A stretch of DNA of 55,066 nucleotides from an uncultured Gammaproteobacteria bacterium (lineage in GTDB: Bacteria; Pseudomonadota; Gammaproteobacteria; Pseudomonadales; Ketobacteraceae), in contig CAJXXT010000007.1 in NCBI GenBank assembly GCA_913063495.1, positions 1 through 55,066 on the forward strand, in the 5' to 3' direction. The notes under the pieces were generated by a model. It made no database searches. It was not told the DNA's origin and saw only the letters and a list, made by a program, of their open reading frames with translations. Each line of letters begins with the position of its first letter. Position 1 is the first letter of the stretch. The position numbers and the translations under genes were made by a program. Positions 1 to 55,066 of the stretch are shown here, piece by piece.

Positions 1-69
1 AAAAATGCCTTAAGCCATCGGGGACAAGCGTTAAAGGTGCTGATGACTCAATTGGTTAAGCATTCTTGA
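1..69 (+). CDS. rdgB: RdgB/HAM1 non-canonical purine NTP pyrophosphatase, C-terminal end only
   Basis: The first 22 codons read in frame to a TGA stop and encode KNALSHRGQALKVLMTQLVK followed by HS. The SHRGQAL motif near the C terminus is typical of RdgB/HAM1 family enzymes, which hydrolyse dITP, dXTP and other damaged purine triphosphates to clean the nucleotide pool. The start lies outside the window. Its stop overlaps the TTG start of the hemW-like gene (TTGA overlap), which suggests translational coupling; rdgB-hemW is a common gammaproteobacterial pair. The identification rests on a short tail plus context. Confidence 0.8.
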   Translation, partial: KNALSHRGQALKVLMTQLVKHS

Positions 70-1271
70 AAAATACTAAAACAAAAATATCGACATCAGG
101 GGCGCTACCTCCCTTAGCACTTTACATTCATATCCCTTGGTGTATTCGTAAGTGCCCTTATTGTGACTTTAACAGTCATCAAACAAAAGAGAGCTCCCCC
201 TCACAACCCGGTTTTCCGGAAGACGCCTACATTAAAGCGTTACTAGAAGACTTGGCAACCGACCTCCCCTTTGTACAAGGCCGTATTATAGAAACCCTGT
301 TTTTTGGTGGTGGCACGCCCAGCTTATTATCGGCTTCAGCCTTAGAGCGCTTACTTGTTGGTATTCATGCGTTAGTGCCCATTGCGAAAAATGCAGAAAT
401 CACTCTCGAGGCCAATCCAGGCACCTTTGAACAAGAAAAATTTACCGCTTATTACAATGCCGGCATTAATCGACTTTCAATTGGTGTGCAAAGTTTTCAA
501 CCGGAACAACTAAAAATATTAGGCCGTATTCACGATCAGAATGAAGCAACTGCGGCGGCAGGAATGGCACAGCGAGCCGGCTTTAATAAGCTTAATATTG
601 ATTTAATGTACGGCCTTCCCAATCAAACACCAGATCAAGCGTTGGATGATTTAGCCCAAGCCGTGGCACTGAATCCATCTCACATTTCTTGGTATCAACT
701 GACGATAGAACCCAATACGGTTTTTTATAACAAACCACCCACGTTGCCTGAGGATGATGCTTTGTGGGACATTCAAGAAGCGGGGCAGACTTATCTTCAA
801 CAGCAGGGGTATTTGCAATATGAAATATCCGCTTATGCAAAAAAAGAATCTCAATGCCAACATAATGTGAACTATTGGCAATTTGGCGATTACTTGGGCA
901 TTGGTGCAGGAGCTCACGGGAAAGTCACCCTTGCGGATACACTAGAAATTATACGGTATCAAAAAACCCGTATGCCGACTGATTATTTAAAGAGAGCCTT
1001 GGAGGAGGACAAAACATTCCTCAGTTCAACTACCCTTGTTGATAAAGATGAACGAGCTATGGAATTTTTCATGAATGGTTTACGACTGAATGATGGCATT
1101 AGTAAACAGCATTTTTTTCAAAGAACGTTACATTCAACAATACCGGAAGCATTAGAGAAGCCATTAAAGCAGGCCGTAACAAAAGGCTTGCTGATTGAAA
1201 CGAACGAATGCTGGAAACCTACGGAGCTAGGCCGCCAGCACTTAAATACATTGTTGCAGTTATTTATTTAA
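66..1271 (+). CDS. hemW: HemW, radical SAM heme chaperone
   Basis: A 401-residue radical SAM protein. The cluster-binding motif C26-x3-C30-x2-C33 follows the YIHIPWC strand, and GGGTPSLL is the SAM-binding region. These are hallmarks of the HemW / HemN-like family, and the extra C-terminal region (HemN_C-like) is present. HemW proteins were long annotated as oxygen-independent coproporphyrinogen oxidase but act as heme-binding chaperones in the cytoplasm. The only start ahead of the conserved core is TTG, overlapping the stop of rdgB, so coupled translation is likely. Its stop codon overlaps the stop of the convergent downstream gene by four bases. Confidence 0.92.
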   Translation: MKNTKTKISTSGALPPLALYIHIPWCIRKCPYCDFNSHQTKESSPSQPGFPEDAYIKALLEDLATDLPFVQGRIIETLFFGGGTPSLLSASALERLLVGIHALVPIAKNAEITLEANPGTFEQEKFTAYYNAGINRLSIGVQSFQPEQLKILGRIHDQNEATAAAGMAQRAGFNKLNIDLMYGLPNQTPDQALDDLAQAVALNPSHISWYQLTIEPNTVFYNKPPTLPEDDALWDIQEAGQTYLQQQGYLQYEISAYAKKESQCQHNVNYWQFGDYLGIGAGAHGKVTLADTLEIIRYQKTRMPTDYLKRALEEDKTFLSSTTLVDKDERAMEFFMNGLRLNDGISKQHFFQRTLHSTIPEALEKPLKQAVTKGLLIETNECWKPTELGRQHLNTLLQLFI

Positions 1272-4231
1272 AAACTTGTACCTAAAGAGAAGTACACATT
1301 GGTTTCACCAAGATCATCATCCAAGCCTTGTGCCAACCCTAAGCGCATATCCAACAAAAAGTTATCCAAACCTAATAACACTTGCGGCTTAAACTCAACA
1401 CCAACTCCCGTGTAATAACGACCATTATTACCTCCACCTGATGTTCGTCCCGTATCAACAAACACACTCATTGCCGTTTTCCCTAATCCCACAGGAGGAG
1501 CCATCCAGCCATTAAACACTTCCACCAATGGAATATGCCACTCTGCTGACAACAGGTTCATTCGTGAACCCTGTAACTTTACAGAACTACCATCATAACC
1601 ACGTAACGCATAATCAGACAATCCAAAACCTATATTACCTGCCAAGGTATCAAACTGATCAAAGTTCCCACCTAGTTCAAACGGCTTTGCGTTACTACTC
1701 GCTTGCCCTCTTACCCCGCGCAACGACAAGACATGATTGTTACCAACACTGATATACTCACGCCAATCTAACGCTGCTACGGGCCCATCAAACGTACCTC
1801 CGCCAAAAGCGTTGTACTGTTCGTAGTTCAACTTAATACGTCGACCATCTTCTTGACTGATAGAATGCACGTAATATTCAACATTCGAAAATTGCACAGA
1901 AAAACCTAATAAATTATCCTCTGCCTCAAGATGCCCTCTATTTTCGATATATCGATCAACTGATTCACGAGCTACCCCTACATGAAACCGAAAACTTTGC
2001 TCTAAGCTGTTGGTAGGTAACATCAGTATTGCCTGAAACCGATTTTCAATATCTTTTACTTCGGGTTTATTATTTTCCGGCTCACTGTCTTGCTCAATGT
2101 CTACTTTTCTGGATGCAAGTAACGCCAATCGGTTATAAAAAATATAACTGGCATCACCACCCAATTCCTTTTTATCTAGAAATATTTGCGGCGCAAGTTG
2201 CCATTTATGAAAACCTAAAGCATCAGAGCCGTCAACAATCGCCTGAATTGAGGCATTGTCTGTACCATCTGCTAACAATACCGCCCACCATGCCCTTGGT
2301 TTTAGCGTCGGCCAAGGACTATAGTCCTTAATATCGGTAAATTGATGGGTTTCATTCAACTGTGTATTTTCCAACGATGGGATATTAAGCGACTGTTTAG
2401 AAATCGCTGAATATGCTGCGGGATTATCATCATCGGCTTTATCTGTAGACGATTCAGAAACCGTTCTAATAGAAAAACCATTAGCTTGGTATTCCATCAA
2501 AGCGATCTGATTATTTTCAGCGGAGAAAGCCCTCACATAAGAAGCGCTATCAGAAACGGTTGACACTTCACCTGTTGCTAACAATAGTTTACGCACATTT
2601 TGATCACCTCCATGATCTGACAAAAAATACACATATTTTCCATCATTGCTAAATTGTGGTTTTGATTCTAAATCAGCATTTCGGGTTAACACTTTCCATT
2701 GCTGGCGTTTAACATCCAACAATTCCAAATTCCAACCGGTCTTTTTTCTTTTTATAGCGGCGACAATAACACCCTTATCAGCAGCACCTTTTTCTTCACT
2801 TAATAACTCACTCGCCGACACATACCAATCAACATCACCTATTGAATCTCCATCGGCTAACTCTGGGAGTTTTATCATTAACTTTCCAGAATCATCAAGT
2901 AACTCTAGATTTGTTCGTCCTTGCTCTACATGCACTGCAACAACGTATTTTCCATCAGAGCGCCAAGCAACTCGAGGGTAACGTCCGCACTGCGTTAAAC
3001 GATCCCATCCATTGATGTTACTATTCCAACGATAAAGATCTGCATAAATCTTAGTGTTATCACAAATTTCTAGACGTGATAACACTATTCCTTGCTTGTT
3101 ATGCCAATCAAATTGGCTAAATCTATGAACCGTTGCAACGGTATGTTGCTGTTGATTGGTGTCAATACGCTCAATGCTCGGTTCTATTTTTCCATTATTC
3201 TGATAGAAATATAACTCACCCGTTTCTGTGATTTTTGGATTACTATGCTCTCTACTTGTACCCGTTTGCCACGACGTATTTTTACGCTGATTTTCTAACG
3301 CTAAGACTTCCGGTCGGAACTTTTTCTCCAAATACTGTTGATAGTCGCTCCATAGCGTTTTTGCTGACATACCAAACACCTGTTGGGAGCGACTATCCAT
3401 ACGCCAAGGAATAATATTTTTATTCCAGTTCTGAATATATCGAACAATATCTTTCCTACTATATCGGCTCTCTAAATACTCGAAAAAATAATACCCATAC
3501 ACATATACCTGACCTGAGGGCCAATCTGTACCCCGGTAACCTTGATAACTTAACTCAGATAGAGACCGCAGACCGTTAGCCACCTCTTCCCGCATCATCG
3601 CATGATAGATTGCCCCTTGACCTCTACCAAAACCTTTTTCCTTTTCGGTTTCACCGTACACGGCTAACCCCTCAGTGATCCACTTCGGATTAAAAATCTG
3701 AGGAAACGCCAAGAATAGGCGACCAAATACGTTGCGAACAAGACCGGGGAACTTTGTTGCCTGATCTAAATGTAGAATATGAATATACTCATGGGTAAAC
3801 ACCAACTCTAACCAGGCTCCATGATCCTGTAACTCACCTTCATTGGGTGTATTCATAAAGATAAAAAAACGATTATAGGGTAATGAGGATGCTCCACCAT
3901 TAGAGCCATCAAAACTATCATTAATCACTATTTCAGTTTTATCTTCTGGTACCCAATTCATCCATGCGGTAGTTTTCTCATGCACTTCTTCAGCCGTTGC
4001 CGCCATTTTTTGTGCGTAACGGTGGTGCTCAGTTTGATAATTAATACGAAAATGTTCAGTTTCCAATGTTTTCCAAGACATAAACGGATCAGGAGCACCA
4101 ATAGAAAAATCCGCGGGAGTATGAGCAAAAGCACTACTCAGGAATAAACAACACAGAATAACACAGCGCAAACTGAACTTTCGCAATACACAAAAAACAT
4201 CCAATGATTGCACCATCAATGTAGATACCAT
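1268..4231 (-). CDS. Exported gluzincin-like metallopeptidase with TolB-like propeller and Omp85/D15-like C-terminal barrel
   Basis: About 987 residues. Start chosen at the ATG at 4231, which has GGGGAG just upstream and leads straight into a signal peptide ending SSAFA; an upstream GTG at 4258 is open but less likely. Residues about 40-290 carry HEYIH (H147, E148, H151) and a downstream WITEGLAVYGE (third ligand E187), the zinc site of peptidase-MA-like gluzincins. Residues about 330-640 contain repeated strands with phrases such as SNDGKYVYFLSDHGG, typical of TolB/WD40-like propellers. The last about 330 residues are strand-rich, contain ALRGYDG (about residue 876), resembling the VRGF/Y motif of Omp85/D15 barrels, and end FSLGTSF with terminal Phe. 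I infer an outer-membrane protein with a periplasmic peptidase; substrate unknown. Confidence 0.75.
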   Translation of the reverse strand: MVSTLMVQSLDVFCVLRKFSLRCVILCCLFLSSAFAHTPADFSIGAPDPFMSWKTLETEHFRINYQTEHHRYAQKMAATAEEVHEKTTAWMNWVPEDKTEIVINDSFDGSNGGASSLPYNRFFIFMNTPNEGELQDHGAWLELVFTHEYIHILHLDQATKFPGLVRNVFGRLFLAFPQIFNPKWITEGLAVYGETEKEKGFGRGQGAIYHAMMREEVANGLRSLSELSYQGYRGTDWPSGQVYVYGYYFFEYLESRYSRKDIVRYIQNWNKNIIPWRMDSRSQQVFGMSAKTLWSDYQQYLEKKFRPEVLALENQRKNTSWQTGTSREHSNPKITETGELYFYQNNGKIEPSIERIDTNQQQHTVATVHRFSQFDWHNKQGIVLSRLEICDNTKIYADLYRWNSNINGWDRLTQCGRYPRVAWRSDGKYVVAVHVEQGRTNLELLDDSGKLMIKLPELADGDSIGDVDWYVSASELLSEEKGAADKGVIVAAIKRKKTGWNLELLDVKRQQWKVLTRNADLESKPQFSNDGKYVYFLSDHGGDQNVRKLLLATGEVSTVSDSASYVRAFSAENNQIALMEYQANGFSIRTVSESSTDKADDDNPAAYSAISKQSLNIPSLENTQLNETHQFTDIKDYSPWPTLKPRAWWAVLLADGTDNASIQAIVDGSDALGFHKWQLAPQIFLDKKELGGDASYIFYNRLALLASRKVDIEQDSEPENNKPEVKDIENRFQAILMLPTNSLEQSFRFHVGVARESVDRYIENRGHLEAEDNLLGFSVQFSNVEYYVHSISQEDGRRIKLNYEQYNAFGGGTFDGPVAALDWREYISVGNNHVLSLRGVRGQASSNAKPFELGGNFDQFDTLAGNIGFGLSDYALRGYDGSSVKLQGSRMNLLSAEWHIPLVEVFNGWMAPPVGLGKTAMSVFVDTGRTSGGGNNGRYYTGVGVEFKPQVLLGLDNFLLDMRLGLAQGLDDDLGETNVYFSLGTSF

Positions 4232-4297
4232 TTCTTTTCTCCCCAAGCAGCAATGCACCGTTAGCGGTGCTATTAAAATAACCCCAATTAATTGAGA

Positions 4298-4414
4298 TTA
4301 TTCTGCCGTTACTTCATTATTTTTATTAACAACCATTACTTCGTTTAAATATATCACACCTCCTTTTGCGATATTAAACGATTCTGAAAATCTATAATTC
4401 TTGCTATTAACACT
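4298..4414 (-). pseudogene. Possible remnant reading frame between trmB and the metallopeptidase gene
   Basis: On the minus strand an open frame of about 38 codons runs from a TGA overlapping the trmB 3' end to TAA at 4298-4300. It ends with FNIAKGGVIYLNEVMVV and NKNNEVTAE. The FxIxKGGVIYLNEVxV pattern resembles the last strands of small beta-sandwich lipoproteins. A very strong AAGGAGGTG sits inside the frame, followed only by a GTG that would give about 20 residues. It may be a decayed gene end or chance; low confidence. Confidence 0.2.
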
Positions 4415-5189
4415 TCACAAAAATTAAATCCCATACACCGTGACCCAAACGCTCTCCTCTTGTTTCAAACTTTGTCTTTGGCCGATAGTCAGGACGTGGT
4501 GCATATCCACCTGTGGCTTCAATATCTTTTTTTGGCACACTATTGATAAAAGCACTGTCTGCATTCATCACTTTTAGCATTTGTTTGGCATAATGCTGCC
4601 AATCTGTCGCCATATGTATGGTTGCACCACGTTTAAGTTTTGCGTGAATAGTGTGGATAAATTCGGGTTTCACAATACGACGTTTGTTATGTCGTGTCTT
4701 ATGCCAAGGGTCAGGAAAAAACAACTGGAAGCCCATCAAACTCTTTTCTGGAATGCAGGAGGCGAGCACCTCAATAGCATCTTCGTGAAAAACACGAATA
4801 TTATTAACACCCTTTACTTGTGCTTCATTGATTAATGATCCAACACCGGGCTTGTGTACCTCAATACCAATAAAATCTTTTTCTGGCTGACTTTTTGCCA
4901 TCGCCACCAAAGAACTGCCATTTCCAAAACCTATCTCCAATATCACCGGGGCATCACGTCCAAATACCTCGGTAAAATTTAGCATGCCACTCTCGAGAGT
5001 TAGACCATACTGAGACCAATACTCGTCCAACGCTCGTTGTTGACCTTCCGTTAAACGGCCTTGGCGACGCACAAAACTTCGAATACGCCGTGGTTTCTCC
5101 ACGCCATCGGCACCAATATCCGCTTTAATCTCTTCGGATTCTGATGAATTTTGCTCTAACGGCGTGTCTTTATCTGTTACAAACTTCAT
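4407..5189 (-). CDS. trmB: tRNA (guanine-N7-)-methyltransferase TrmB
   Basis: A 260-residue protein from the ATG at 5189 (MKFVTDKD); the longer open frame to 5324 would run into thiG and adds residues unlike the family. It contains the SAM-binding motif ILEIGFGNGSS and FPDPWHKTRHNKRR, the TrmB signature for binding the tRNA and catalysing m7G46 formation in the tRNA variable loop. The N-terminal charged extension (about 45 residues) is common in gammaproteobacterial TrmB. It lies downstream of thiS-thiG on the same strand and is probably co-transcribed with them. Confidence 0.93.
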   Translation of the reverse strand: MKFVTDKDTPLEQNSSESEEIKADIGADGVEKPRRIRSFVRRQGRLTEGQQRALDEYWSQYGLTLESGMLNFTEVFGRDAPVILEIGFGNGSSLVAMAKSQPEKDFIGIEVHKPGVGSLINEAQVKGVNNIRVFHEDAIEVLASCIPEKSLMGFQLFFPDPWHKTRHNKRRIVKPEFIHTIHAKLKRGATIHMATDWQHYAKQMLKVMNADSAFINSVPKKDIEATGGYAPRPDYRPKTKFETRGERLGHGVWDLIFVKC

Positions 5190-5244
5190 GTTAACAATGT
5201 TTCCCCAACTACTTTTTATTCGCAATGCTAGAAAGCAGGCGGTG

Positions 5245-6027
5245 CTAAAAGAAAGTTCCATCAATAGGAGATGATGCGCTGGCATACATCTTCCGAGGCA
5301 TACGCCCAGCACAGAAGGCTTCACGCCCCGCTTCTACGGCTTTTTTCATAGCAGAAGCCATCAGTACCGGCTTTTGTGCCGCAGCAATGGCGGTATTCAT
5401 CAACACACCGTCACAACCTAACTCCATCACAATAGCCGCATCAGATGCCGTTCCAACACCAGCATCGACAATAATCGGAACGGTCGCATCTTCTAAAATC
5501 ATACGAATGTTATGTGGATTTCGTATACCCAAACCACTGCCAATGGGCGCTGCTAAAGGCATTACTGCAACGCAGCCCATGTCCGCCAGTTGTTTGGCAA
5601 TAATCGGGTCATCTGAGGTATATACCATCACCTTAAAACCATCGTTAATTAGCGTTTCTGCCGCTTTTAACGTTTCTACTACATTAGGAAATAGGGTTTT
5701 CTCATCACCCAATACTTCTAGCTTCACCAAATCATGGCCATCTAATAATTCACGGGCCAAACGACACGTTCGAATGGCGTCATCTGCGGTGTAACAGGCT
5801 GCTGTATTGGGCAATAATGTGTATTTTTCAGGAGAAATAACATCCAGCAAGCTGGGTTCATCGGCATTTTGTCCTAAATTTGTTCGACGAACAGCAAAGG
5901 TAACAATCTCTGCACCACTAGCGACTATCGCGTCGGCGGTTTCTGACATGTCTTTATATTTGCCGGTACCCACTAACAATCGCGAATCATATTCAACACC
6001 TGCAATTGTTATTTTACTGTCTGTCAT
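5245..6027 (-). CDS. thiG: Thiazole synthase ThiG
   Basis: A 260-residue cytoplasmic TIM-barrel enzyme that condenses deoxyxylulose phosphate, dehydroglycine and ThiS-thiocarboxylate sulfur into the thiazole phosphate of thiamine. The family motifs [28 protein letters not shown] (with Schiff-base lysine K102), [12 protein letters not shown] and [11 protein letters not shown] are all present. The length is normal. It lies 82 bases after thiS, its sulfur-carrier partner, and upstream of trmB. No TPP riboswitch (THI box) is recognisable ahead of thiS. Confidence 0.96.
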
Positions 6028-6109
6028 AGCTTTACCTTAACTTTTATCTCAGCTTTTATCTTAACTTCAAAATTGCGTATTAACGCAGCTCTTGGTGATT
6101 TACAATCTG

Positions 6110-6310
6110 TTATCCGCCGCCAATTGCATGGACAATTTCAACAATATCACCTTCTTTTAATTGGGTTTGAAGGTGCTCGCTTTTGGGAACAATGTCGAGA
6201 TTTAACTCTACAGCAATACGCTTCCCCTCTAGCGCCATCTGTTCTATCAATGTAGAGATAGAACAATCTGTAGGCAGCGATTCTAATTTGCCATTAATAT
6301 GTACATTCAC
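6110..6310 (-). CDS. thiS: ThiS sulfur carrier protein
   Basis: A 66-residue ubiquitin-fold protein with a conserved hydrophobic core (VHINGK, IAVELNLDIVPKS, LKEGDIVEIVHAIGGG) and the essential C-terminal Gly-Gly that is adenylated and turned into a thiocarboxylate to donate sulfur to ThiG. Translation starts at GTG (6310), with AGGA eight bases upstream. The next gene downstream is thiG, giving the usual thiS-thiG pair. Confidence 0.94.
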   Translation of the reverse strand: MNVHINGKLESLPTDCSISTLIEQMALEGKRIAVELNLDIVPKSEHLQTQLKEGDIVEIVHAIGGG

Positions 6311-6446
6311 AGATCAATTCCTATTCATTCAGATGAACGGGCTATTTTCGCGGAAACACAGGGCGTAGCGCAAACTATTCATCACACTATTTGCAAATTA
6401 TTCGCAAATAATCCGTAAAAGATACCTAAATAAATACAAACACCCC

Positions 6447-6845
6447 TCAAACCTTACCTTGCTTCCACAAGACTACCGTCAACAACACCCAACCAGCAAT
6501 AAACGAAAGGCCTCCAAAAGGTGTCACAACACCTAACCAACGCAGATCCAAAAGCACCAGTGCATACAAACTACCTGAAAACAGCACAACACCAACCAAT
6601 AACAGCCAAGGCACCCAGCGCAATCCAGCGCTAACAACACCCAAAAAATTGACCATTACAAGCCCTACCAGCATCAAACCCAAACCATGATAAAAATGGT
6701 ATTGAACTGCGGTCTGATACACCTTCATCTGAGAGTCAGACAACACATCTTTTAAACCGTGGGCCCCAAAAGCCCCTAACATTACTGCCGTAGCAACCAC
6801 CATAGAACCAACGGCGATCCAACGAATACTTTTGTGCTTACTCAT
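6447..6845 (-). CDS. DUF423 family small membrane protein
   Basis: About 132 residues from the ATG at 6845; a GTG at 6881 would add 12 residues but lacks family support. There are four predicted membrane segments (about residues 8-26, 50-70, 75-95 and 103-125), and the segment LGAFGAHGLKDVL followed by YHFYHGLGL is the DUF423 (YgdD-like) signature. Its function is unknown. The gene lies downstream of rpoH but is separated from it by a strong terminator, so it probably has its own promoter within 6846-6900. Confidence 0.85.
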   Translation of the reverse strand: MSKHKSIRWIAVGSMVVATAVMLGAFGAHGLKDVLSDSQMKVYQTAVQYHFYHGLGLMLVGLVMVNFLGVVSAGLRWVPWLLLVGVVLFSGSLYALVLLDLRWLGVVTPFGGLSFIAGWVLLTVVLWKQGKV

Positions 6846-6900
6846 ACCTGCTCTCACTTCTATTTCAATACTTCTGTTCACAACAGTATTTCAGAACCAC

Positions 6901-6932
6901 AAAAAAAGGCTAATCATACTGATTAGCCTTTT
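6901..6932 (-). terminator. Rho-independent terminator of rpoH
   Basis: The perfect 9-bp stem GGCTAATCA / TGATTAGCC (6908-6916 with 6920-6928) has a 3-base loop. A run of seven A on the plus strand before it becomes a U-tract in the minus-strand transcript. T residues on the other side mean it could also act on plus-strand transcription. It lies about 55 bases after the rpoH stop codon. Confidence 0.85.
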
Positions 6933-6987
6933 AGGTACTCAACACTGTTTTTATCGTAATAGTAAAAAAGCTAACAATAATAGGTAG

Positions 6988-7845
6988 TTACGCTTCCAAC
7001 ATCGCCGCTTTCATTTTCTTCATGGCGTTTTTCTCTAACTGTCGAATACGCTCCGCTGACACATTATATTCTGCCGCCAACTCATGTAATGTCGATTTTT
7101 CATCAGTAAACCAGCGTTTTTGTAGAATATCTTGACTACGTTCATCAAGGTTAGCCATAGCATCATACAACTTGTTATTGCTATTCTCTGCCCAGTTATC
7201 GTTTTCTAACTTAAGAGCAGGATCAACCGCAGCAGATTCCAAATAATGCACAGGGTGATGGCTTACGTGGTCGTCATCTGCATCCGAAGGCGCATCAAAC
7301 GTTGCGTCATGGGCGGATAACCGCCCTTCCATTTCCCGAACATCTTTGACACTAACACCTAGGTCATCAGCAATTGCTTTAATTTCTGTTGAATTCATCC
7401 AACCAAGGCGCTTCTTTTTACTTCGTAAGTTAAAAAATAACTTACGCTGTGCTTTGGTTGTCGCAACTTTAACAATACGCCAGTTGCGCAATACATATTC
7501 ATGAATTTCAGCTTTGATCCAGTGCACAGCAAAAGACACTAAACGTACACCAACTTCAGGGTCAAAACGTTTTACAGCTTTCATTAAGCCGACGTTGCCC
7601 TCTTGAATTAAGTCCGATTGGGACAACCCATAGCCTGAATAACTCTTGGCAATATGAACAACAAACCGTAAGTGAGCTAGTACTAACTGACGGGCTGCAT
7701 CAACATCTTCGTGATAAAAATAACGCTCAGACAACGCTCGCTCTTGCTCTGGCGTTAAGATTGCTACGCCCCCTACTGCATGTAGGTAAGCTTCAATATT
7801 CGCACCGGGTGCGGCGATCATGGCTGGTTGTAACGCATTACTCAT
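6988..7845 (-). CDS. rpoH: RNA polymerase heat-shock sigma factor RpoH (sigma-32)
   Basis: About 285 residues from the ATG at 7845, with GGAGG five bases upstream; a TTG at 7857 is in frame but overlaps that ribosome site. Region 2 ([19 protein letters not shown] and [20 protein letters not shown]) and region 4 (a helix-turn-helix near [21 protein letters not shown]) are intact. QRKLFFNLR is the diagnostic RpoH box, absent from other sigma-70 group members. It directs transcription of chaperone and protease genes. It lies upstream of DUF423 and downstream of ftsX on the same strand, as in Pseudomonas. The leader carries a CIRCE element, suggesting HrcA control of rpoH itself. Confidence 0.97.
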
Positions 7846-8183
7846 AGTGTCCTCCAAGAACTCTGATTGAGTCTAGCACTCTTCTTTTAAGAGTGCTAAT
7901 TAGAGCGGTAGTTCCCTATAAACTGCCAACAACTCTCAATCCGTTCCTAATAATTCATAACTTCAATCAATAGGGTAAATATTACCTAAACCTTATTTAG
8001 GCTTCGCACTAGTTCCTTCGCATTAGTTGTCTCGCATCGAACTAACGGGGCATCTTTTATGACATATTATGGCGGAGCTGTCAAAATAACAATGAGTTAA
8101 AAAGCCATATTGTTATTGGAAACACTGTTCCAATTTTGTTATACAGCGAATCTATAAATCTTACTAATAGCCCCCGCCCCACC
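7846..8183. other. Intergenic region between ftsX and rpoH
   Basis: Besides the CIRCE element, this 338-base gap holds two nested palindromes at 8085-8133: AATAACAAT (8085-8093) pairs with ATTGTTATT (8109-8117), and TTGGAA (8116-8121) pairs with TTCCAA (8128-8133). One of them may end the ftsYEX transcript or act as an operator. A minus-strand rpoH promoter is expected in 7900-8080, but I could not choose convincing -35/-10 hexamers. No open frame with a ribosome site was found. Confidence 0.5.
7873..7899 (-). promoter_or_regulatory. CIRCE-type inverted repeat (HrcA operator) in the rpoH leader
   Basis: The plus strand reads CTAGCACTC, nine bases, GAGTGCTAA. The CIRCE consensus is TTAGCACTC-N9-GAGTGCTAA, so only the first base differs and the spacer has exactly the canonical length. 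It lies 28 bases upstream of the rpoH start codon, where CIRCE elements commonly act as HrcA operators in a leader. The match is seen directly; binding by HrcA is inferred. Confidence 0.85.
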
Positions 8184-9194
8184 TTAGCGCGGTTCAATTG
8201 CTCGTAAATGCTGCCCTACCGCTAACCATGCCCCTAACCATCCAATAAAAGCACTGGTCAAAAACAACGATAAGGTATTGCCAAAACCAAGGCCTGATAA
8301 ATCAAAATTGCTACTATATAAGTCTGCTAACTGCCCTACCGGAGAATCCACCCAAAACAGCACACTTTCAATAATAATCAACGCAACAATGCCCCCCGCT
8401 AAACCATACCACAAGCCACAATAGAGAAAGGGCCGCCTAACAAAAGCGTCGGTTGCACCCACCATTTTTACGATAATAATCTCATCACGCCGTGCCTCAA
8501 TGGCTAATCGAATCGTGTTAATTACCACCAACAGGACGGCTAATCCTAAACCCAAACCTAGAGCAAATACTAATCGCTCTCCTAAGTCGAGCATCGCATG
8601 CAAACGCTGCACCCATTCTGCATCCAATTCCGCAGACTCTACTTGTTGAAAACCATCTAGCGTAATACGCAATTGCTCTGCTTGCGCGGCATCTCGCTGG
8701 GCCGGATAAACCACCACCACTGCGGGTAACGGATTCTCATCCAGTTCTTTTAAAAGATCACCAAACCCCGACAGCACTTTGAATTCTTCAAGGGCCAGCT
8801 CTTTGGAGATAAATTGAGTACGGCTAATGTCCACCCGACGCTCAAGTGTTTTCGCAAGGTTCTTTCCCTCGATTGCCGAGACATTTTGTTTTAAATACAA
8901 TGAAATTTGTGCACTGCCATCCCAATCACGACTCAGCAATTGAGCATTTTTTAACATGACATACAAACCAGCAGGAAGTGCGATAGCAATAGCCAATACC
9001 ATAACCGTCATTAGTGTTGGTAATGGTGTGACTAACAACCGCTGCAAACTTTCCACAGCAACAACCTTATGATGATTTCGATAGCTAGTGAAACGTTGAG
9101 CAAACGTTGTAATTTGCAAACTTGCACCACGAGGCACTGACGGTTTATTTACCGCCGCTTTATTTGCCGTTCGAGAAGGTGTAGCCCGTTTCAC
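8184..9194 (-). CDS. ftsX: Cell division protein FtsX
   Basis: A 336-residue inner-membrane protein with a basic cytoplasmic N terminus, a first membrane segment at about 57-80, a periplasmic domain (about 80-215) and three further membrane segments (about 220-245, 270-290, 305-330). The cytoplasmic loop contains the MVGAT motif seen in FtsX. With FtsE it forms an ABC-type complex that activates periplasmic amidases through murein hydrolase activators at the septum. The GTG start directly abuts the ftsE stop codon (TAAGTG), implying coupled translation in an ftsY-ftsE-ftsX operon. Confidence 0.95.
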   Translation of the reverse strand: MKRATPSRTANKAAVNKPSVPRGASLQITTFAQRFTSYRNHHKVVAVESLQRLLVTPLPTLMTVMVLAIAIALPAGLYVMLKNAQLLSRDWDGSAQISLYLKQNVSAIEGKNLAKTLERRVDISRTQFISKELALEEFKVLSGFGDLLKELDENPLPAVVVVYPAQRDAAQAEQLRITLDGFQQVESAELDAEWVQRLHAMLDLGERLVFALGLGLGLAVLLVVINTIRLAIEARRDEIIIVKMVGATDAFVRRPFLYCGLWYGLAGGIVALIIIESVLFWVDSPVGQLADLYSSNFDLSGLGFGNTLSLFLTSAFIGWLGAWLAVGQHLRAIEPR

Positions 9195-9908
9195 TTACTC
9201 TGCCTCCAATGACTGCAATTTGTCATCATCATGAAGATGGCTCGACAAAACCCCATCTTCCGTCAGCAGGCCATCCCTTAAGATAAGTGAACGATGATTG
9301 TATCGGCTAATCAACGATAAATCGTGTGTTGCAACCAGCACGGTGACACCCACGTTACTGAACTGTTGGAACAAGTCCATAATCTCCGCCGATAGTTCTG
9401 GGTCAAGGTTACCTGTAGGTTCATCCGCTAACAAAATAGGCGGTTTATTTACCACTGCCCTGGCAATACCAACCCGTTGTTGCTCCCCGCCCGATAACAT
9501 AATCGGCAAAAGGTTTTCCTTACTTAACAATCCCACCTTGTCCAAGGCCGCTCGAACTCGGCGTCCGGCATCTTTTCTACTGTAACCGCTGATCAATAAG
9601 GGTAACGCGACATTATCAAACACCGTTCGATCGAATAGCAGCTGGTGGTTTTGAAACACCATTCCTATCTTGCGCCGATAATAGGGCACACCCATCCGTG
9701 TAATTGCACTAAGATTCTGATTTTCAACAATAATCTGACCTTGAGTAGGTCGTTCTATTAAGGTCAGCAACTTCAACAGCGTACTTTTCCCAGCGCCAGA
9801 GTGACCGGTGAGAAAAGCCAATTCCCCAACGTCCAATTGGAATGACACCTGTTGCAACGCGTCCTTGCCATTGGCATAGCGTTTACATACTTGTTGAAAG
9901 CTAATCAT
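9195..9908 (-). CDS. ftsE: Cell division ATP-binding protein FtsE
   Basis: A 237-residue ABC ATPase. Walker A is GHSGAGKST, the Q-loop is FQNHQLL, the signature is LSGGEQQRVGIARA, Walker B is ILLADEPTGNLD and the switch histidine is in VATHD. FtsE couples ATP hydrolysis to FtsX and peptidoglycan hydrolase activation. It lies only a few bases after ftsY and abuts ftsX, the usual gene order. The length is normal, about 15 residues longer at the C terminus than E. coli FtsE. Confidence 0.96.
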   Translation of the reverse strand: MISFQQVCKRYANGKDALQQVSFQLDVGELAFLTGHSGAGKSTLLKLLTLIERPTQGQIIVENQNLSAITRMGVPYYRRKIGMVFQNHQLLFDRTVFDNVALPLLISGYSRKDAGRRVRAALDKVGLLSKENLLPIMLSGGEQQRVGIARAVVNKPPILLADEPTGNLDPELSAEIMDLFQQFSNVGVTVLVATHDLSLISRYNHRSLILRDGLLTEDGVLSSHLHDDDKLQSLEAE

Positions 9909-9913
9909 AGAAA

Positions 9914-11119
9914 TTACGTCAACTCTTCATCAAACAAGGCTTGTACAAACTCATCCGGATCAAAAGGGCGTAAATCATCGATTTGTTCACCTACACCGAT
10001 AAATTTAATCGGTACATCTGTTTTTTCCGCCAATGAGAACACAACACCACCTTTAGCAGTGCCGTCTAACTTAGTTAATGTGATACTACTCAAGTTTACC
10101 GCGTCATCAAATACTTGCACTTGGTTCAGTGCATTTTGACCAGTACCAGCATCCAATACCAACATCACTTCATGGGGGGCTTCAGCATCTAACTTACCCA
10201 AAACCCGTCGCACCTTTTCTAGCTCATCCATCAGGTGAGCCTTATTCTGTAAACGTCCTGCTGTGTCAGCAATTAATACATCGACATCTCTAGCTTGTGC
10301 AGCTTGCATAGCGTCATAAACCACAGAGGCGCTATCCGCCCCTTGATGCTGAGCAATCACTGGCACGTCATTTCTCGCACCCCAGACCTGTAGCTGCTCT
10401 ACTGCCGCAGCACGGAATGTGTCCCCTGCCGCTAACATGACTGTTTTTCCTTCATTTTGTAACCGTTTTGCCAACTTACCGATGGTGGTGGTTTTACCGA
10501 CACCATTCACCCCAACCATAAGAATAACGAAAGGTTTTTTACTGGTATCTATAACAAATTCAGACTTATCGTTTGCTAAAATCGCCCGTAGTTCTTCCTG
10601 CAACGCTACATATAACGCATCAGAATCATACAATTCTTGACGGCTTACTCTGTCGGTTAGTGCATCAATGATACGTTTTGTGGCATCAACACCCACATCG
10701 GAGACTAATAACTGTGTTTCAATGTCCTCAAACAGTTCATCATCAATCTCTTTTTTACCAATCAATAATGTCGACATACCTTTGGTAAAACTGGAGCGAG
10801 TTCGGCTTAAACCGCTGCGCACCTTTTTAAGGAATGATTTTTTATCTGTATCCTCCGACACCAAGCGCGGAGCCGTTTCCTCTATATCAGCAGGAGAATC
10901 TACAACATGGGTAGCTACAACAGGGGTTGCAGCAAGGGTATCAACAACTGAGTCATTGGCAGCAGTACCAACATTAACAAGAAAATATCGAGCAAAAACA
11001 TGCTGCTCAGTGGTTACCCCTGCAGGCAATTCATTGCTATTCGCACTACTTGCAGTAGTAACTTGTTGCTGAGAAAAATAGCGAGAAAAAACCGCTTGCT
11101 GCTGCGCCATATCGGCCAT
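9914..11119 (-). CDS. ftsY: Signal recognition particle receptor FtsY
   Basis: A 401-residue SRP receptor GTPase. The NG domain contains GVNGVGKTTTIGKLA (P loop), DTFRAAAVEQL, DTAGRLQNK, TKLDGTAKGG and the C-terminal GVGEQIDDLRPFDP, all typical. The acidic, low-complexity N-terminal A domain (about residues 1-100) mediates membrane association; here it contains two copies of a VF[S/A]RYF motif (residues 10-15 and 41-46). The ATG at 11119 is preceded by GAGGTT. Downstream genes ftsE and ftsX are in the same operon; the M16 peptidase gene upstream is divergent. Confidence 0.96.
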   Translation of the reverse strand: MADMAQQQAVFSRYFSQQQVTTASSANSNELPAGVTTEQHVFARYFLVNVGTAANDSVVDTLAATPVVATHVVDSPADIEETAPRLVSEDTDKKSFLKKVRSGLSRTRSSFTKGMSTLLIGKKEIDDELFEDIETQLLVSDVGVDATKRIIDALTDRVSRQELYDSDALYVALQEELRAILANDKSEFVIDTSKKPFVILMVGVNGVGKTTTIGKLAKRLQNEGKTVMLAAGDTFRAAAVEQLQVWGARNDVPVIAQHQGADSASVVYDAMQAAQARDVDVLIADTAGRLQNKAHLMDELEKVRRVLGKLDAEAPHEVMLVLDAGTGQNALNQVQVFDDAVNLSSITLTKLDGTAKGGVVFSLAEKTDVPIKFIGVGEQIDDLRPFDPDEFVQALFDEELT

Positions 11120-11228
11120 GATGGAACCTCTACCCTATTCGCACTGTCATTAATACAAAGATCGGTTATCCTACCACTTTCGTTAAGCCCTAAACATTGA
11201 AAAAGTCATTTTGTTGGATGTTAAACAT

Positions 11229-12704
11229 ATGAAGCAGCGAAACACTCGCAAACCACACAAACCATTCACTACCTTGACTTTATTAAAGGCCACGGTATTA
11301 CCTTTATTGCTTGGCTTCAGCACGATTCAATCGCAATCTGCTGTAGCAACAGAGCCTCAAGCCACCCCAACATCGGCACTTTTGAAAAGCAATTCACAAC
11401 AAGAGTTAGCGCAAGACACACAGCAAAAATCTGCCTCCCCCAGTGATCGAACGTTTACCCATACATTAAAAAATGGCTTAAAAGTCATTGTCAGAGAAGA
11501 CCATCGAGCACCCGTGATGGTTAGCCAAATTTGGTACCGTGTTGGTTCTAGTTATGAACCTGTAGGGATCACCGGAGTTTCTCATGTTTTAGAGCACATG
11601 ATGTTTAAAGGTACCCACAACGTACCCACCGATGAATTCTCTAAACTCATTTCCAGTTACGGGGGGTCTGAAAACGCCTTCACCTCCTATGACTTCACCG
11701 GTTATTACCAAATGATGAACGCCAACAATCTGCCTCTAAGTATGGAACTTGAAGCCGATCGTATGGTGAATGCCATTTTCCCTGAAGATGAATTTTTAAA
11801 AGAAATTGAAGTTGTCAAAGAAGAACGCCGCTTACGCACTGATGATAACCCCAACTCCCGCACCTATGAGCGCTTCTTAGCGGCAGCTTATATTTCCAGT
11901 GGATATCACACTCCTATCATTGGTTGGATGCATGACCTAGACAAACTCACCTATAAAGATGCACTGGATTGGTACCACACCTGGTACGCACCTAATAACG
12001 CTACATTAATTGTTGTCGGTGACGTTAAACACAGTGATGTATTCTCCTTAGCAGAACGTTATTTTGGACCTCTTGAAGCCAAACCGCTGCCTAAAGTAGA
12101 ACCCCCTTTAGAAGTAGCAGGCTTAGGGGAACGACGCATTGAAGTCGAACTCACCGCCCGAGTACCGGCGCTTTATATTGGCTACAATGTTCCTGGCATT
12201 AATACCGTAACCGAAGAATGGGAAGTATACGCCCTACGAATGTTAGCGGGTGTATTGGACGGCGGTTACAGCGCCAGAATTGAAACCGAATTGATACGAA
12301 AACAACAAATTACTGCCAGTGCTGGTGCAAGTTACGGAGGATTTTCTCGAGGCGATACGTTATTTTTCTTAAGCGGGGTTCCTAACCAAAACCATACCGT
12401 GGAGGATGTCGAAGCCGCGCTAATGGATCAAATATCACGCTTAAAAACAGAATTGGCAAAACCGGAAGAACTTGCACGCGTTCAAGCCCAGGTCATTTCT
12501 GGAATTATCTACCAACAAGATTCTATCTCTAGCCAAGCAAACCAAATTGGTCGCATGGAAAGTATCGGGCGATCATGGCAAGAAATGGACAAATTTGCAG
12601 AAAACCTAAAAGCGATCACACCGGAACAAATCCGCCAAGTTGCTGAAAAATACTTAGTAAAGAATAGAAAAACTGTGGCGATTTTGACGCCAAAGGCTCA
12701 ATAA
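11229..12704 (+). CDS. M16 family zinc peptidase, catalytic partner
   Basis: Start chosen at ATG 11229 (MKQRNTRK); a TTG at 11211 is also open. A signal-peptide-like region (hydrophobic about residues 18-38) precedes the mature protein. It carries the inverted zinc motif HVLEH in SHVLEHMMFKGT and the downstream glutamate in EVVKEERRLRTDDNP, so the M16 catalytic site is complete. About 491 residues form two M16 domains. Homologous paired peptidases lie beside ftsYEX and rsmD in Pseudomonas. It probably forms a periplasmic heterodimer with the next gene product; its physiological substrate is not known from sequence. Confidence 0.9.
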   Translation: MKQRNTRKPHKPFTTLTLLKATVLPLLLGFSTIQSQSAVATEPQATPTSALLKSNSQQELAQDTQQKSASPSDRTFTHTLKNGLKVIVREDHRAPVMVSQIWYRVGSSYEPVGITGVSHVLEHMMFKGTHNVPTDEFSKLISSYGGSENAFTSYDFTGYYQMMNANNLPLSMELEADRMVNAIFPEDEFLKEIEVVKEERRLRTDDNPNSRTYERFLAAAYISSGYHTPIIGWMHDLDKLTYKDALDWYHTWYAPNNATLIVVGDVKHSDVFSLAERYFGPLEAKPLPKVEPPLEVAGLGERRIEVELTARVPALYIGYNVPGINTVTEEWEVYALRMLAGVLDGGYSARIETELIRKQQITASAGASYGGFSRGDTLFFLSGVPNQNHTVEDVEAALMDQISRLKTELAKPEELARVQAQVISGIIYQQDSISSQANQIGRMESIGRSWQEMDKFAENLKAITPEQIRQVAEKYLVKNRKTVAILTPKAQ

Positions 12705-12764
12705 AAATTGCAAACCCATACCAGCTATTCCGGTAAACGCTTCGCTTGGTATAAATGCTGCGCC

Positions 12765-12787
12765 AGGAGGTCCGCCAACCTCCTTTT
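12765..12787 (+). terminator. Hairpin between the two M16 peptidase genes
   Basis: A 7-bp stem AGGAGGT / ACCTCCT with loop CCGCCA is followed by TTT. It lies 61 bases after the first M16 stop and could be a weak terminator or attenuator lowering expression of the second gene. The short T-run makes full termination uncertain. Confidence 0.5.
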
Positions 12788-12829
12788 ATACAATTTAATT
12801 TAGAAAACACCTCATTTTAGGACATAATA

Positions 12830-14395
12830 ATGGCTAACAATTCGCCTTTTAAAACCACCGAACAACGACAACGTTTTAGTCGAAAAACATTAAACATCAT
12901 CATCATTACCGTCTCGATTATGATTGTATTGTTTTACAACATGCCCGGTGCAAAAATCCCCGATAACTTTAACGGCAACGTTGTCAGCAACACTATAGAA
13001 GAAGAAAGCACTCTCGATAACAACAGTCCTGACAAAACAGAAGAACAACAAACCCAAACCAAACCTTTTATCCCCGAAGACCACCTTTCATCCTTAGCAC
13101 TTATCGCTAAAGCCACACCCAATGCCCACAGTATCGATATCCAATCATGGAACACCACTAAAGGTGCCCAAGTGCTCTTTGTCGAAGCATCGGAAGTTCC
13201 CATGTTAGATATTCGTTTAGTGTTTAATGCAGGCGGCGCACGCGACCCAAAAACATTACCAGGGCTCGCGTTATTAACCAATGGTATGATCACCGAAGGA
13301 TCAAAAACACATAACGTTGATGAAATCGCTGCACACTTTGAAAGTCTAGGAGCCGTACTGAAAAATGGCTCTTACCGCGACATGGCAACCCTCTCACTAC
13401 GTACATTATCAGATAACGACCTTCGGCAAAAAGCACTGGAGGTTTTCTACGGAATTATCTCAACACCAACATTCCCTAACGATAGTTTCCAACGTTTATT
13501 AAAGCAACTCACACTTGGCCTGAAACACGAAAAACAAAACCCAAAACAACTTGTTAATCGACAGTTTTTTCAATCTTTATATCCAGACCACCCTTATGGA
13601 CATCGTACCCAAGGTACTGACGATAGCCTAAAAAAAATAACCATCAATGACCTAAAAGAATTCTATTCCACATATTACGTTAGTAGCAATATGGTAATTG
13701 CTATTACCGGAGACATCCAACGTAACGAAGCAGAAACTATCGCTAACGCCATTGATAGTACGCTGAAACAAGGAAGTCCCGCTCCCCGTTTACCAACACC
13801 CGCTTCTCTTGTAGAAAAACAAGATCATTTTATAGAATTCCCTTCGAGCCAATCTCATGTGCTAATGGGGACGTTAGGTATTAAACGCGGTAACGATGAC
13901 TGGCCCGCATTAGTGTTAGGCAACCGAATCTTAGGCGGGGGTGGGTTTGGCTCACGACTGACAAAAACAATTCGCCAAGACAAAGGCCTTGTGTATAGCG
14001 TCTACAGTAATTTTTCAGCCATGGCTGTCAATGGCCCCTTTATAATGGGCTTACAAACCAAAAATGCATCTCGACAAGAAGCCAGTGAACTCATGCTTAG
14101 TATTTTGAATGAATTTATCTCACAAGGCCCTACCGAAAAAGAACTTACCGAAGCGAAACAACATTTATTAGGAAACTTCCCTTTAAATATCGCCAGCAAT
14201 AGCAGCATTGTTGGTTATTTAGGAACCATTGGATTTTATAATTTACCTTTGGACTATTTAGAGATGTATCCAAAGAAATTAGAAAAAGTGACCATTAACG
14301 ACATCAAAAAAGCCTTTGAAAAAAACATTAATCGAGAGACATTAATCACCATAGCCTTAGGTAAAAAAGACATCACAGAAGAAAAAGTACGTTAA
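12830..14395 (+). CDS. M16 family peptidase, non-catalytic partner
   Basis: A 521-residue protein with a single N-terminal membrane segment (about 21-41) and a polar linker. Two M16-like domains follow. At the position of HxxEH it reads LALLTNGMITEG, so the zinc ligands are missing. It keeps the C-terminal R/Y region (TIRQDKGLVYSVYS) that positions substrate in M16 partners. This split of functions is typical of heterodimeric M16B peptidases, in which the inactive subunit supplies the substrate-binding Arg-Tyr pair. It is probably membrane-anchored and faces the periplasm. Its stop is followed one base later by the rsmD start. Confidence 0.88.
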   Translation: MANNSPFKTTEQRQRFSRKTLNIIIITVSIMIVLFYNMPGAKIPDNFNGNVVSNTIEEESTLDNNSPDKTEEQQTQTKPFIPEDHLSSLALIAKATPNAHSIDIQSWNTTKGAQVLFVEASEVPMLDIRLVFNAGGARDPKTLPGLALLTNGMITEGSKTHNVDEIAAHFESLGAVLKNGSYRDMATLSLRTLSDNDLRQKALEVFYGIISTPTFPNDSFQRLLKQLTLGLKHEKQNPKQLVNRQFFQSLYPDHPYGHRTQGTDDSLKKITINDLKEFYSTYYVSSNMVIAITGDIQRNEAETIANAIDSTLKQGSPAPRLPTPASLVEKQDHFIEFPSSQSHVLMGTLGIKRGNDDWPALVLGNRILGGGGFGSRLTKTIRQDKGLVYSVYSNFSAMAVNGPFIMGLQTKNASRQEASELMLSILNEFISQGPTEKELTEAKQHLLGNFPLNIASNSSIVGYLGTIGFYNLPLDYLEMYPKKLEKVTINDIKKAFEKNINRETLITIALGKKDITEEKVR

Positions 14396-14396
14396 T

Positions 14397-15032
14397 ATGC
14401 CGAGAAAACGTCAACCACCAAAAAATACAGCTGCCAACAATACATCCAGTAATGTTTCCAGCAAAGCACCTAAGAACAGCCACCACCAATTACGTATTAT
14501 TGGCGGACAATGGCGCAGCCGTAAATTGAGCTTCACCGCCATTGAAGGGCTTCGCCCGACACAAGACCGCGTAAGAGAAACATTATTTAATTGGCTTATG
14601 TATGACGTAGAGGGTGTTAACTGTTTAGATGTTTTTGCCGGCAGTGGCGCATTAGGATTAGAAGCCTTATCCCGCGGTGCCAAACATGTACAATTTGTCG
14701 AAAAATCTCAAAACGCAGCAAAACAAATCAACCAACATTTAGTAACTCTGAACTGCTCACGGGGAAAAGTAACAAACACCGACGCATTACAATTCTTATC
14801 AGCACCCGCAAACCATGCATTTGACGTAATATTCTTAGACCCCCCGTTTAATCAGGATCTATTAATCCCCTGTTGTGAATTATTAATGCAACAAGGTTAC
14901 TGCCAAGCAGATACCTTTATTTATGTTGAAGCAGAACCCGATGTCGATTTATCAAAACTGCCTGATCAATGGCATGTGGTAAAAGATAAAAGTCAGTCGT
15001 CAAAACATGTGGTGTTGTATCAGCAGCAATAA
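14397..15032 (+). CDS. rsmD: 16S rRNA (guanine966-N2)-methyltransferase RsmD
   Basis: A 211-residue SAM-dependent methyltransferase. The N-terminal about 30 residues are basic and low-complexity, and the conserved core begins at LRIIGGQWRSRKL. Motif I is VFAGSGALGLEALSRGA, and the catalytic NPPY-like motif is DPPF in FLDPPFNQD. GLRPTQDRVRETLFNWL is an RsmD signature. It methylates G966 of 16S rRNA during 30S assembly. It starts one base after the stop of the M16 partner gene, consistent with coupling. Confidence 0.94.
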   Translation: MPRKRQPPKNTAANNTSSNVSSKAPKNSHHQLRIIGGQWRSRKLSFTAIEGLRPTQDRVRETLFNWLMYDVEGVNCLDVFAGSGALGLEALSRGAKHVQFVEKSQNAAKQINQHLVTLNCSRGKVTNTDALQFLSAPANHAFDVIFLDPPFNQDLLIPCCELLMQQGYCQADTFIYVEAEPDVDLSKLPDQWHVVKDKSQSSKHVVLYQQQ

Positions 15033-15177
15033 ATCTAGTAACTATTCAGTGAATCTCCAAATCTTGCTAATCTAGGGCGGTCTTCAGGTTCATCAAACCA
15101 TAACCAACTAAGCTTAGGTTACTATTCAAACTATTGTCATTACCACCTATTCCCGTCTATTCTAAAAGGATAACTCT

Positions 15178-16593
15178 ATGGGAGGTGACATGAGCATATC
15201 GAACCAAATACAAAGCTGCCTAACTGAACAAGGCATTCAATTTACCATCATCAGTGGTGAAGCAGTGAATCCATTGCACCAATTACGCAGCGCCAATGAA
15301 GTATCCAGCAACGCAATTGTCACCATGGTGGTATTAGAAGACTCTATCGGCAAAATTCAACTACTCATGCCTGCCAACAGCTTTCTCGACCTCACCCACC
15401 TATGTGAAGCTCTAGGTCGAAACTTCCAAGGTATCACCAAAGAAGCCAGTACCCGGCTAGCTGAAAAACATGGGGCAGAAAAAATCCCCGCTATCCCACT
15501 GCTTAACGACATTCCCACCGTTGTCGACAAAACGTTGCTCAATAGCGACAAACTCTACCTCGAAGTAGGCAACTCCGAATCCTATCTAGAGCTAAGCCAA
15601 CAAGAATTTCTCAAACTTGTCGAAACCGCAGAATCCGGTGACTACTGCATCCCAACAACCGATTTAACACCACAAAATGCGACCGACAAAGAAAGTAACG
15701 TAAAACAAATTAACCAAGCGGTTGAGCAATTTACCACATTGCGGATTCAACAACGCCTAGAACAAACATTGGAAATGCCACCGCTACCGGAAACCGCAGA
15801 GCGTATTATTCAACTGCGCATCAATCCAGAAGCCGGTGTTGGTGAACTGGCAGAAGTAGTAGAAAAAGATCCCAGCCTTGCCGCTCAAGTTGTAAGCTGG
15901 GCAAGTTCTCCTTACTACGCCGCCCCCGGCACCATAAAGTCAGTACACGATGCGGTTGTTAGGGTTCTCGGGTTTGACCTCGTCATTAACTTAGCGCTGG
16001 GGTTATCTCTCGGTAAAACCGTAGAAATCCCCAATGATGGCCCTCATGGCATCACCCCGTATTGGCAGCAGGCCGTGTGTAGTGCGGCAATGATGGAGGG
16101 ATTGGTCAAAGCCATGTCTCCAGATGCCCGACCATCAATGGGTTTAGCCTATCTTAGCGGGTTGTTACACAACTACGGATATTTGGTGCTCGCACATATT
16201 TTTCCACCCTATTTCTCCCTTATTAACCGATACATAGAGGCAAACCCACATGTTTGCCACGTTCATGTAGAACATCATTTGTTAGGGCTAACACGGGATC
16301 AGATTGGCGGGGCATTGATGGAATGCTGGAATATGCCAGAAGAGGTGGTCACCGCCTTACGTTACCAACATTCCCCAAATCACGGTGACAAACACGCGAT
16401 TTACAGCCAACTATTATCGGTTGCCACACAAGCGATGATAAATGCTGATTTGATACAGGGACCCAAAAAACAGCTTGATGCAGCACTATTAACCACATTA
16501 ACGCTCGATGCTGATGATGTTGAAGCGGTTGTTCAACGTCTAGCAGAAAGTAAGGATGACCTTATGTCGATGGCGCGAACGTTAGAAGGGTAA
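15178..16593 (+). CDS. YbaK/aminoacyl-tRNA deacylase-like plus HDOD domain protein
   Basis: A 471-residue cytoplasmic protein. Residues about 1-150 resemble the YbaK/ProX-type editing domain (SISNQIQSCLTEQGIQFTII start, VTMVVLEDSIGKIQLLMP core, and AIPLLNDIPTVVDKTLL). Residues about 195-400 form an HDOD domain (LPPLPETAERIIQLR-type start, DPSLAAQVVSWASSPYYA, and SGLLHNYGYLVLAHIFP). HDOD proteins are usually signalling adaptors. Two starts are possible: ATG 15178 (AAGGA upstream) and ATG 15190, which has a very strong GGAGGTGA; I kept the first. Whether the deacylase domain is active is unclear. Confidence 0.8.
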   Translation: MGGDMSISNQIQSCLTEQGIQFTIISGEAVNPLHQLRSANEVSSNAIVTMVVLEDSIGKIQLLMPANSFLDLTHLCEALGRNFQGITKEASTRLAEKHGAEKIPAIPLLNDIPTVVDKTLLNSDKLYLEVGNSESYLELSQQEFLKLVETAESGDYCIPTTDLTPQNATDKESNVKQINQAVEQFTTLRIQQRLEQTLEMPPLPETAERIIQLRINPEAGVGELAEVVEKDPSLAAQVVSWASSPYYAAPGTIKSVHDAVVRVLGFDLVINLALGLSLGKTVEIPNDGPHGITPYWQQAVCSAAMMEGLVKAMSPDARPSMGLAYLSGLLHNYGYLVLAHIFPPYFSLINRYIEANPHVCHVHVEHHLLGLTRDQIGGALMECWNMPEEVVTALRYQHSPNHGDKHAIYSQLLSVATQAMINADLIQGPKKQLDAALLTTLTLDADDVEAVVQRLAESKDDLMSMARTLEG

Positions 16594-16622
16594 ATTCCCA
16601 CAAGCACGCCATTTTGATACAT

Positions 16623-16653
16623 GCGCTAGCAGGCATTAATTGCCTGCCAGCGC
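16623..16653. terminator. Hairpin at a convergent gene end
   Basis: Stem GCGC-TA-GCAGGC pairs with GCCTGC-CA-GCGC around loop ATTAATT, overlapping the stop of the minus-strand gene and lying 30 bases after the plus-strand stop. It has no strong T-tract, so it may be a transcript-end stabiliser rather than an intrinsic terminator. Confidence 0.4.
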
Positions 16654-17565
16654 GGTATCATTGTAAACATCACGCCTTGCCTTTTTAAACGCATTTAGTA
16701 TTGCGTCTTCACACAACCCCATAAAAACTTCAAACTCAGGCGTTTCATATTGCGTAATTAACTGCCGAATGTCGCTACTTGAGGTTTGTTTAAACAAATA
16801 TAGATAAAACACCCGAGCATTTTCGTTGATATGGCTGCCTACTCGCTGTCGGTATTCTACCAATTCTTTTTCCAACACCTCTTCTGGCAGCTCCTGGCTC
16901 GACTTCATCCAAGATACATTGGCCAATAAGCTTTTTCTCAACTCAACTTTTATTTCGGTTTCAATACGTGTTTGTCGTAATGAATAATCAAGCGCCTCTA
17001 CAAGTCCCACACGGATTTTATTCGGCTCACGCTCTTGGAGTTGCACCTTATAACTGCGCATATGCCCATAAGCCACGTCATTATCCGCATCGTCTTGTAA
17101 TTGCCTAAAATTCAATACATCGGGGGCTTGCAGCATCTTTTTGACCACAACAAGCTGGTTCTCAGACATTCGTGACTGCAGATAACTCAAAATGCTTTGT
17201 TTTATATCTGATGCCTGCAAACGCGCTTTAAGATTGGCTCGTAGCAATTTAAGTTCTTGACCTGTTAGCTGCATCGCCGACGCTTCGAGGTTACCAATTT
17301 CTTGGTTAATCAACGCTGGCATTTGCCGCAACAATTCATAAACACCACTTTCATGCAGTGCATACTTAATCATCAATTGCTGGTTAGCTTCTGTCTTTGC
17401 ACTCATAAAGGGAGATATGGGTTGTTGGAATACATCACTCGCCGTATTGGCTTGCGCATTCACCAACCCTCCCGAAAGGGACAATATCAATGCAGATGTT
17501 GCACCTGCTATCCATTTCACACGAGAAGAAATACCATTCGCCCTAAAGTATGTTACTTGTGACAT
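16636..17565 (-). CDS. Exported helical protein of unknown function
   Basis: About 309 residues from ATG 17565 (MSQVTYFRA), with GGGGG upstream; a TTG at 17580 is also in frame. A signal peptide (hydrophobic about 22-38) ends near GLVNAQA, so the mature protein is probably periplasmic. The rest is predicted mostly helical and charged, without cysteines apart from one near the end. The C-terminal part (VFYLYLFKQTSSSDIRQLI followed by TQYETPEFEVF) vaguely resembles DUF2059-like repeats, but I cannot assign it. It is followed by an SCP2-like gene and the HU/rubredoxin group. Function unknown. Confidence 0.7.
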   Translation of the reverse strand: MSQVTYFRANGISSRVKWIAGATSALILSLSGGLVNAQANTASDVFQQPISPFMSAKTEANQQLMIKYALHESGVYELLRQMPALINQEIGNLEASAMQLTGQELKLLRANLKARLQASDIKQSILSYLQSRMSENQLVVVKKMLQAPDVLNFRQLQDDADNDVAYGHMRSYKVQLQEREPNKIRVGLVEALDYSLRQTRIETEIKVELRKSLLANVSWMKSSQELPEEVLEKELVEYRQRVGSHINENARVFYLYLFKQTSSSDIRQLITQYETPEFEVFMGLCEDAILNAFKKARRDVYNDTALAGN

Positions 17566-17633
17566 AAAAGGCCCCCACAAACCTCTATAAATTGTTCACG
17601 CACTCCAAGTATAGCCCTATATCTGGGGCTTAA

Positions 17634-17660
17634 ATAACAACCTATAAAAAAGGTTGTTAT
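17634..17660 (-). terminator. Hairpin at the end of the SCP2-like gene
   Basis: The 9-bp perfect inverted repeat ATAACAACC (17634-17642) / GGTTGTTAT (17652-17660) overlaps the stop codon. The A-rich loop gives a U-run inside the loop rather than after the stem in the minus-strand transcript, so intrinsic termination is uncertain. Confidence 0.35.
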
Positions 17661-18043
17661 GTTTTTTTCTTTTTCTTCTTGGGTGGCAAATATTTGCTAA
17701 TACCCATGAACCACATCATCAAACTAACATCACCATCCGTTTTGATATCTTGGGCTTGCATACCCTTCATAAAAACTGCAGGGTCTTTACCAGCAGCCAT
17801 GATTGTTTCAAAGGCATAAGCTGCATCTTTGAACGCTAACGTCATGGAGGGCTGATGGTGAATACCAGGGGAAGCAGTCACACGGCCGTTCGCAACATGA
17901 TAATGACGACCAATACCACCATCAATGGTTCGAAATTGCAGTACAAAATCTTTATCGTCTAATTGCTTTTGAAAACCTTCATTGTGTCGACTTAACCAGC
18001 TCATGCGCCACCCAAGAATCAACAACATAATCCAAAATTTCAT
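17657..18043 (-). CDS. SCP2 sterol-transfer-like protein
   Basis: A 128-residue protein. A hydrophobic N-terminal stretch (residues 1-15) is followed by a compact alpha/beta domain matching the SCP2 pattern: strands around FVLQFRTIDGGIGRHYHV, TASPGIHHQPSMTLAFKD, a helix FETIMAAGKDPAVFMKGM, then DIKTDGDVSLMMWFM. Such domains bind lipids or sterols, or serve as lipid-exchange accessory domains. The tail is a run of lysines (KKKKKK). It lies between the helical exported protein and the HU gene. A role in lipid handling is inferred from fold only. Confidence 0.7.
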   Translation of the reverse strand: MKFWIMLLILGWRMSWLSRHNEGFQKQLDDKDFVLQFRTIDGGIGRHYHVANGRVTASPGIHHQPSMTLAFKDAAYAFETIMAAGKDPAVFMKGMQAQDIKTDGDVSLMMWFMGISKYLPPKKKKKKT

Positions 18044-18065
18044 ATTCTTACTCTACTGGGCAGTT

Positions 18066-18098
18066 ACAACACCCAACAACGTGTTGTATAGGTGTTGT
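18066..18098. repeat. Nested inverted repeat between HU-like and SCP2-like genes
   Basis: ACAACACC (18066-18073) pairs with GGTGTTGT (18091-18098), and inside it CAACA-ACG-TGTTG forms a second stem. It lies upstream of the SCP2-like start and could end HU transcription or act as an operator. Confidence 0.4.
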
Positions 18099-18129
18099 GC
18101 AGGCCATTTGGAAGGGGGTAGTTACAACG

Positions 18130-18411
18130 TTATGACTGTGCTGCAACGTTATCTTTTAGTGCTTTTCCAGGTTTAAAGTGCACGCCATTACTTGCGGCAA
18201 TTTTGATGGTTTCGCCCGTTTGAGGGTTACGCCCATCACGTGCAGCTCTGGGCCGCACATCAAAAGCACCAAACCCAATAAAACTGACTCGATCATTTCG
18301 GCTTAACGCCAACGTTATCTCGTCCAATATCACATTAAGCACGTCTCTTGCATCATCTTTCGAGATCGACAGTTGCTCTGCTAACTGGGCTTCTAGATCA
18401 GTTTTAATCAT
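18130..18411 (-). CDS. HU/IHF family DNA-binding protein
   Basis: A 93-residue histone-like protein. The signature GFGAFDVRPRAARDGRNPQT, then GETIKIAASNGVHFKPGKALKD, fits the HU/IHF beta-arm and C-terminal helix, including RNPxTG with its tip proline. It binds and bends DNA as a dimer. In Pseudomonas a similar HU-like gene lies near the rubredoxin genes, as here. It differs enough from HupB to be a separate paralogue. Its start is only five bases from the rubredoxin stop, so the two are probably co-transcribed. Confidence 0.92.
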   Translation of the reverse strand: MIKTDLEAQLAEQLSISKDDARDVLNVILDEITLALSRNDRVSFIGFGAFDVRPRAARDGRNPQTGETIKIAASNGVHFKPGKALKDNVAAQS

Positions 18412-18415
18412 TGAT

Positions 18416-18580
18416 TTAATCTTCTACTTCTTCAAAATCGTCTTTACCTACACCACAGTCAGGGCACAACCAGTCTTCATCAATATCAGCCCATAACGTT
18501 CCAGCGGCAACACCATTTTCCGGGTCACCTAACGCTTCATCGTAGATCCATCCGCAAACAATACATTCGTACTTTTTCAT
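18416..18580 (-). CDS. Rubredoxin
   Basis: A 54-residue protein, too short for many gene finders. The sequence begins [20 protein letters not shown] and has C6-x2-C9 and C39-P-D-C42-G, the Fe(SCys)4 site. Conserved aromatic residues (Y4, W11, Y13, W30, W37) are in place, and it ends in an acidic tail. Rubredoxins pass single electrons, for instance from rubredoxin reductase to alkane hydroxylases or to oxidative stress enzymes. It is adjacent to HU and divergent from ubiC, as in Pseudomonas. No rubredoxin reductase gene is in the window. Start ATG 18580 has GAGAG upstream. Confidence 0.95.
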
Positions 18581-18831
18581 GACTTACTCTCTTATAATTT
18601 CGGCCTGTTGAATCAAATCAACCAGGCTAGGGCATTTGCAGGGCTAAAGTACGTGTCCCGTTGCTAAAAATCAAGCGACAGTAGCGCTTGAATAGGTTTT
18701 ATTCGGTGAATAAATGTGTACAATTCGACAGCCTTAACTATTAAGTGGTCTTTCATCAAAGCTATCACCTCTCTATTCCCAAGCCCTTTAATCCGTTAAA
18801 ATAGCTTTTTCCATTCTCGGCAGCCCTTATT

Positions 18832-19404
18832 TTGCTAAATATTCCGTTAAGTAACCGTCTCGCTGCGCAAAAGACATTATCTACACCCTCAGTTCTCACG
18901 GGTATCCCCACGTTTCAGGTTCCACGACAGTGTCGCCCTTGGTTGTTTGACTCTGGCTCACTTACCAAACGTTTACTTGAGGCGTCCAATCAACACTTTA
19001 ATGTCCGCGTATTACAACAATATCAGGGCAAAGCAACACCTGAGGAGCAATTTGCGCTTAACCTTCGGGCGCGATCTTTGTCTTTTGTTAGGGAGGTGGA
19101 GTTATTGTGTTTTGATACTCCTTGGGTCTTTGCTCGCACTCTTATCCCTTTATCGACGTTAACAGGCGGGGCTAAGGCGCTAACTCAACTGGGGTCAAAA
19201 CCGTTGGGGGCTGCGTTATTTAATTCGCCCTATGTGTCGCGGGGGGCGATTGTTGTTAAAAAAATACACAGTTCATTGCTGCCCCTTTCTCAAGATATTG
19301 AGCCTGGGTGGTTATGGGGGCGGCATTCGGTGTTTTATATTAATCAGGCGCCGTTATTGGTGAATGAGATTTTCTTGCCGGACAGTCCGCTTTATTCACA
19401 GTAA
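18832..19404 (+). CDS. ubiC: Chorismate lyase UbiC
   Basis: A 190-residue cytoplasmic enzyme converting chorismate to 4-hydroxybenzoate plus pyruvate, the first committed step of ubiquinone synthesis. The family pattern is seen: RPWLFDSGSLTKRLLE, FALNLRARSLSFVREVELLC, then the catalytic-site strand PWVFARTLIPLSTL, PLGAALFNSPYVSRGAI, and ending with LLVNEIFLP. No ATG precedes the conserved region, so a TTG start at 18832 is likely. The next gene is ubiA, which uses its product; a large hairpin repeat separates them. Confidence 0.88.
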   Translation: MLNIPLSNRLAAQKTLSTPSVLTGIPTFQVPRQCRPWLFDSGSLTKRLLEASNQHFNVRVLQQYQGKATPEEQFALNLRARSLSFVREVELLCFDTPWVFARTLIPLSTLTGGAKALTQLGSKPLGAALFNSPYVSRGAIVVKKIHSSLLPLSQDIEPGWLWGRHSVFYINQAPLLVNEIFLPDSPLYSQ

Positions 19405-19467
19405 AATCAGTTTGTTAAGGCTATAATGCTAGTTACTTAATGACTATTTTAGCGGATCTTGTAGAAC

Positions 19468-19578
19468 GTGCTTTATGAGTAATCCCCTTTCAGAAATCGC
19501 AAAAGATCGCATCCATGCGTGCTCGACTGCGGCTTCCTTGCCGCAAACGTTTCTGAAAGGGGATTACTCATAAAGCAC
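19468..19578 (+). repeat. Long-hairpin repeat, copy 1 (ubiC-ubiA gap)
   Basis: A perfect 29-bp inverted repeat (19468-19496 with 19550-19578), starting GTGCTTTATGAG and ending TTTCAGAAA on the left arm, encloses 53 bases. The loop contains a further hairpin, TGCGGC-TTCCTT-GCCGCA (19528-19545), and GCATCCATGC. It is one of four related intergenic elements in the window (see 31941, 38293 and 52961). There is no reading frame and no T-tract. Confidence 0.9.
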
Positions 19579-19669
19579 TTATCGTAGACTTCTAGATCAC
19601 CTGAGTAGCCATTATAAATTCCATCAAATAACTATTTCGCAGACTTGTTGCTTAAAAGGTGACCAACCC

Positions 19670-20560
19670 GTGTCTTTACAAGACCTACAACTATCTAACT
19701 CTCGTTTTCGACGTTTACCGGATTTTATTCAACTGGGGCGCTTAGATCGGCCTATTGGTATTTACTTGGTGCTTTGGCCCACCCTTTGGGCGCTGTGGAT
19801 TGCTTCTGACGGGCAGCCTTCGATGAAAAACCTGGTGATATTTATTACCGGGGTCTTTCTTACTCGCACTGGCGGTTGTGTGATTAACGATTACGCAGAT
19901 CGGAATCTAGATGGGGATGTGCAACGCACTCAGAATCGCCCTTTGGCGACAGGGCGTGTAAGCCCCAAGGAAGCCTTACTGGTAGCTGCGATTATTGGAT
20001 TATTGTGTTTTGTATTGGTGTTATTTACTAATCTCACAACAATTTTATGGTCTATAGGCGCGTTGTTCCTTGCTTGTATTTATCCGTTTATGAAACGTTA
20101 CACCTATTTTCCACAGGCTATACTGGGGGCTGCTTTTGCTTGGTCAATCCCTATGGCTTTTGCCGCTGCAGAAAAGCCGGTTCCTGCTCTTGCATGGCTG
20201 ATTTTTGGTGCAACCGTATTGTGGACAATGGCTTACGACACCCTATATGCCATGGTAGACCGAGAAGATGATCTGAAAGTGGGAATTCGTTCTACTGCCA
20301 TCTTATTTGGTGAGGCAGATTTGATGATTATTGGCATCTTGGAGCTGATGGCAGTATTGGCACTATGGCTATTAGGTAACCAGCTACACTTCAGTTATTG
20401 GTACTTTGGTAGTTTGGTGATTGCTTGTGGCTTATGGTGTTGGCAGTTATGGCAGTGTCGAGAGCGTGATACTGAACAATGCTTTAAAGCGTTTCTGCAT
20501 AACCACTGGGTTGGGGCTGTTATATTTGCGGGGATTTTCTTGCACTATAGTATTTCGTGA
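19670..20560 (+). CDS. ubiA: 4-hydroxybenzoate polyprenyltransferase UbiA
   Basis: A 296-residue integral membrane prenyltransferase with about eight or nine hydrophobic segments. Both Asp-rich motifs that bind Mg-polyprenyl diphosphate are present: NDYADRNLDGDVQRTQNRPL near residue 75 and YDTLYAMVDREDD near residue 195. It attaches the polyprenyl tail to 4-hydroxybenzoate in the inner membrane, following UbiC. The start is GTG at 19670, with AAAGGTGA upstream. Gene order ubiC-ubiA-phoB-phoR matches Pseudomonas. Confidence 0.95.
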   Translation: MSLQDLQLSNSRFRRLPDFIQLGRLDRPIGIYLVLWPTLWALWIASDGQPSMKNLVIFITGVFLTRTGGCVINDYADRNLDGDVQRTQNRPLATGRVSPKEALLVAAIIGLLCFVLVLFTNLTTILWSIGALFLACIYPFMKRYTYFPQAILGAAFAWSIPMAFAAAEKPVPALAWLIFGATVLWTMAYDTLYAMVDREDDLKVGIRSTAILFGEADLMIIGILELMAVLALWLLGNQLHFSYWYFGSLVIACGLWCWQLWQCRERDTEQCFKAFLHNHWVGAVIFAGIFLHYSIS

Positions 20561-20598
20561 GCAATGTTTCATTAGCGCTTCGTAAGTATTTCATGGGA

Positions 20599-20631
20599 AT
20601 GTCATATAGCTGTAACAAATTTTCACTCTAA
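20599..20631 (+). promoter_or_regulatory. Pho-box-like site upstream of phoB
   Basis: The 11-base units ATGTCATATAG (20599-20609) and CTGTAACAAAT (20610-20620) sit head to tail and both resemble the PhoB half-site CTGTCATAAAT; a weaker third unit TTTCACTCTAA follows. It lies 44 bases upstream of phoB, fitting autoregulation of phoBR. Identified by eye. Confidence 0.65.
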
Positions 20632-20674
20632 TAGGAGTCCATAGTGATTCTAGTGAAAACAAAGGTGTCTCTAA

Positions 20675-21367
20675 ATGACAGGTAACAAAATACTAATTGT
20701 TGATGATGAAGAAGCTATTCGAGAGATGATTTCTGTTGCTCTGGAACTGGCTGGGTTCTCTTGGATAGAGGCTGATAATAGCCAAACCGCCCATGAATTG
20801 GTCATTGACGAACGCCCCGACCTTGTATTGCTTGATTGGATGCTTCCCGGTACCAGTGGTATAGAACTCGCCCGACGACTAAAACGTGATGACGCAACAG
20901 CCGAAACACCAATTATTATGCTCACCGCAAAAGGTGAAGAAGATAATAAAATTCAAGGGTTAGATGCTGGTACCGATGACTATATTACCAAACCCTTTTC
21001 GACTCGCGAGCTTATCTCTCGTATTAATGCTGTATTACGCCGCACAGGTAGCACTCAAGGAAAGGCCTTAGAATCTGTTGGCTTAAAACTAGACCCTGTC
21101 AGCCATCGAGTTACCGCCAACGACAAGGTCGTTGAGGTTGGACCAACAGAATACAGGTTATTAGAGTTTTTTATGTCTCATCAGGATCGTGCTTATTCAC
21201 GAGCCCAACTACTCGATCAAGTGTGGGGGGGTAATGTTTATGTTGAAGATAGAACGGTCGATGTTCATATTCGACGTTTACGCAAAGCACTCACACCCCA
21301 TAATTTTGAACACCTCGTTCAAACCGTAAGAGGCACTGGTTACCGATTTTCCAGTAAAACTTATTAG
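20675..21367 (+). CDS. phoB: Phosphate regulon response regulator PhoB
   Basis: A 230-residue OmpR-class response regulator. The receiver domain has the acidic pocket VDDEE, the phosphoacceptor D54 in LLDWMLPG and the conserved lysine in TKPFS. The C-terminal winged helix (residues about 130-228) contains GPTEYRLLEFFM, DQVWGGNVYVEDRTVDVHI and VRGTGYRFS. It activates Pho-box promoters under phosphate limitation after phosphorylation by PhoR, the next gene. A Pho-box-like site precedes it. Confidence 0.96.
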   Translation: MTGNKILIVDDEEAIREMISVALELAGFSWIEADNSQTAHELVIDERPDLVLLDWMLPGTSGIELARRLKRDDATAETPIIMLTAKGEEDNKIQGLDAGTDDYITKPFSTRELISRINAVLRRTGSTQGKALESVGLKLDPVSHRVTANDKVVEVGPTEYRLLEFFMSHQDRAYSRAQLLDQVWGGNVYVEDRTVDVHIRRLRKALTPHNFEHLVQTVRGTGYRFSSKTY

Positions 21368-21386
21368 CAAGGATAAATACGTCGCT

Positions 21387-22682
21387 GTGCGAAAACTTTG
21401 GCAACGGGAATTAAACAAATTTCTACTAATCTGTATTACCGGTGGCATTTTGGGTTGGAGCATCGATGAACCTTGGGCAGGCGCTTTCTTTGGATTGTTT
21501 CTCTACGTTGGTTGGTTGCTACTGCATATTAAAGAATTAGCGACCTGGTTGGAGAACCCTACATTAGATAATGCGCCAGAGGCATCAGGGTTGTGGGGGA
21601 AAGTACTCGATAATATCTACCATATTCATAGAAAGCATCAATCAAGAATTAAAAAGCTAAAAAAAACCATCGAAATCTCTCGTCTATCCACCAATGCCAT
21701 TCGTGATGCGGTTGTTCTTATCAACCCAGATAATACCTTGGAGTGGTGGAACAAAGCAGCCAAGCATTACTTAGGTCTACGACGCAGCACCGATCGCAAC
21801 CACGTAATTACCAACTTATTACGCGACCCAAAATTTGTTTCCTATTTTGAAAGTGGTGAATACCGCAATGGCATTAATATTTCTTCACCCATAAACACAT
21901 CTATCATTCTGCATATTACATTGTCGTATTACAGTAGAAAGAACCGTATCCTTATCGCTCGAGATGTTACTCATCTTCATCATTTAGAGCAAATGCGAAA
22001 AGATTTTGTGGCTAATGTATCTCATGAATTACGTACACCACTTACCGTTATCAAGGGTTACATTGAAACGTTTTTGGATTTAATAACCCCAGATGAAAAT
22101 GCCGGATTACACAGGGGTTTATCACAGGTACAACAGCAAACAGAACGCATGGAGGTGTTGGTAAATGACTTATTGTTATTGTCTAAGCTTGAAACTGGCG
22201 CATCAAAAGCTGCACTAAAACCAGTGGATATCACTGCGTTACTTCAGCAAATTTATCATGATGCAGATAGGGTTAACGATGTTAAAAAACACCATATTAC
22301 GTTAACCATTGATAACCAAACAACGTTACTTGGTGATGTTTCTGAATTACACAGCGCTTTTTCAAATCTAATTTTTAATGCCGTCAAATACACCCCGGAG
22401 AATGGAAAAATTGATATTCGCTGGTGGCAGAATTCGAAAGGTGCTCATTTATCGGTTATAGATAATGGTGTTGGTATTGACCCTATCCACATTCCACGAC
22501 TGACGGAACGTTTCTATCGTGCCGATCCAAGCCGCCATGCAAAAACGGGGGGAACCGGTCTAGGCCTGGCTATCGTCAAACATATATTAAGACACCATGA
22601 AGGGGTACTTGATATTCAAAGCACCTCAGGCGAAGGCAGTAACTTCACCTGTCATTTTCCATCACGCCAACTGGTTAGTTAA
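21387..22682 (+). CDS. phoR: Phosphate regulon sensor kinase PhoR
   Basis: A 431-residue histidine kinase starting at GTG 21387. Two hydrophobic segments (about 12-24 and 28-48) form a short membrane anchor without a large periplasmic domain, as usual for PhoR, which senses the Pst/PhoU state rather than phosphate directly. A PAS region (about 95-190) follows. The H box is FVANVSHELRTPLTV with H213, the N box FSNLIFNAVKYTPENG, and the G boxes DNGVGID and GGTGLGLAIVKH. Its end faces the convergent TonB receptor gene, 46 bases away. Confidence 0.95.
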   Translation: MRKLWQRELNKFLLICITGGILGWSIDEPWAGAFFGLFLYVGWLLLHIKELATWLENPTLDNAPEASGLWGKVLDNIYHIHRKHQSRIKKLKKTIEISRLSTNAIRDAVVLINPDNTLEWWNKAAKHYLGLRRSTDRNHVITNLLRDPKFVSYFESGEYRNGINISSPINTSIILHITLSYYSRKNRILIARDVTHLHHLEQMRKDFVANVSHELRTPLTVIKGYIETFLDLITPDENAGLHRGLSQVQQQTERMEVLVNDLLLLSKLETGASKAALKPVDITALLQQIYHDADRVNDVKKHHITLTIDNQTTLLGDVSELHSAFSNLIFNAVKYTPENGKIDIRWWQNSKGAHLSVIDNGVGIDPIHIPRLTERFYRADPSRHAKTGGTGLGLAIVKHILRHHEGVLDIQSTSGEGSNFTCHFPSRQLVS

Positions 22683-22728
22683 TGCTCCTCCAACATTTCT
22701 GCCGGAGGACACCTTTTCCAGCCTTATA

Positions 22729-25161
22729 CTACAGTTCGTACTTAAAACTTACGCTAATATTACGTGGCTCTCCGTACGCTATGTGGGAGTAAAACCCAAT
22801 CTGGCTGTAATATTCTTTATCAAACAAGTTATTGATATTCATTTGCGCAGAAAACCGATCATTAACCTGATATCGCGCCATCACATTTGCCAAATAATAT
22901 GAGGGTTGTTTCACACGCACTTTCTCACCAGAACCTGGGTTGGTGATGCCATCGGTATAGTTACCACCTTCCCAATTAGCTCCACCACCAAATGTAAAGC
23001 TATCCAACGTGTAGGTGGAATAGAAGCGTAGCAACTTGCTGGGAAATCGCGTATTTGCCGTATTTGAAGTACCACCCGCATCTGAAACCGTGGCATCGAA
23101 CTGCGTATAGTTTGCGCTAACATTCCAACCGGGCGTTAACTCACCTACCACCTCAACTTCATAACCTTTACTTTCTACCCCATCCGCCGCTCGATAAACT
23201 TTTTTGGAAAGATCATTAGCCGGAGCCACAAAACTTTCATCTTCAACCGCAAGATTTTTTTGTTTCGTCTGAAAAACGGTAACCGTAGTATGTAATACAT
23301 CGTCAAAAAACGCACTCTTCAAACCCACCTCGCGGTTCACACCTGTAACTGGGTCGAGAAACTTATCCTCAATATCTCGCTCCTCTTGCGGCTGGAATAT
23401 CTCGGTGTAACTTGCATAGAGGGTGTGCTGGTCAGTAACATCGTAAAGAATGCCTGCGTAAGGCACAAACACACCGGAGTTACCGTATTCTTCATTAGTG
23501 ATGCCATCTTCTCGGTCCCAATCAGCAACACGGCTTCCCAATACCACTTTGGTCTTATCGGTTATGTCCAGTCGTGTTGCCGCAAAGTACCCTATCTGCG
23601 TTGTAACGTGTTTCTGATATGCCGTTTTAGGCCCCCACTCGGGCTCGGCATAGGAACCATCCCATGCAAAGAAATTACCAATCGCCGAACCCGAAAGTGC
23701 GTCTCTGCTATTGTATATAAAATCTTGTTCACTGTGAGTTGCTCCTAGTACCAGGTCATGTTCTCGAGCAAAGAGAGAAAAGTTACCTGATAAGCGCAAA
23801 CCAAAATCATTCTGCTTGCTCTCGTTATCGTAGCGTGCAGGAAAAGCCCCCATGCCCAACCCCGTCACTGAGTCGGGAGAACCGTATAAGTACAACAATC
23901 GCATATCTGACGTACTCTTAGTCCGATTAACATTAACCTTTAACTCCCAACCGTTATCAAACAGGTGAGCCAGATTCATGAAGTAGGTTTCATGAGTGCT
24001 AGCCCAATAGGTCCAATCTGCTCCCACCGTATCAGAGCGCGACCAGTCAGTGCGAGTACCATCACTGAAGAAAATGGGCAAACCACCCCACTGAGAGGCA
24101 GTAGGATCGTTGTCCTGATAACTAGTCCCTACACTGATAGTTGTGTTGTCGGTAATATCCGCGTCAACAACCGCATAAGAAACGTGCTTTTTATTGGATT
24201 CAAAATCAACATAGGAATCGCCTTGTTCATAAACTAAAACCGTCCTACCACGAACCGAGCCACTTTCATTCAAGGGGGTACTGACATCAATGCTAGCATT
24301 ATAGTTATCCCAACGGCTTGCTCCTACCGAGATGTAACCCTTGAACTCTTTGCTATCAGCATGCTTACGCACTAAATTAATCGAAGCCGACGGATCCCCT
24401 GCCCCCGTCAGTAACCCCGTAGCCCCTCTTACAACCTCCACACGCTCATACAATGCAGTATCTGTTTGGGTTTCACCTGCACTTGCCGCAGGATCCCAGG
24501 ATACAGGCAGGCCATCAATTTGATAATTAGTGACATCAAAGCCCCTCGCTGATAAGCCATCGCGGGAGCTATCAAATGCCTTGGATGAAATCCCAGGAGC
24601 ATTGTTGATGACGTCACCCAAAGAACGCAATTGCTGATCCTGTATACGTTGCGCAGTCACAATACTGACCGATTGGGGAGTTTCCTGAAGTGTCAAACCC
24701 AATCCAGTTGCCGTATCCAATTGTTCATTAACCACGTAAGAACCATTCACAATCACTTCTTCTAGCCTGTTGCCACGTGACTGTTCATTGTTCTCAGGTA
24801 CAATCACATAGCTGTTGTTACCTACTTTTTTAGCCACTAGACCAGACCCCTTAAGCATCATTTCTAATGCCTCCAGGACAGTGAGCTTTCCTTGTGCCGC
24901 TTGACTGGTTTTACCCTCAAGTATTCGACTTTGAGCACTGACTTGTACATGGCTGCTCATCGAAAACGCTTTGAAAGCACCCGCTAAATCTTGCGCAGGG
25001 ATATCTAGATATATCGTTTCAACTTGCTGGGCCTCCTGAGCAAACGCTGGATTAACAGGTGTTAATGCACAGACCCCTAATACCAAACCAATACCAAACG
25101 CTAGAGCGCTTTTTTGAAAAGGTGTGTTCACTTTATTATTTCTGGATTTGAAAGACTTCAT
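22729..25161 (-). CDS. TonB-dependent siderophore receptor with N-terminal signalling (STN) domain
   Basis: About 810 residues from ATG 25161, with GGGGAG upstream; a TTG at 25200 is also open. Signal peptide ends NPAFAQ. Next is an STN domain (YLDIPAQDLAGAFKAFS to SGLVAKKVGNNSYVIVPE), which identifies receptors that also signal to a FecR-type anti-sigma factor. The plug begins near EVIVNGSYVV and carries LQETPQSVSIVT, common in siderophore receptors, and the barrel runs to VSFKYEL; the last residue is Leu, not the usual Phe. With the sigma and anti-sigma genes upstream it forms a FecIRA-type module. The siderophore is not predictable. Confidence 0.93.
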   Translation of the reverse strand: MKSFKSRNNKVNTPFQKSALAFGIGLVLGVCALTPVNPAFAQEAQQVETIYLDIPAQDLAGAFKAFSMSSHVQVSAQSRILEGKTSQAAQGKLTVLEALEMMLKGSGLVAKKVGNNSYVIVPENNEQSRGNRLEEVIVNGSYVVNEQLDTATGLGLTLQETPQSVSIVTAQRIQDQQLRSLGDVINNAPGISSKAFDSSRDGLSARGFDVTNYQIDGLPVSWDPAASAGETQTDTALYERVEVVRGATGLLTGAGDPSASINLVRKHADSKEFKGYISVGASRWDNYNASIDVSTPLNESGSVRGRTVLVYEQGDSYVDFESNKKHVSYAVVDADITDNTTISVGTSYQDNDPTASQWGGLPIFFSDGTRTDWSRSDTVGADWTYWASTHETYFMNLAHLFDNGWELKVNVNRTKSTSDMRLLYLYGSPDSVTGLGMGAFPARYDNESKQNDFGLRLSGNFSLFAREHDLVLGATHSEQDFIYNSRDALSGSAIGNFFAWDGSYAEPEWGPKTAYQKHVTTQIGYFAATRLDITDKTKVVLGSRVADWDREDGITNEEYGNSGVFVPYAGILYDVTDQHTLYASYTEIFQPQEERDIEDKFLDPVTGVNREVGLKSAFFDDVLHTTVTVFQTKQKNLAVEDESFVAPANDLSKKVYRAADGVESKGYEVEVVGELTPGWNVSANYTQFDATVSDAGGTSNTANTRFPSKLLRFYSTYTLDSFTFGGGANWEGGNYTDGITNPGSGEKVRVKQPSYYLANVMARYQVNDRFSAQMNINNLFDKEYYSQIGFYSHIAYGEPRNISVSFKYEL

Positions 25162-25292
25162 ACTACTCCCCGGTGTCTTATTAACTCCAAAACCCGCCAA
25201 GCGCTATGCATGGACGAGCAGGCAATTAAGTGGTGATGAGTGGCAGCAAGATTAACGATGAAATACATCAGTTCTGAATGCGCCCACCAGTA

Positions 25293-25327
25293 TTGATAAT
25301 GCGACTTGTTATCATTTGCATTATCAA
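25293..25327 (-). promoter_or_regulatory. Fur-box-like operator upstream of the TonB receptor
   Basis: A perfect 10-bp inverted repeat TTGATAATGC / GCATTATCAA is separated by 15 bases that include GTTATC. Overlapping 19-base windows resemble the Fur consensus GATAATGATAATCATTATC (GATAATGCGACTTGTTATC agrees at about 14 of 19 by eye). It lies about 130 bases upstream of the receptor start and suggests iron repression. Confidence 0.65.
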
Positions 25328-25425
25328 TAAAGAGACGTACGAGGAATTAGAAACCCGTAAAAACTTTTTAATAAAAGTGTATTTAAATCAAAGACGAACA
25401 ATTTTAACGGAAAAACCTAATTTTA

Positions 25426-26505
25426 TTAGCGTGAACTACTGAGAATCAAGGTCTCTTGACCTGCAACCTTAACCTTCTGGGTCTGTAGGTCAAACAGAGT
25501 GACAAGCGTACTCAAACCTTCTTCAATATTGTCAATAAAGTAAGTTGCAGTGACTGCTTCTTGCGGATTCTTAAGATTTACAACTACAAGTTCGTAAGGG
25601 GTGTATCGATTCATTTCTCTTAACACTTTGGTAATAGGCTGCTGATCAAATACAACCATACCTTGGCGCCAAGGCGCTATTTCCCCAGGTAGCAGATGAC
25701 GAATTGGACTAAAGCCTTGATAGGTCGATGTCAACGATTGGGCTTGGTTGAGTACAACTTCACTGGACACAATTCTTTCCCCCTGCATTCGAGGTTGTAA
25801 AGACACAGCGACCGTACCTTCAGCCACAGCAACATCAACCTTGTCAGCGTCGAATTTACGAACCACAAACTCTGTACCCAAGGCTTTGGCAGAAATCCGG
25901 TTGGCACCAACCACAAATGGCCTAACGACGTCTTTGGCTACGGAAAACATCGCCTCTCCCCTCTTTAAGGTTATCGATCGCGTGTTCTCACTATAGGATA
26001 CAACAAGCTCCGTATCCCAATTTAGCTTGATAACCGAACCATCCTCAAGATTGACTTCCAACTGTTCGCCAAATGCCGTCTTATATTCACTCAGAGGCAC
26101 AAACAAGCCTGTGGTGTCCGTCATGGGGTTTTCTACCAGTACAGGCCAAAGTATCGGCAACAATACTGCGAGTACGAAAATCGCCACTAATGTATTCGAA
26201 CGTCTTGGGTGATTAAAGACACCCGCGATAGAACGGGGCACGCTAAATCTCGCTCGACTCACTGGTAGCAACTCATCTACCTGCAGCTGTCCCATCAAAA
26301 TCCACTCAGCCTCCGCTCTTTCAATAGCGTGACGATGCGTTTCAGATTGCGCTACAAAGCTCAATATCTGAGCTTTAATCTCCCCCTTTGAGGCTTCGGG
26401 CGCGTCCTGCAGCGCAAACACCAGTTCAAAGGCACTCTCATAGCATGAGTCAATATTGGTAGCGTTTTTCATCAACGCGTGACTATCCTCACTTAAATTC
26501 ATCAT
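25426..26505 (-). CDS. FecR-type anti-sigma factor
   Basis: About 359 residues from ATG 26505 (a second ATG follows at once); the longer open frame to 26571 overlaps the sigma gene and is probably not used. The N-terminal cytoplasmic part (about 1-85) resembles the DUF4880 sigma-binding region, with AEAEWILMGQLQ. A single membrane segment (about 107-127) precedes the FecR domain (about 145-240: FVVGANRISAKALGTEFVVR) and a C-terminal STN-like or DUF4974 domain ending VAGQETLILSS. It would transmit receptor occupancy across the inner membrane to the ECF sigma factor encoded just upstream. Confidence 0.9.
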   Translation of the reverse strand: MMNLSEDSHALMKNATNIDSCYESAFELVFALQDAPEASKGEIKAQILSFVAQSETHRHAIERAEAEWILMGQLQVDELLPVSRARFSVPRSIAGVFNHPRRSNTLVAIFVLAVLLPILWPVLVENPMTDTTGLFVPLSEYKTAFGEQLEVNLEDGSVIKLNWDTELVVSYSENTRSITLKRGEAMFSVAKDVVRPFVVGANRISAKALGTEFVVRKFDADKVDVAVAEGTVAVSLQPRMQGERIVSSEVVLNQAQSLTSTYQGFSPIRHLLPGEIAPWRQGMVVFDQQPITKVLREMNRYTPYELVVVNLKNPQEAVTATYFIDNIEEGLSTLVTLFDLQTQKVKVAGQETLILSSSR

Positions 26506-26512
26506 TCTTACA

Positions 26513-27061
26513 CTACCGTCTCTTCTTTGTAGACGTTTTTGGAGGCGCAATACCGTAAATTTCTTTGTCATTTAATCGGGTTCGACAGTGCTTTAACGCG
26601 GTCGCGAGCCGTTTCTCAATCGTGGAGAGATTCAATCCCAATTGTTGCGCAATATCTTTTTGCTTCAGCCCCTTCAACCGGTAAAGCACAAAAACCTGAA
26701 CGGTCAGTGGTGGTAACTCTGCCAGCGCGTCTTTGAGAGCCTGTAAGTTATCATTAGCAATATGGGTTCTCTCGGCACACCGGATATCCACCTGCCCTGT
26801 ATTGGCTGCACTTTCAGATTCGTACAGTATTCTAGCTTTCTCGCTTCGATAGTGATTAATTACTTCATTCCGAGCCGCTTGAAACAAATAGGCCCGATAA
26901 TCTTCCACCACCAATCCAGCACGCTTAGAAAGCAATCTTTCTGCCATATTCTGGAAAATGTCATTTGCGGTGTCTGGGCAGCCGACTCTACTGGTCAGAA
27001 ATTGACATAGCGAAGACTCGTAGTCCATTAAGGCAGAAACAATATCGTTAGAATGACTCAT
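26513..27061 (-). CDS. FecI-type ECF sigma factor
   Basis: A 182-residue sigma-70 family ECF factor. Region 2 (about 10-75) contains DTANDIFQNMAERLLSK and YLFQAARNEVINHYR; region 4 (about 110-165) contains LPPLTVQVFVLYRLKGLKQK, then DIAQQLGLNLSTIEKRLATAL. These are typical of the FecI / iron-starvation sigma group. Start ATG 27061 has no clear ribosome site. The next gene, fecR-like, starts seven bases after its stop, so the pair is co-transcribed. Its likely target promoter is that of the TonB receptor. Confidence 0.92.
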   Translation of the reverse strand: MSHSNDIVSALMDYESSLCQFLTSRVGCPDTANDIFQNMAERLLSKRAGLVVEDYRAYLFQAARNEVINHYRSEKARILYESESAANTGQVDIRCAERTHIANDNLQALKDALAELPPLTVQVFVLYRLKGLKQKDIAQQLGLNLSTIEKRLATALKHCRTRLNDKEIYGIAPPKTSTKKRR

Positions 27062-27351
27062 GATTCAAACACTATGACGCTAAGACAACTCAATGTTGAC
27101 CAAGTTATTGGTTAAAGGGTGGGCATTTTATATGGAAAACACACGCGGGAGAAGGGCGCATGAATGCCCCACACCTATTGCTAGCTTATTCAAGCTTAGA
27201 GGGAAGCGTCGTTAGTGGAAGAGATAAATATTCATGTTAACTGATTAAATGCTTATTTTGGTCGTAAATGAACTCTCCCACCAAATTCGAAAATTCAAGC
27301 ACACTCTAACATTCACCCAACACAAAAGGCAGAAGTTGCGACGGCCGTAGA

Positions 27352-27834
27352 TCAATCCCTAAAATTATTATACTGCAACGGCATTTCGAAATCGGCCTCT
27401 CTAAACAACGCAATCGCTGTCTGTAGATCATCCCGTTTCTTACCAGTAATTCGCACTTTATCGCCTTGAATAGCTGCTTGAACTTTAAGCTTTTTATCTT
27501 TCACCATTTTCACCAACTTCTTAGCTTCCAGTGATTCCAAGCCCTGGCGCAGGGTTATCGTTTGTCTTGCTTCTGCAACATTGGATTCAGGGTCACCTTT
27601 TTCCATACAGGCAATATCTACACCACGTTTAATCAACTTGCCTTCAAGAATGTCCAACAATTGGTTTAATTGAAACTCGGCTTCAGCATATAAGGTAATC
27701 ACCTCTTCCTTTTGTTCAAATCGAGACTTGGTACCCTTAAAATCAAACCGATTACTTACTTCCCGTGTGGCTTGATCCACCGCATTGGTCACTTCGTGCA
27801 TATCCAGCTCAGAGACAACATCAAAAGAAGGCAT
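27352..27834 (-). CDS. yajQ: YajQ family nucleotide-binding protein (DUF520)
   Basis: About 160 residues from ATG 27834 (MPSFDVVSELD), with AGGA eight bases upstream; the longer frame to 27900 is unlike the family. It matches YajQ throughout: EVTNAVDQATREVSNRFDFK near the start, GVDIACMEKGDPE, TLRQGLESLEAKKLVKMVKD, KKLKVQAAIQGDKVRITGKK and FEMPLQYNNFRD at the end. YajQ folds as two ferredoxin-like domains; a Xanthomonas homologue binds cyclic di-GMP and affects virulence, but the role here is unknown. It is divergent from the DUF4124 gene. Confidence 0.95.
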   Translation of the reverse strand: MPSFDVVSELDMHEVTNAVDQATREVSNRFDFKGTKSRFEQKEEVITLYAEAEFQLNQLLDILEGKLIKRGVDIACMEKGDPESNVAEARQTITLRQGLESLEAKKLVKMVKDKKLKVQAAIQGDKVRITGKKRDDLQTAIALFREADFEMPLQYNNFRD

Positions 27835-27993
27835 AATTATTTTCCTAGCAGTTATTTTCACATCAACACATACAATGCCAGCAGTGTACTGAATTCCCAA
27901 TTATCTGCAAAGCTTGAAACGTATTACCTGCAATATCACTTTATAGTACTTTCACCTATACTGGGATTATATGCCGCCTCTTTGGGATAAAAA

Positions 27994-28608
27994 ATGAAGC
28001 TTTTCAGCAAATTAATGATGTTTGTGCTTGTTGCCGCGTTGGCTGCCCCGTTTTTTCTAAAAGGGCCCGGTGGTCGGCCGTTAATGACCTTACAAGACCT
28101 CCGTTTGCCTTCTTTTGGCCTACCAGGAAAAGCTGCTGGCCCGGTAGAGGTATTATCTGGCAAAGATGAAGGGGCTTCAATTCAATGGGGTGGTTCCAAA
28201 AGTACCAATAATGGAGCGTTAGTTAAAGCCACTGATACGGAAGGCAAGCTGTTACAGGAGGCCCGAAACACCTATTATCGCTGGAAAGATAAAGAGGGGG
28301 TATGGCAATTTACAAAACAACCCAACCCCAATACCGAAAACTTTCTGATGAAAGTTGACCCTAATGCCAATATTGTACAATCCTTGTCACAAGACAGTAT
28401 TGATAGAGCTTTTGGTCGTGAACCGAAATCAGACACCTTGGCATTGGATGAAAATGCAAAAAGTAAAAACCCACTACTACCTGATGACGCTCCTAACATT
28501 CCTTTCCCCTCTACCATCCCTATAGACCAAATACCTCAGCTAATTGATCAAGCTAAAGGAATCCAAGAGCTATCCTTAGAGCGTCAAAAAACGCTTAATA
28601 AATTATAA
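27994..28608 (+). CDS. DUF4124-containing membrane-anchored or exported protein
   Basis: A 204-residue protein with an N-terminal hydrophobic segment (about 5-23) that may be a signal anchor. A short DUF4124 motif follows at about 90-110: YYRWKDKEGVWQFTKQPN, the pattern Y-x-W-x-D-x-x-G-x-x-x-F-x-x-x-P found in many short exported gammaproteobacterial proteins. The C-terminal part is proline-rich then helical and low in conservation. Its 3' end overlaps the convergent phoU gene by six bases. Molecular function is unknown. Confidence 0.75.
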   Translation: MKLFSKLMMFVLVAALAAPFFLKGPGGRPLMTLQDLRLPSFGLPGKAAGPVEVLSGKDEGASIQWGGSKSTNNGALVKATDTEGKLLQEARNTYYRWKDKEGVWQFTKQPNPNTENFLMKVDPNANIVQSLSQDSIDRAFGREPKSDTLALDENAKSKNPLLPDDAPNIPFPSTIPIDQIPQLIDQAKGIQELSLERQKTLNKL

Positions 28609-29298
28609 CGTGTCCAACGACTGATGGCGCACATCACGACCTTTCACTAAATAAATCACATGCTCTGCAATGTTTCGAGCATGATCCCCAATGCGCTCTA
28701 GTGCCCGCAAACTCCACAAAACATTAAGTACCCGCGTGATATATCGTGGATCTTCCATCATAAATGTAACGAGCTGGCGCATGGCAGATTCATATTCCAT
28801 ATCCACAGATTTGTCCTCATGAACAACCTGTACAGCCAAATTGGCATCAAATCGAGCAAACGCATCTAAAGCATCATGTAACATGGCGCACACATGAACG
28901 CCAATATGCCGCACTTCGATATAACCTTTCGGCAGAACACCGTCTTCTGACAATTTAATCGCCATTTTTGCTATTTTACTGGCTTCGTCTCCCATTCGCT
29001 CTAAGTCGATGTTAGCTTTCGTTGTCACCACTAATAATCGAAGATCACTTGCCGCCGGCTGACGTAAAGCGATGACGCGGGTACATTCCTCGTCAATTGC
29101 CAATTCCATCCTATTGATTTTTTTTTCAGTAGTTAATACCTCTAATGCCAATACGCTATCAGCATTCACTAAAGAACTCACCGCATCCTCAACTTGTTTT
29201 TCAACCATACCTCCCATCGCCAACAGGTGACTACGGACTTCTTCTAACTCACTATTAAATTGACCTGAAATATGTTGTGCAAACTCATCATTACTCAT
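28603..29298 (-). CDS. phoU: Phosphate signalling protein PhoU
   Basis: A 231-residue helical cytoplasmic protein made of two PhoU three-helix repeats. Each repeat carries the metal-binding acidic pattern (E-x-x-x-D; for example VLTTEKKINRMELAIDEECT and VHEDKSVDMEYESAMRQLV). It inhibits PhoR autokinase and Pst transport when phosphate is abundant. It is the last gene of the pst operon, 15 bases after pstB, and overlaps the convergent DUF4124 gene by six bases. Confidence 0.95.
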   Translation of the reverse strand: MSNDEFAQHISGQFNSELEEVRSHLLAMGGMVEKQVEDAVSSLVNADSVLALEVLTTEKKINRMELAIDEECTRVIALRQPAASDLRLLVVTTKANIDLERMGDEASKIAKMAIKLSEDGVLPKGYIEVRHIGVHVCAMLHDALDAFARFDANLAVQVVHEDKSVDMEYESAMRQLVTFMMEDPRYITRVLNVLWSLRALERIGDHARNIAEHVIYLVKGRDVRHQSLDTL

Positions 29299-29313
29299 TG
29301 GAGTTACCCCTTA

Positions 29314-30147
29314 TCAACCGTATCGTCCGGTAATATAATCTTCTGTTTGTTTTTTTCCTGGGTTTGTGAAGATAGTATCTGTATCAGAATACTCAACCAT
29401 ATCGCCAAGGTACATAAACGCAGTGTAATCTGAAACACGTGCTGCTTGTTGCATATTGTGTGTCACTATCACAATGGTATAACGTTCTTTTAAATCATTA
29501 ATCAATTCTTCAACCTTGAGGGTTGATATAGGGTCAAGCGCCGAGCAAGGTTCATCTAATAACAGTACTTCAGGTTCTACAGCTATGGTTCTTGCTATAA
29601 CAAGCCGTTGCTGCTGACCTCCAGACAGACCTAACGCATTATCATTTAAGCGATCTTTTACTTCATCCCATAATGCTGCGCCCTTTAGGGCCCATTCCAC
29701 GCGTTCATCAATAATGCGTTTTTTGCGAATACCCTGAATACGTAAGCCATAAGCAACATTTTCGTAGATTGTTTTAGGAAATGGATTCGGCTTTTGAAAT
29801 ACCATACCTACTCGTCGACGTAAATCCGTCACATCAACAGAGCGATGAAAAATGTCGGTACCATCAAATAAAATTTGACCTTGTGTATAACAACTATCAA
29901 CAAGGTCATTCATTCGATTAAAACTTCGCAATAACGTTGATTTTCCACAACCGCTAGGTCCAATAAAAGCCGTTACTTTTTTCTTCGCTATGGACATATT
30001 GACAGTATGTAAGGCTTGTTTCTTACCATAAAACAAATTGAAATCTTTTGTAACCATACAAATATTTTCCGCCGGAAGTTCATTCGGATGTTGTGGTAAT
30101 TTTCTTATTGGTATAGACGTACTTAAGACTGATATGTTTGAAGTCAT
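29314..30147 (-). CDS. pstB: Phosphate ABC transporter ATP-binding protein PstB
   Basis: A 277-residue ABC ATPase. Walker A is GPSGCGKST, the Q-loop is VFQKPNPFP (a PstB hallmark), the signature LSGGQQQRL, Walker [14 protein letters not shown] and the switch [21 protein letters not shown] is the A-loop region. It powers phosphate uptake through the PstC-PstA channel. It lies between pstA and phoU on the minus strand, with 62 bases to pstA. A strong purine-rich ribosome site (AGGGGGAA) precedes ATG 30147. Confidence 0.97.
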
Positions 30148-30209
30148 AATTACTTCCCCCTCTTAATTTGATACAAAGAATTATTGTATAAAGTCACTAT
30201 AGAAAATCA

Positions 30210-31874
30210 CTATGTTCCTAATGACCTATACTTTTCTCTTAATCTGTTTCTGATGATAACTGCGGTAATATTTAGGCTTGCAATAACCGCTACCAATAAA
30301 AATGCTGTCGCATATACCAATGGACGAGAGGCCTCCACATTAGGACTTTGGAAACCCACGTCATATATATGGAATCCCAAATGCATGAACTTTCTATCCA
30401 AATGAAGAAACGGTGCATTACCGTCCAGTGGCAGTGTAGGTGCAAGTTTTACAACACCGACCAACATTAGCGGAGCAACTTCACCTGCTGCTCGGGCAAT
30501 TGCCAATATTAACCCTGTCATCATTGCCGGAGTTGACATAGGCAACACAACGTTCCACAAGGTTTCAAATTTTGTTGCGCCTAATGCCAAACTTCCTTCT
30601 CTCACTGCCTTAGGAATACGAGACAAACCTTCTTCTGTTGCCACAATCACTACTGGTACCGTTAATAGTGCCAATGTAATAGATGACCATAGCAAACCCG
30701 GAGTTCCAAATACTGGAGATGGTGCAGATTCGGGATAAAACAGTTCATCAATAGAACCACCTAGAAAGTAGACAAAAAAACCTAATCCAAACACACCATA
30801 GACAATAGAAGGTACACCTGCCAAATTGTTTACCGCAATACGGATGACCTTTGTTGTCCATCCTTGCTTGGCATATTCTCGTAAATACACCGCTGCTACA
30901 ACACCAAAGGGGGTTACAATAATCGACATCAAAATCACCATAAGAACCGTACCAAATATCGCTGGAAATATTCCCCCTTCAGTATTCGCTTCCCTTGGAT
31001 CGTCCGACAAGAATGAATAGAACTGAGCAATATAAAACATCACTTTTTCTAACACATTCATTGCATTTGGACGATAGGCATTAACGATATTGGAAATTTT
31101 AATTTCCGTTTCTATCCCGCCCATACTTACCGCGATTAGCGAATCTTTCGATATTTCATTATATAAACTATCTAGCGTTTCCTTATAGTTATTATATTGG
31201 GCATCAAATTCATCACGCTCTGCCTGAAAACGAGCCAGGTCCTGCGCATCAAGTGAGCCTTTTAACTCAAGAGCCCGCTCTTTTAGACGAATTTTTTCTA
31301 ATCCATAATTGATAGCGCCAATATATTTTCCTTCAATATCGCTTATTTCATCATGAAGTTCTAGAACACGATCCATGCGTTGCTGCAACACCGCATACAG
31401 TTCACCCTTCGTATTCAACTCTATTCCATTTTCTTTAATGGCTTTTACTATACCGTAATAGCTTCCCCACTCTCGACGCTCAATGATGAATAATTCATCT
31501 GGATACGTAATGTTTTTTATCTCATCCGCAATCAACCATCGAAAATCCAATCCTGATATATCACGATTTCCTGTTTTAATGAGAACTCGCTGAATCACAT
31601 CAATATTGTCAGCAACCTCCACACCCGACTCTCGTAAACGGCTCGCAGATACCCACTCTTCACCCGCCATTTCACCCACTATATGATAGGCTTCACCTTG
31701 CTTAGGTATATAGGTGCCATCAACGATCGCATGAGGCCAAAAGTGCCCCATACCACGAACGGCTATTAACAATAATAAACCCGTTACCATTACAACACTG
31801 ATGGTTACCGCGCCAGCGTTTAACCAGATCCACGGATCACCTTGTCGAAACCATGCTTTTGTACTTTGTTTCAT
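30210..31874 (-). CDS. pstA: Phosphate ABC transporter permease PstA, long form
   Basis: A 554-residue permease, much longer than the about 300 residues of E. coli PstA. The C-terminal half (about 305-550) is the classic permease with the EAA loop EEGLSRIPKAVREGSLALGA and further membrane segments. Between the first membrane segment (about 17-37) and this core is a roughly 260-residue inserted region, helical and charged (with likely coiled coil around LKERALELKGSLDAQDLARF), probably periplasmic. Long PstA/PstC pairs are known in Pseudomonas and Vibrio. A long hairpin repeat separates it from the upstream pstC gene. Confidence 0.92.
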   Translation of the reverse strand: MKQSTKAWFRQGDPWIWLNAGAVTISVVMVTGLLLLIAVRGMGHFWPHAIVDGTYIPKQGEAYHIVGEMAGEEWVSASRLRESGVEVADNIDVIQRVLIKTGNRDISGLDFRWLIADEIKNITYPDELFIIERREWGSYYGIVKAIKENGIELNTKGELYAVLQQRMDRVLELHDEISDIEGKYIGAINYGLEKIRLKERALELKGSLDAQDLARFQAERDEFDAQYNNYKETLDSLYNEISKDSLIAVSMGGIETEIKISNIVNAYRPNAMNVLEKVMFYIAQFYSFLSDDPREANTEGGIFPAIFGTVLMVILMSIIVTPFGVVAAVYLREYAKQGWTTKVIRIAVNNLAGVPSIVYGVFGLGFFVYFLGGSIDELFYPESAPSPVFGTPGLLWSSITLALLTVPVVIVATEEGLSRIPKAVREGSLALGATKFETLWNVVLPMSTPAMMTGLILAIARAAGEVAPLMLVGVVKLAPTLPLDGNAPFLHLDRKFMHLGFHIYDVGFQSPNVEASRPLVYATAFLLVAVIASLNITAVIIRNRLREKYRSLGT

Positions 31875-31940
31875 GATGCTTTTACTACTCTATTTAATAC
31901 AGCTGAATTTCTCTGTAACGATTCAGCTGACCTCTTAGTA

Positions 31941-32054
31941 CGTACTTTATGTGTATTATCTTTTAGAAATCGCAAAATATCGCATCCATACGTGCTCGAC
32001 TCCGGCCTCCCTGCTGCAGATATTTCTGAGAGGGTAATACTCATAAATCACTTA
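31941..32054. repeat. Long-hairpin repeat, copy 2 (pstC-pstA gap)
   Basis: An imperfect inverted repeat: TACTTTATGTGTATTATC with TTTTAGAAAT on the left, ATTTCTGAGAGGGTAATACT with CATAAATCAC on the right. The enclosed 65-base core from AGAAATCGC to TTTCTGA agrees with copy 1 at about 56 positions by eye and has the same length. It sits inside the pst operon between pstC and pstA. Confidence 0.85.
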
Positions 32055-32087
32055 TTTCTTATTTTCTAAATAGCAATTTCTTGATTT

Positions 32088-34358
32088 CTACAGCGACCCA
32101 TATTTTTCTCGTAACCGCTGCCGTACTGTTTCACCAGTGGTATTGACAATAAAAGTAAATACAAACAACACCAACCCCGATAAAAATAAAATTCGATAAT
32201 GACTACTAGTAACTTCTGCCTCAGGCATCTCCACTGAGATATTGGCGGATAACGTACGTAAACCTTCAAAAATATTCATATCCATAATAGGAGTATTCCC
32301 CGTTGCCATTAATACAATCATGGTTTCACCTACTGCTCGTCCCAGACCAATCATCACTGCAGAAAAAATGCCAGGGCTTGCCGTCGGCAAAATAACACGT
32401 ACCAACGTTTGCCAAGGCGATGCTCCGAGGGCAAGCGAACCAAACGTTAAGTTTTTTGGTACCGCAAAAATAGCGTCTTCAGTAATAGAGAATATCGTTG
32501 GGATAACAGCAAACCCCATCGCTAGTCCAACAACCATTGAATTTCTCTGATCAAAATCAACGCCTAGATCTTGAGTTAACCATCGACGCATATCACCACT
32601 AAAAAAAACATCTTCCAAAAAGCTACTTGACCCCATACATAATGCACCAGCACCGATTACCACGGGCATCAATAACACCGGCTCCCAACCTGGGGGGACT
32701 CTAGTTCGAAACTCTCTCGGTAATCGTGACCAGAAATAAGCAGCAAACAAAATCAACACAGGCGTTATCATCAACAGTGAAACGACACCAGGCAAATTAG
32801 CCTCTATTAATGGTGCCAACCACAGACCTGCAAGAAATCCTAAAATAACCGTTGGCATTGCCTCCATTAATTCAATCGTAGGTTTCACTTTGGTCCGTAA
32901 CGCCGGAGCCATAAAATAGGCAGTAAATATCGCCCCCCCTATTGCCAAGGGCATGGCCACCAACATGGCATAAAAGGCTGCTTTCATGGTGCCAAAAGTT
33001 AACGGCATAACACTAAACTTTGGTTCAAAATCGTTACTAGCCGAAGAAGACTGCCATACATACCCTGGCTCGTCATAGTTTTCATACCAGACTTCTTCCC
33101 ATAACGAAGTGAAGGATACTTCCGGGTGTTCATTGTCCACTTCCCACAGGTGCCCGGCCTTTCCTTTAGCTTGGACGATCATGTTGCCACCTCTAGGTGA
33201 CATAACAATATGCTGAATTGCTGTTGTAGAGATAGATTGAACTAACGCCGCATTGTTAGCTGTGGTATTAAATAATCCAATATTTCCTGCTTCATCACCC
33301 GCGACAAAACCTTTGCGACGGTGCTCCGTTGCTAAAGTAGTAATGGGCGATTCTGACAATGAAAACTCTCGGATTTTTTCCAATGAACGGTGGCCATTTT
33401 CATCACGAACCATAAACCACTGACTAATTCCACCTTGACTATCACCTAATAAGAGCGATATTCCACCCAAGAGGAATTCACTCGTTGTTATCCATACGTT
33501 CCCATTCTCAGTATTATTAACAACAGGTACCACACCGATCCGCATGGAATTGATACTCTTCGTTAAATCGAAGACTTCAACTTGTTTATTCGCTTCTACT
33601 AAGAATAACCAACGTTGATCTGAGCTCAACAGAATATTGTCTACTTTTTCAGACGGTATTGGTAATTGAACCGTATCTTTCTCTTCAAGTTCAACGCCAT
33701 CCGATAGAAAATTTTCAACCTTCTCAAAACGTTTTAAGTACACCTCATTGTGTTCACTTAACACAGCAATCGTTAGCTCTGAATCACCATCTCGAAATGC
33801 TAGTGATAACACTGATGCATCATCAACAATTTCAATGGTGTTTTTGCCATATGGATAAGAAATAGAAGGGTTAATAGTACGTTGTGAATTTTCATCGTAC
33901 GTCGAACGGTATTCATGTTTTATCAACAATACTGAACCCGACTCAGTTCCCAATCCTATTAGCCGTTTGCTAGGGGTTTCGCTGGCCACCGTAATAATAT
34001 TTTCAGTCAAAACCTGCTCGTCTTTCAACGCTCTTCCTGTATGTGCCGAGTAGAACCTAACATTACCATCCGCATTTACTGCAATTCCGATCTGAGATTG
34101 CTCTTCCATCACTGAATATAAGGTTGTCGAAGGTATCGCTGTTTCCAAACTATCCTCATGGTGAATACTTGCAGGTATCAACAAGGGTATTACTTCATAC
34201 AGCAAATAGAAAAAAATCAAACATATTGAAAATACAACACTCAGACCACCTATGGTGACACCTACGGTGGCTACTTTATCTTTTGCTTTTCGAATTTTAC
34301 GCAACCGAGCCATTGATGACTCCGGCATGCCAAATCTATTTTCAAAAGTATTTCCCAT
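32088..34358 (-). CDS. pstC: Phosphate ABC transporter permease PstC, long form with propeller-like insert
   Basis: A 756-residue permease; E. coli PstC has about 320. The first membrane segment (about 35-60) is followed by an inserted region to about residue 450 with repeated strand patterns like those of beta-propellers (for example VFDLTKSINSMRIG, IGLFNTTANNAALVQSIST). The C-terminal permease carries the EAA-like loop EDAIFAVPKNLTFGSLALGA, then SPWQTL. The insert probably faces the periplasm. With PstA it forms the phosphate channel. The gene lies 174 bases after pstS in the operon. Confidence 0.92.
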   Translation of the reverse strand: MGNTFENRFGMPESSMARLRKIRKAKDKVATVGVTIGGLSVVFSICLIFFYLLYEVIPLLIPASIHHEDSLETAIPSTTLYSVMEEQSQIGIAVNADGNVRFYSAHTGRALKDEQVLTENIITVASETPSKRLIGLGTESGSVLLIKHEYRSTYDENSQRTINPSISYPYGKNTIEIVDDASVLSLAFRDGDSELTIAVLSEHNEVYLKRFEKVENFLSDGVELEEKDTVQLPIPSEKVDNILLSSDQRWLFLVEANKQVEVFDLTKSINSMRIGVVPVVNNTENGNVWITTSEFLLGGISLLLGDSQGGISQWFMVRDENGHRSLEKIREFSLSESPITTLATEHRRKGFVAGDEAGNIGLFNTTANNAALVQSISTTAIQHIVMSPRGGNMIVQAKGKAGHLWEVDNEHPEVSFTSLWEEVWYENYDEPGYVWQSSSASNDFEPKFSVMPLTFGTMKAAFYAMLVAMPLAIGGAIFTAYFMAPALRTKVKPTIELMEAMPTVILGFLAGLWLAPLIEANLPGVVSLLMITPVLILFAAYFWSRLPREFRTRVPPGWEPVLLMPVVIGAGALCMGSSSFLEDVFFSGDMRRWLTQDLGVDFDQRNSMVVGLAMGFAVIPTIFSITEDAIFAVPKNLTFGSLALGASPWQTLVRVILPTASPGIFSAVMIGLGRAVGETMIVLMATGNTPIMDMNIFEGLRTLSANISVEMPEAEVTSSHYRILFLSGLVLFVFTFIVNTTGETVRQRLREKYGSL

Positions 34359-34439
34359 TGCGATTCTCTTACTACGTTAGTCTGGATTGTAAAACCCATT
34401 CATAAAGCAAATGTTATAAGTCATTTACTTGCATACAAC

Positions 34440-34481
34440 ACCAAAAACAGAACATCACATTTACGTTGCCCTGCTTTTGGT
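34440..34481 (-). terminator. Hairpin between pstS and pstC
   Basis: ACCAAAAACAG (34440-34450) and CTGCTTTTGGT (34471-34481) form a stem with one mismatch around a 20-base loop. In this position a hairpin could stabilise the pstS transcript or lower read-through into pstC, as often needed for the abundant binding protein. No U-tract follows. Confidence 0.4.
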
Positions 34482-34501
34482 ATTTGACAACTATGTTACA
34501 A
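34480..34501 (-). promoter_or_regulatory. Pho-box-like tandem site between pstS and pstC
   Basis: On the minus strand TTGTAACATAG is followed at once by TTGTCAAATAC, two 11-base units resembling CTGTCATAAAT. It could drive a secondary PhoB-dependent promoter for pstCAB-phoU, but no convincing -10 hexamer follows. Weak. Confidence 0.3.
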
Positions 34502-34532
34502 ATATACGATAAGTAGTTTTTTCGCCGTTACG

Positions 34533-35516
34533 TTACTTAATGCCAAGGTCACTTAACGTCTTAGCAACCATTTTCGCAGGAAGTGGGATATAACCATCTT
34601 TCACAACTATTTTCTGGCCCACTTGTGACAGTACCATTTTCACAAACTCACGCTCTAAAGGAGCGATAGCTTTATTCGGTGCTTTGTTAACATAAACATA
34701 AAGCGCTCGTGCTAGTGGATAACTTCCATTAAGAGCAGACTCTGGAGAAGCACTTACATACTTACCTCCTACTTTCTTAGTTAATGGCACCGCTCGTACG
34801 CTAGATGTCATATAACCAATACCAGAATAACCAATGCCATTAATAGATGTAGCAACTGACTGAACCACCGATGCCGAACCTGGCTGCTCGTTTACGCTGT
34901 TCTTAAAGTCGCCTTTACATAAGCCCTTCTTTTTAAAAAACCCATAGGTTCCCGATACAGAATTACGACCATAAATCTGAATATCTCGACCAGCCCATGC
35001 CCCTGATAATCCTAATCCTCCCCAATTTTCAATACTCCTATCTGCACCACACTTAAGGGTTGAAGAGAACACTGCATCAACATCAGCTATACTCATCCCC
35101 TTGATTGGATTATCTTTATTAACATAAACCGCAAGAGCATCAATCGCTACGGGAACCGCCGTAGGCTTATAACCGTATTTTTTCTCAAACGATTCCAGCT
35201 CTTTATCTTTCATCTTTCGACTCATCGGGCCAAAATTCGATGTGCCTTCCGTTAGTGCTGGAGGTGCTGTTGATGACCCTGCCGCTTGAATTTGAACCGC
35301 CACGTTAGGGTATTGCTTTTTAAACTCTTCAGCCCAAAACGTCATCAAATTTGCCAAGGTGTCTGAGCCTATACTGGATAAGTTACCGGAAATGCCTGTT
35401 GTTTTAACGTAAACCGGCAATGTTGAATCCACTTTTGCTTCCGCAAATAACAAGGATGACCCCATTACAGCACTTACTGTTAATGCCACTGACGCTATGA
35501 TCTTTTTGATTTTCAT
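34533..35516 (-). CDS. pstS: Phosphate-binding protein PstS
   Basis: About 327 residues from ATG 35516 with AGGGGA upstream; a TTG at 35576 is also open. A signal peptide ([20 protein letters not shown]) ends near SLLFAEA. The mature protein shows phosphate-binding signatures: [47 protein letters not shown], and [14 protein letters not shown]. It is periplasmic and passes phosphate to PstCAB. It is first in the pst operon and has four tandem Pho-box units upstream. Confidence 0.95.
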
Positions 35517-35605
35517 GGGTTTCCCCTCATGTTGTAGTTTGATTTGTAGCTCAATAGGTTTGTTGTTTTTAGGCAAGGTGAATACCTCACCTGTCTATGA
35601 GGCAT

Positions 35606-35661
35606 ACTATAGGCAGGCTTTGTTACAGCGATGTGACGAGATTGTGACAAGGTTGTGAAGG
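35606..35661 (-). promoter_or_regulatory. pstS promoter with four tandem Pho-box units
   Basis: Reading the minus strand, four adjacent 11-base units CCTTCACAACC, TTGTCACAATC, TCGTCACATCG and CTGTAACAAAG (35661 down to 35618) all resemble the PhoB half-site. They are followed six bases later by TATAGT (35611-35606), a good -10 hexamer. This replaces a normal -35, as expected for PhoB-activated promoters. Confidence 0.75.
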
Positions 35662-35697
35662 CTATGACTGTCGTTAGGTCTAATGATAAGGCTAGGA

Positions 35698-35703
35698 TAT
35701 AAT
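35698..35703 (+). promoter_or_regulatory. Candidate -10 box for the TRAP permease genes
   Basis: A perfect TATAAT lies 35 bases upstream of the small permease start. No good -35 at 17 bases is seen; the Pho-box cluster of divergent pstS is about 40 bases further up, so PhoB might also influence it, which is speculative. Confidence 0.35.
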
Positions 35704-35738
35704 GGCCGGCACGCCATACTAATCAACAAGATAACCCA

Positions 35739-36353
35739 ATGAATTATAAGACTATTTTAGACAAATTTGAGCTTTTCACAGAAGTAATCGGACGCACTGC
35801 AGCATTACTTTCGCTATTTCTTATGCTGATCACTGTTGTGGTGGTTATTATGCGGTATGGATTTGAAGCGGCGTATTTACCCATTTTTGGGTATCAAATC
35901 AGCTCAATTTCCCTGCAAGAATCGGTTATTTACCTTCATGCCACACTGTTTATGCTCGCCAGTGGTTACACCTTAAAACACAATGAACATGTAAGAGTGG
36001 ATGTGTTTTACCGTCAGTTCTCCCCAAAAACCAAAGCTTATGTCGATATCTTTGGCTCGTTAACCCTGCTCATACCGGTTGCTGGTTTCATTTTATATAC
36101 CAGCCTGGATTATGTTGATTTTGCGTGGCGAATTAAGGAGAAATCCCAAGAAGCGCAAGGGCTTCCTTACGTGTGGTTACTCAAAACATTAATACCGACC
36201 ATGGCGGTAGTATTGATCTTTCAGGGCGCTCTTGAGATAGGTAAAAACGTTGGTTTTTTACTGGGGTACTACCCTCAACCCGATCCTCAACCCCAGCTTC
36301 AAACAAACACAACGTCAGACTCTGCACCAAAATCCACACAAGGGGATGTTTAA
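35739..36353 (+). CDS. TRAP transporter small permease (DctQ family)
   Basis: A 204-residue membrane protein with four hydrophobic segments (about 15-40, 55-78, 95-118, 140-170). It matches the DctQ family, with the typical region ESVIYLHATLFMLASGYTLK, then HNEHVRVDVFY, and KSQEAQGLPYVWLLKTLIP. It forms the permease with the DctM-like product; both act with a periplasmic binding protein in sodium-driven uptake of organic acids or related solutes. The polar C-terminal tail is QPDPQPQLQTN-rich. Its stop directly abuts the next start. Confidence 0.92.
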   Translation: MNYKTILDKFELFTEVIGRTAALLSLFLMLITVVVVIMRYGFEAAYLPIFGYQISSISLQESVIYLHATLFMLASGYTLKHNEHVRVDVFYRQFSPKTKAYVDIFGSLTLLIPVAGFILYTSLDYVDFAWRIKEKSQEAQGLPYVWLLKTLIPTMAVVLIFQGALEIGKNVGFLLGYYPQPDPQPQLQTNTTSDSAPKSTQGDV

Positions 36354-37733
36354 ATGATCGAATTTATCCCTTTATTTATGTTTGCTACGGTCTGTATCGT
36401 GTTGATGCTGGGCTATCCCGTCGCATTTACGCTAGCGGGTGTTGCACTGTTATTTGCACTTGGTGGCGATGCTGCTGGTATTTTTGATTTTAGTATCACG
36501 CAGGCCTTACCTAATCGCCTGTACGGTATAATGACCAACCAAACATTATTGGCGGTACCCTTATTTATTTTGATGGGGGTTATTTTAGAAAAATCTAAAA
36601 TTGCTGAGAATCTCCTCGATTCCATGTCCAAGTTATTTGGCCGATTTCCAGGTGGATTGGGAATATCTGTCGTATTAGTCGGCATGTTATTAGCCGCAAG
36701 CACCGGTATTGTTGGTGCTACTGTCGTTACAATGGGCTTAATGGCATTACCAACGATGATTAAACGCCAATACGATCCTGAACTAGCAACCGGTGTTATT
36801 TGTGCCACAGGGACCTTGGGGCAAATCATTCCTCCTTCTATTGCCTTAGTGTTACTGGGTGATGTGTTATCCAATGCTTATCAACAAGCGCAATTAAGTC
36901 AGGGTATTTTTTCAACAAAAACCGTCTCTGTAGGTGATCTTTTTATTGGTTCATTAATTCCGGGCTTATTGTTGGTAGTGCTTTATGCAGCTTACGTTAT
37001 CGGTAAAGCGTATTTTCAACCTCAATCTGCACCACCGTATACTCCAGACCCAGAGGAGTTAGAGCACAGTGTTTTTGTATCCGTTATTAAAGGATTATTA
37101 CCTCCCATTTTGCTCATTGGTGCAGTTCTAGGATCAATCTTATCCGGTAATGCTACTCCCACTGAAGCTGCTGCAGTTGGCGCTATTGGTGCAACATTAT
37201 TAGCTTTACTACAACGTCAGCTCAATATCAGTAAGATGATGGATATAGTGACTTCAACAACCAAAATCACCAGTATGGTGTTTGCTATTTTGATTGGCGC
37301 TTCGGTGTTTTCATTGGTATTTAGAGGTTATGGCGGTGATGAGCTCATTCGTTCATTATTTGATGCTATGCCTGGTGGTGTCATCGGCGCTACGCTATTG
37401 GTAATGGTCGTCATATTTTTACTGGGATTTATTCTCGATTTTATCGAAATCACCTTTGTCGTAGTTCCCATTGTAGGGCCCGTGTTGTTGGCGATGGGGC
37501 TTGATCCTGTTTGGTTAGGGGTAATGATTGCGATTAACTTACAAACATCATTTTTAACCCCTCCATTTGGATTTGCATTATTCTATTTGCGGGGGGTTGC
37601 ACCAGAGAGTATTGCAACATCGACGATTTACCGTGGGGTTATTCCGTTTATCTTAATTCAGATTTTGATGATGATTATTCTGGCGATATGGCCTGCGTTA
37701 GCAACCTGGTTGCCTAGCGTTGTTTATGGTTAA
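36354..37733 (+). CDS. TRAP transporter large permease (DctM family)
   Basis: A 459-residue integral membrane protein with about twelve segments. Conserved DctM phrases are ALPNRLYGIMTNQTLLAVPL, ATGTLGQIIPPSIALVLLGD and ATPTEAAAVGAIGATLLALL, with a late NLQTSFLTPPFGFALFYLRG. It is the main sodium-solute channel of a TRAP system of the mannitol/chloroaromatic group (inferred from family likeness). Translation starts right after the small permease stop. The likely binding protein gene lies beyond a thioesterase gene on the other strand. Confidence 0.94.
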   Translation: MIEFIPLFMFATVCIVLMLGYPVAFTLAGVALLFALGGDAAGIFDFSITQALPNRLYGIMTNQTLLAVPLFILMGVILEKSKIAENLLDSMSKLFGRFPGGLGISVVLVGMLLAASTGIVGATVVTMGLMALPTMIKRQYDPELATGVICATGTLGQIIPPSIALVLLGDVLSNAYQQAQLSQGIFSTKTVSVGDLFIGSLIPGLLLVVLYAAYVIGKAYFQPQSAPPYTPDPEELEHSVFVSVIKGLLPPILLIGAVLGSILSGNATPTEAAAVGAIGATLLALLQRQLNISKMMDIVTSTTKITSMVFAILIGASVFSLVFRGYGGDELIRSLFDAMPGGVIGATLLVMVVIFLLGFILDFIEITFVVVPIVGPVLLAMGLDPVWLGVMIAINLQTSFLTPPFGFALFYLRGVAPESIATSTIYRGVIPFILIQILMMIILAIWPALATWLPSVVYG

Positions 37734-37854
37734 CTTATACCGTTAACGATTTAAGTTAACCGTAGACTACGGATTAGGGTTTGTATTCTATTTTTGTCGT
37801 CTACACTGGTTGCTACTTGCACACTCCCCCTTGCATGCAATTTGAGGCAGTATT

Positions 37855-38253
37855 ATGAATGAAGAACACGATGAGGTTATTCAACCTAAAGGTGATTTAG
37901 CGTTACAAACTATTGCTATGCCAAAAGATGCCAACTTTAATGGGGATATTTTTGGTGGTTGGTTGGTATCTCAGATGGATTTAGCAGGAGCGGTAACGGC
38001 GAATCGTATTGCTGAAGGTCGTGTTGCAACGGTGGCCATTGATTCGATGGTTTTTTTATCTCCGGTTGCCATTGGTTCTGTGGTGAGTTGTTATTGTGAT
38101 GTGCTAGATATTGGGCGTAGTTCAATTGCGTTAAATATTGAGGTGTGGGCAAAACATCATAAAACGCAGGAGGTGAGGAAAGTAACGGAAGGTAAGTTTA
38201 CCTTTGTTGCGATTAATGATGACAAAAGGACTCGCACGATTTCGAAAAGATGA
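37855..38253 (+). CDS. Acyl-CoA thioesterase, hotdog fold (YciA-like)
   Basis: A 132-residue hotdog protein. ALQTIAMPKDANFNGDIFGG with WLVSQMDLAGAV is the YciA/acyl-CoA hydrolase signature, including the catalytic aspartate on the long helix (the D of QMDLAG). VATVAIDSMVFLSPVAIG and VTEGKFTFVAI form the central strands. It hydrolyses acyl-CoA thioesters of broad length in the cytoplasm. ATG 37855 has GAGG upstream. It sits between the TRAP permease genes and the binding protein, with no obvious link to transport. Confidence 0.92.
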   Translation: MNEEHDEVIQPKGDLALQTIAMPKDANFNGDIFGGWLVSQMDLAGAVTANRIAEGRVATVAIDSMVFLSPVAIGSVVSCYCDVLDIGRSSIALNIEVWAKHHKTQEVRKVTEGKFTFVAINDDKRTRTISKR

Positions 38254-38292
38254 TTTTTTAGGATAGGTAAAAGCTCAGCGTATCTCGTAGAT

Positions 38293-38434
38293 CGCACCGT
38301 ATCTGTCATCATCTTTCAGAAAACGCAGCAAGTACATCCACGCACCCAATGAACTCGCGAATGAAGTGAGTCTATTGGGTATCCTTGCCTCTGCGACTTC
38401 TGAGATATGATGTCACATACAGTGTTCAATACGG
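38293..38434. repeat. Long-hairpin repeat, copy 3 (thioesterase-binding protein gap)
   Basis: Imperfect arms: GTATCTGTCATCATCTTTCA, then GAAAACGCAG, on the left, and CTGCGACTTCTGAGATATGA, then TGTCACATAC, on the right (about 26 of 34 positions pair by eye). The core differs from copies 1 and 2 and contains its own hairpin ACCCAAT / ATTGGGT, but keeps CAGAAAACGC, TACATCCACGC and ACTCGC like copy 1. It lies between two convergent genes. Confidence 0.75.
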
Positions 38435-38478
38435 AATTTTAAGATTATCACTATAGAGAATTCTGCAACAACATCCCT

Positions 38479-39582
38479 CTACAAATCTCGCGCTTCAATA
38501 AATGCCTTTTCAGAAATAGCAGTATAAGGCCTTACATCGTCACTAAATGCTTTAAAGGAGTCATAAACCTTTTTGGCTTTTTCATCTTTTGCAATAACTT
38601 CTGCAATGACTTCTTCTGATGCATTTTTAAGTGCTAGTAATACTTCGTCCGGTAGTTTTTGAACCTTCACACCATGGACTTCTATTAGCTCTTTTAGTGC
38701 TGCATTATTTCTGGCAGTGTATTCATCTAACATGTCTTGATTCATTGCTCGTGTTGCATGGGTCACGATAGCTTGTAAATCTTTAGGCAATGAATTCCAG
38801 GCATCTTTGTTAACAATAAACTCCAGCATTGCACCCGGCTCGTGCCATCCAGGGTAATAATAATATTTTGCTGCTTTATGTAATCCAAATGTTAAATCGT
38901 TATAGGGACCAACCCATTCAGTCGCGTCGATAGACCCTGTTTGTAATGCGGTAAACAATTCACCACCGGGCAATGTCACCGGAATCCCACCAACACGTTG
39001 CAATACTTCTCCCGCTAAACCGGGGATGCGCATCTTTAATCCTTTCAGATCTTCAACGGTGTTGATTTCTTTATTAAACCATCCGGCCATTTGTACTCCG
39101 GTGCTACCGCCTGCAAACGGTATTAGGTTAAAATCACTGTAAATCTCCTGCCAAAGTTTCAACCCTCCACCATAATGCAACCAACCATTCATTTCTTGGG
39201 CATTTAACCCAAAAGGTACGGCGGTAAAGAATTGACTAGCAGAAGTTTTTCCTTTCCAATAATACGCAGCGCCGTGCCCCATCTCTGCGGCTCCCCGCGC
39301 AACGGTATCAAATACCGCCATCGCGGGTACTAACTCATTGGCCCCATAAACCTTTACCGTAAGTCGACCCGCACTCATTTCTGTGACCGCATTGGCGAAA
39401 TTTTCTGGTGCCGAACCTAGGCCAGGAAAGTTCTTTGGCCACGTTGTTACCAACCTCCAGTTAAATGTTTTTACTTCAGCTTTTTCTGCATCCGCTTGAG
39501 AAGTTGATGCTTTTTCCTCTCCACACCCTATGGCGGTTAACATGGCGATGGATAAACACAGCGCTGCTAATTTTTTTATCAT
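38479..39582 (-). CDS. TRAP transporter substrate-binding lipoprotein (DctP/TakP family)
   Basis: A 367-residue protein with a lipoprotein signal (LTAIGC lipobox, cysteine 20). The mature domain matches the TRAP DctP family, close to alpha-keto acid binders: WRLVTTWPKNFPGLGSAPEN, NTVEDLKGLKMRIPGLAGEV, and ALQTGSIDATEWVGPYNDLT, then YYYYPGWHEPG. The W-V-G-P region and the arginine in KMRIPG are the expected ligand-contact positions. It is probably the binding partner of the DctQM-like permease at 35.7-37.7 kb, although the gene is on the opposite strand. ATG 39582 has AAGGA upstream. Confidence 0.92.
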   Translation of the reverse strand: MIKKLAALCLSIAMLTAIGCGEEKASTSQADAEKAEVKTFNWRLVTTWPKNFPGLGSAPENFANAVTEMSAGRLTVKVYGANELVPAMAVFDTVARGAAEMGHGAAYYWKGKTSASQFFTAVPFGLNAQEMNGWLHYGGGLKLWQEIYSDFNLIPFAGGSTGVQMAGWFNKEINTVEDLKGLKMRIPGLAGEVLQRVGGIPVTLPGGELFTALQTGSIDATEWVGPYNDLTFGLHKAAKYYYYPGWHEPGAMLEFIVNKDAWNSLPKDLQAIVTHATRAMNQDMLDEYTARNNAALKELIEVHGVKVQKLPDEVLLALKNASEEVIAEVIAKDEKAKKVYDSFKAFSDDVRPYTAISEKAFIEARDL

Positions 39583-39705
39583 TTTTTATCCTTAAATTTA
39601 ACTCTATTATATCTATTCTGTAGATTTCAAAATCTGCGTGTTATCTACCATTTACGCGCCAAAACTTTAGTACTATCTAAAACATCCAAACTACGTGTTA
39701 TCACA

Positions 39706-41958
39706 CTAGATCTCTTCCAACTTGGCATACTGCATAACTAATCGCTTTTCACCGACATCTGCAAAGTTAATATGTATCTGAGCATTAGAGCCGGTACCAG
39801 TACAATCCAATACAACCCCATCACCAAATTTCTTATGACGCACCCGCTGACCGAGTCGATAAGGTGCATCCGCCAAGTCCTCACGCAACCGCGCTCTACG
39901 CGGAATTTTTGCACTACTGCTAGCTGCATTACTATTAGCATTTTGGCCTGAAGATCGATAACTACCTCCGCCAGCATTACTAGATCCAACAGGGCGAGTC
40001 ACAGTAGATTTAATCCGCACTTCTTCCAACAAATTCGGCGGGATTTCTCGAAGAAAACGAGATGGTCCATTCAGCTTTTCAGTGCCATATAAGCGACGAC
40101 TTTCTGCATAACTCACATACAGCTTTTTCATTGCCCGGGTGATACCGACATAACACAATCGTCGTTCTTCTGCTAAACGGTCCGGATCATCTTTTGATTG
40201 TGCTGATGGAAACATACCCTCTTCCAATCCGCACAAAAATACCACGGGGAACTCCAAACCCTTAGCCGAATGTAATGTCATTAATTGGACGGCATTATCG
40301 GCATCTTCTGACTGTTTATTACCCGATTCCAATGCTGCGTGATCCAAAAAGTTCGCTAATGTAGGGGCAAGCTCCCCCTCAATCTCAAACTGACGTACAG
40401 CGGTAACCAATTCTTGTAAATTCTCAACACGGGCCTGAGATTTTTCACCTTTTTCATTTTTATGCATGTCCATCAAACCACTTCGCTCAACCACAATCTC
40501 AGCTTGTTCTGCCAAGCTAAGGTCTAAGGTTTCTTGAGAAAGGGTTTCGATGAGGCCAAGAAACTGGCGTAATGCATTGAGTGCTCGTGCAGGTAATGCT
40601 TTTTGATTCACTAGATAAAGCGCAGCTTCCCACATTGAGTGATTCATTGCTCGTGCTGTTTCTCGAACCTTCTCAACAGACTTATCGCCTAAACTGCGGG
40701 CTGGTATATTAACCACACGCTCAAAAGCGGCATCATCGTCCCGGTGGCATAATAAGCGTAAATAACACATAGCATTTTTAATTTCTGCTCGCTCAAAAAA
40801 TCGATGCCCCCCATAAATACGATAAGGAATTGCCGCCCGCAATAACGCTTCTTCTATCACCCGAGACTGGGCATTAGAACGGTATAAAATGGCAATGTCT
40901 TTACGTTGTAAGCCATTCAGTAATGCTTTATTTAATAATGCCGATTCAATACGATCACTTATAAACCGTGCTTCATCAACTTCGTTAAATCCTGCATACA
41001 ACGTAATCGGCTCGCCGTCTTCACCATCGGTCCATAGCTCTTTACCCAAACGGTCACTATTTCGATTAATTACCGCATTGGCCGCAGCAAGAATAGTGGC
41101 GGTTGAACGGTAATTTTGTTCTAACTTTACAGTCTCAACACTGCCTGAGGTTTTGCCAAAATGCTGAATATTTTCAATCTTAGCACCACGCCAACCATAG
41201 ATAGACTGATCGTCGTCTCCCACGATGGTCATTGCACCTGTTTTACCGGCTAACACCTGCAACCACGCATATTGCACGGTGTTAGTATCCTGAAACTCAT
41301 CCACCAAAATATGTTTAAAGCGTTGTTGATAGTGTGCCAAAATTTCTGGTTTTTTTAACCATAACTCATGGGAGCGTAACAATAATTCAGCAAAATCTAC
41401 CATACCCCCACGAGTACAGGCTTGCTCATAATACTTATACACATCAATCAGTGTTTTTTGGTGCAGGTCATTATAATGTTCAATATGTTCTGGACGACGA
41501 CCTTCATCCTTTTGGTTGTTGATAAACCACTGAACTTGTTTCGGAGGCCACTGAGAATCATCAACGTTAAGAAATTTCAACGTACGTTTAATAACCCGTA
41601 GTTGATCATCAGAATCCAGGATTTGAAAATTTTCCGGAAGACCCGCATCCTTCCAATGGGTTCGCAATAAACGATGGGCAATACCATGAAATGTACCCAC
41701 CCACATAGCACCACCCGGTACTCGCAACAAAGAACCTATCCGTTCTCGCATTTCAGCGGCGGCTTTATTTGTAAACGTCACAGCCAATATATTTGATGGC
41801 GATAGATTTCGATCACGAATCAACCAAACAATTCTATGGACTAAGACGCGTGTCTTGCCGCTTCCAGCTCCTGCAAGAACCAACAAACGAGGGGCGTCAG
41901 AAGTCACTGCCTTATGCTGTGCTTTATTCAAAACTGATAAAAGAGGATCATGTGTCAT
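39706..41958 (-). CDS. uvrD: DNA helicase II UvrD
   Basis: A 750-residue SF1A helicase. Motif I is LAGAGSGKT, motif Ia AVTFTNKAAAEMRER, motif II VDEFQDTN, motif III VGDDDQSIYGWRGA, motif IV LEQNYRST, motif V MTLHSAKGLEF and motif VI VGITRAMKKLY, all intact. The C-terminal Tudor-like RNA-polymerase-binding tail (LGQRVRHKKFGDGVVLDCTG) is retained. UvrD removes incised oligonucleotides in excision repair, acts in mismatch repair and clears recombination intermediates. Slightly longer than E. coli UvrD because of an Asn/Ser-rich linker before the tail. Confidence 0.96.
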   Translation of the reverse strand: MTHDPLLSVLNKAQHKAVTSDAPRLLVLAGAGSGKTRVLVHRIVWLIRDRNLSPSNILAVTFTNKAAAEMRERIGSLLRVPGGAMWVGTFHGIAHRLLRTHWKDAGLPENFQILDSDDQLRVIKRTLKFLNVDDSQWPPKQVQWFINNQKDEGRRPEHIEHYNDLHQKTLIDVYKYYEQACTRGGMVDFAELLLRSHELWLKKPEILAHYQQRFKHILVDEFQDTNTVQYAWLQVLAGKTGAMTIVGDDDQSIYGWRGAKIENIQHFGKTSGSVETVKLEQNYRSTATILAAANAVINRNSDRLGKELWTDGEDGEPITLYAGFNEVDEARFISDRIESALLNKALLNGLQRKDIAILYRSNAQSRVIEEALLRAAIPYRIYGGHRFFERAEIKNAMCYLRLLCHRDDDAAFERVVNIPARSLGDKSVEKVRETARAMNHSMWEAALYLVNQKALPARALNALRQFLGLIETLSQETLDLSLAEQAEIVVERSGLMDMHKNEKGEKSQARVENLQELVTAVRQFEIEGELAPTLANFLDHAALESGNKQSEDADNAVQLMTLHSAKGLEFPVVFLCGLEEGMFPSAQSKDDPDRLAEERRLCYVGITRAMKKLYVSYAESRRLYGTEKLNGPSRFLREIPPNLLEEVRIKSTVTRPVGSSNAGGGSYRSSGQNANSNAASSSAKIPRRARLREDLADAPYRLGQRVRHKKFGDGVVLDCTGTGSNAQIHINFADVGEKRLVMQYAKLEEI

Positions 41959-42286
41959 AGCGGCAGTGTACCAGAGATTTTACTTCGTTAACGCATTTCT
42001 CACTACCGCCCCTAACCCTTTGATCTATTATATATAAGCCTTTGTACGAATAGCGCTCAGAGCACAAATTTTTTACACTTTTTTGACCTCAAAATTAACA
42101 CTTATAGGAAAATACGATTATATTTCTACATTAACCATTGTGAATAATAACGTCTTTGGCATGGGAAATGGCCCAACTTACCTTGCTTCAACATGGGTCA
42201 AAGACGTTGTAATCATGGTTTTTATCTTGATGTTCACATTTTGGGTGCTCAGATAACAACTAAAACCAGTATGGAGTTTTGCTCAG
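41959..42286. other. Intergenic region upstream of the DUF1302 gene
   Basis: This 328-base region between divergent uvrD and the DUF1302 gene is AT-rich. It contains a 10-bp inverted repeat AACGTCTTTG / CAAAGACGTT (42149-42158, 42199-42208) and the possible 31-residue membrane peptide frame at 42161-42256. Promoters for both flanking genes must lie here, but I could not choose convincing hexamers. Confidence 0.5.
42161..42256 (+). CDS. Possible 31-residue single-span membrane peptide
   Basis: An open frame from ATG 42161 to TAA reads MGNGPTYLASTWVKDVVIM then VFILMFTFWVLR: a short polar start, Trp-Val-Lys-Asp, then about 15 hydrophobic residues. It could extend to a GTG at 42140 (37 residues). 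The composition is that of a small membrane protein. There is no strong ribosome site, and the start region overlaps an inverted repeat, so it may be chance. Confidence 0.3.
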   Translation: MGNGPTYLASTWVKDVVIMVFILMFTFWVLR

Positions 42287-44431
42287 ATGAGAAAACGAAA
42301 CCCTTTTAAAATGACCTCACTCGCGGTTGCCGTCTCGCTCGGCAGCCTGATGAGCGGGGGTGCTCAAGCTGTCGAGTTTAGTGACGGTGATTTTAGTATA
42401 CAACTAGATACAACCCTTTCCGTTGGTGCAGGCTGGCGGACATCGGATATTGATTATGAAGGTGTCGGGCCTGCAAATGCAGAGGCTGCAGGAGAGGCAA
42501 AAAATCATAAACATAACACAGCCTCTCAAGACAATAGTAACTTACGCTTCGAACAAGGTGATACTTACACCGAAATCGTTAAAGTTTTATTTGATGTAGA
42601 AATGAATTATAAGAACTTTGGGGCATTTGTTCGTGCCAAAGGGTGGTATGACAATCGTTTATCCAACAATGACGGTGGATCTGATTTACCAGCATTCTAT
42701 GCAACAACTGATAGCGGTCACCCAGCAGAGCCTAGGCAATCCAACGCCAGCGACACTGAAATACTTGATGCCTTTATATGGGGGGATTGGTGGATCGGTG
42801 AAATGCCATTAAACGTACGGTATGGACGCCAAGTTATCAGTTGGGGTGAAGGTGTATTTTTCCCGAACGGAATTAACACCATAAACGCAATTGATGTTAA
42901 TGCTTTATTGGCCCCTGGAGCCGAATTAAAAGAGGCTCTTCTTCCCACAGAATCCCTATTTGCTTCTATTGGTGTTACTGAAAACCTCTCGCTTGAAGCA
43001 TTTGTCCAGTTTGACTGGGAAGAAACACGCGTCCCCCCTTGTGGTACATTTTTCTCAACAACTGATTTAATTGGTGACGGCTGCGTAAATGGCTTTTATG
43101 TTTCAGCAGAAACTGGTACCGATGGTACACAAAGAGGTACAGCACCCGGCCTAGATAGTAGTTTGACAAGACTTCCTCGAGGAGAAGATAACGAGGCCAG
43201 TGATTCAGGTCAATTTGGTTTTGCCGTTCGATACTTTATTGAAGCCATCGAGACAGAAGTTGCAGGTTACTTCATTAACTACCATTCCAAACTACCTCTT
43301 CTTAGCGGTATGACACCTGACCCCGATGCAGCATCCTTTGGTGCATTCTTAGGCGCAGCGACTGGAAATGCCAACTTAGGTACACTAGCCACAAATGCAA
43401 TATTAAATGCAGACTTATCACCCATACGAGATGCTCTTATTGGTGCGGGTCAACCCACTGCCGTTGGATTATTACTTCCTTACGGGACCTATTTTGTTGA
43501 ATACCCAGAAGACATTCAATTGTTAGGTGCCTCATTCAGCACCACATTAGACCTTGGCTTACCTGGTGGCGCATCATCCGTCGCAGGTGAAATCAGTGTA
43601 AGAAAAGATCAACCCTTCCAAGTAGAGGATGGCGTACTGCTAGGAGGCATGCTCGGCTTCCCGAGTCAAATGTGTGCGGATGCACCTATCGCATTTGACT
43701 GTTTATCAAAATTTGGTACCGGAGATTACGTTAAGGGATATATCGAAGAAGATTATTACCAAGCTGAATTTTCGATGATTCATTTCTTCGACCGATTCCT
43801 CGGGGCCGAACGCTGGACCTTGGTTGGTGATGTTGCATTTGCTTATGCTGACATCCCTGATGAAGATGAGCTAACGCTCAACAGTGGATACAATGCCGCG
43901 TTGTTAACACCGGGGTTTCCTGATACCGATTGGTCTAGGATATTAGCTTCTCAGGCAGCGGGGGCGGCAGCAGGAGCGGCGGCAGAAGCGGCAGCATTAG
44001 CTGGCGGTGCTGATGCAGCAACTGCAGCGGCAACTGGTGCAGCTACAGCTACAGCTACCACAGCGGGTGCCTTAGCATCTGGATTAACACTTGAAACCGT
44101 ACTTGGTGCAGGCCTAGCTTCCGAAGACAAAAACTACCCAACGCAATTTGCATGGGGTTATAAGATCCGAGTTAGTGGCCAATACAGTAACGTCTTTGCA
44201 GGGATTAACTTGAAGCCAACCATCAGCTTTAGTCATGATGTGGATGGTGTATCACCAGGCCCCATCTCAAACTTCCTAGAAGACAGAATGTCCTTCAGTT
44301 TAAATCTTGAGGCCGTTTATCAGAACACATACAGCGTTGCCGTTGGTTATACCGACTTCTTCGGCGCCGAACCCTACAACCAGTTAGCCGATAGGGATTT
44401 CTTCACCCTTAGTGCAAGCGTATCATTCTAA
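42287..44431 (+). CDS. DUF1302 outer-membrane protein
   Basis: A 714-residue exported protein with a signal peptide ending SGGAQA. It begins VEFSDGDFSIQLDTTLSVGA, the DUF1302 start, and has YGRQVISWGEGVFFPNGINT, then INAIDVNALLAPGAELKEAL, the most conserved region. It is strand-rich and ends FFTLSASVSF with terminal Phe, so an outer-membrane barrel is likely. Residues about 557-598 are an alanine-rich run that interrupts this pattern. DUF1302 genes are usually paired with DUF1329 genes, as here, and have been linked to outer-membrane lipid or hydrophobic compound handling; function here is inferred. Confidence 0.88.
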   Translation: MRKRNPFKMTSLAVAVSLGSLMSGGAQAVEFSDGDFSIQLDTTLSVGAGWRTSDIDYEGVGPANAEAAGEAKNHKHNTASQDNSNLRFEQGDTYTEIVKVLFDVEMNYKNFGAFVRAKGWYDNRLSNNDGGSDLPAFYATTDSGHPAEPRQSNASDTEILDAFIWGDWWIGEMPLNVRYGRQVISWGEGVFFPNGINTINAIDVNALLAPGAELKEALLPTESLFASIGVTENLSLEAFVQFDWEETRVPPCGTFFSTTDLIGDGCVNGFYVSAETGTDGTQRGTAPGLDSSLTRLPRGEDNEASDSGQFGFAVRYFIEAIETEVAGYFINYHSKLPLLSGMTPDPDAASFGAFLGAATGNANLGTLATNAILNADLSPIRDALIGAGQPTAVGLLLPYGTYFVEYPEDIQLLGASFSTTLDLGLPGGASSVAGEISVRKDQPFQVEDGVLLGGMLGFPSQMCADAPIAFDCLSKFGTGDYVKGYIEEDYYQAEFSMIHFFDRFLGAERWTLVGDVAFAYADIPDEDELTLNSGYNAALLTPGFPDTDWSRILASQAAGAAAGAAAEAAALAGGADAATAAATGAATATATTAGALASGLTLETVLGAGLASEDKNYPTQFAWGYKIRVSGQYSNVFAGINLKPTISFSHDVDGVSPGPISNFLEDRMSFSLNLEAVYQNTYSVAVGYTDFFGAEPYNQLADRDFFTLSASVSF

Positions 44432-44449
44432 GTTAGGGGGGCAAAGGAC

Positions 44450-45835
44450 ATGAAAATGCGAAACAAATTATTCAAAAAAACATTGATTGCTTCTGGTTTA
44501 CTAGCAGCATCACTAGCAGCATCACCAATAATGGCAAAGGTCGATGCTGGCCAAGCAGCAAAAATAGGAGCAGAGTTAACGGCGATTGGGGCTGAAAAAG
44601 CAGCAAATGCTGATGGTAGTATTCCTGAGTATACGGGTGGCCTAAAAGACAGCCCTGCCTGTTATGACGGCACTAGCTTCTTATGCCATCCTTTTCCTGA
44701 CGATAAGGTGTTGTTTGAAATTACTGCTGCTAACCTAGATCAGTACAAAGACAAATTATCACCAGGTCAGATTGCGATGTTTGCGACCTATCCAGACACT
44801 TACAAAATGCCGATATATCAGTCACGACGTACCGCCGCATTACCAGAGAGTGTCTACGCAGCAACCAAAATCAACGCTACGACGACAGGTTTAGTAAAAG
44901 GTGGTAACGGCTTAACCGATTACACAGTGCGGGGATATCCATTCCCAATTCCGAATAGCGGTGTAGAGGTAATTTGGAACCATATCGTTCGTTATCGTGG
45001 TGAAACAGCAACCCGTATTACGGGCCAGGCAACACCTCAAGTTAATGGTGCCTTTAACGTGGTTATCTTTGAGGACGAAATTGCATTTCGCTTCGGCCTA
45101 AAAGACATTCAACCCGGTGAAGATGAAAACGTGTTATTTTACTTTAAGCAAAAAGTAAAATCCCCCGCTCGTCTCGCAGGTAACGTGTTATTAGTACATG
45201 AAACCATTGACCAAGTAAAAGAGCCTCGTAAAGCGTGGATCTATAACGCTGGTCAACGTCGTGTACGTCGAGCGCCTCAGGTAGCCTATGACGGCCCAGG
45301 GACTGCGGCGGATGGGTTACGTACCGCTGATAACTTTGATATGTATAACGGAACTCCTGATCGCTATGAGTGGAAGCTAATTGGCAAGAAAGAAATGTAT
45401 ATTCCTTATAATAACTTTAAGCTAGATGAAAAAGGCTTGAAGTATAAGGATATCATTCAACCTGGTCACATTAATCCAGAATTCACTCGTCACGAGTTGC
45501 ATCGTGTGTGGGTTGTCGAATCAAAACTAAGGCCTAGAACTCGTCACGTATATGGCGCTAGAACCTTTTTCATTGATGAAGACTCTTGGCAAGCAAGCAT
45601 CATCGATCACTATGACGGTCGTGGGAACATGTGGCGTGTCGCTCAAGCCTATGAAATGCAGTACTACCATTCAAAAATCCCGTGGTATGCAATGGAAGTA
45701 TTATATGACTTAAACGCTAAACGTTATCTAGCCCTTGGTTTAGAGAACGAAGAAAATGAAGGCGTTGATTTCACTAAGACATACTCCAAAGTAGAATATA
45801 AACCTGCTGCATTACGTCAGGCTGGCGTTCGATAG
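44450..45835 (+). CDS. DUF1329 exported protein
   Basis: A 461-residue protein with a signal peptide (LIASGLLAASLAASPIMA). The conserved DUF1329 features are AAKIGAELTAIGAEKAANAD, IPEYTGGL, PFPDDKVLFEITAANLDQYK, KAWIYNAGQRRVRRAPQVAY and GRGNMWRVAQAYEMQYY. The family is predicted to share the LolA/LolB-like half-barrel fold that binds lipid. It lies 18 bases after the DUF1302 gene and forms an operon ended by a strong hairpin. ATG 44450 or the ATG six bases later may start it. Confidence 0.9.
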   Translation: MKMRNKLFKKTLIASGLLAASLAASPIMAKVDAGQAAKIGAELTAIGAEKAANADGSIPEYTGGLKDSPACYDGTSFLCHPFPDDKVLFEITAANLDQYKDKLSPGQIAMFATYPDTYKMPIYQSRRTAALPESVYAATKINATTTGLVKGGNGLTDYTVRGYPFPIPNSGVEVIWNHIVRYRGETATRITGQATPQVNGAFNVVIFEDEIAFRFGLKDIQPGEDENVLFYFKQKVKSPARLAGNVLLVHETIDQVKEPRKAWIYNAGQRRVRRAPQVAYDGPGTAADGLRTADNFDMYNGTPDRYEWKLIGKKEMYIPYNNFKLDEKGLKYKDIIQPGHINPEFTRHELHRVWVVESKLRPRTRHVYGARTFFIDEDSWQASIIDHYDGRGNMWRVAQAYEMQYYHSKIPWYAMEVLYDLNAKRYLALGLENEENEGVDFTKTYSKVEYKPAALRQAGVR

Positions 45836-45853
45836 TACTTCCTATTAGAAGTA

Positions 45854-45895
45854 CAGATACAAAAAAGGGGCTTATTAGCTCCTTTTTTGTATCTG
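45854..45895 (+). terminator. Strong terminator after the DUF1302-DUF1329 operon
   Basis: CAGATACAAAAAAGG pairs with CCTTTTTTGTATCTG around a short loop with an inner GC pair, giving a 15-bp perfect outer stem. The T-run lies within the 3' arm. It begins 19 bases after the DUF1329 stop. Confidence 0.8.
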
Positions 45896-46322
45896 GCTTT
45901 TACGATATATACATCACTCAAAGTAAGCTCATCCCATTCAAATTGGGCTACCCAAATAGAGTATTTCTTGTACAACAAAGTACAATTATTGAACATTTTG
46001 TAACATGATTCTATGGGATCATTATTCCTTCGCTAACCCCCGGGTTACCTCGTAAACATGAGGGTTTAACTAACCTTTATACTAATTCCATTGAGAACTT
46101 GAACTGTACTGTATTGCCATTTATGCTCTTTCATTGGATACTCAACTAAAGGTGACAGTTTCAACACGGATACTGAAACAATACAACGCATCAAATACCA
46201 AGCTATACTTAATTTGAACGTTACCTGTTATACCTGCTATACAAGATAATCAACGAATAACGGCACCATATAGTCGCCTAGCTAAACTAGGGTTATAATT
46301 CTAATAATAATTGAAGATTGCC
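45896..46322. other. Long non-coding gap before the 46.3-kb exported protein
   Basis: This 427-base AT-rich region carries several small inverted repeats (TTGTAC-N6-GTACAA; TTGGG-CTA-CCCAA) and a perfect TATAAT at 46294-46299 about 24 bases before the next start codon, without a good -35. I see no convincing reading frame or RNA gene. Confidence 0.4.
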
Positions 46323-47894
46323 ATGTATAAATTCAGCAAGCTGTATCGCTTACAAAAGAACACTGAATCTGTTCGGGTGAAGGCACCAAAAACGCTTAGT
46401 ATAGCGGGCTGGGTGTTTACCGGACTATTATCCACTGCTTCTATGATCAGTCACGCCGCACCTAATTTGGCGTCCTACGATAAACAACTGAATCAAATAA
46501 ATACAAGCGTTTCCGCTGACAACAATCAAATCAAAAAGATTGAACATACGTTGTGGTCGTTAGATAGTAAAATTCTTAGTCAACGAAAATCGTTACGTAA
46601 AGAGCGAACCAACAACCGAACGGCTTATCACGATGCTAAACGTGAAGTAAAACGCCAAATCTTTGAAGTTCAACGTATTCAAAACGCCATTCGTTTACTG
46701 GACAAAGACATTCAGCTCACCTTAAGAGATACGCAGCGTTCAACAGATTATCACAATTCACTTAACCCCTTTAAACGCCAACTAGAATCAGAAGCTCACG
46801 AAACAAAGATTGCTCAAAACAATCAGAAAGCGAATCAGCTCCAAACGGAAAAAGCTAAACAAGAAACTGAACTACACGCTATTACTGAAAAAGCAGAAGC
46901 TGCTCAACAACAATTGCTCGCACTTCAGGCACAGCAGAAAGATTCAACTCTTGATTTGGATCCCCGTTTGCAATCTATTCTTGCCCAACGTGAAACTCAA
47001 GCTACATTAATTATTAGTTTACGAAAGCAAGTTAAACGTAACCGTAGCTTACTAACAAAAATTAAAAGTAACAGGCTAGAATTAGCCAATTATATTGAAC
47101 TAGCAAATAACGCACCCGCTCCTGCCGCTATCTCATTAGCAAGAACTCAGAAAACACATAAAAAAGCAGCCGCCAAACCTGAGTTTTCTTCTTATGTGTT
47201 TGTTGTTTCTGGAGAATATGACCAAAATATAGAAGAGACATTGCAATTAAAAGAATGGGTGGAGTCTTACGAAGCTAAATATATAGAAACAAACTGGAAT
47301 GGTTTTGAGGGCAGCAATATCTCGACGTCCACTGGCTTATTTAAAGAACAATTTGAAAAACATCTCGCCCAGATTCACCAGGATGCCAATATTATTCTTA
47401 TTGGCCATGGCCGTGGTGGTGGCGCAGCAATAGAAGCAGCAACTGAAGTTGCATCAAAACTACATCGAGCGATCGAATTTCTTGCGGTAATTGACCCTAT
47501 CGGTGAAGGTAATCTACGAGCAAACATTGTCTTTGATAATCAACAGGCTCAATGTACTACCCCTAGTGACAATGATCGTATTATTAATACCGAATATATT
47601 GATTGCATTAAAGATGCCCAACGACGTGAGATTACCTCAAACATAAAACATTTTTATAATCGCTGGCAAAAAGACAATGAAGGCCCTTTGGATTTTCAAA
47701 GACGTATTTCGGTTGTTGATGCTAACGGAGAAAATATAGAATCCCCAACAGCAACTGGACGCTTTAACACCTCCGCGACGATTGAAGCTGATCAAAAACG
47801 TGTGTTTATAGGGAAGGGAAAAGACGCCCATAAAACCCTATTGGCGCAAGCTTCCAGGACCCTTCCAAAGCTACTAGTAAAGCACTTACGTTAA
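46323..47894 (+). CDS. Exported coiled-coil protein with hydrolase-like domain lacking the nucleophile serine
   Basis: About 523 residues from ATG 46323; a TTG at 46311 is also open. A long signal peptide (hydrophobic about 26-44) ends near ISHAAP. Residues about 50-250 are charged, Gln-rich and helical with heptads (coiled coil). Residues about 290-520 look like an alpha/beta hydrolase: strand SSYVFVVSGEY, strand IILIGHGRGGGAAIEAATEV and strand FLAVIDPIGEGNL. At the nucleophile elbow G-x-S-x-G the serine is replaced by glycine (GHGRG, about residue 361). It may be a non-catalytic scaffold. I do not recognise a named family. Confidence 0.7.
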   Translation: MYKFSKLYRLQKNTESVRVKAPKTLSIAGWVFTGLLSTASMISHAAPNLASYDKQLNQINTSVSADNNQIKKIEHTLWSLDSKILSQRKSLRKERTNNRTAYHDAKREVKRQIFEVQRIQNAIRLLDKDIQLTLRDTQRSTDYHNSLNPFKRQLESEAHETKIAQNNQKANQLQTEKAKQETELHAITEKAEAAQQQLLALQAQQKDSTLDLDPRLQSILAQRETQATLIISLRKQVKRNRSLLTKIKSNRLELANYIELANNAPAPAAISLARTQKTHKKAAAKPEFSSYVFVVSGEYDQNIEETLQLKEWVESYEAKYIETNWNGFEGSNISTSTGLFKEQFEKHLAQIHQDANIILIGHGRGGGAAIEAATEVASKLHRAIEFLAVIDPIGEGNLRANIVFDNQQAQCTTPSDNDRIINTEYIDCIKDAQRREITSNIKHFYNRWQKDNEGPLDFQRRISVVDANGENIESPTATGRFNTSATIEADQKRVFIGKGKDAHKTLLAQASRTLPKLLVKHLR

Positions 47895-47906
47895 GGAGAA
47901 CGCACA

Positions 47907-48452
47907 GTGGCAGCAGACGCTACCGGTTGCAGGCAGTCTTTTGTTAAAAAGCTAACAAGTACATTTATTACGTTTATCAGCATAGGGCTTAGCGTAACCG
48001 CAAATGCCGATACTGTTGTTAACATACCTAGAGAAAACGGAGCTCTACACCAAGAATTTAAAAATCTGTTACATGAACAGATCTCACAATTTGGAAATGG
48101 CATTGGTAGGGTAGAATTAACCGGTAGCTCAGGCTCAAAGAAATGTTTTGCTAATTTTTACACCAATGAAGAAAGCACCTTTCTCACTATTGATGTTCCT
48201 AGTGACAAAACGTATAAAGAATTTTATATCGATCATCCAACTCAATCGTTTAAACCTATACTTTTTCAAAAGCTAATTTTAAGCGATGACGGCATAGAAA
48301 TTAAGGTTGTTAAACGGCGCTTTACTTTTTCGATTAAGTCAGATGGACAAACACTGGCAATACACACAAAAAGCAAAAGTAAAAAAGATAAATCTCCCTC
48401 CTGCAGCTTCGAACTTTCTGATATTAACTTATACGAAGGGGAAACAGAGTAA
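47907..48452 (+). CDS. Small exported protein of unknown function
   Basis: A 181-residue protein starting at GTG 47907, with AAGGAG eight bases upstream. A signal peptide (hydrophobic about 19-31) ends near ANADT. The mature part is strand-rich with two cysteines (CFANFY, SCSFEL) that could form a disulfide. The last third is lysine-rich (HTKSKSKKDKS). It starts 12 bases after the coiled-coil hydrolase-like gene and is probably in its operon, so the two may work together in the periplasm or at the surface. No family recognised. Confidence 0.65.
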   Translation: MAADATGCRQSFVKKLTSTFITFISIGLSVTANADTVVNIPRENGALHQEFKNLLHEQISQFGNGIGRVELTGSSGSKKCFANFYTNEESTFLTIDVPSDKTYKEFYIDHPTQSFKPILFQKLILSDDGIEIKVVKRRFTFSIKSDGQTLAIHTKSKSKKDKSPSCSFELSDINLYEGETE

Positions 48453-48498
48453 ACCTCTTAACTCGCCCCCTTTATATACGTTAATCAAATAACTCTAT

Positions 48499-49839
48499 CT
48501 ATTTTGATATCTTTCTGACAATTAGCTCAGGCATTGTTCTTATAGATTGAGTAAAATTTTCTGGTTCCCCCTTAAAGCCATTACTTATATATAAACTGGT
48601 TGTAAACCCAAAAAATCCCGAGTCTGGTAAGTTTTCTATTTTATACCCCATGTTCGGTAGCTGTCCTATAAAACGTTCAGGCTGATCTTCCCTTAGTTTA
48701 TCATCAACATATACAGTGGAAAGCGGTTCATCGGTATCACCCAAGAAATCAAAAAATGCCACAATATCTAAATTACGATGAGTCGATGCCCATATCCAGT
48801 TTTTTGTTGCCGTTAGACCTGCCTCAATTATTTGTTGCTCCACTTCACTTACTTCACCATCAACTACGCCTGACTGCTTTGGCCCCAAAGCCGTTCTCAC
48901 TGTTGTGCCTAATAGATTATTCGCATCTAAACTCATTGACAACGTAGGGTCCACTAACAGCTTACGGCGCACTTCTGGTATTACCATTCTTACATCATAT
49001 ACAATAGACTTTGGGTAGTGATGAATCTGTAAACTCACTTGTAACATTGGCATTTTAAATATCCACAATGTTAAATCCATCTGTGTTGTTGCACGAATCG
49101 GCCCAATTCGTTCACCAGCAGGTTCTGCAACAATCTGATTATTGTTCAACGTCGTTTTCGAAAACGAGGTAAGCAATCCAGCTTCCAGGCGTAGTTTCAA
49201 CGAATCCAGTGGGTTTTCATCTCCAATATAATTAATTATTGTAAAATCATCCCACACAACATGGTTTTCTGGGTTATACATTAATGAATAAAAATCCGTT
49301 TCAACTAAAGCATCTTCTGCGCTATACCGAACATACTGCTCTTCTGAGCGTAACCGAGAGCCTTTGATAACATAAACATAACGTGTAATTCCATCTATTC
49401 CTGTAAGGGAGACTTCGGCTAAAAACTCTCCATCAAAACGATGATAGGATTGACGACGAGAACCAGCGTCCTTTTGAAGAAAAAGTAGTTTATCGGCTTT
49501 ATCAAAGCGATTTTTTACACCGTCAATTGGCACTGACCAATTTTCAAAATACACTGCCCCACCATTGTTATATTCATCTATTTGATAGGGTACCGGTTCC
49601 ATTTCATCATCAATAACTGCTGCTAGAGATATCTTATCAATTGACTCTCCTAACACAGCCGCCAAGTCCTCACCTTCAACCATAATAGTTTGAAAAGCCG
49701 CTATTTCAGTCAGCGGTCTTATCGTTGCCATACCTGACGTAGATATAAGGCATAACATGGCCATAAACAACACCCGTCGAAACGGCTGAATATTTCGCGA
49801 TGGAGCAATAATAGTGACATTATCTGGCTTATGATTCAT
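48499..49839 (-). CDS. Exported protein of unknown function
   Basis: About 446 residues from ATG 49839 (MNHKPDNV); a GTG at 49866 is also open. A signal peptide or anchor (hydrophobic about 22-38) ends near TSGMAT. The mature protein is largely strand-forming and without cysteine. It contains acidic motifs such as EYNNGGAVYFENWSVPIDGV and RFDKADKLLFLQKDAGSRR, and long strands after about residue 150. I do not recognise it; its beta-rich form suggests a periplasmic or surface sandwich domain. It is convergent with the 181-residue gene and divergent from the lipocalin-like gene. Confidence 0.65.
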   Translation of the reverse strand: MNHKPDNVTIIAPSRNIQPFRRVLFMAMLCLISTSGMATIRPLTEIAAFQTIMVEGEDLAAVLGESIDKISLAAVIDDEMEPVPYQIDEYNNGGAVYFENWSVPIDGVKNRFDKADKLLFLQKDAGSRRQSYHRFDGEFLAEVSLTGIDGITRYVYVIKGSRLRSEEQYVRYSAEDALVETDFYSLMYNPENHVVWDDFTIINYIGDENPLDSLKLRLEAGLLTSFSKTTLNNNQIVAEPAGERIGPIRATTQMDLTLWIFKMPMLQVSLQIHHYPKSIVYDVRMVIPEVRRKLLVDPTLSMSLDANNLLGTTVRTALGPKQSGVVDGEVSEVEQQIIEAGLTATKNWIWASTHRNLDIVAFFDFLGDTDEPLSTVYVDDKLREDQPERFIGQLPNMGYKIENLPDSGFFGFTTSLYISNGFKGEPENFTQSIRTMPELIVRKISK

Positions 49840-49881
49840 ATTTCTCTTCTTATTATATTGATCCACTATTTAACTAGAGTG

Positions 49882-49987
49882 GTTATTTTGTTACCCTTTC
49901 GATTCGGTAACCATGACCTGCTAGTTCTCATTACCATTATTTTCTGTTTTAATTCGGTAACCAAGTCTTATAGAAACTCTAGTTACC
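49882..49987. promoter_or_regulatory. Repeated GGTAAC/GTTACC motifs between divergent exported-protein genes
   Basis: ATTCGGTAACCA occurs at 49902-49913 and again at 49952-49963, exactly 50 bases apart. GTTACC also occurs at 49890-49895 (forming an inverted pair with the first) and 49982-49987. The regular arrangement in a divergent promoter region suggests binding sites for one regulator. Confidence 0.4.
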
Positions 49988-50105
49988 ATCTAAGTAGCGC
50001 TTAAAAGGGCTTTTTTTCATTTGCAGTACGCAATGTCCGCTCCTAGATTAAAACAGGATGACGTAAAACTTGCAGCTATATTTTAATAAAAATGGGGGAT
50101 TAAAC

Positions 50106-50522
50106 ATGAAAGTAGCGTTTTTAGTAATTAGTATCTGTCTCTCTCTGCTATCTACAATCTCATTCCCTACTTTCGCTGCAAACGTCACTAATTGGGGTGG
50201 AAACACAAAAAAAAGCTACGCTAACCAACTTATGGGGCGTTGGGCACTTGTTGCAATTTTTGAGCATGGTCAGAACATTTCGGGAACAACCCCTTTATCA
50301 GATTATTGGATTTTTAAGCGTAACGGTTTTGTGGACCACAATGAACAACCTAAAGGTTTACAACGCTCTTACTATTCGTTATCTGATCGTAAACTTACAA
50401 TTAAAGACAAAAAAACAAGAGAAAAACGCTACTTTACTATCAAATACATTGACCAACGCCGCCTAATTTTAATCCATACAAAAGTAAATCAAACGTTTAC
50501 TTATAATTTAGAACGTTATTAG
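50106..50522 (+). CDS. Small exported lipocalin-like protein
   Basis: About 138 residues from ATG 50106, with GGGGGA six to seven bases upstream; an upstream TTG at 50070 is less likely. A signal peptide (KVAFLVISICLSLLSTISF) ends near TFAAN. The mature domain has LMGRWALVAIFEHGQ and DYWIFKRNGFVDHNE, then strands to FTYNLERY, with the G-x-W near the start typical of small lipocalin-like or META-like barrels that measure W-x-L strands. Ligand unknown. It is convergent with the UPF0114 gene. Confidence 0.65.
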   Translation: MKVAFLVISICLSLLSTISFPTFAANVTNWGGNTKKSYANQLMGRWALVAIFEHGQNISGTTPLSDYWIFKRNGFVDHNEQPKGLQRSYYSLSDRKLTIKDKKTREKRYFTIKYIDQRRLILIHTKVNQTFTYNLERY

Positions 50523-50544
50523 GCAGCCAATAATACCTGTAATC

Positions 50545-51042
50545 TTACGTCTTATTTAGCTTATCAACATAAGACATGCCTAATGCAGAAACAACAAACG
50601 TTAGGTGTACGATGACATACCACATCATTTTATCATCATCGACATTCTCCGCGCCCATGAACTTCTTTAATAAATGAATGGAAGATATTGCTACAATTGA
50701 AGCGGAAACTTTTTGTTTTAATGATCCGGAATCTAACTTTCCAAGCCAGTCCAATTTGTCAGTTTCATTATCTAGATCGATTTTTGATACAAAATTTTCA
50801 TACCCTGAGAACATTACCATAACGATCAAGCCACCTACGAGTGCAAGATCAACAAGCGATAATATCAACAAAACTAAATCCGTTTCCTGCATCTCCAAAA
50901 TTATTGGAAATGCATGAAACAATTCTTCAAAAAACTTTATACCCAATAGCAATAACGCCACACTCAGGCCTAAATATAACGGCGCCGACAGCCACCTACT
51001 GGCATAAAATAATTTTTCGAGTGTCTTTTCTATCATTTTCAA
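50545..51042 (-). CDS. UPF0114 (YqhA-like) membrane protein
   Basis: A 165-residue protein with about four membrane segments (about 20-42, 58-82, 112-128, 140-160). The family signature [20 protein letters not shown] and [20 protein letters not shown] is clear, continuing FVSKIDLD. Molecular role is unknown. The gene starts 23 bases after glmS on the same strand and may share its transcript. Confidence 0.9.
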
Positions 51043-51065
51043 TTATTACCCTCTAACACAGTGCC

Positions 51066-52892
51066 TTATTCTACCGTTACAGATTTGGCGAGATTCCGCG
51101 GCTGGTCAACATCAGTACCTTTAATAATCGCCACATGATAAGACAACAACTGTAATGGAATTGTGTACAAAATAGGTGCTAACACCTCATCTATATATGG
51201 CAAGTCCATTACATGAACATCGTTATCTTTCTCAACACCAGCCTTAGCATCTTGGAATATAAATAGTTCACCACCACGAGCCCTAACTTCCTGTAAATTT
51301 GATTTAAGCTTTTCTAATAAACTATCAGAGGGAGCCACAGCAATAATCGGCATATCTTTGTCTACCAATGCGAGCGGGCCATGCTTAAGTTCCCCTGCTG
51401 GATATGCTTCAGCGTGAATATAAGAAATCTCTTTCAGCTTTAACGCACCTTCCATTGCGATTGGATATTGAATACCTCGACCTAAGAACAGCGCATGATG
51501 TTTCTCGCTAAACATAGGAGCCATAGCTTCAATATCTTTGTCCAAACGCAACGCACTTTGAATAATATCAGGTAACTTGCTCAGTTTTACTAGCAGCTCT
51601 TTTTCTTGAATCGCTGTAACGTTATTGAATCGCCCTACAGCAACCATAAATAAGAACAATGAGACTAGTTGTGTTGTGAAGGCCTTGGTGGAAGCAACAC
51701 CTATCTCAGTCCCTGCTTTAGTCATAAATGCCATATCAGATTCGCGTACTAATGAACTATCCGGTACGTTACAAATAGTTAACGAACCTAAATAGCCCTT
51801 GGCATCACGTAATGCTGCTAACGTATCAGCAGTTTCGCCTGATTGGGAGATGGTAACAAACAAGGTGTTATCCCGTACTACCGTTTTACGATAACGAAAT
51901 TCAGATGCGACCTCGATATTACATTGAATACCCGCGATAGCTTCAAACCAATACTTAGCCACCATGCCAGCATGAAAACTGGTTCCACAAGCAATAATTT
52001 GTATCGACTCAAGTTTGCTAAACAATAATTCTGCCGTTGGGCCAAATTCATCAAGATTTACTTTGCCATCAACGATACGACCATCAAGCGTTCTTCTAAC
52101 TGACGTCGGTTGCTCGAAGATTTCCTTCATCATAAAGTGGCGATATTCACCTTTATCAGCAGTTCCTGCACTTCCAACATTTTCACGAATGGTCCGTTCT
52201 ACAACATTTCCATTTGTATCTTCAATAACAACGGAATCTAAGCGAAGGTCTGCAAAATCCCCTTCTTCAAGAAAAATAAAGCGTGTAGTAACAGGTAATA
52301 AAGCAAGCTGATCAGAGGCGATGAAATTCTCACCAATGCCAACACCTAATACCAAAGGGCTGCCTGCTCGGCTACAAACTAATCGGGAAGGTTCGTCTTT
52401 ATGCATGACCCCTAGTGCATAAGCCCCCTCTAACTGTGCAACGGTAATACGTAGCGCTTTTAATAAATCTGGAGTTTTTTGGTATTCTCTGTGAAATAGG
52501 TGAGCAACAACTTCGGTATCAGTTTCAGAGGTAAACTCATAACCTTCGCCTTGTAGTTCTTTTCTAAGGGTTTCATGGTTTTCTATGATCCCATTGTGAA
52601 CAACCGCAACATCACCCTTAGACAGATGTGGGTGAGCATTTTCTATGCTGGGCACACCATGAGTAGCCCATCGTGTATGGGCGATACCCACAATTCCTGG
52701 GTAGGTACTTGCTGACACAGCTTCATCTAAACCTTTTACTTTCCCTTGGCATCGAATACGTTCTATTTCTTGCCCCTCAACGAGTTGAGCTATACCGGCA
52801 GAATCGTAACCCCGATATTCTAGCCGCTTAAGCCCTTCTAATAAAATGGGAGCGATTTTACGAGTTGATACAGCACCAACAATTCCACACAT
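51066..52892 (-). CDS. glmS: Glucosamine-6-phosphate synthase GlmS
   Basis: A 608-residue enzyme using glutamine and fructose-6-phosphate. The glutaminase domain starts MCGIVGAV with catalytic Cys2 and has AHTRWATHG and HNGIIENHE. The isomerase half consists of two SIS domains: [16 protein letters not shown] and [11 protein letters not shown], then GVASTKAF and the C-terminal AKSVTVE tail with its conserved catalytic region. It supplies amino sugar for peptidoglycan and LPS. Upstream glmU makes the next intermediates. The glmU-glmS gap holds a large hairpin. No glmS ribozyme is expected or seen. Confidence 0.97.
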
Positions 52893-52960
52893 AATATTTC
52901 CCTGACGTTCTCTGTTTTATCGTTACTATGACAATAGGTTCGTTGCGAATCTCTATGACC

Positions 52961-53018
52961 GCACATTATTTCCTCTTTGTTTCAGAAATCGCTCTGAAAC
53001 AAAGAGGAAATAATGTGC
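52961..53018. repeat. Long-hairpin repeat, copy 4: perfect 26-bp palindrome between glmU and glmS
   Basis: The left arm (52961-52986) starts GCACATTATTTCCTC and ends GTTTCAGA; the right arm (52993-53018) is its exact complement, with a 6-base loop AATCGC. It is like copy 1 with the core removed, keeping TTTCAGAAATCGC and the outer GCAC...GTGC. It would form a very stable hairpin in the glmU-glmS message. Confidence 0.9.
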
Positions 53019-53080
53019 TACAAGCAAGATTTGAGATTATCGGAATAGCAGGTACTTCTCTACTCCTTTAGCTCTGATAT

Positions 53081-54457
53081 TTATGCCTTCTTTACTGGTC
53101 GCTGCCAATCCGCAAGGGTAATTTGTTTCGCCCGCGTCACTGTTAATGCATGCTCTTTTGCATCCTTTGATACAGTGGAGCCAGCACCTATTGTTGCACC
53201 TTCACCTATATTTAACGGAGCCACCAACGAGGTATTAGATCCAATAAACACTTTATCACCAATAACCGTTTTATGTTTATTCACACCGTCATAGTTACAT
53301 GTGATAGTGCCTGCACCAATGTTCACACCTTTACCGATTTCAGCATCACCGATATATGTTAGATGATTTATTTTACTACCTTCACATATATGGGACTTTT
53401 TAGTTTCTACAAAATTACCAATCTTAACGCGAGACTCAGTAACCGTACCCGGACGAATTCTCGCGAAAGGGCCTATTTCTGCGGTATCACCAAGACTTGA
53501 ATCCTGAATAACCGTATTAGCGTGAATAACGGAGTTATCCCCAATACTACTATTGATAATCATACAGTTGGGACCAATTTGGCAACCCTTACCTATAGTT
53601 ACTTTACCCTCAAACACTGCATTAACATCAACAAAAGTATCCTCGCCAATAGTGATATCTCCTCGAATATCAATACGAGATGCATCAGCAAGTATCGCTC
53701 CATTACGCATGAGGTTTTCTGCTTGTTTTAGTTGGTAACGTCTTTCAAGCTGGCTTAGCTGTACTTTATCGTTAACACCTGTCACTTCCATGGGGTCGGC
53801 CACAACGGAAGCTTGTATTGAAATATTCTCCTCACGGGCCATCTTTACAATATCAGTAAGATAATATTCACCCTGTGAGTTGCTGTTGTCTAAGGTTGGT
53901 AACCACTTTTGCAATAAACCAGTATTTACCAACATAATTCCGGTATTTACTTCAGTCACTTGCTTCTGTAGGTCAGTGGCGTCTTTTTCTTCAACAATAG
54001 CTTCAACTTTATTGTCAGCACTACGAATAATCCGGCCATAACCCGCTGGGTTATCTAGTTGGACTGTTAACAGGCCACATCCTTTATCATCGGTTTGTTC
54101 AATAAAGGAGCGTAATGTCTGCTCAGTGACCAGTGGTACATCACCGTAAAGAATAAGTGTTTGTGTGCCCGCTGTTAGCTCTGGCAAAGCAACTTTAACA
54201 GCATGACCTGTACCAAGCTGCTCTTTTTGTTCTACCCAGGCGATAGTATGTTCAGAATGCAGATTTTCCACAGTCGATTGAACCGCCTCACCACCATGAC
54301 CATAAACAACAACAACATTGGTTGCTTTTAAAGCATATGATTTTTCCAGCACATGGGATAATAGAGGTTTTTTGGCGAGTGGTTGCAATACCTTTGGCAA
54401 CGTCGATTTCATTCGAGTGCCTTTGCCTGCTGCTAAGATGACTACATTCAAATCCAT
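53081..54457 (-). CDS. glmU: Bifunctional N-acetylglucosamine-1-phosphate uridyltransferase / glucosamine-1-phosphate acetyltransferase GlmU
   Basis: A 458-residue cytoplasmic enzyme. The N-terminal uridyltransferase contains LAAGKGTRMKSTLPKVLQPL, with QLGTGHAV and YGDVPL. The C-terminal acetyltransferase is a left-handed beta helix of hexapeptide repeats ending with YDGVNKHKT, FIGSNTSLVAPLNIGEGATI and GAGSTVSKDAKEHALTVTRA. It makes UDP-GlcNAc for peptidoglycan, LPS and other sugars. It is the usual neighbour of the ATP synthase operon end and is followed by glmS. Confidence 0.97.
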   Translation of the reverse strand: MDLNVVILAAGKGTRMKSTLPKVLQPLAKKPLLSHVLEKSYALKATNVVVVYGHGGEAVQSTVENLHSEHTIAWVEQKEQLGTGHAVKVALPELTAGTQTLILYGDVPLVTEQTLRSFIEQTDDKGCGLLTVQLDNPAGYGRIIRSADNKVEAIVEEKDATDLQKQVTEVNTGIMLVNTGLLQKWLPTLDNSNSQGEYYLTDIVKMAREENISIQASVVADPMEVTGVNDKVQLSQLERRYQLKQAENLMRNGAILADASRIDIRGDITIGEDTFVDVNAVFEGKVTIGKGCQIGPNCMIINSSIGDNSVIHANTVIQDSSLGDTAEIGPFARIRPGTVTESRVKIGNFVETKKSHICEGSKINHLTYIGDAEIGKGVNIGAGTITCNYDGVNKHKTVIGDKVFIGSNTSLVAPLNIGEGATIGAGSTVSKDAKEHALTVTRAKQITLADWQRPVKKA

Positions 54458-54604
54458 CTAAGATTCCCTTATTAAATCGGACATTAAGTCGAATAGTTAC
54501 GAACACATAATGATAAGAAGGCCTACTTTTGAAGATGCTATTTCAGAAACTATTATAGAACATCGCATTTTCGAAGTTTAGCTTCCACAGCTAGAGTATA
54601 AAAC

Positions 54605-54635
54605 AAAAAAAGGGTGACCGTAGCCACCCTTTTTT
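54605..54635 (-). terminator. Terminator of the ATP synthase operon
   Basis: AAAAAAGGGTG pairs with CACCCTTTTTT around loop ACCGTAGC, giving A- and T-rich flanks that work on either strand. It lies about 57 bases downstream of the atpC stop and before glmU, so it should end the atp operon transcript. Confidence 0.85.
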
Positions 54636-54691
54636 ATCAACTTCTGTAACTATTCACGCCAAATTGACATTAAGCGAAATAATCACGTCTG

Positions 54692-55066
54692 TTACTTACC
54701 CAGCTTGTTTTTCATCTGGCGAATTGTACGCAATTGCGCCACAGCTTCTGCCAGTTGAGCTGCTGCTGCTGAATAATTAATCTCAGCACTTTGATTCTCT
54801 AACGCCTTACGTGCTTCTTCCGCTGCAGCTTCCGCAGCAGCTTCATCAACATCATCAGCTCGTACTGCAGTATCTGCAAGTACAGTAACAATATTCGGTT
54901 GAACTTCTAACATTCCACCCGACACGTAATACACTTCCTCTTCGCCATTTTGCCTAATCACTCTTACAGGACCAGGATTCAAGCGAGTCAGAAGGGGAGC
55001 GTGACCAGGGCCTACACCCAAGTCACCCAATGCGCCGTGAGCGATTAACATCTCTACTAATCCAGA
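54692..55066 (-). CDS. atpC: ATP synthase epsilon subunit AtpC (N terminus cut by window edge)
   Basis: The frame is open to the window end, where it reads [20 protein letters not shown] and GHAPLLTRL, matching the epsilon start after about 15-20 missing residues. The beta-sandwich (about the first 70 visible residues) is followed by the helical C-terminal domain ([17 protein letters not shown] and [17 protein letters not shown]). Epsilon couples and regulates the F1 rotor. The rest of the atp operon lies outside the window. Confidence 0.95.

Follow-up and report, generated by a model that had tools for sequence, protein, structure and literature searches.

The window, a stretch of 55,066 nucleotides from an uncultured gammaproteobacterium, contains four copies of a dispersed repeat that is probably, though by no means certainly, a non-coding mobile element resembling miniature inverted-repeat elements (MITEs), with a conserved apex corresponding to a bivalent RNA of the CsrA/RsmA type. 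The repeat would work like a CsrA-binding RNA, move like a MITE and be related to the Rfam motif TwoAYGGAY (RF01731), CsrA binding being predicted from the sequence. A repeat of this kind, MITE-like, class-wide and equipped with a TwoAYGGAY-like RNA module of the CsrA type, would be a novel form of known kinds of element.

The four hairpins reported in the initial annotation are all real (Table 1). The perfect 29-bp arms claimed for copy 1 are present with a spacing of 53 nt (19468-19578), and a covariance model, R1, matched this copy at positions 19466-19580 of the minus strand (E = 6e-29). The arms are only a part of the unit, which extends beyond them to conserved bases and measures about 165 bp from base to base. 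On the plus strand, the unit comprises a conserved base (around TAGCGGATCT on the left, around GATCNCTGAGTAG on the right), a variable, approximately 20-nt arm, the shoulder TTTCAGAAA and the conserved apex, followed by the mirror arrangement. No open reading frame was found within the units. Despite being eroded, the arms of copies 2 and 3 still allow them to adopt the shape of copy 1, and the insert of copy 3 is absent from the aligned elements L081 and L282. The inner core is missing from copy 4. Since a degenerate, core-containing element (L285) is retained at the orthologous place in the congener G001, copy 4 appears to derive from a full element by deletion. The sequence TTTCAGAAATCGC, with up to two mismatches, occurred 11 times in the window versus 1.8 expected and a maximum of 5 in 100 shuffles, and 25 inverted-repeat seeds of 16 bases were present versus none in 20 mononucleotide shuffles.

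Table 1. Repeat copies of the window and their parts.
Feature	Position	Strand	Description
Copy 1, approximate full unit	19444..19608	-	Conserved base and 20-bp variable arm on either side of the apex; ends approximate
Copy 1, left arm	19468..19496	.	29 bp, perfect complement of 19550-19578
Copy 1, right arm	19550..19578	.	29 bp, perfect complement of left arm
Copy 1, loop CATGGATG	19510..19517	-	CANGGAYG, with closing bases
Copy 1, loop CAAGGAAG	19533..19540	-	CANGGA-type, with closing bases
Copy 2	31940..32053	-	Eroded arms; loops TATGGATG and CAGGGAGG; R1 E = 2.9e-13
Copy 3	38292..38434	-	Eroded; secondary hairpin CCCAAT...ATTGGG inserted in apex; R1 E = 3.5e-4
Copy 4	52961..53018	-	Apex-deleted; perfect 26-bp arms, 6-nt spacer

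The initial annotation called for a covariance search of the whole genome and for a search for compensatory pair changes, target-site duplications and an associated transposase; a lack of further copies, or a match to a catalogued repeat, would have told against its reading. In G000, the genome to which the window belongs (5.8 Mb; 84.5% complete), DNA searches returned further copies with up to 97% identity. Model R1, built from 16 copies of G000, recovered about 30 places in this genome, copies 1, 2 and 3 among them, and many more were found in relatives. Several apex hairpins harbor a nested mini-element, a precisely inserted secondary hairpin measuring about 36 bp (GAGCCTGCCCCGCGAGC...GCGAGTGCNTTGGGT or CCCAAT...ATTGGG; 38326-38385; L078 1563-1600; L071; L006; L015; L020; L298). 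The corresponding sites are empty in congeners (L111, L118, and L133). Three contigs of G000 (C135, C124, and C298) break inside hairpins (L063 1-124; L083 1501-1577; L084 1-73), likely an assembly artefact that hides copies. Contig C124 carries close counterparts of regions 19400-19750 and 38150-38580, near 16.7 kb and 2.7 kb, respectively, neighbouring sequence included, indicative of a duplicated region or of the presence of a second strain in the assembly.

It is the window's minus strand that is informative, and not the plus strand on which the hairpins had initially been read. The apex forms two small hairpins on the minus strand, with C-ANGGAY-G loops and a GAGC linker, above a stem of about 30 bp. 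Compensatory changes were found both within G000, in which 26 pairs were changed on both sides among 16 copies, and class-wide, for 43 of 44 pairs across 88 distinct matches drawn from many Gammaproteobacteria. In the class-wide alignment, 93% of the cells were paired versus 55% in shuffles. If the stem were relevant as DNA only, G-U pairs and A-C mismatches would be expected to be equally frequent. On the GGA strand, G-U outnumbered A-C by 201 to 62 in 124 loci that were found by loop pattern alone and aligned strand-symmetrically, the loci of one genome being not fully independent, and by 98 to 21 in the model alignment. This excess supports a constraint on the GGA strand at the RNA level for the class. 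No such bias was observed in the window's genus (27 versus 27), so that the evidence for an RNA strand comes from other lineages. The plus strand was rejected as the RNA, the strand of the Rfam matches and the class-wide G-U bias both pointing to the minus strand.

Recognition by CsrA/RsmA leaves N and Y of the loop pattern free and CA.GGA.G fixed. The loops of 65 copies from the genus were invariant for CANGGAYG except at N and Y. In 22 orthologous loop comparisons, the positions C, A, N, G, G, A, Y, and G displayed 0, 0, 7, 0, 0, 1, 3, and 0 differences, respectively, a test rendered mildly circular by a loop finder that favours CANGGAYG-like words, with positions fixed in intact copies. The paired hairpin loops match the A(N)GGA motif of CsrA (PMC5864184). 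CsrA sponge sRNAs of the CsrB/RsmZ type similarly expose paired GGA motifs in hairpin loops, but they are encoded by one or a few dedicated genes, whereas dozens of dispersed copies carry two sites each in this family. No Rfam match to CsrB or Rsm was obtained in the window. The accessible part of the report on Alteromonas Aln1a-c describes a cluster of CsrB-like sRNAs in one intergenic region and does not mention dispersed repeats.

TwoAYGGAY RNAs, the closest entry among catalogued RNAs, share with the repeat two hairpins with AYGGAY-type terminal loops carried on an outer stem by the same strand, the loops being slightly broader here (ANGGAY). Copy L098 of genome G053 scored 45.6 bits, above the gathering cut-off of 43, and four copies of G000 (L012, L014, L021, and L054) scored 38 to 42 bits. 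The window, copy 1 included, gave no match to TwoAYGGAY, and a genome-wide search of G000 gave none at E <= 5. A catalogued counterpart therefore exists for the G053 copy, whereas the G000 copies fall just below the threshold and the entry is that of an RNA motif; because their scores miss the cut-off, the window copies were not filed as TwoAYGGAY members. TwoAYGGAY RNAs were predicted to bind CsrA in a motif study (PMC4333381). The main-text table of the 2010 description includes TwoAYGGAY among candidate RNAs, with gut, Gammaproteobacteria, and Clostridiales as its sources, and the accessible part of that paper does not state a mobile or multi-copy nature (PMC2864571). Our literature search returned no description of TwoAYGGAY, or of these hairpins, as a mobile repeat.

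For 20 of 31 G000 copies, at least one of two congeners also had an element in the corresponding intergenic position. In 24 orthologous comparisons, divergence amounted to 9% for the apex, 6% for the shoulders and 27-28% for the arms, versus 27-29% for the conserved bases and intergenic flank and 11-12% farther out, in largely coding sequence. Among changed stem pairs, 47 were altered on both sides and still paired, 8 were altered on one side to give G-U, and 9 were broken. We infer that the excess of double changes fits the templating by one arm of the repair of the other. This excess (47 versus 17 others) is also predicted if the repeat is a plain palindromic MITE, similar to ERIC or NEMIS, devoid of any CsrA role, with its apex kept by gene conversion or the needs of transposition and its arms by template-switch correction. 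The equal G-U and A-C counts in the genus, the absence of orientation bias relative to genes and the clear MITE found in one relative (see below) agree with this explanation. We nonetheless consider it rather unlikely: neither conversion nor transposition alone predicts that the N of both loops changes freely at orthologous loci while CA.GGA.G does not, nor do they predict the strong class-wide G-U bias. The repeat resembles the bacterial MITEs ERIC, NEMIS, and YPAL, which are short, non-coding, intergenic and have inverted ends and a long hairpin, but differs from them by an apex module common to many families of the class, with lineage-specific ends and arms.

An origin of the arms in the target sequence was rejected, as there are conserved bases external to the arms, which themselves drift stepwise between orthologues. 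At three loci, the element of the congener was in the opposite orientation, with different arms and flanks. These differences led us to reject flipping in place in favour of a different element at the same site; such elements are possibly remnants of a former inverted pair. If the repeat is the CsrA-type mobile element proposed here, its stem arms offer a clear natural example of concerted hairpin-arm evolution.

Mobility was apparent in G273, a complete genome from another family. In this genome, five copies, each about 162 bp long and 97-100% identical (mostly 99-100%), were located in unrelated intergenic places in both orientations. The end sequence GCAATTCCCARTTTG occurred 292 times, versus 0 for the reversed control, corresponding to about 146 copies by end count. 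The copies have 12-bp inverted ends (CAGCAATTCCCA/TGGGAATTGCTG), and many are flanked by 9-bp target duplications, such as CCGTAGCCG, TTATTGTTC, GTTAAATTG, and CGAATTTTG. Inverted ends, duplications and near-identical copies identify this element as a MITE. Thus, terminal inverted repeats, lack of coding capacity and target-site duplication are all observed in G273, and the ends are approximate in the window's own genus. No target duplication was found in that genus, in which the copies are old and the distribution is patchy: matches number 26-44 in each of four genomes, counting both strands, and another genome is without any. The loops of G273 copies (L335) are expanded with repeated modules (GCGCCAAGGATGGCGT and TTTTGCAGGAGCAAAA) that include many GGA loops.

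The search for a transposase was negative on two counts. No autonomous partner with the same ends was present among the G273 loci read (a minority of the approximately 146 copies), and no Y1_Tnp gene was detected in the copy-rich genomes G000, G001, G002, G010, G012-G014, and G053. The latter result makes mobilisation by RAYT unlikely. A REP/BIME element moved by a RAYT transposase (Y1, IS200/IS605-like) would account for the BIME-like clusters of Xanthomonas, where four copies alternate in orientation (L190 810-1531 and L215 3603-4276). The IS200/IS605 mechanism is duplication-free, in conflict with the 9-bp duplications made by the G273 element, and together with the missing Y1 genes this renders such an origin highly improbable. 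Thus, among the possibilities raised in the initial annotation, the miniature inverted-repeat element and the structured RNA were supported, by the ends and duplications of G273, the covariation and the class-wide G-U bias, and the REP-like element in its RAYT-driven form was not. GTAG/CGTC REPs and TIRtrons are also dispersed palindromes, sometimes in alternating pairs, located mostly 3' of genes; the GTAG/CGTC REPs differ in being 20-40 bp in length and RAYT-linked (PMC3733652).

The element was detected in 23 of 57 genomes in a sample of relatives and, with model R2, in 48 of 276 sampled Gammaproteobacteria genomes, per-genome copy counts reaching 13 being lower bounds in this class-wide survey. 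In a sample of 199 genomes from the phylum, all 18 positives were Gammaproteobacteria, the sample being given without its number of genomes from other classes. Hosts among the matches listed included Shewanella, Stenotrophomonas, Xanthomonas, Alteromonas, Marinobacter, Microbulbifer, relatives of Halomonas, Oceanisphaera, and Pantoea. G000 encodes CsrA (one match, E = 1.4e-23). The csrA gene was found in 241 of the 276 genomes, and the element in 47 of these versus 1 of the 35 genomes without csrA (Fisher p = 0.007, a statistic that ignores kinship). The exception is G229, in which the absence of csrA was read from the list of positives.

According to simple ORF calls, nonredundant copies of the window's genus were sense to co-directional genes in 24 cases and antisense in 20, and 12 and 3 copies were located in convergent and divergent gaps, respectively; orientation elsewhere was 8 versus 14. 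The copies thus lie on the 3' side of genes irrespective of strand, as expected of insertion by transposition; a classic mRNA leader or terminator is made less likely by this placement. The proximity to gene ends and the frequency of convergent relative to divergent gaps would be accounted for if the repeat acted in cis as a 3'-UTR hairpin, either stabilising mRNA or blocking read-through, and its GGA loops were incidental. This explanation appears improbable in view of the lack of strand preference, of a stem that is not followed by a U-run, unlike intrinsic terminators, and of loops that are more conserved than the stem.

Under the preferred CsrA-type reading, the minus-strand transcript of an intact copy would form a stem of about 30 bp and, at its top, a three-way junction with two small hairpins. 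Their C-ANGGAY-G hexaloops would place two GGA motifs about 24 nt apart, a distance suited to a single CsrA dimer. Dispersal would rely on the action of a DDE-type transposase at the inverted ends, as supported by one relative genome and as we infer for the window's genus. Inserted copies would be long-lived, their arms drifting at an approximately neutral rate while correcting each other and their apex remaining under purifying selection. Read-through transcripts from neighbouring genes may bind CsrA through the element and thereby tether or titrate the protein, a regulatory effect that, like transcription itself, is predicted from these sequence features. Several observations stand against this reading: G-U and A-C are equally frequent in the window's genus, in which no target duplications were found; copies lack any bias in orientation with respect to genes, an odd trait in an mRNA element; the GGA loops in the extra hairpin modules of G273 are partly on the strand opposite to that of the apex; and G229 is an exception to the csrA association.

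A broader proposal, which we put forward tentatively as less probable than the identity of the element itself, is that of a transposon-spread CsrA sponge, in which MITEs have spread tens to more than 100 bivalent CsrA-binding RNAs across many Gammaproteobacterial genomes. If so, a mobile repeat would shape the pool of free CsrA and the CsrA response of neighbouring genes, and transposition would rewire the target set of a global RNA regulator. Bacterial MITEs and the Csr/Rsm regulatory system, which have been studied apart, would be joined, and the orphan Rfam motif TwoAYGGAY would be accounted for.

The window also contains two other inverted repeats. The first, at 45854-45895, is a separate repeat, resembles an ordinary terminator and is located just 3' of a gene (19-nt arms, 95% complementary, 4-nt loop). 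The second, at 37718-37771, has 27-nt arms that are 81% complementary without a spacer and overlaps the 3' end of an ORF.
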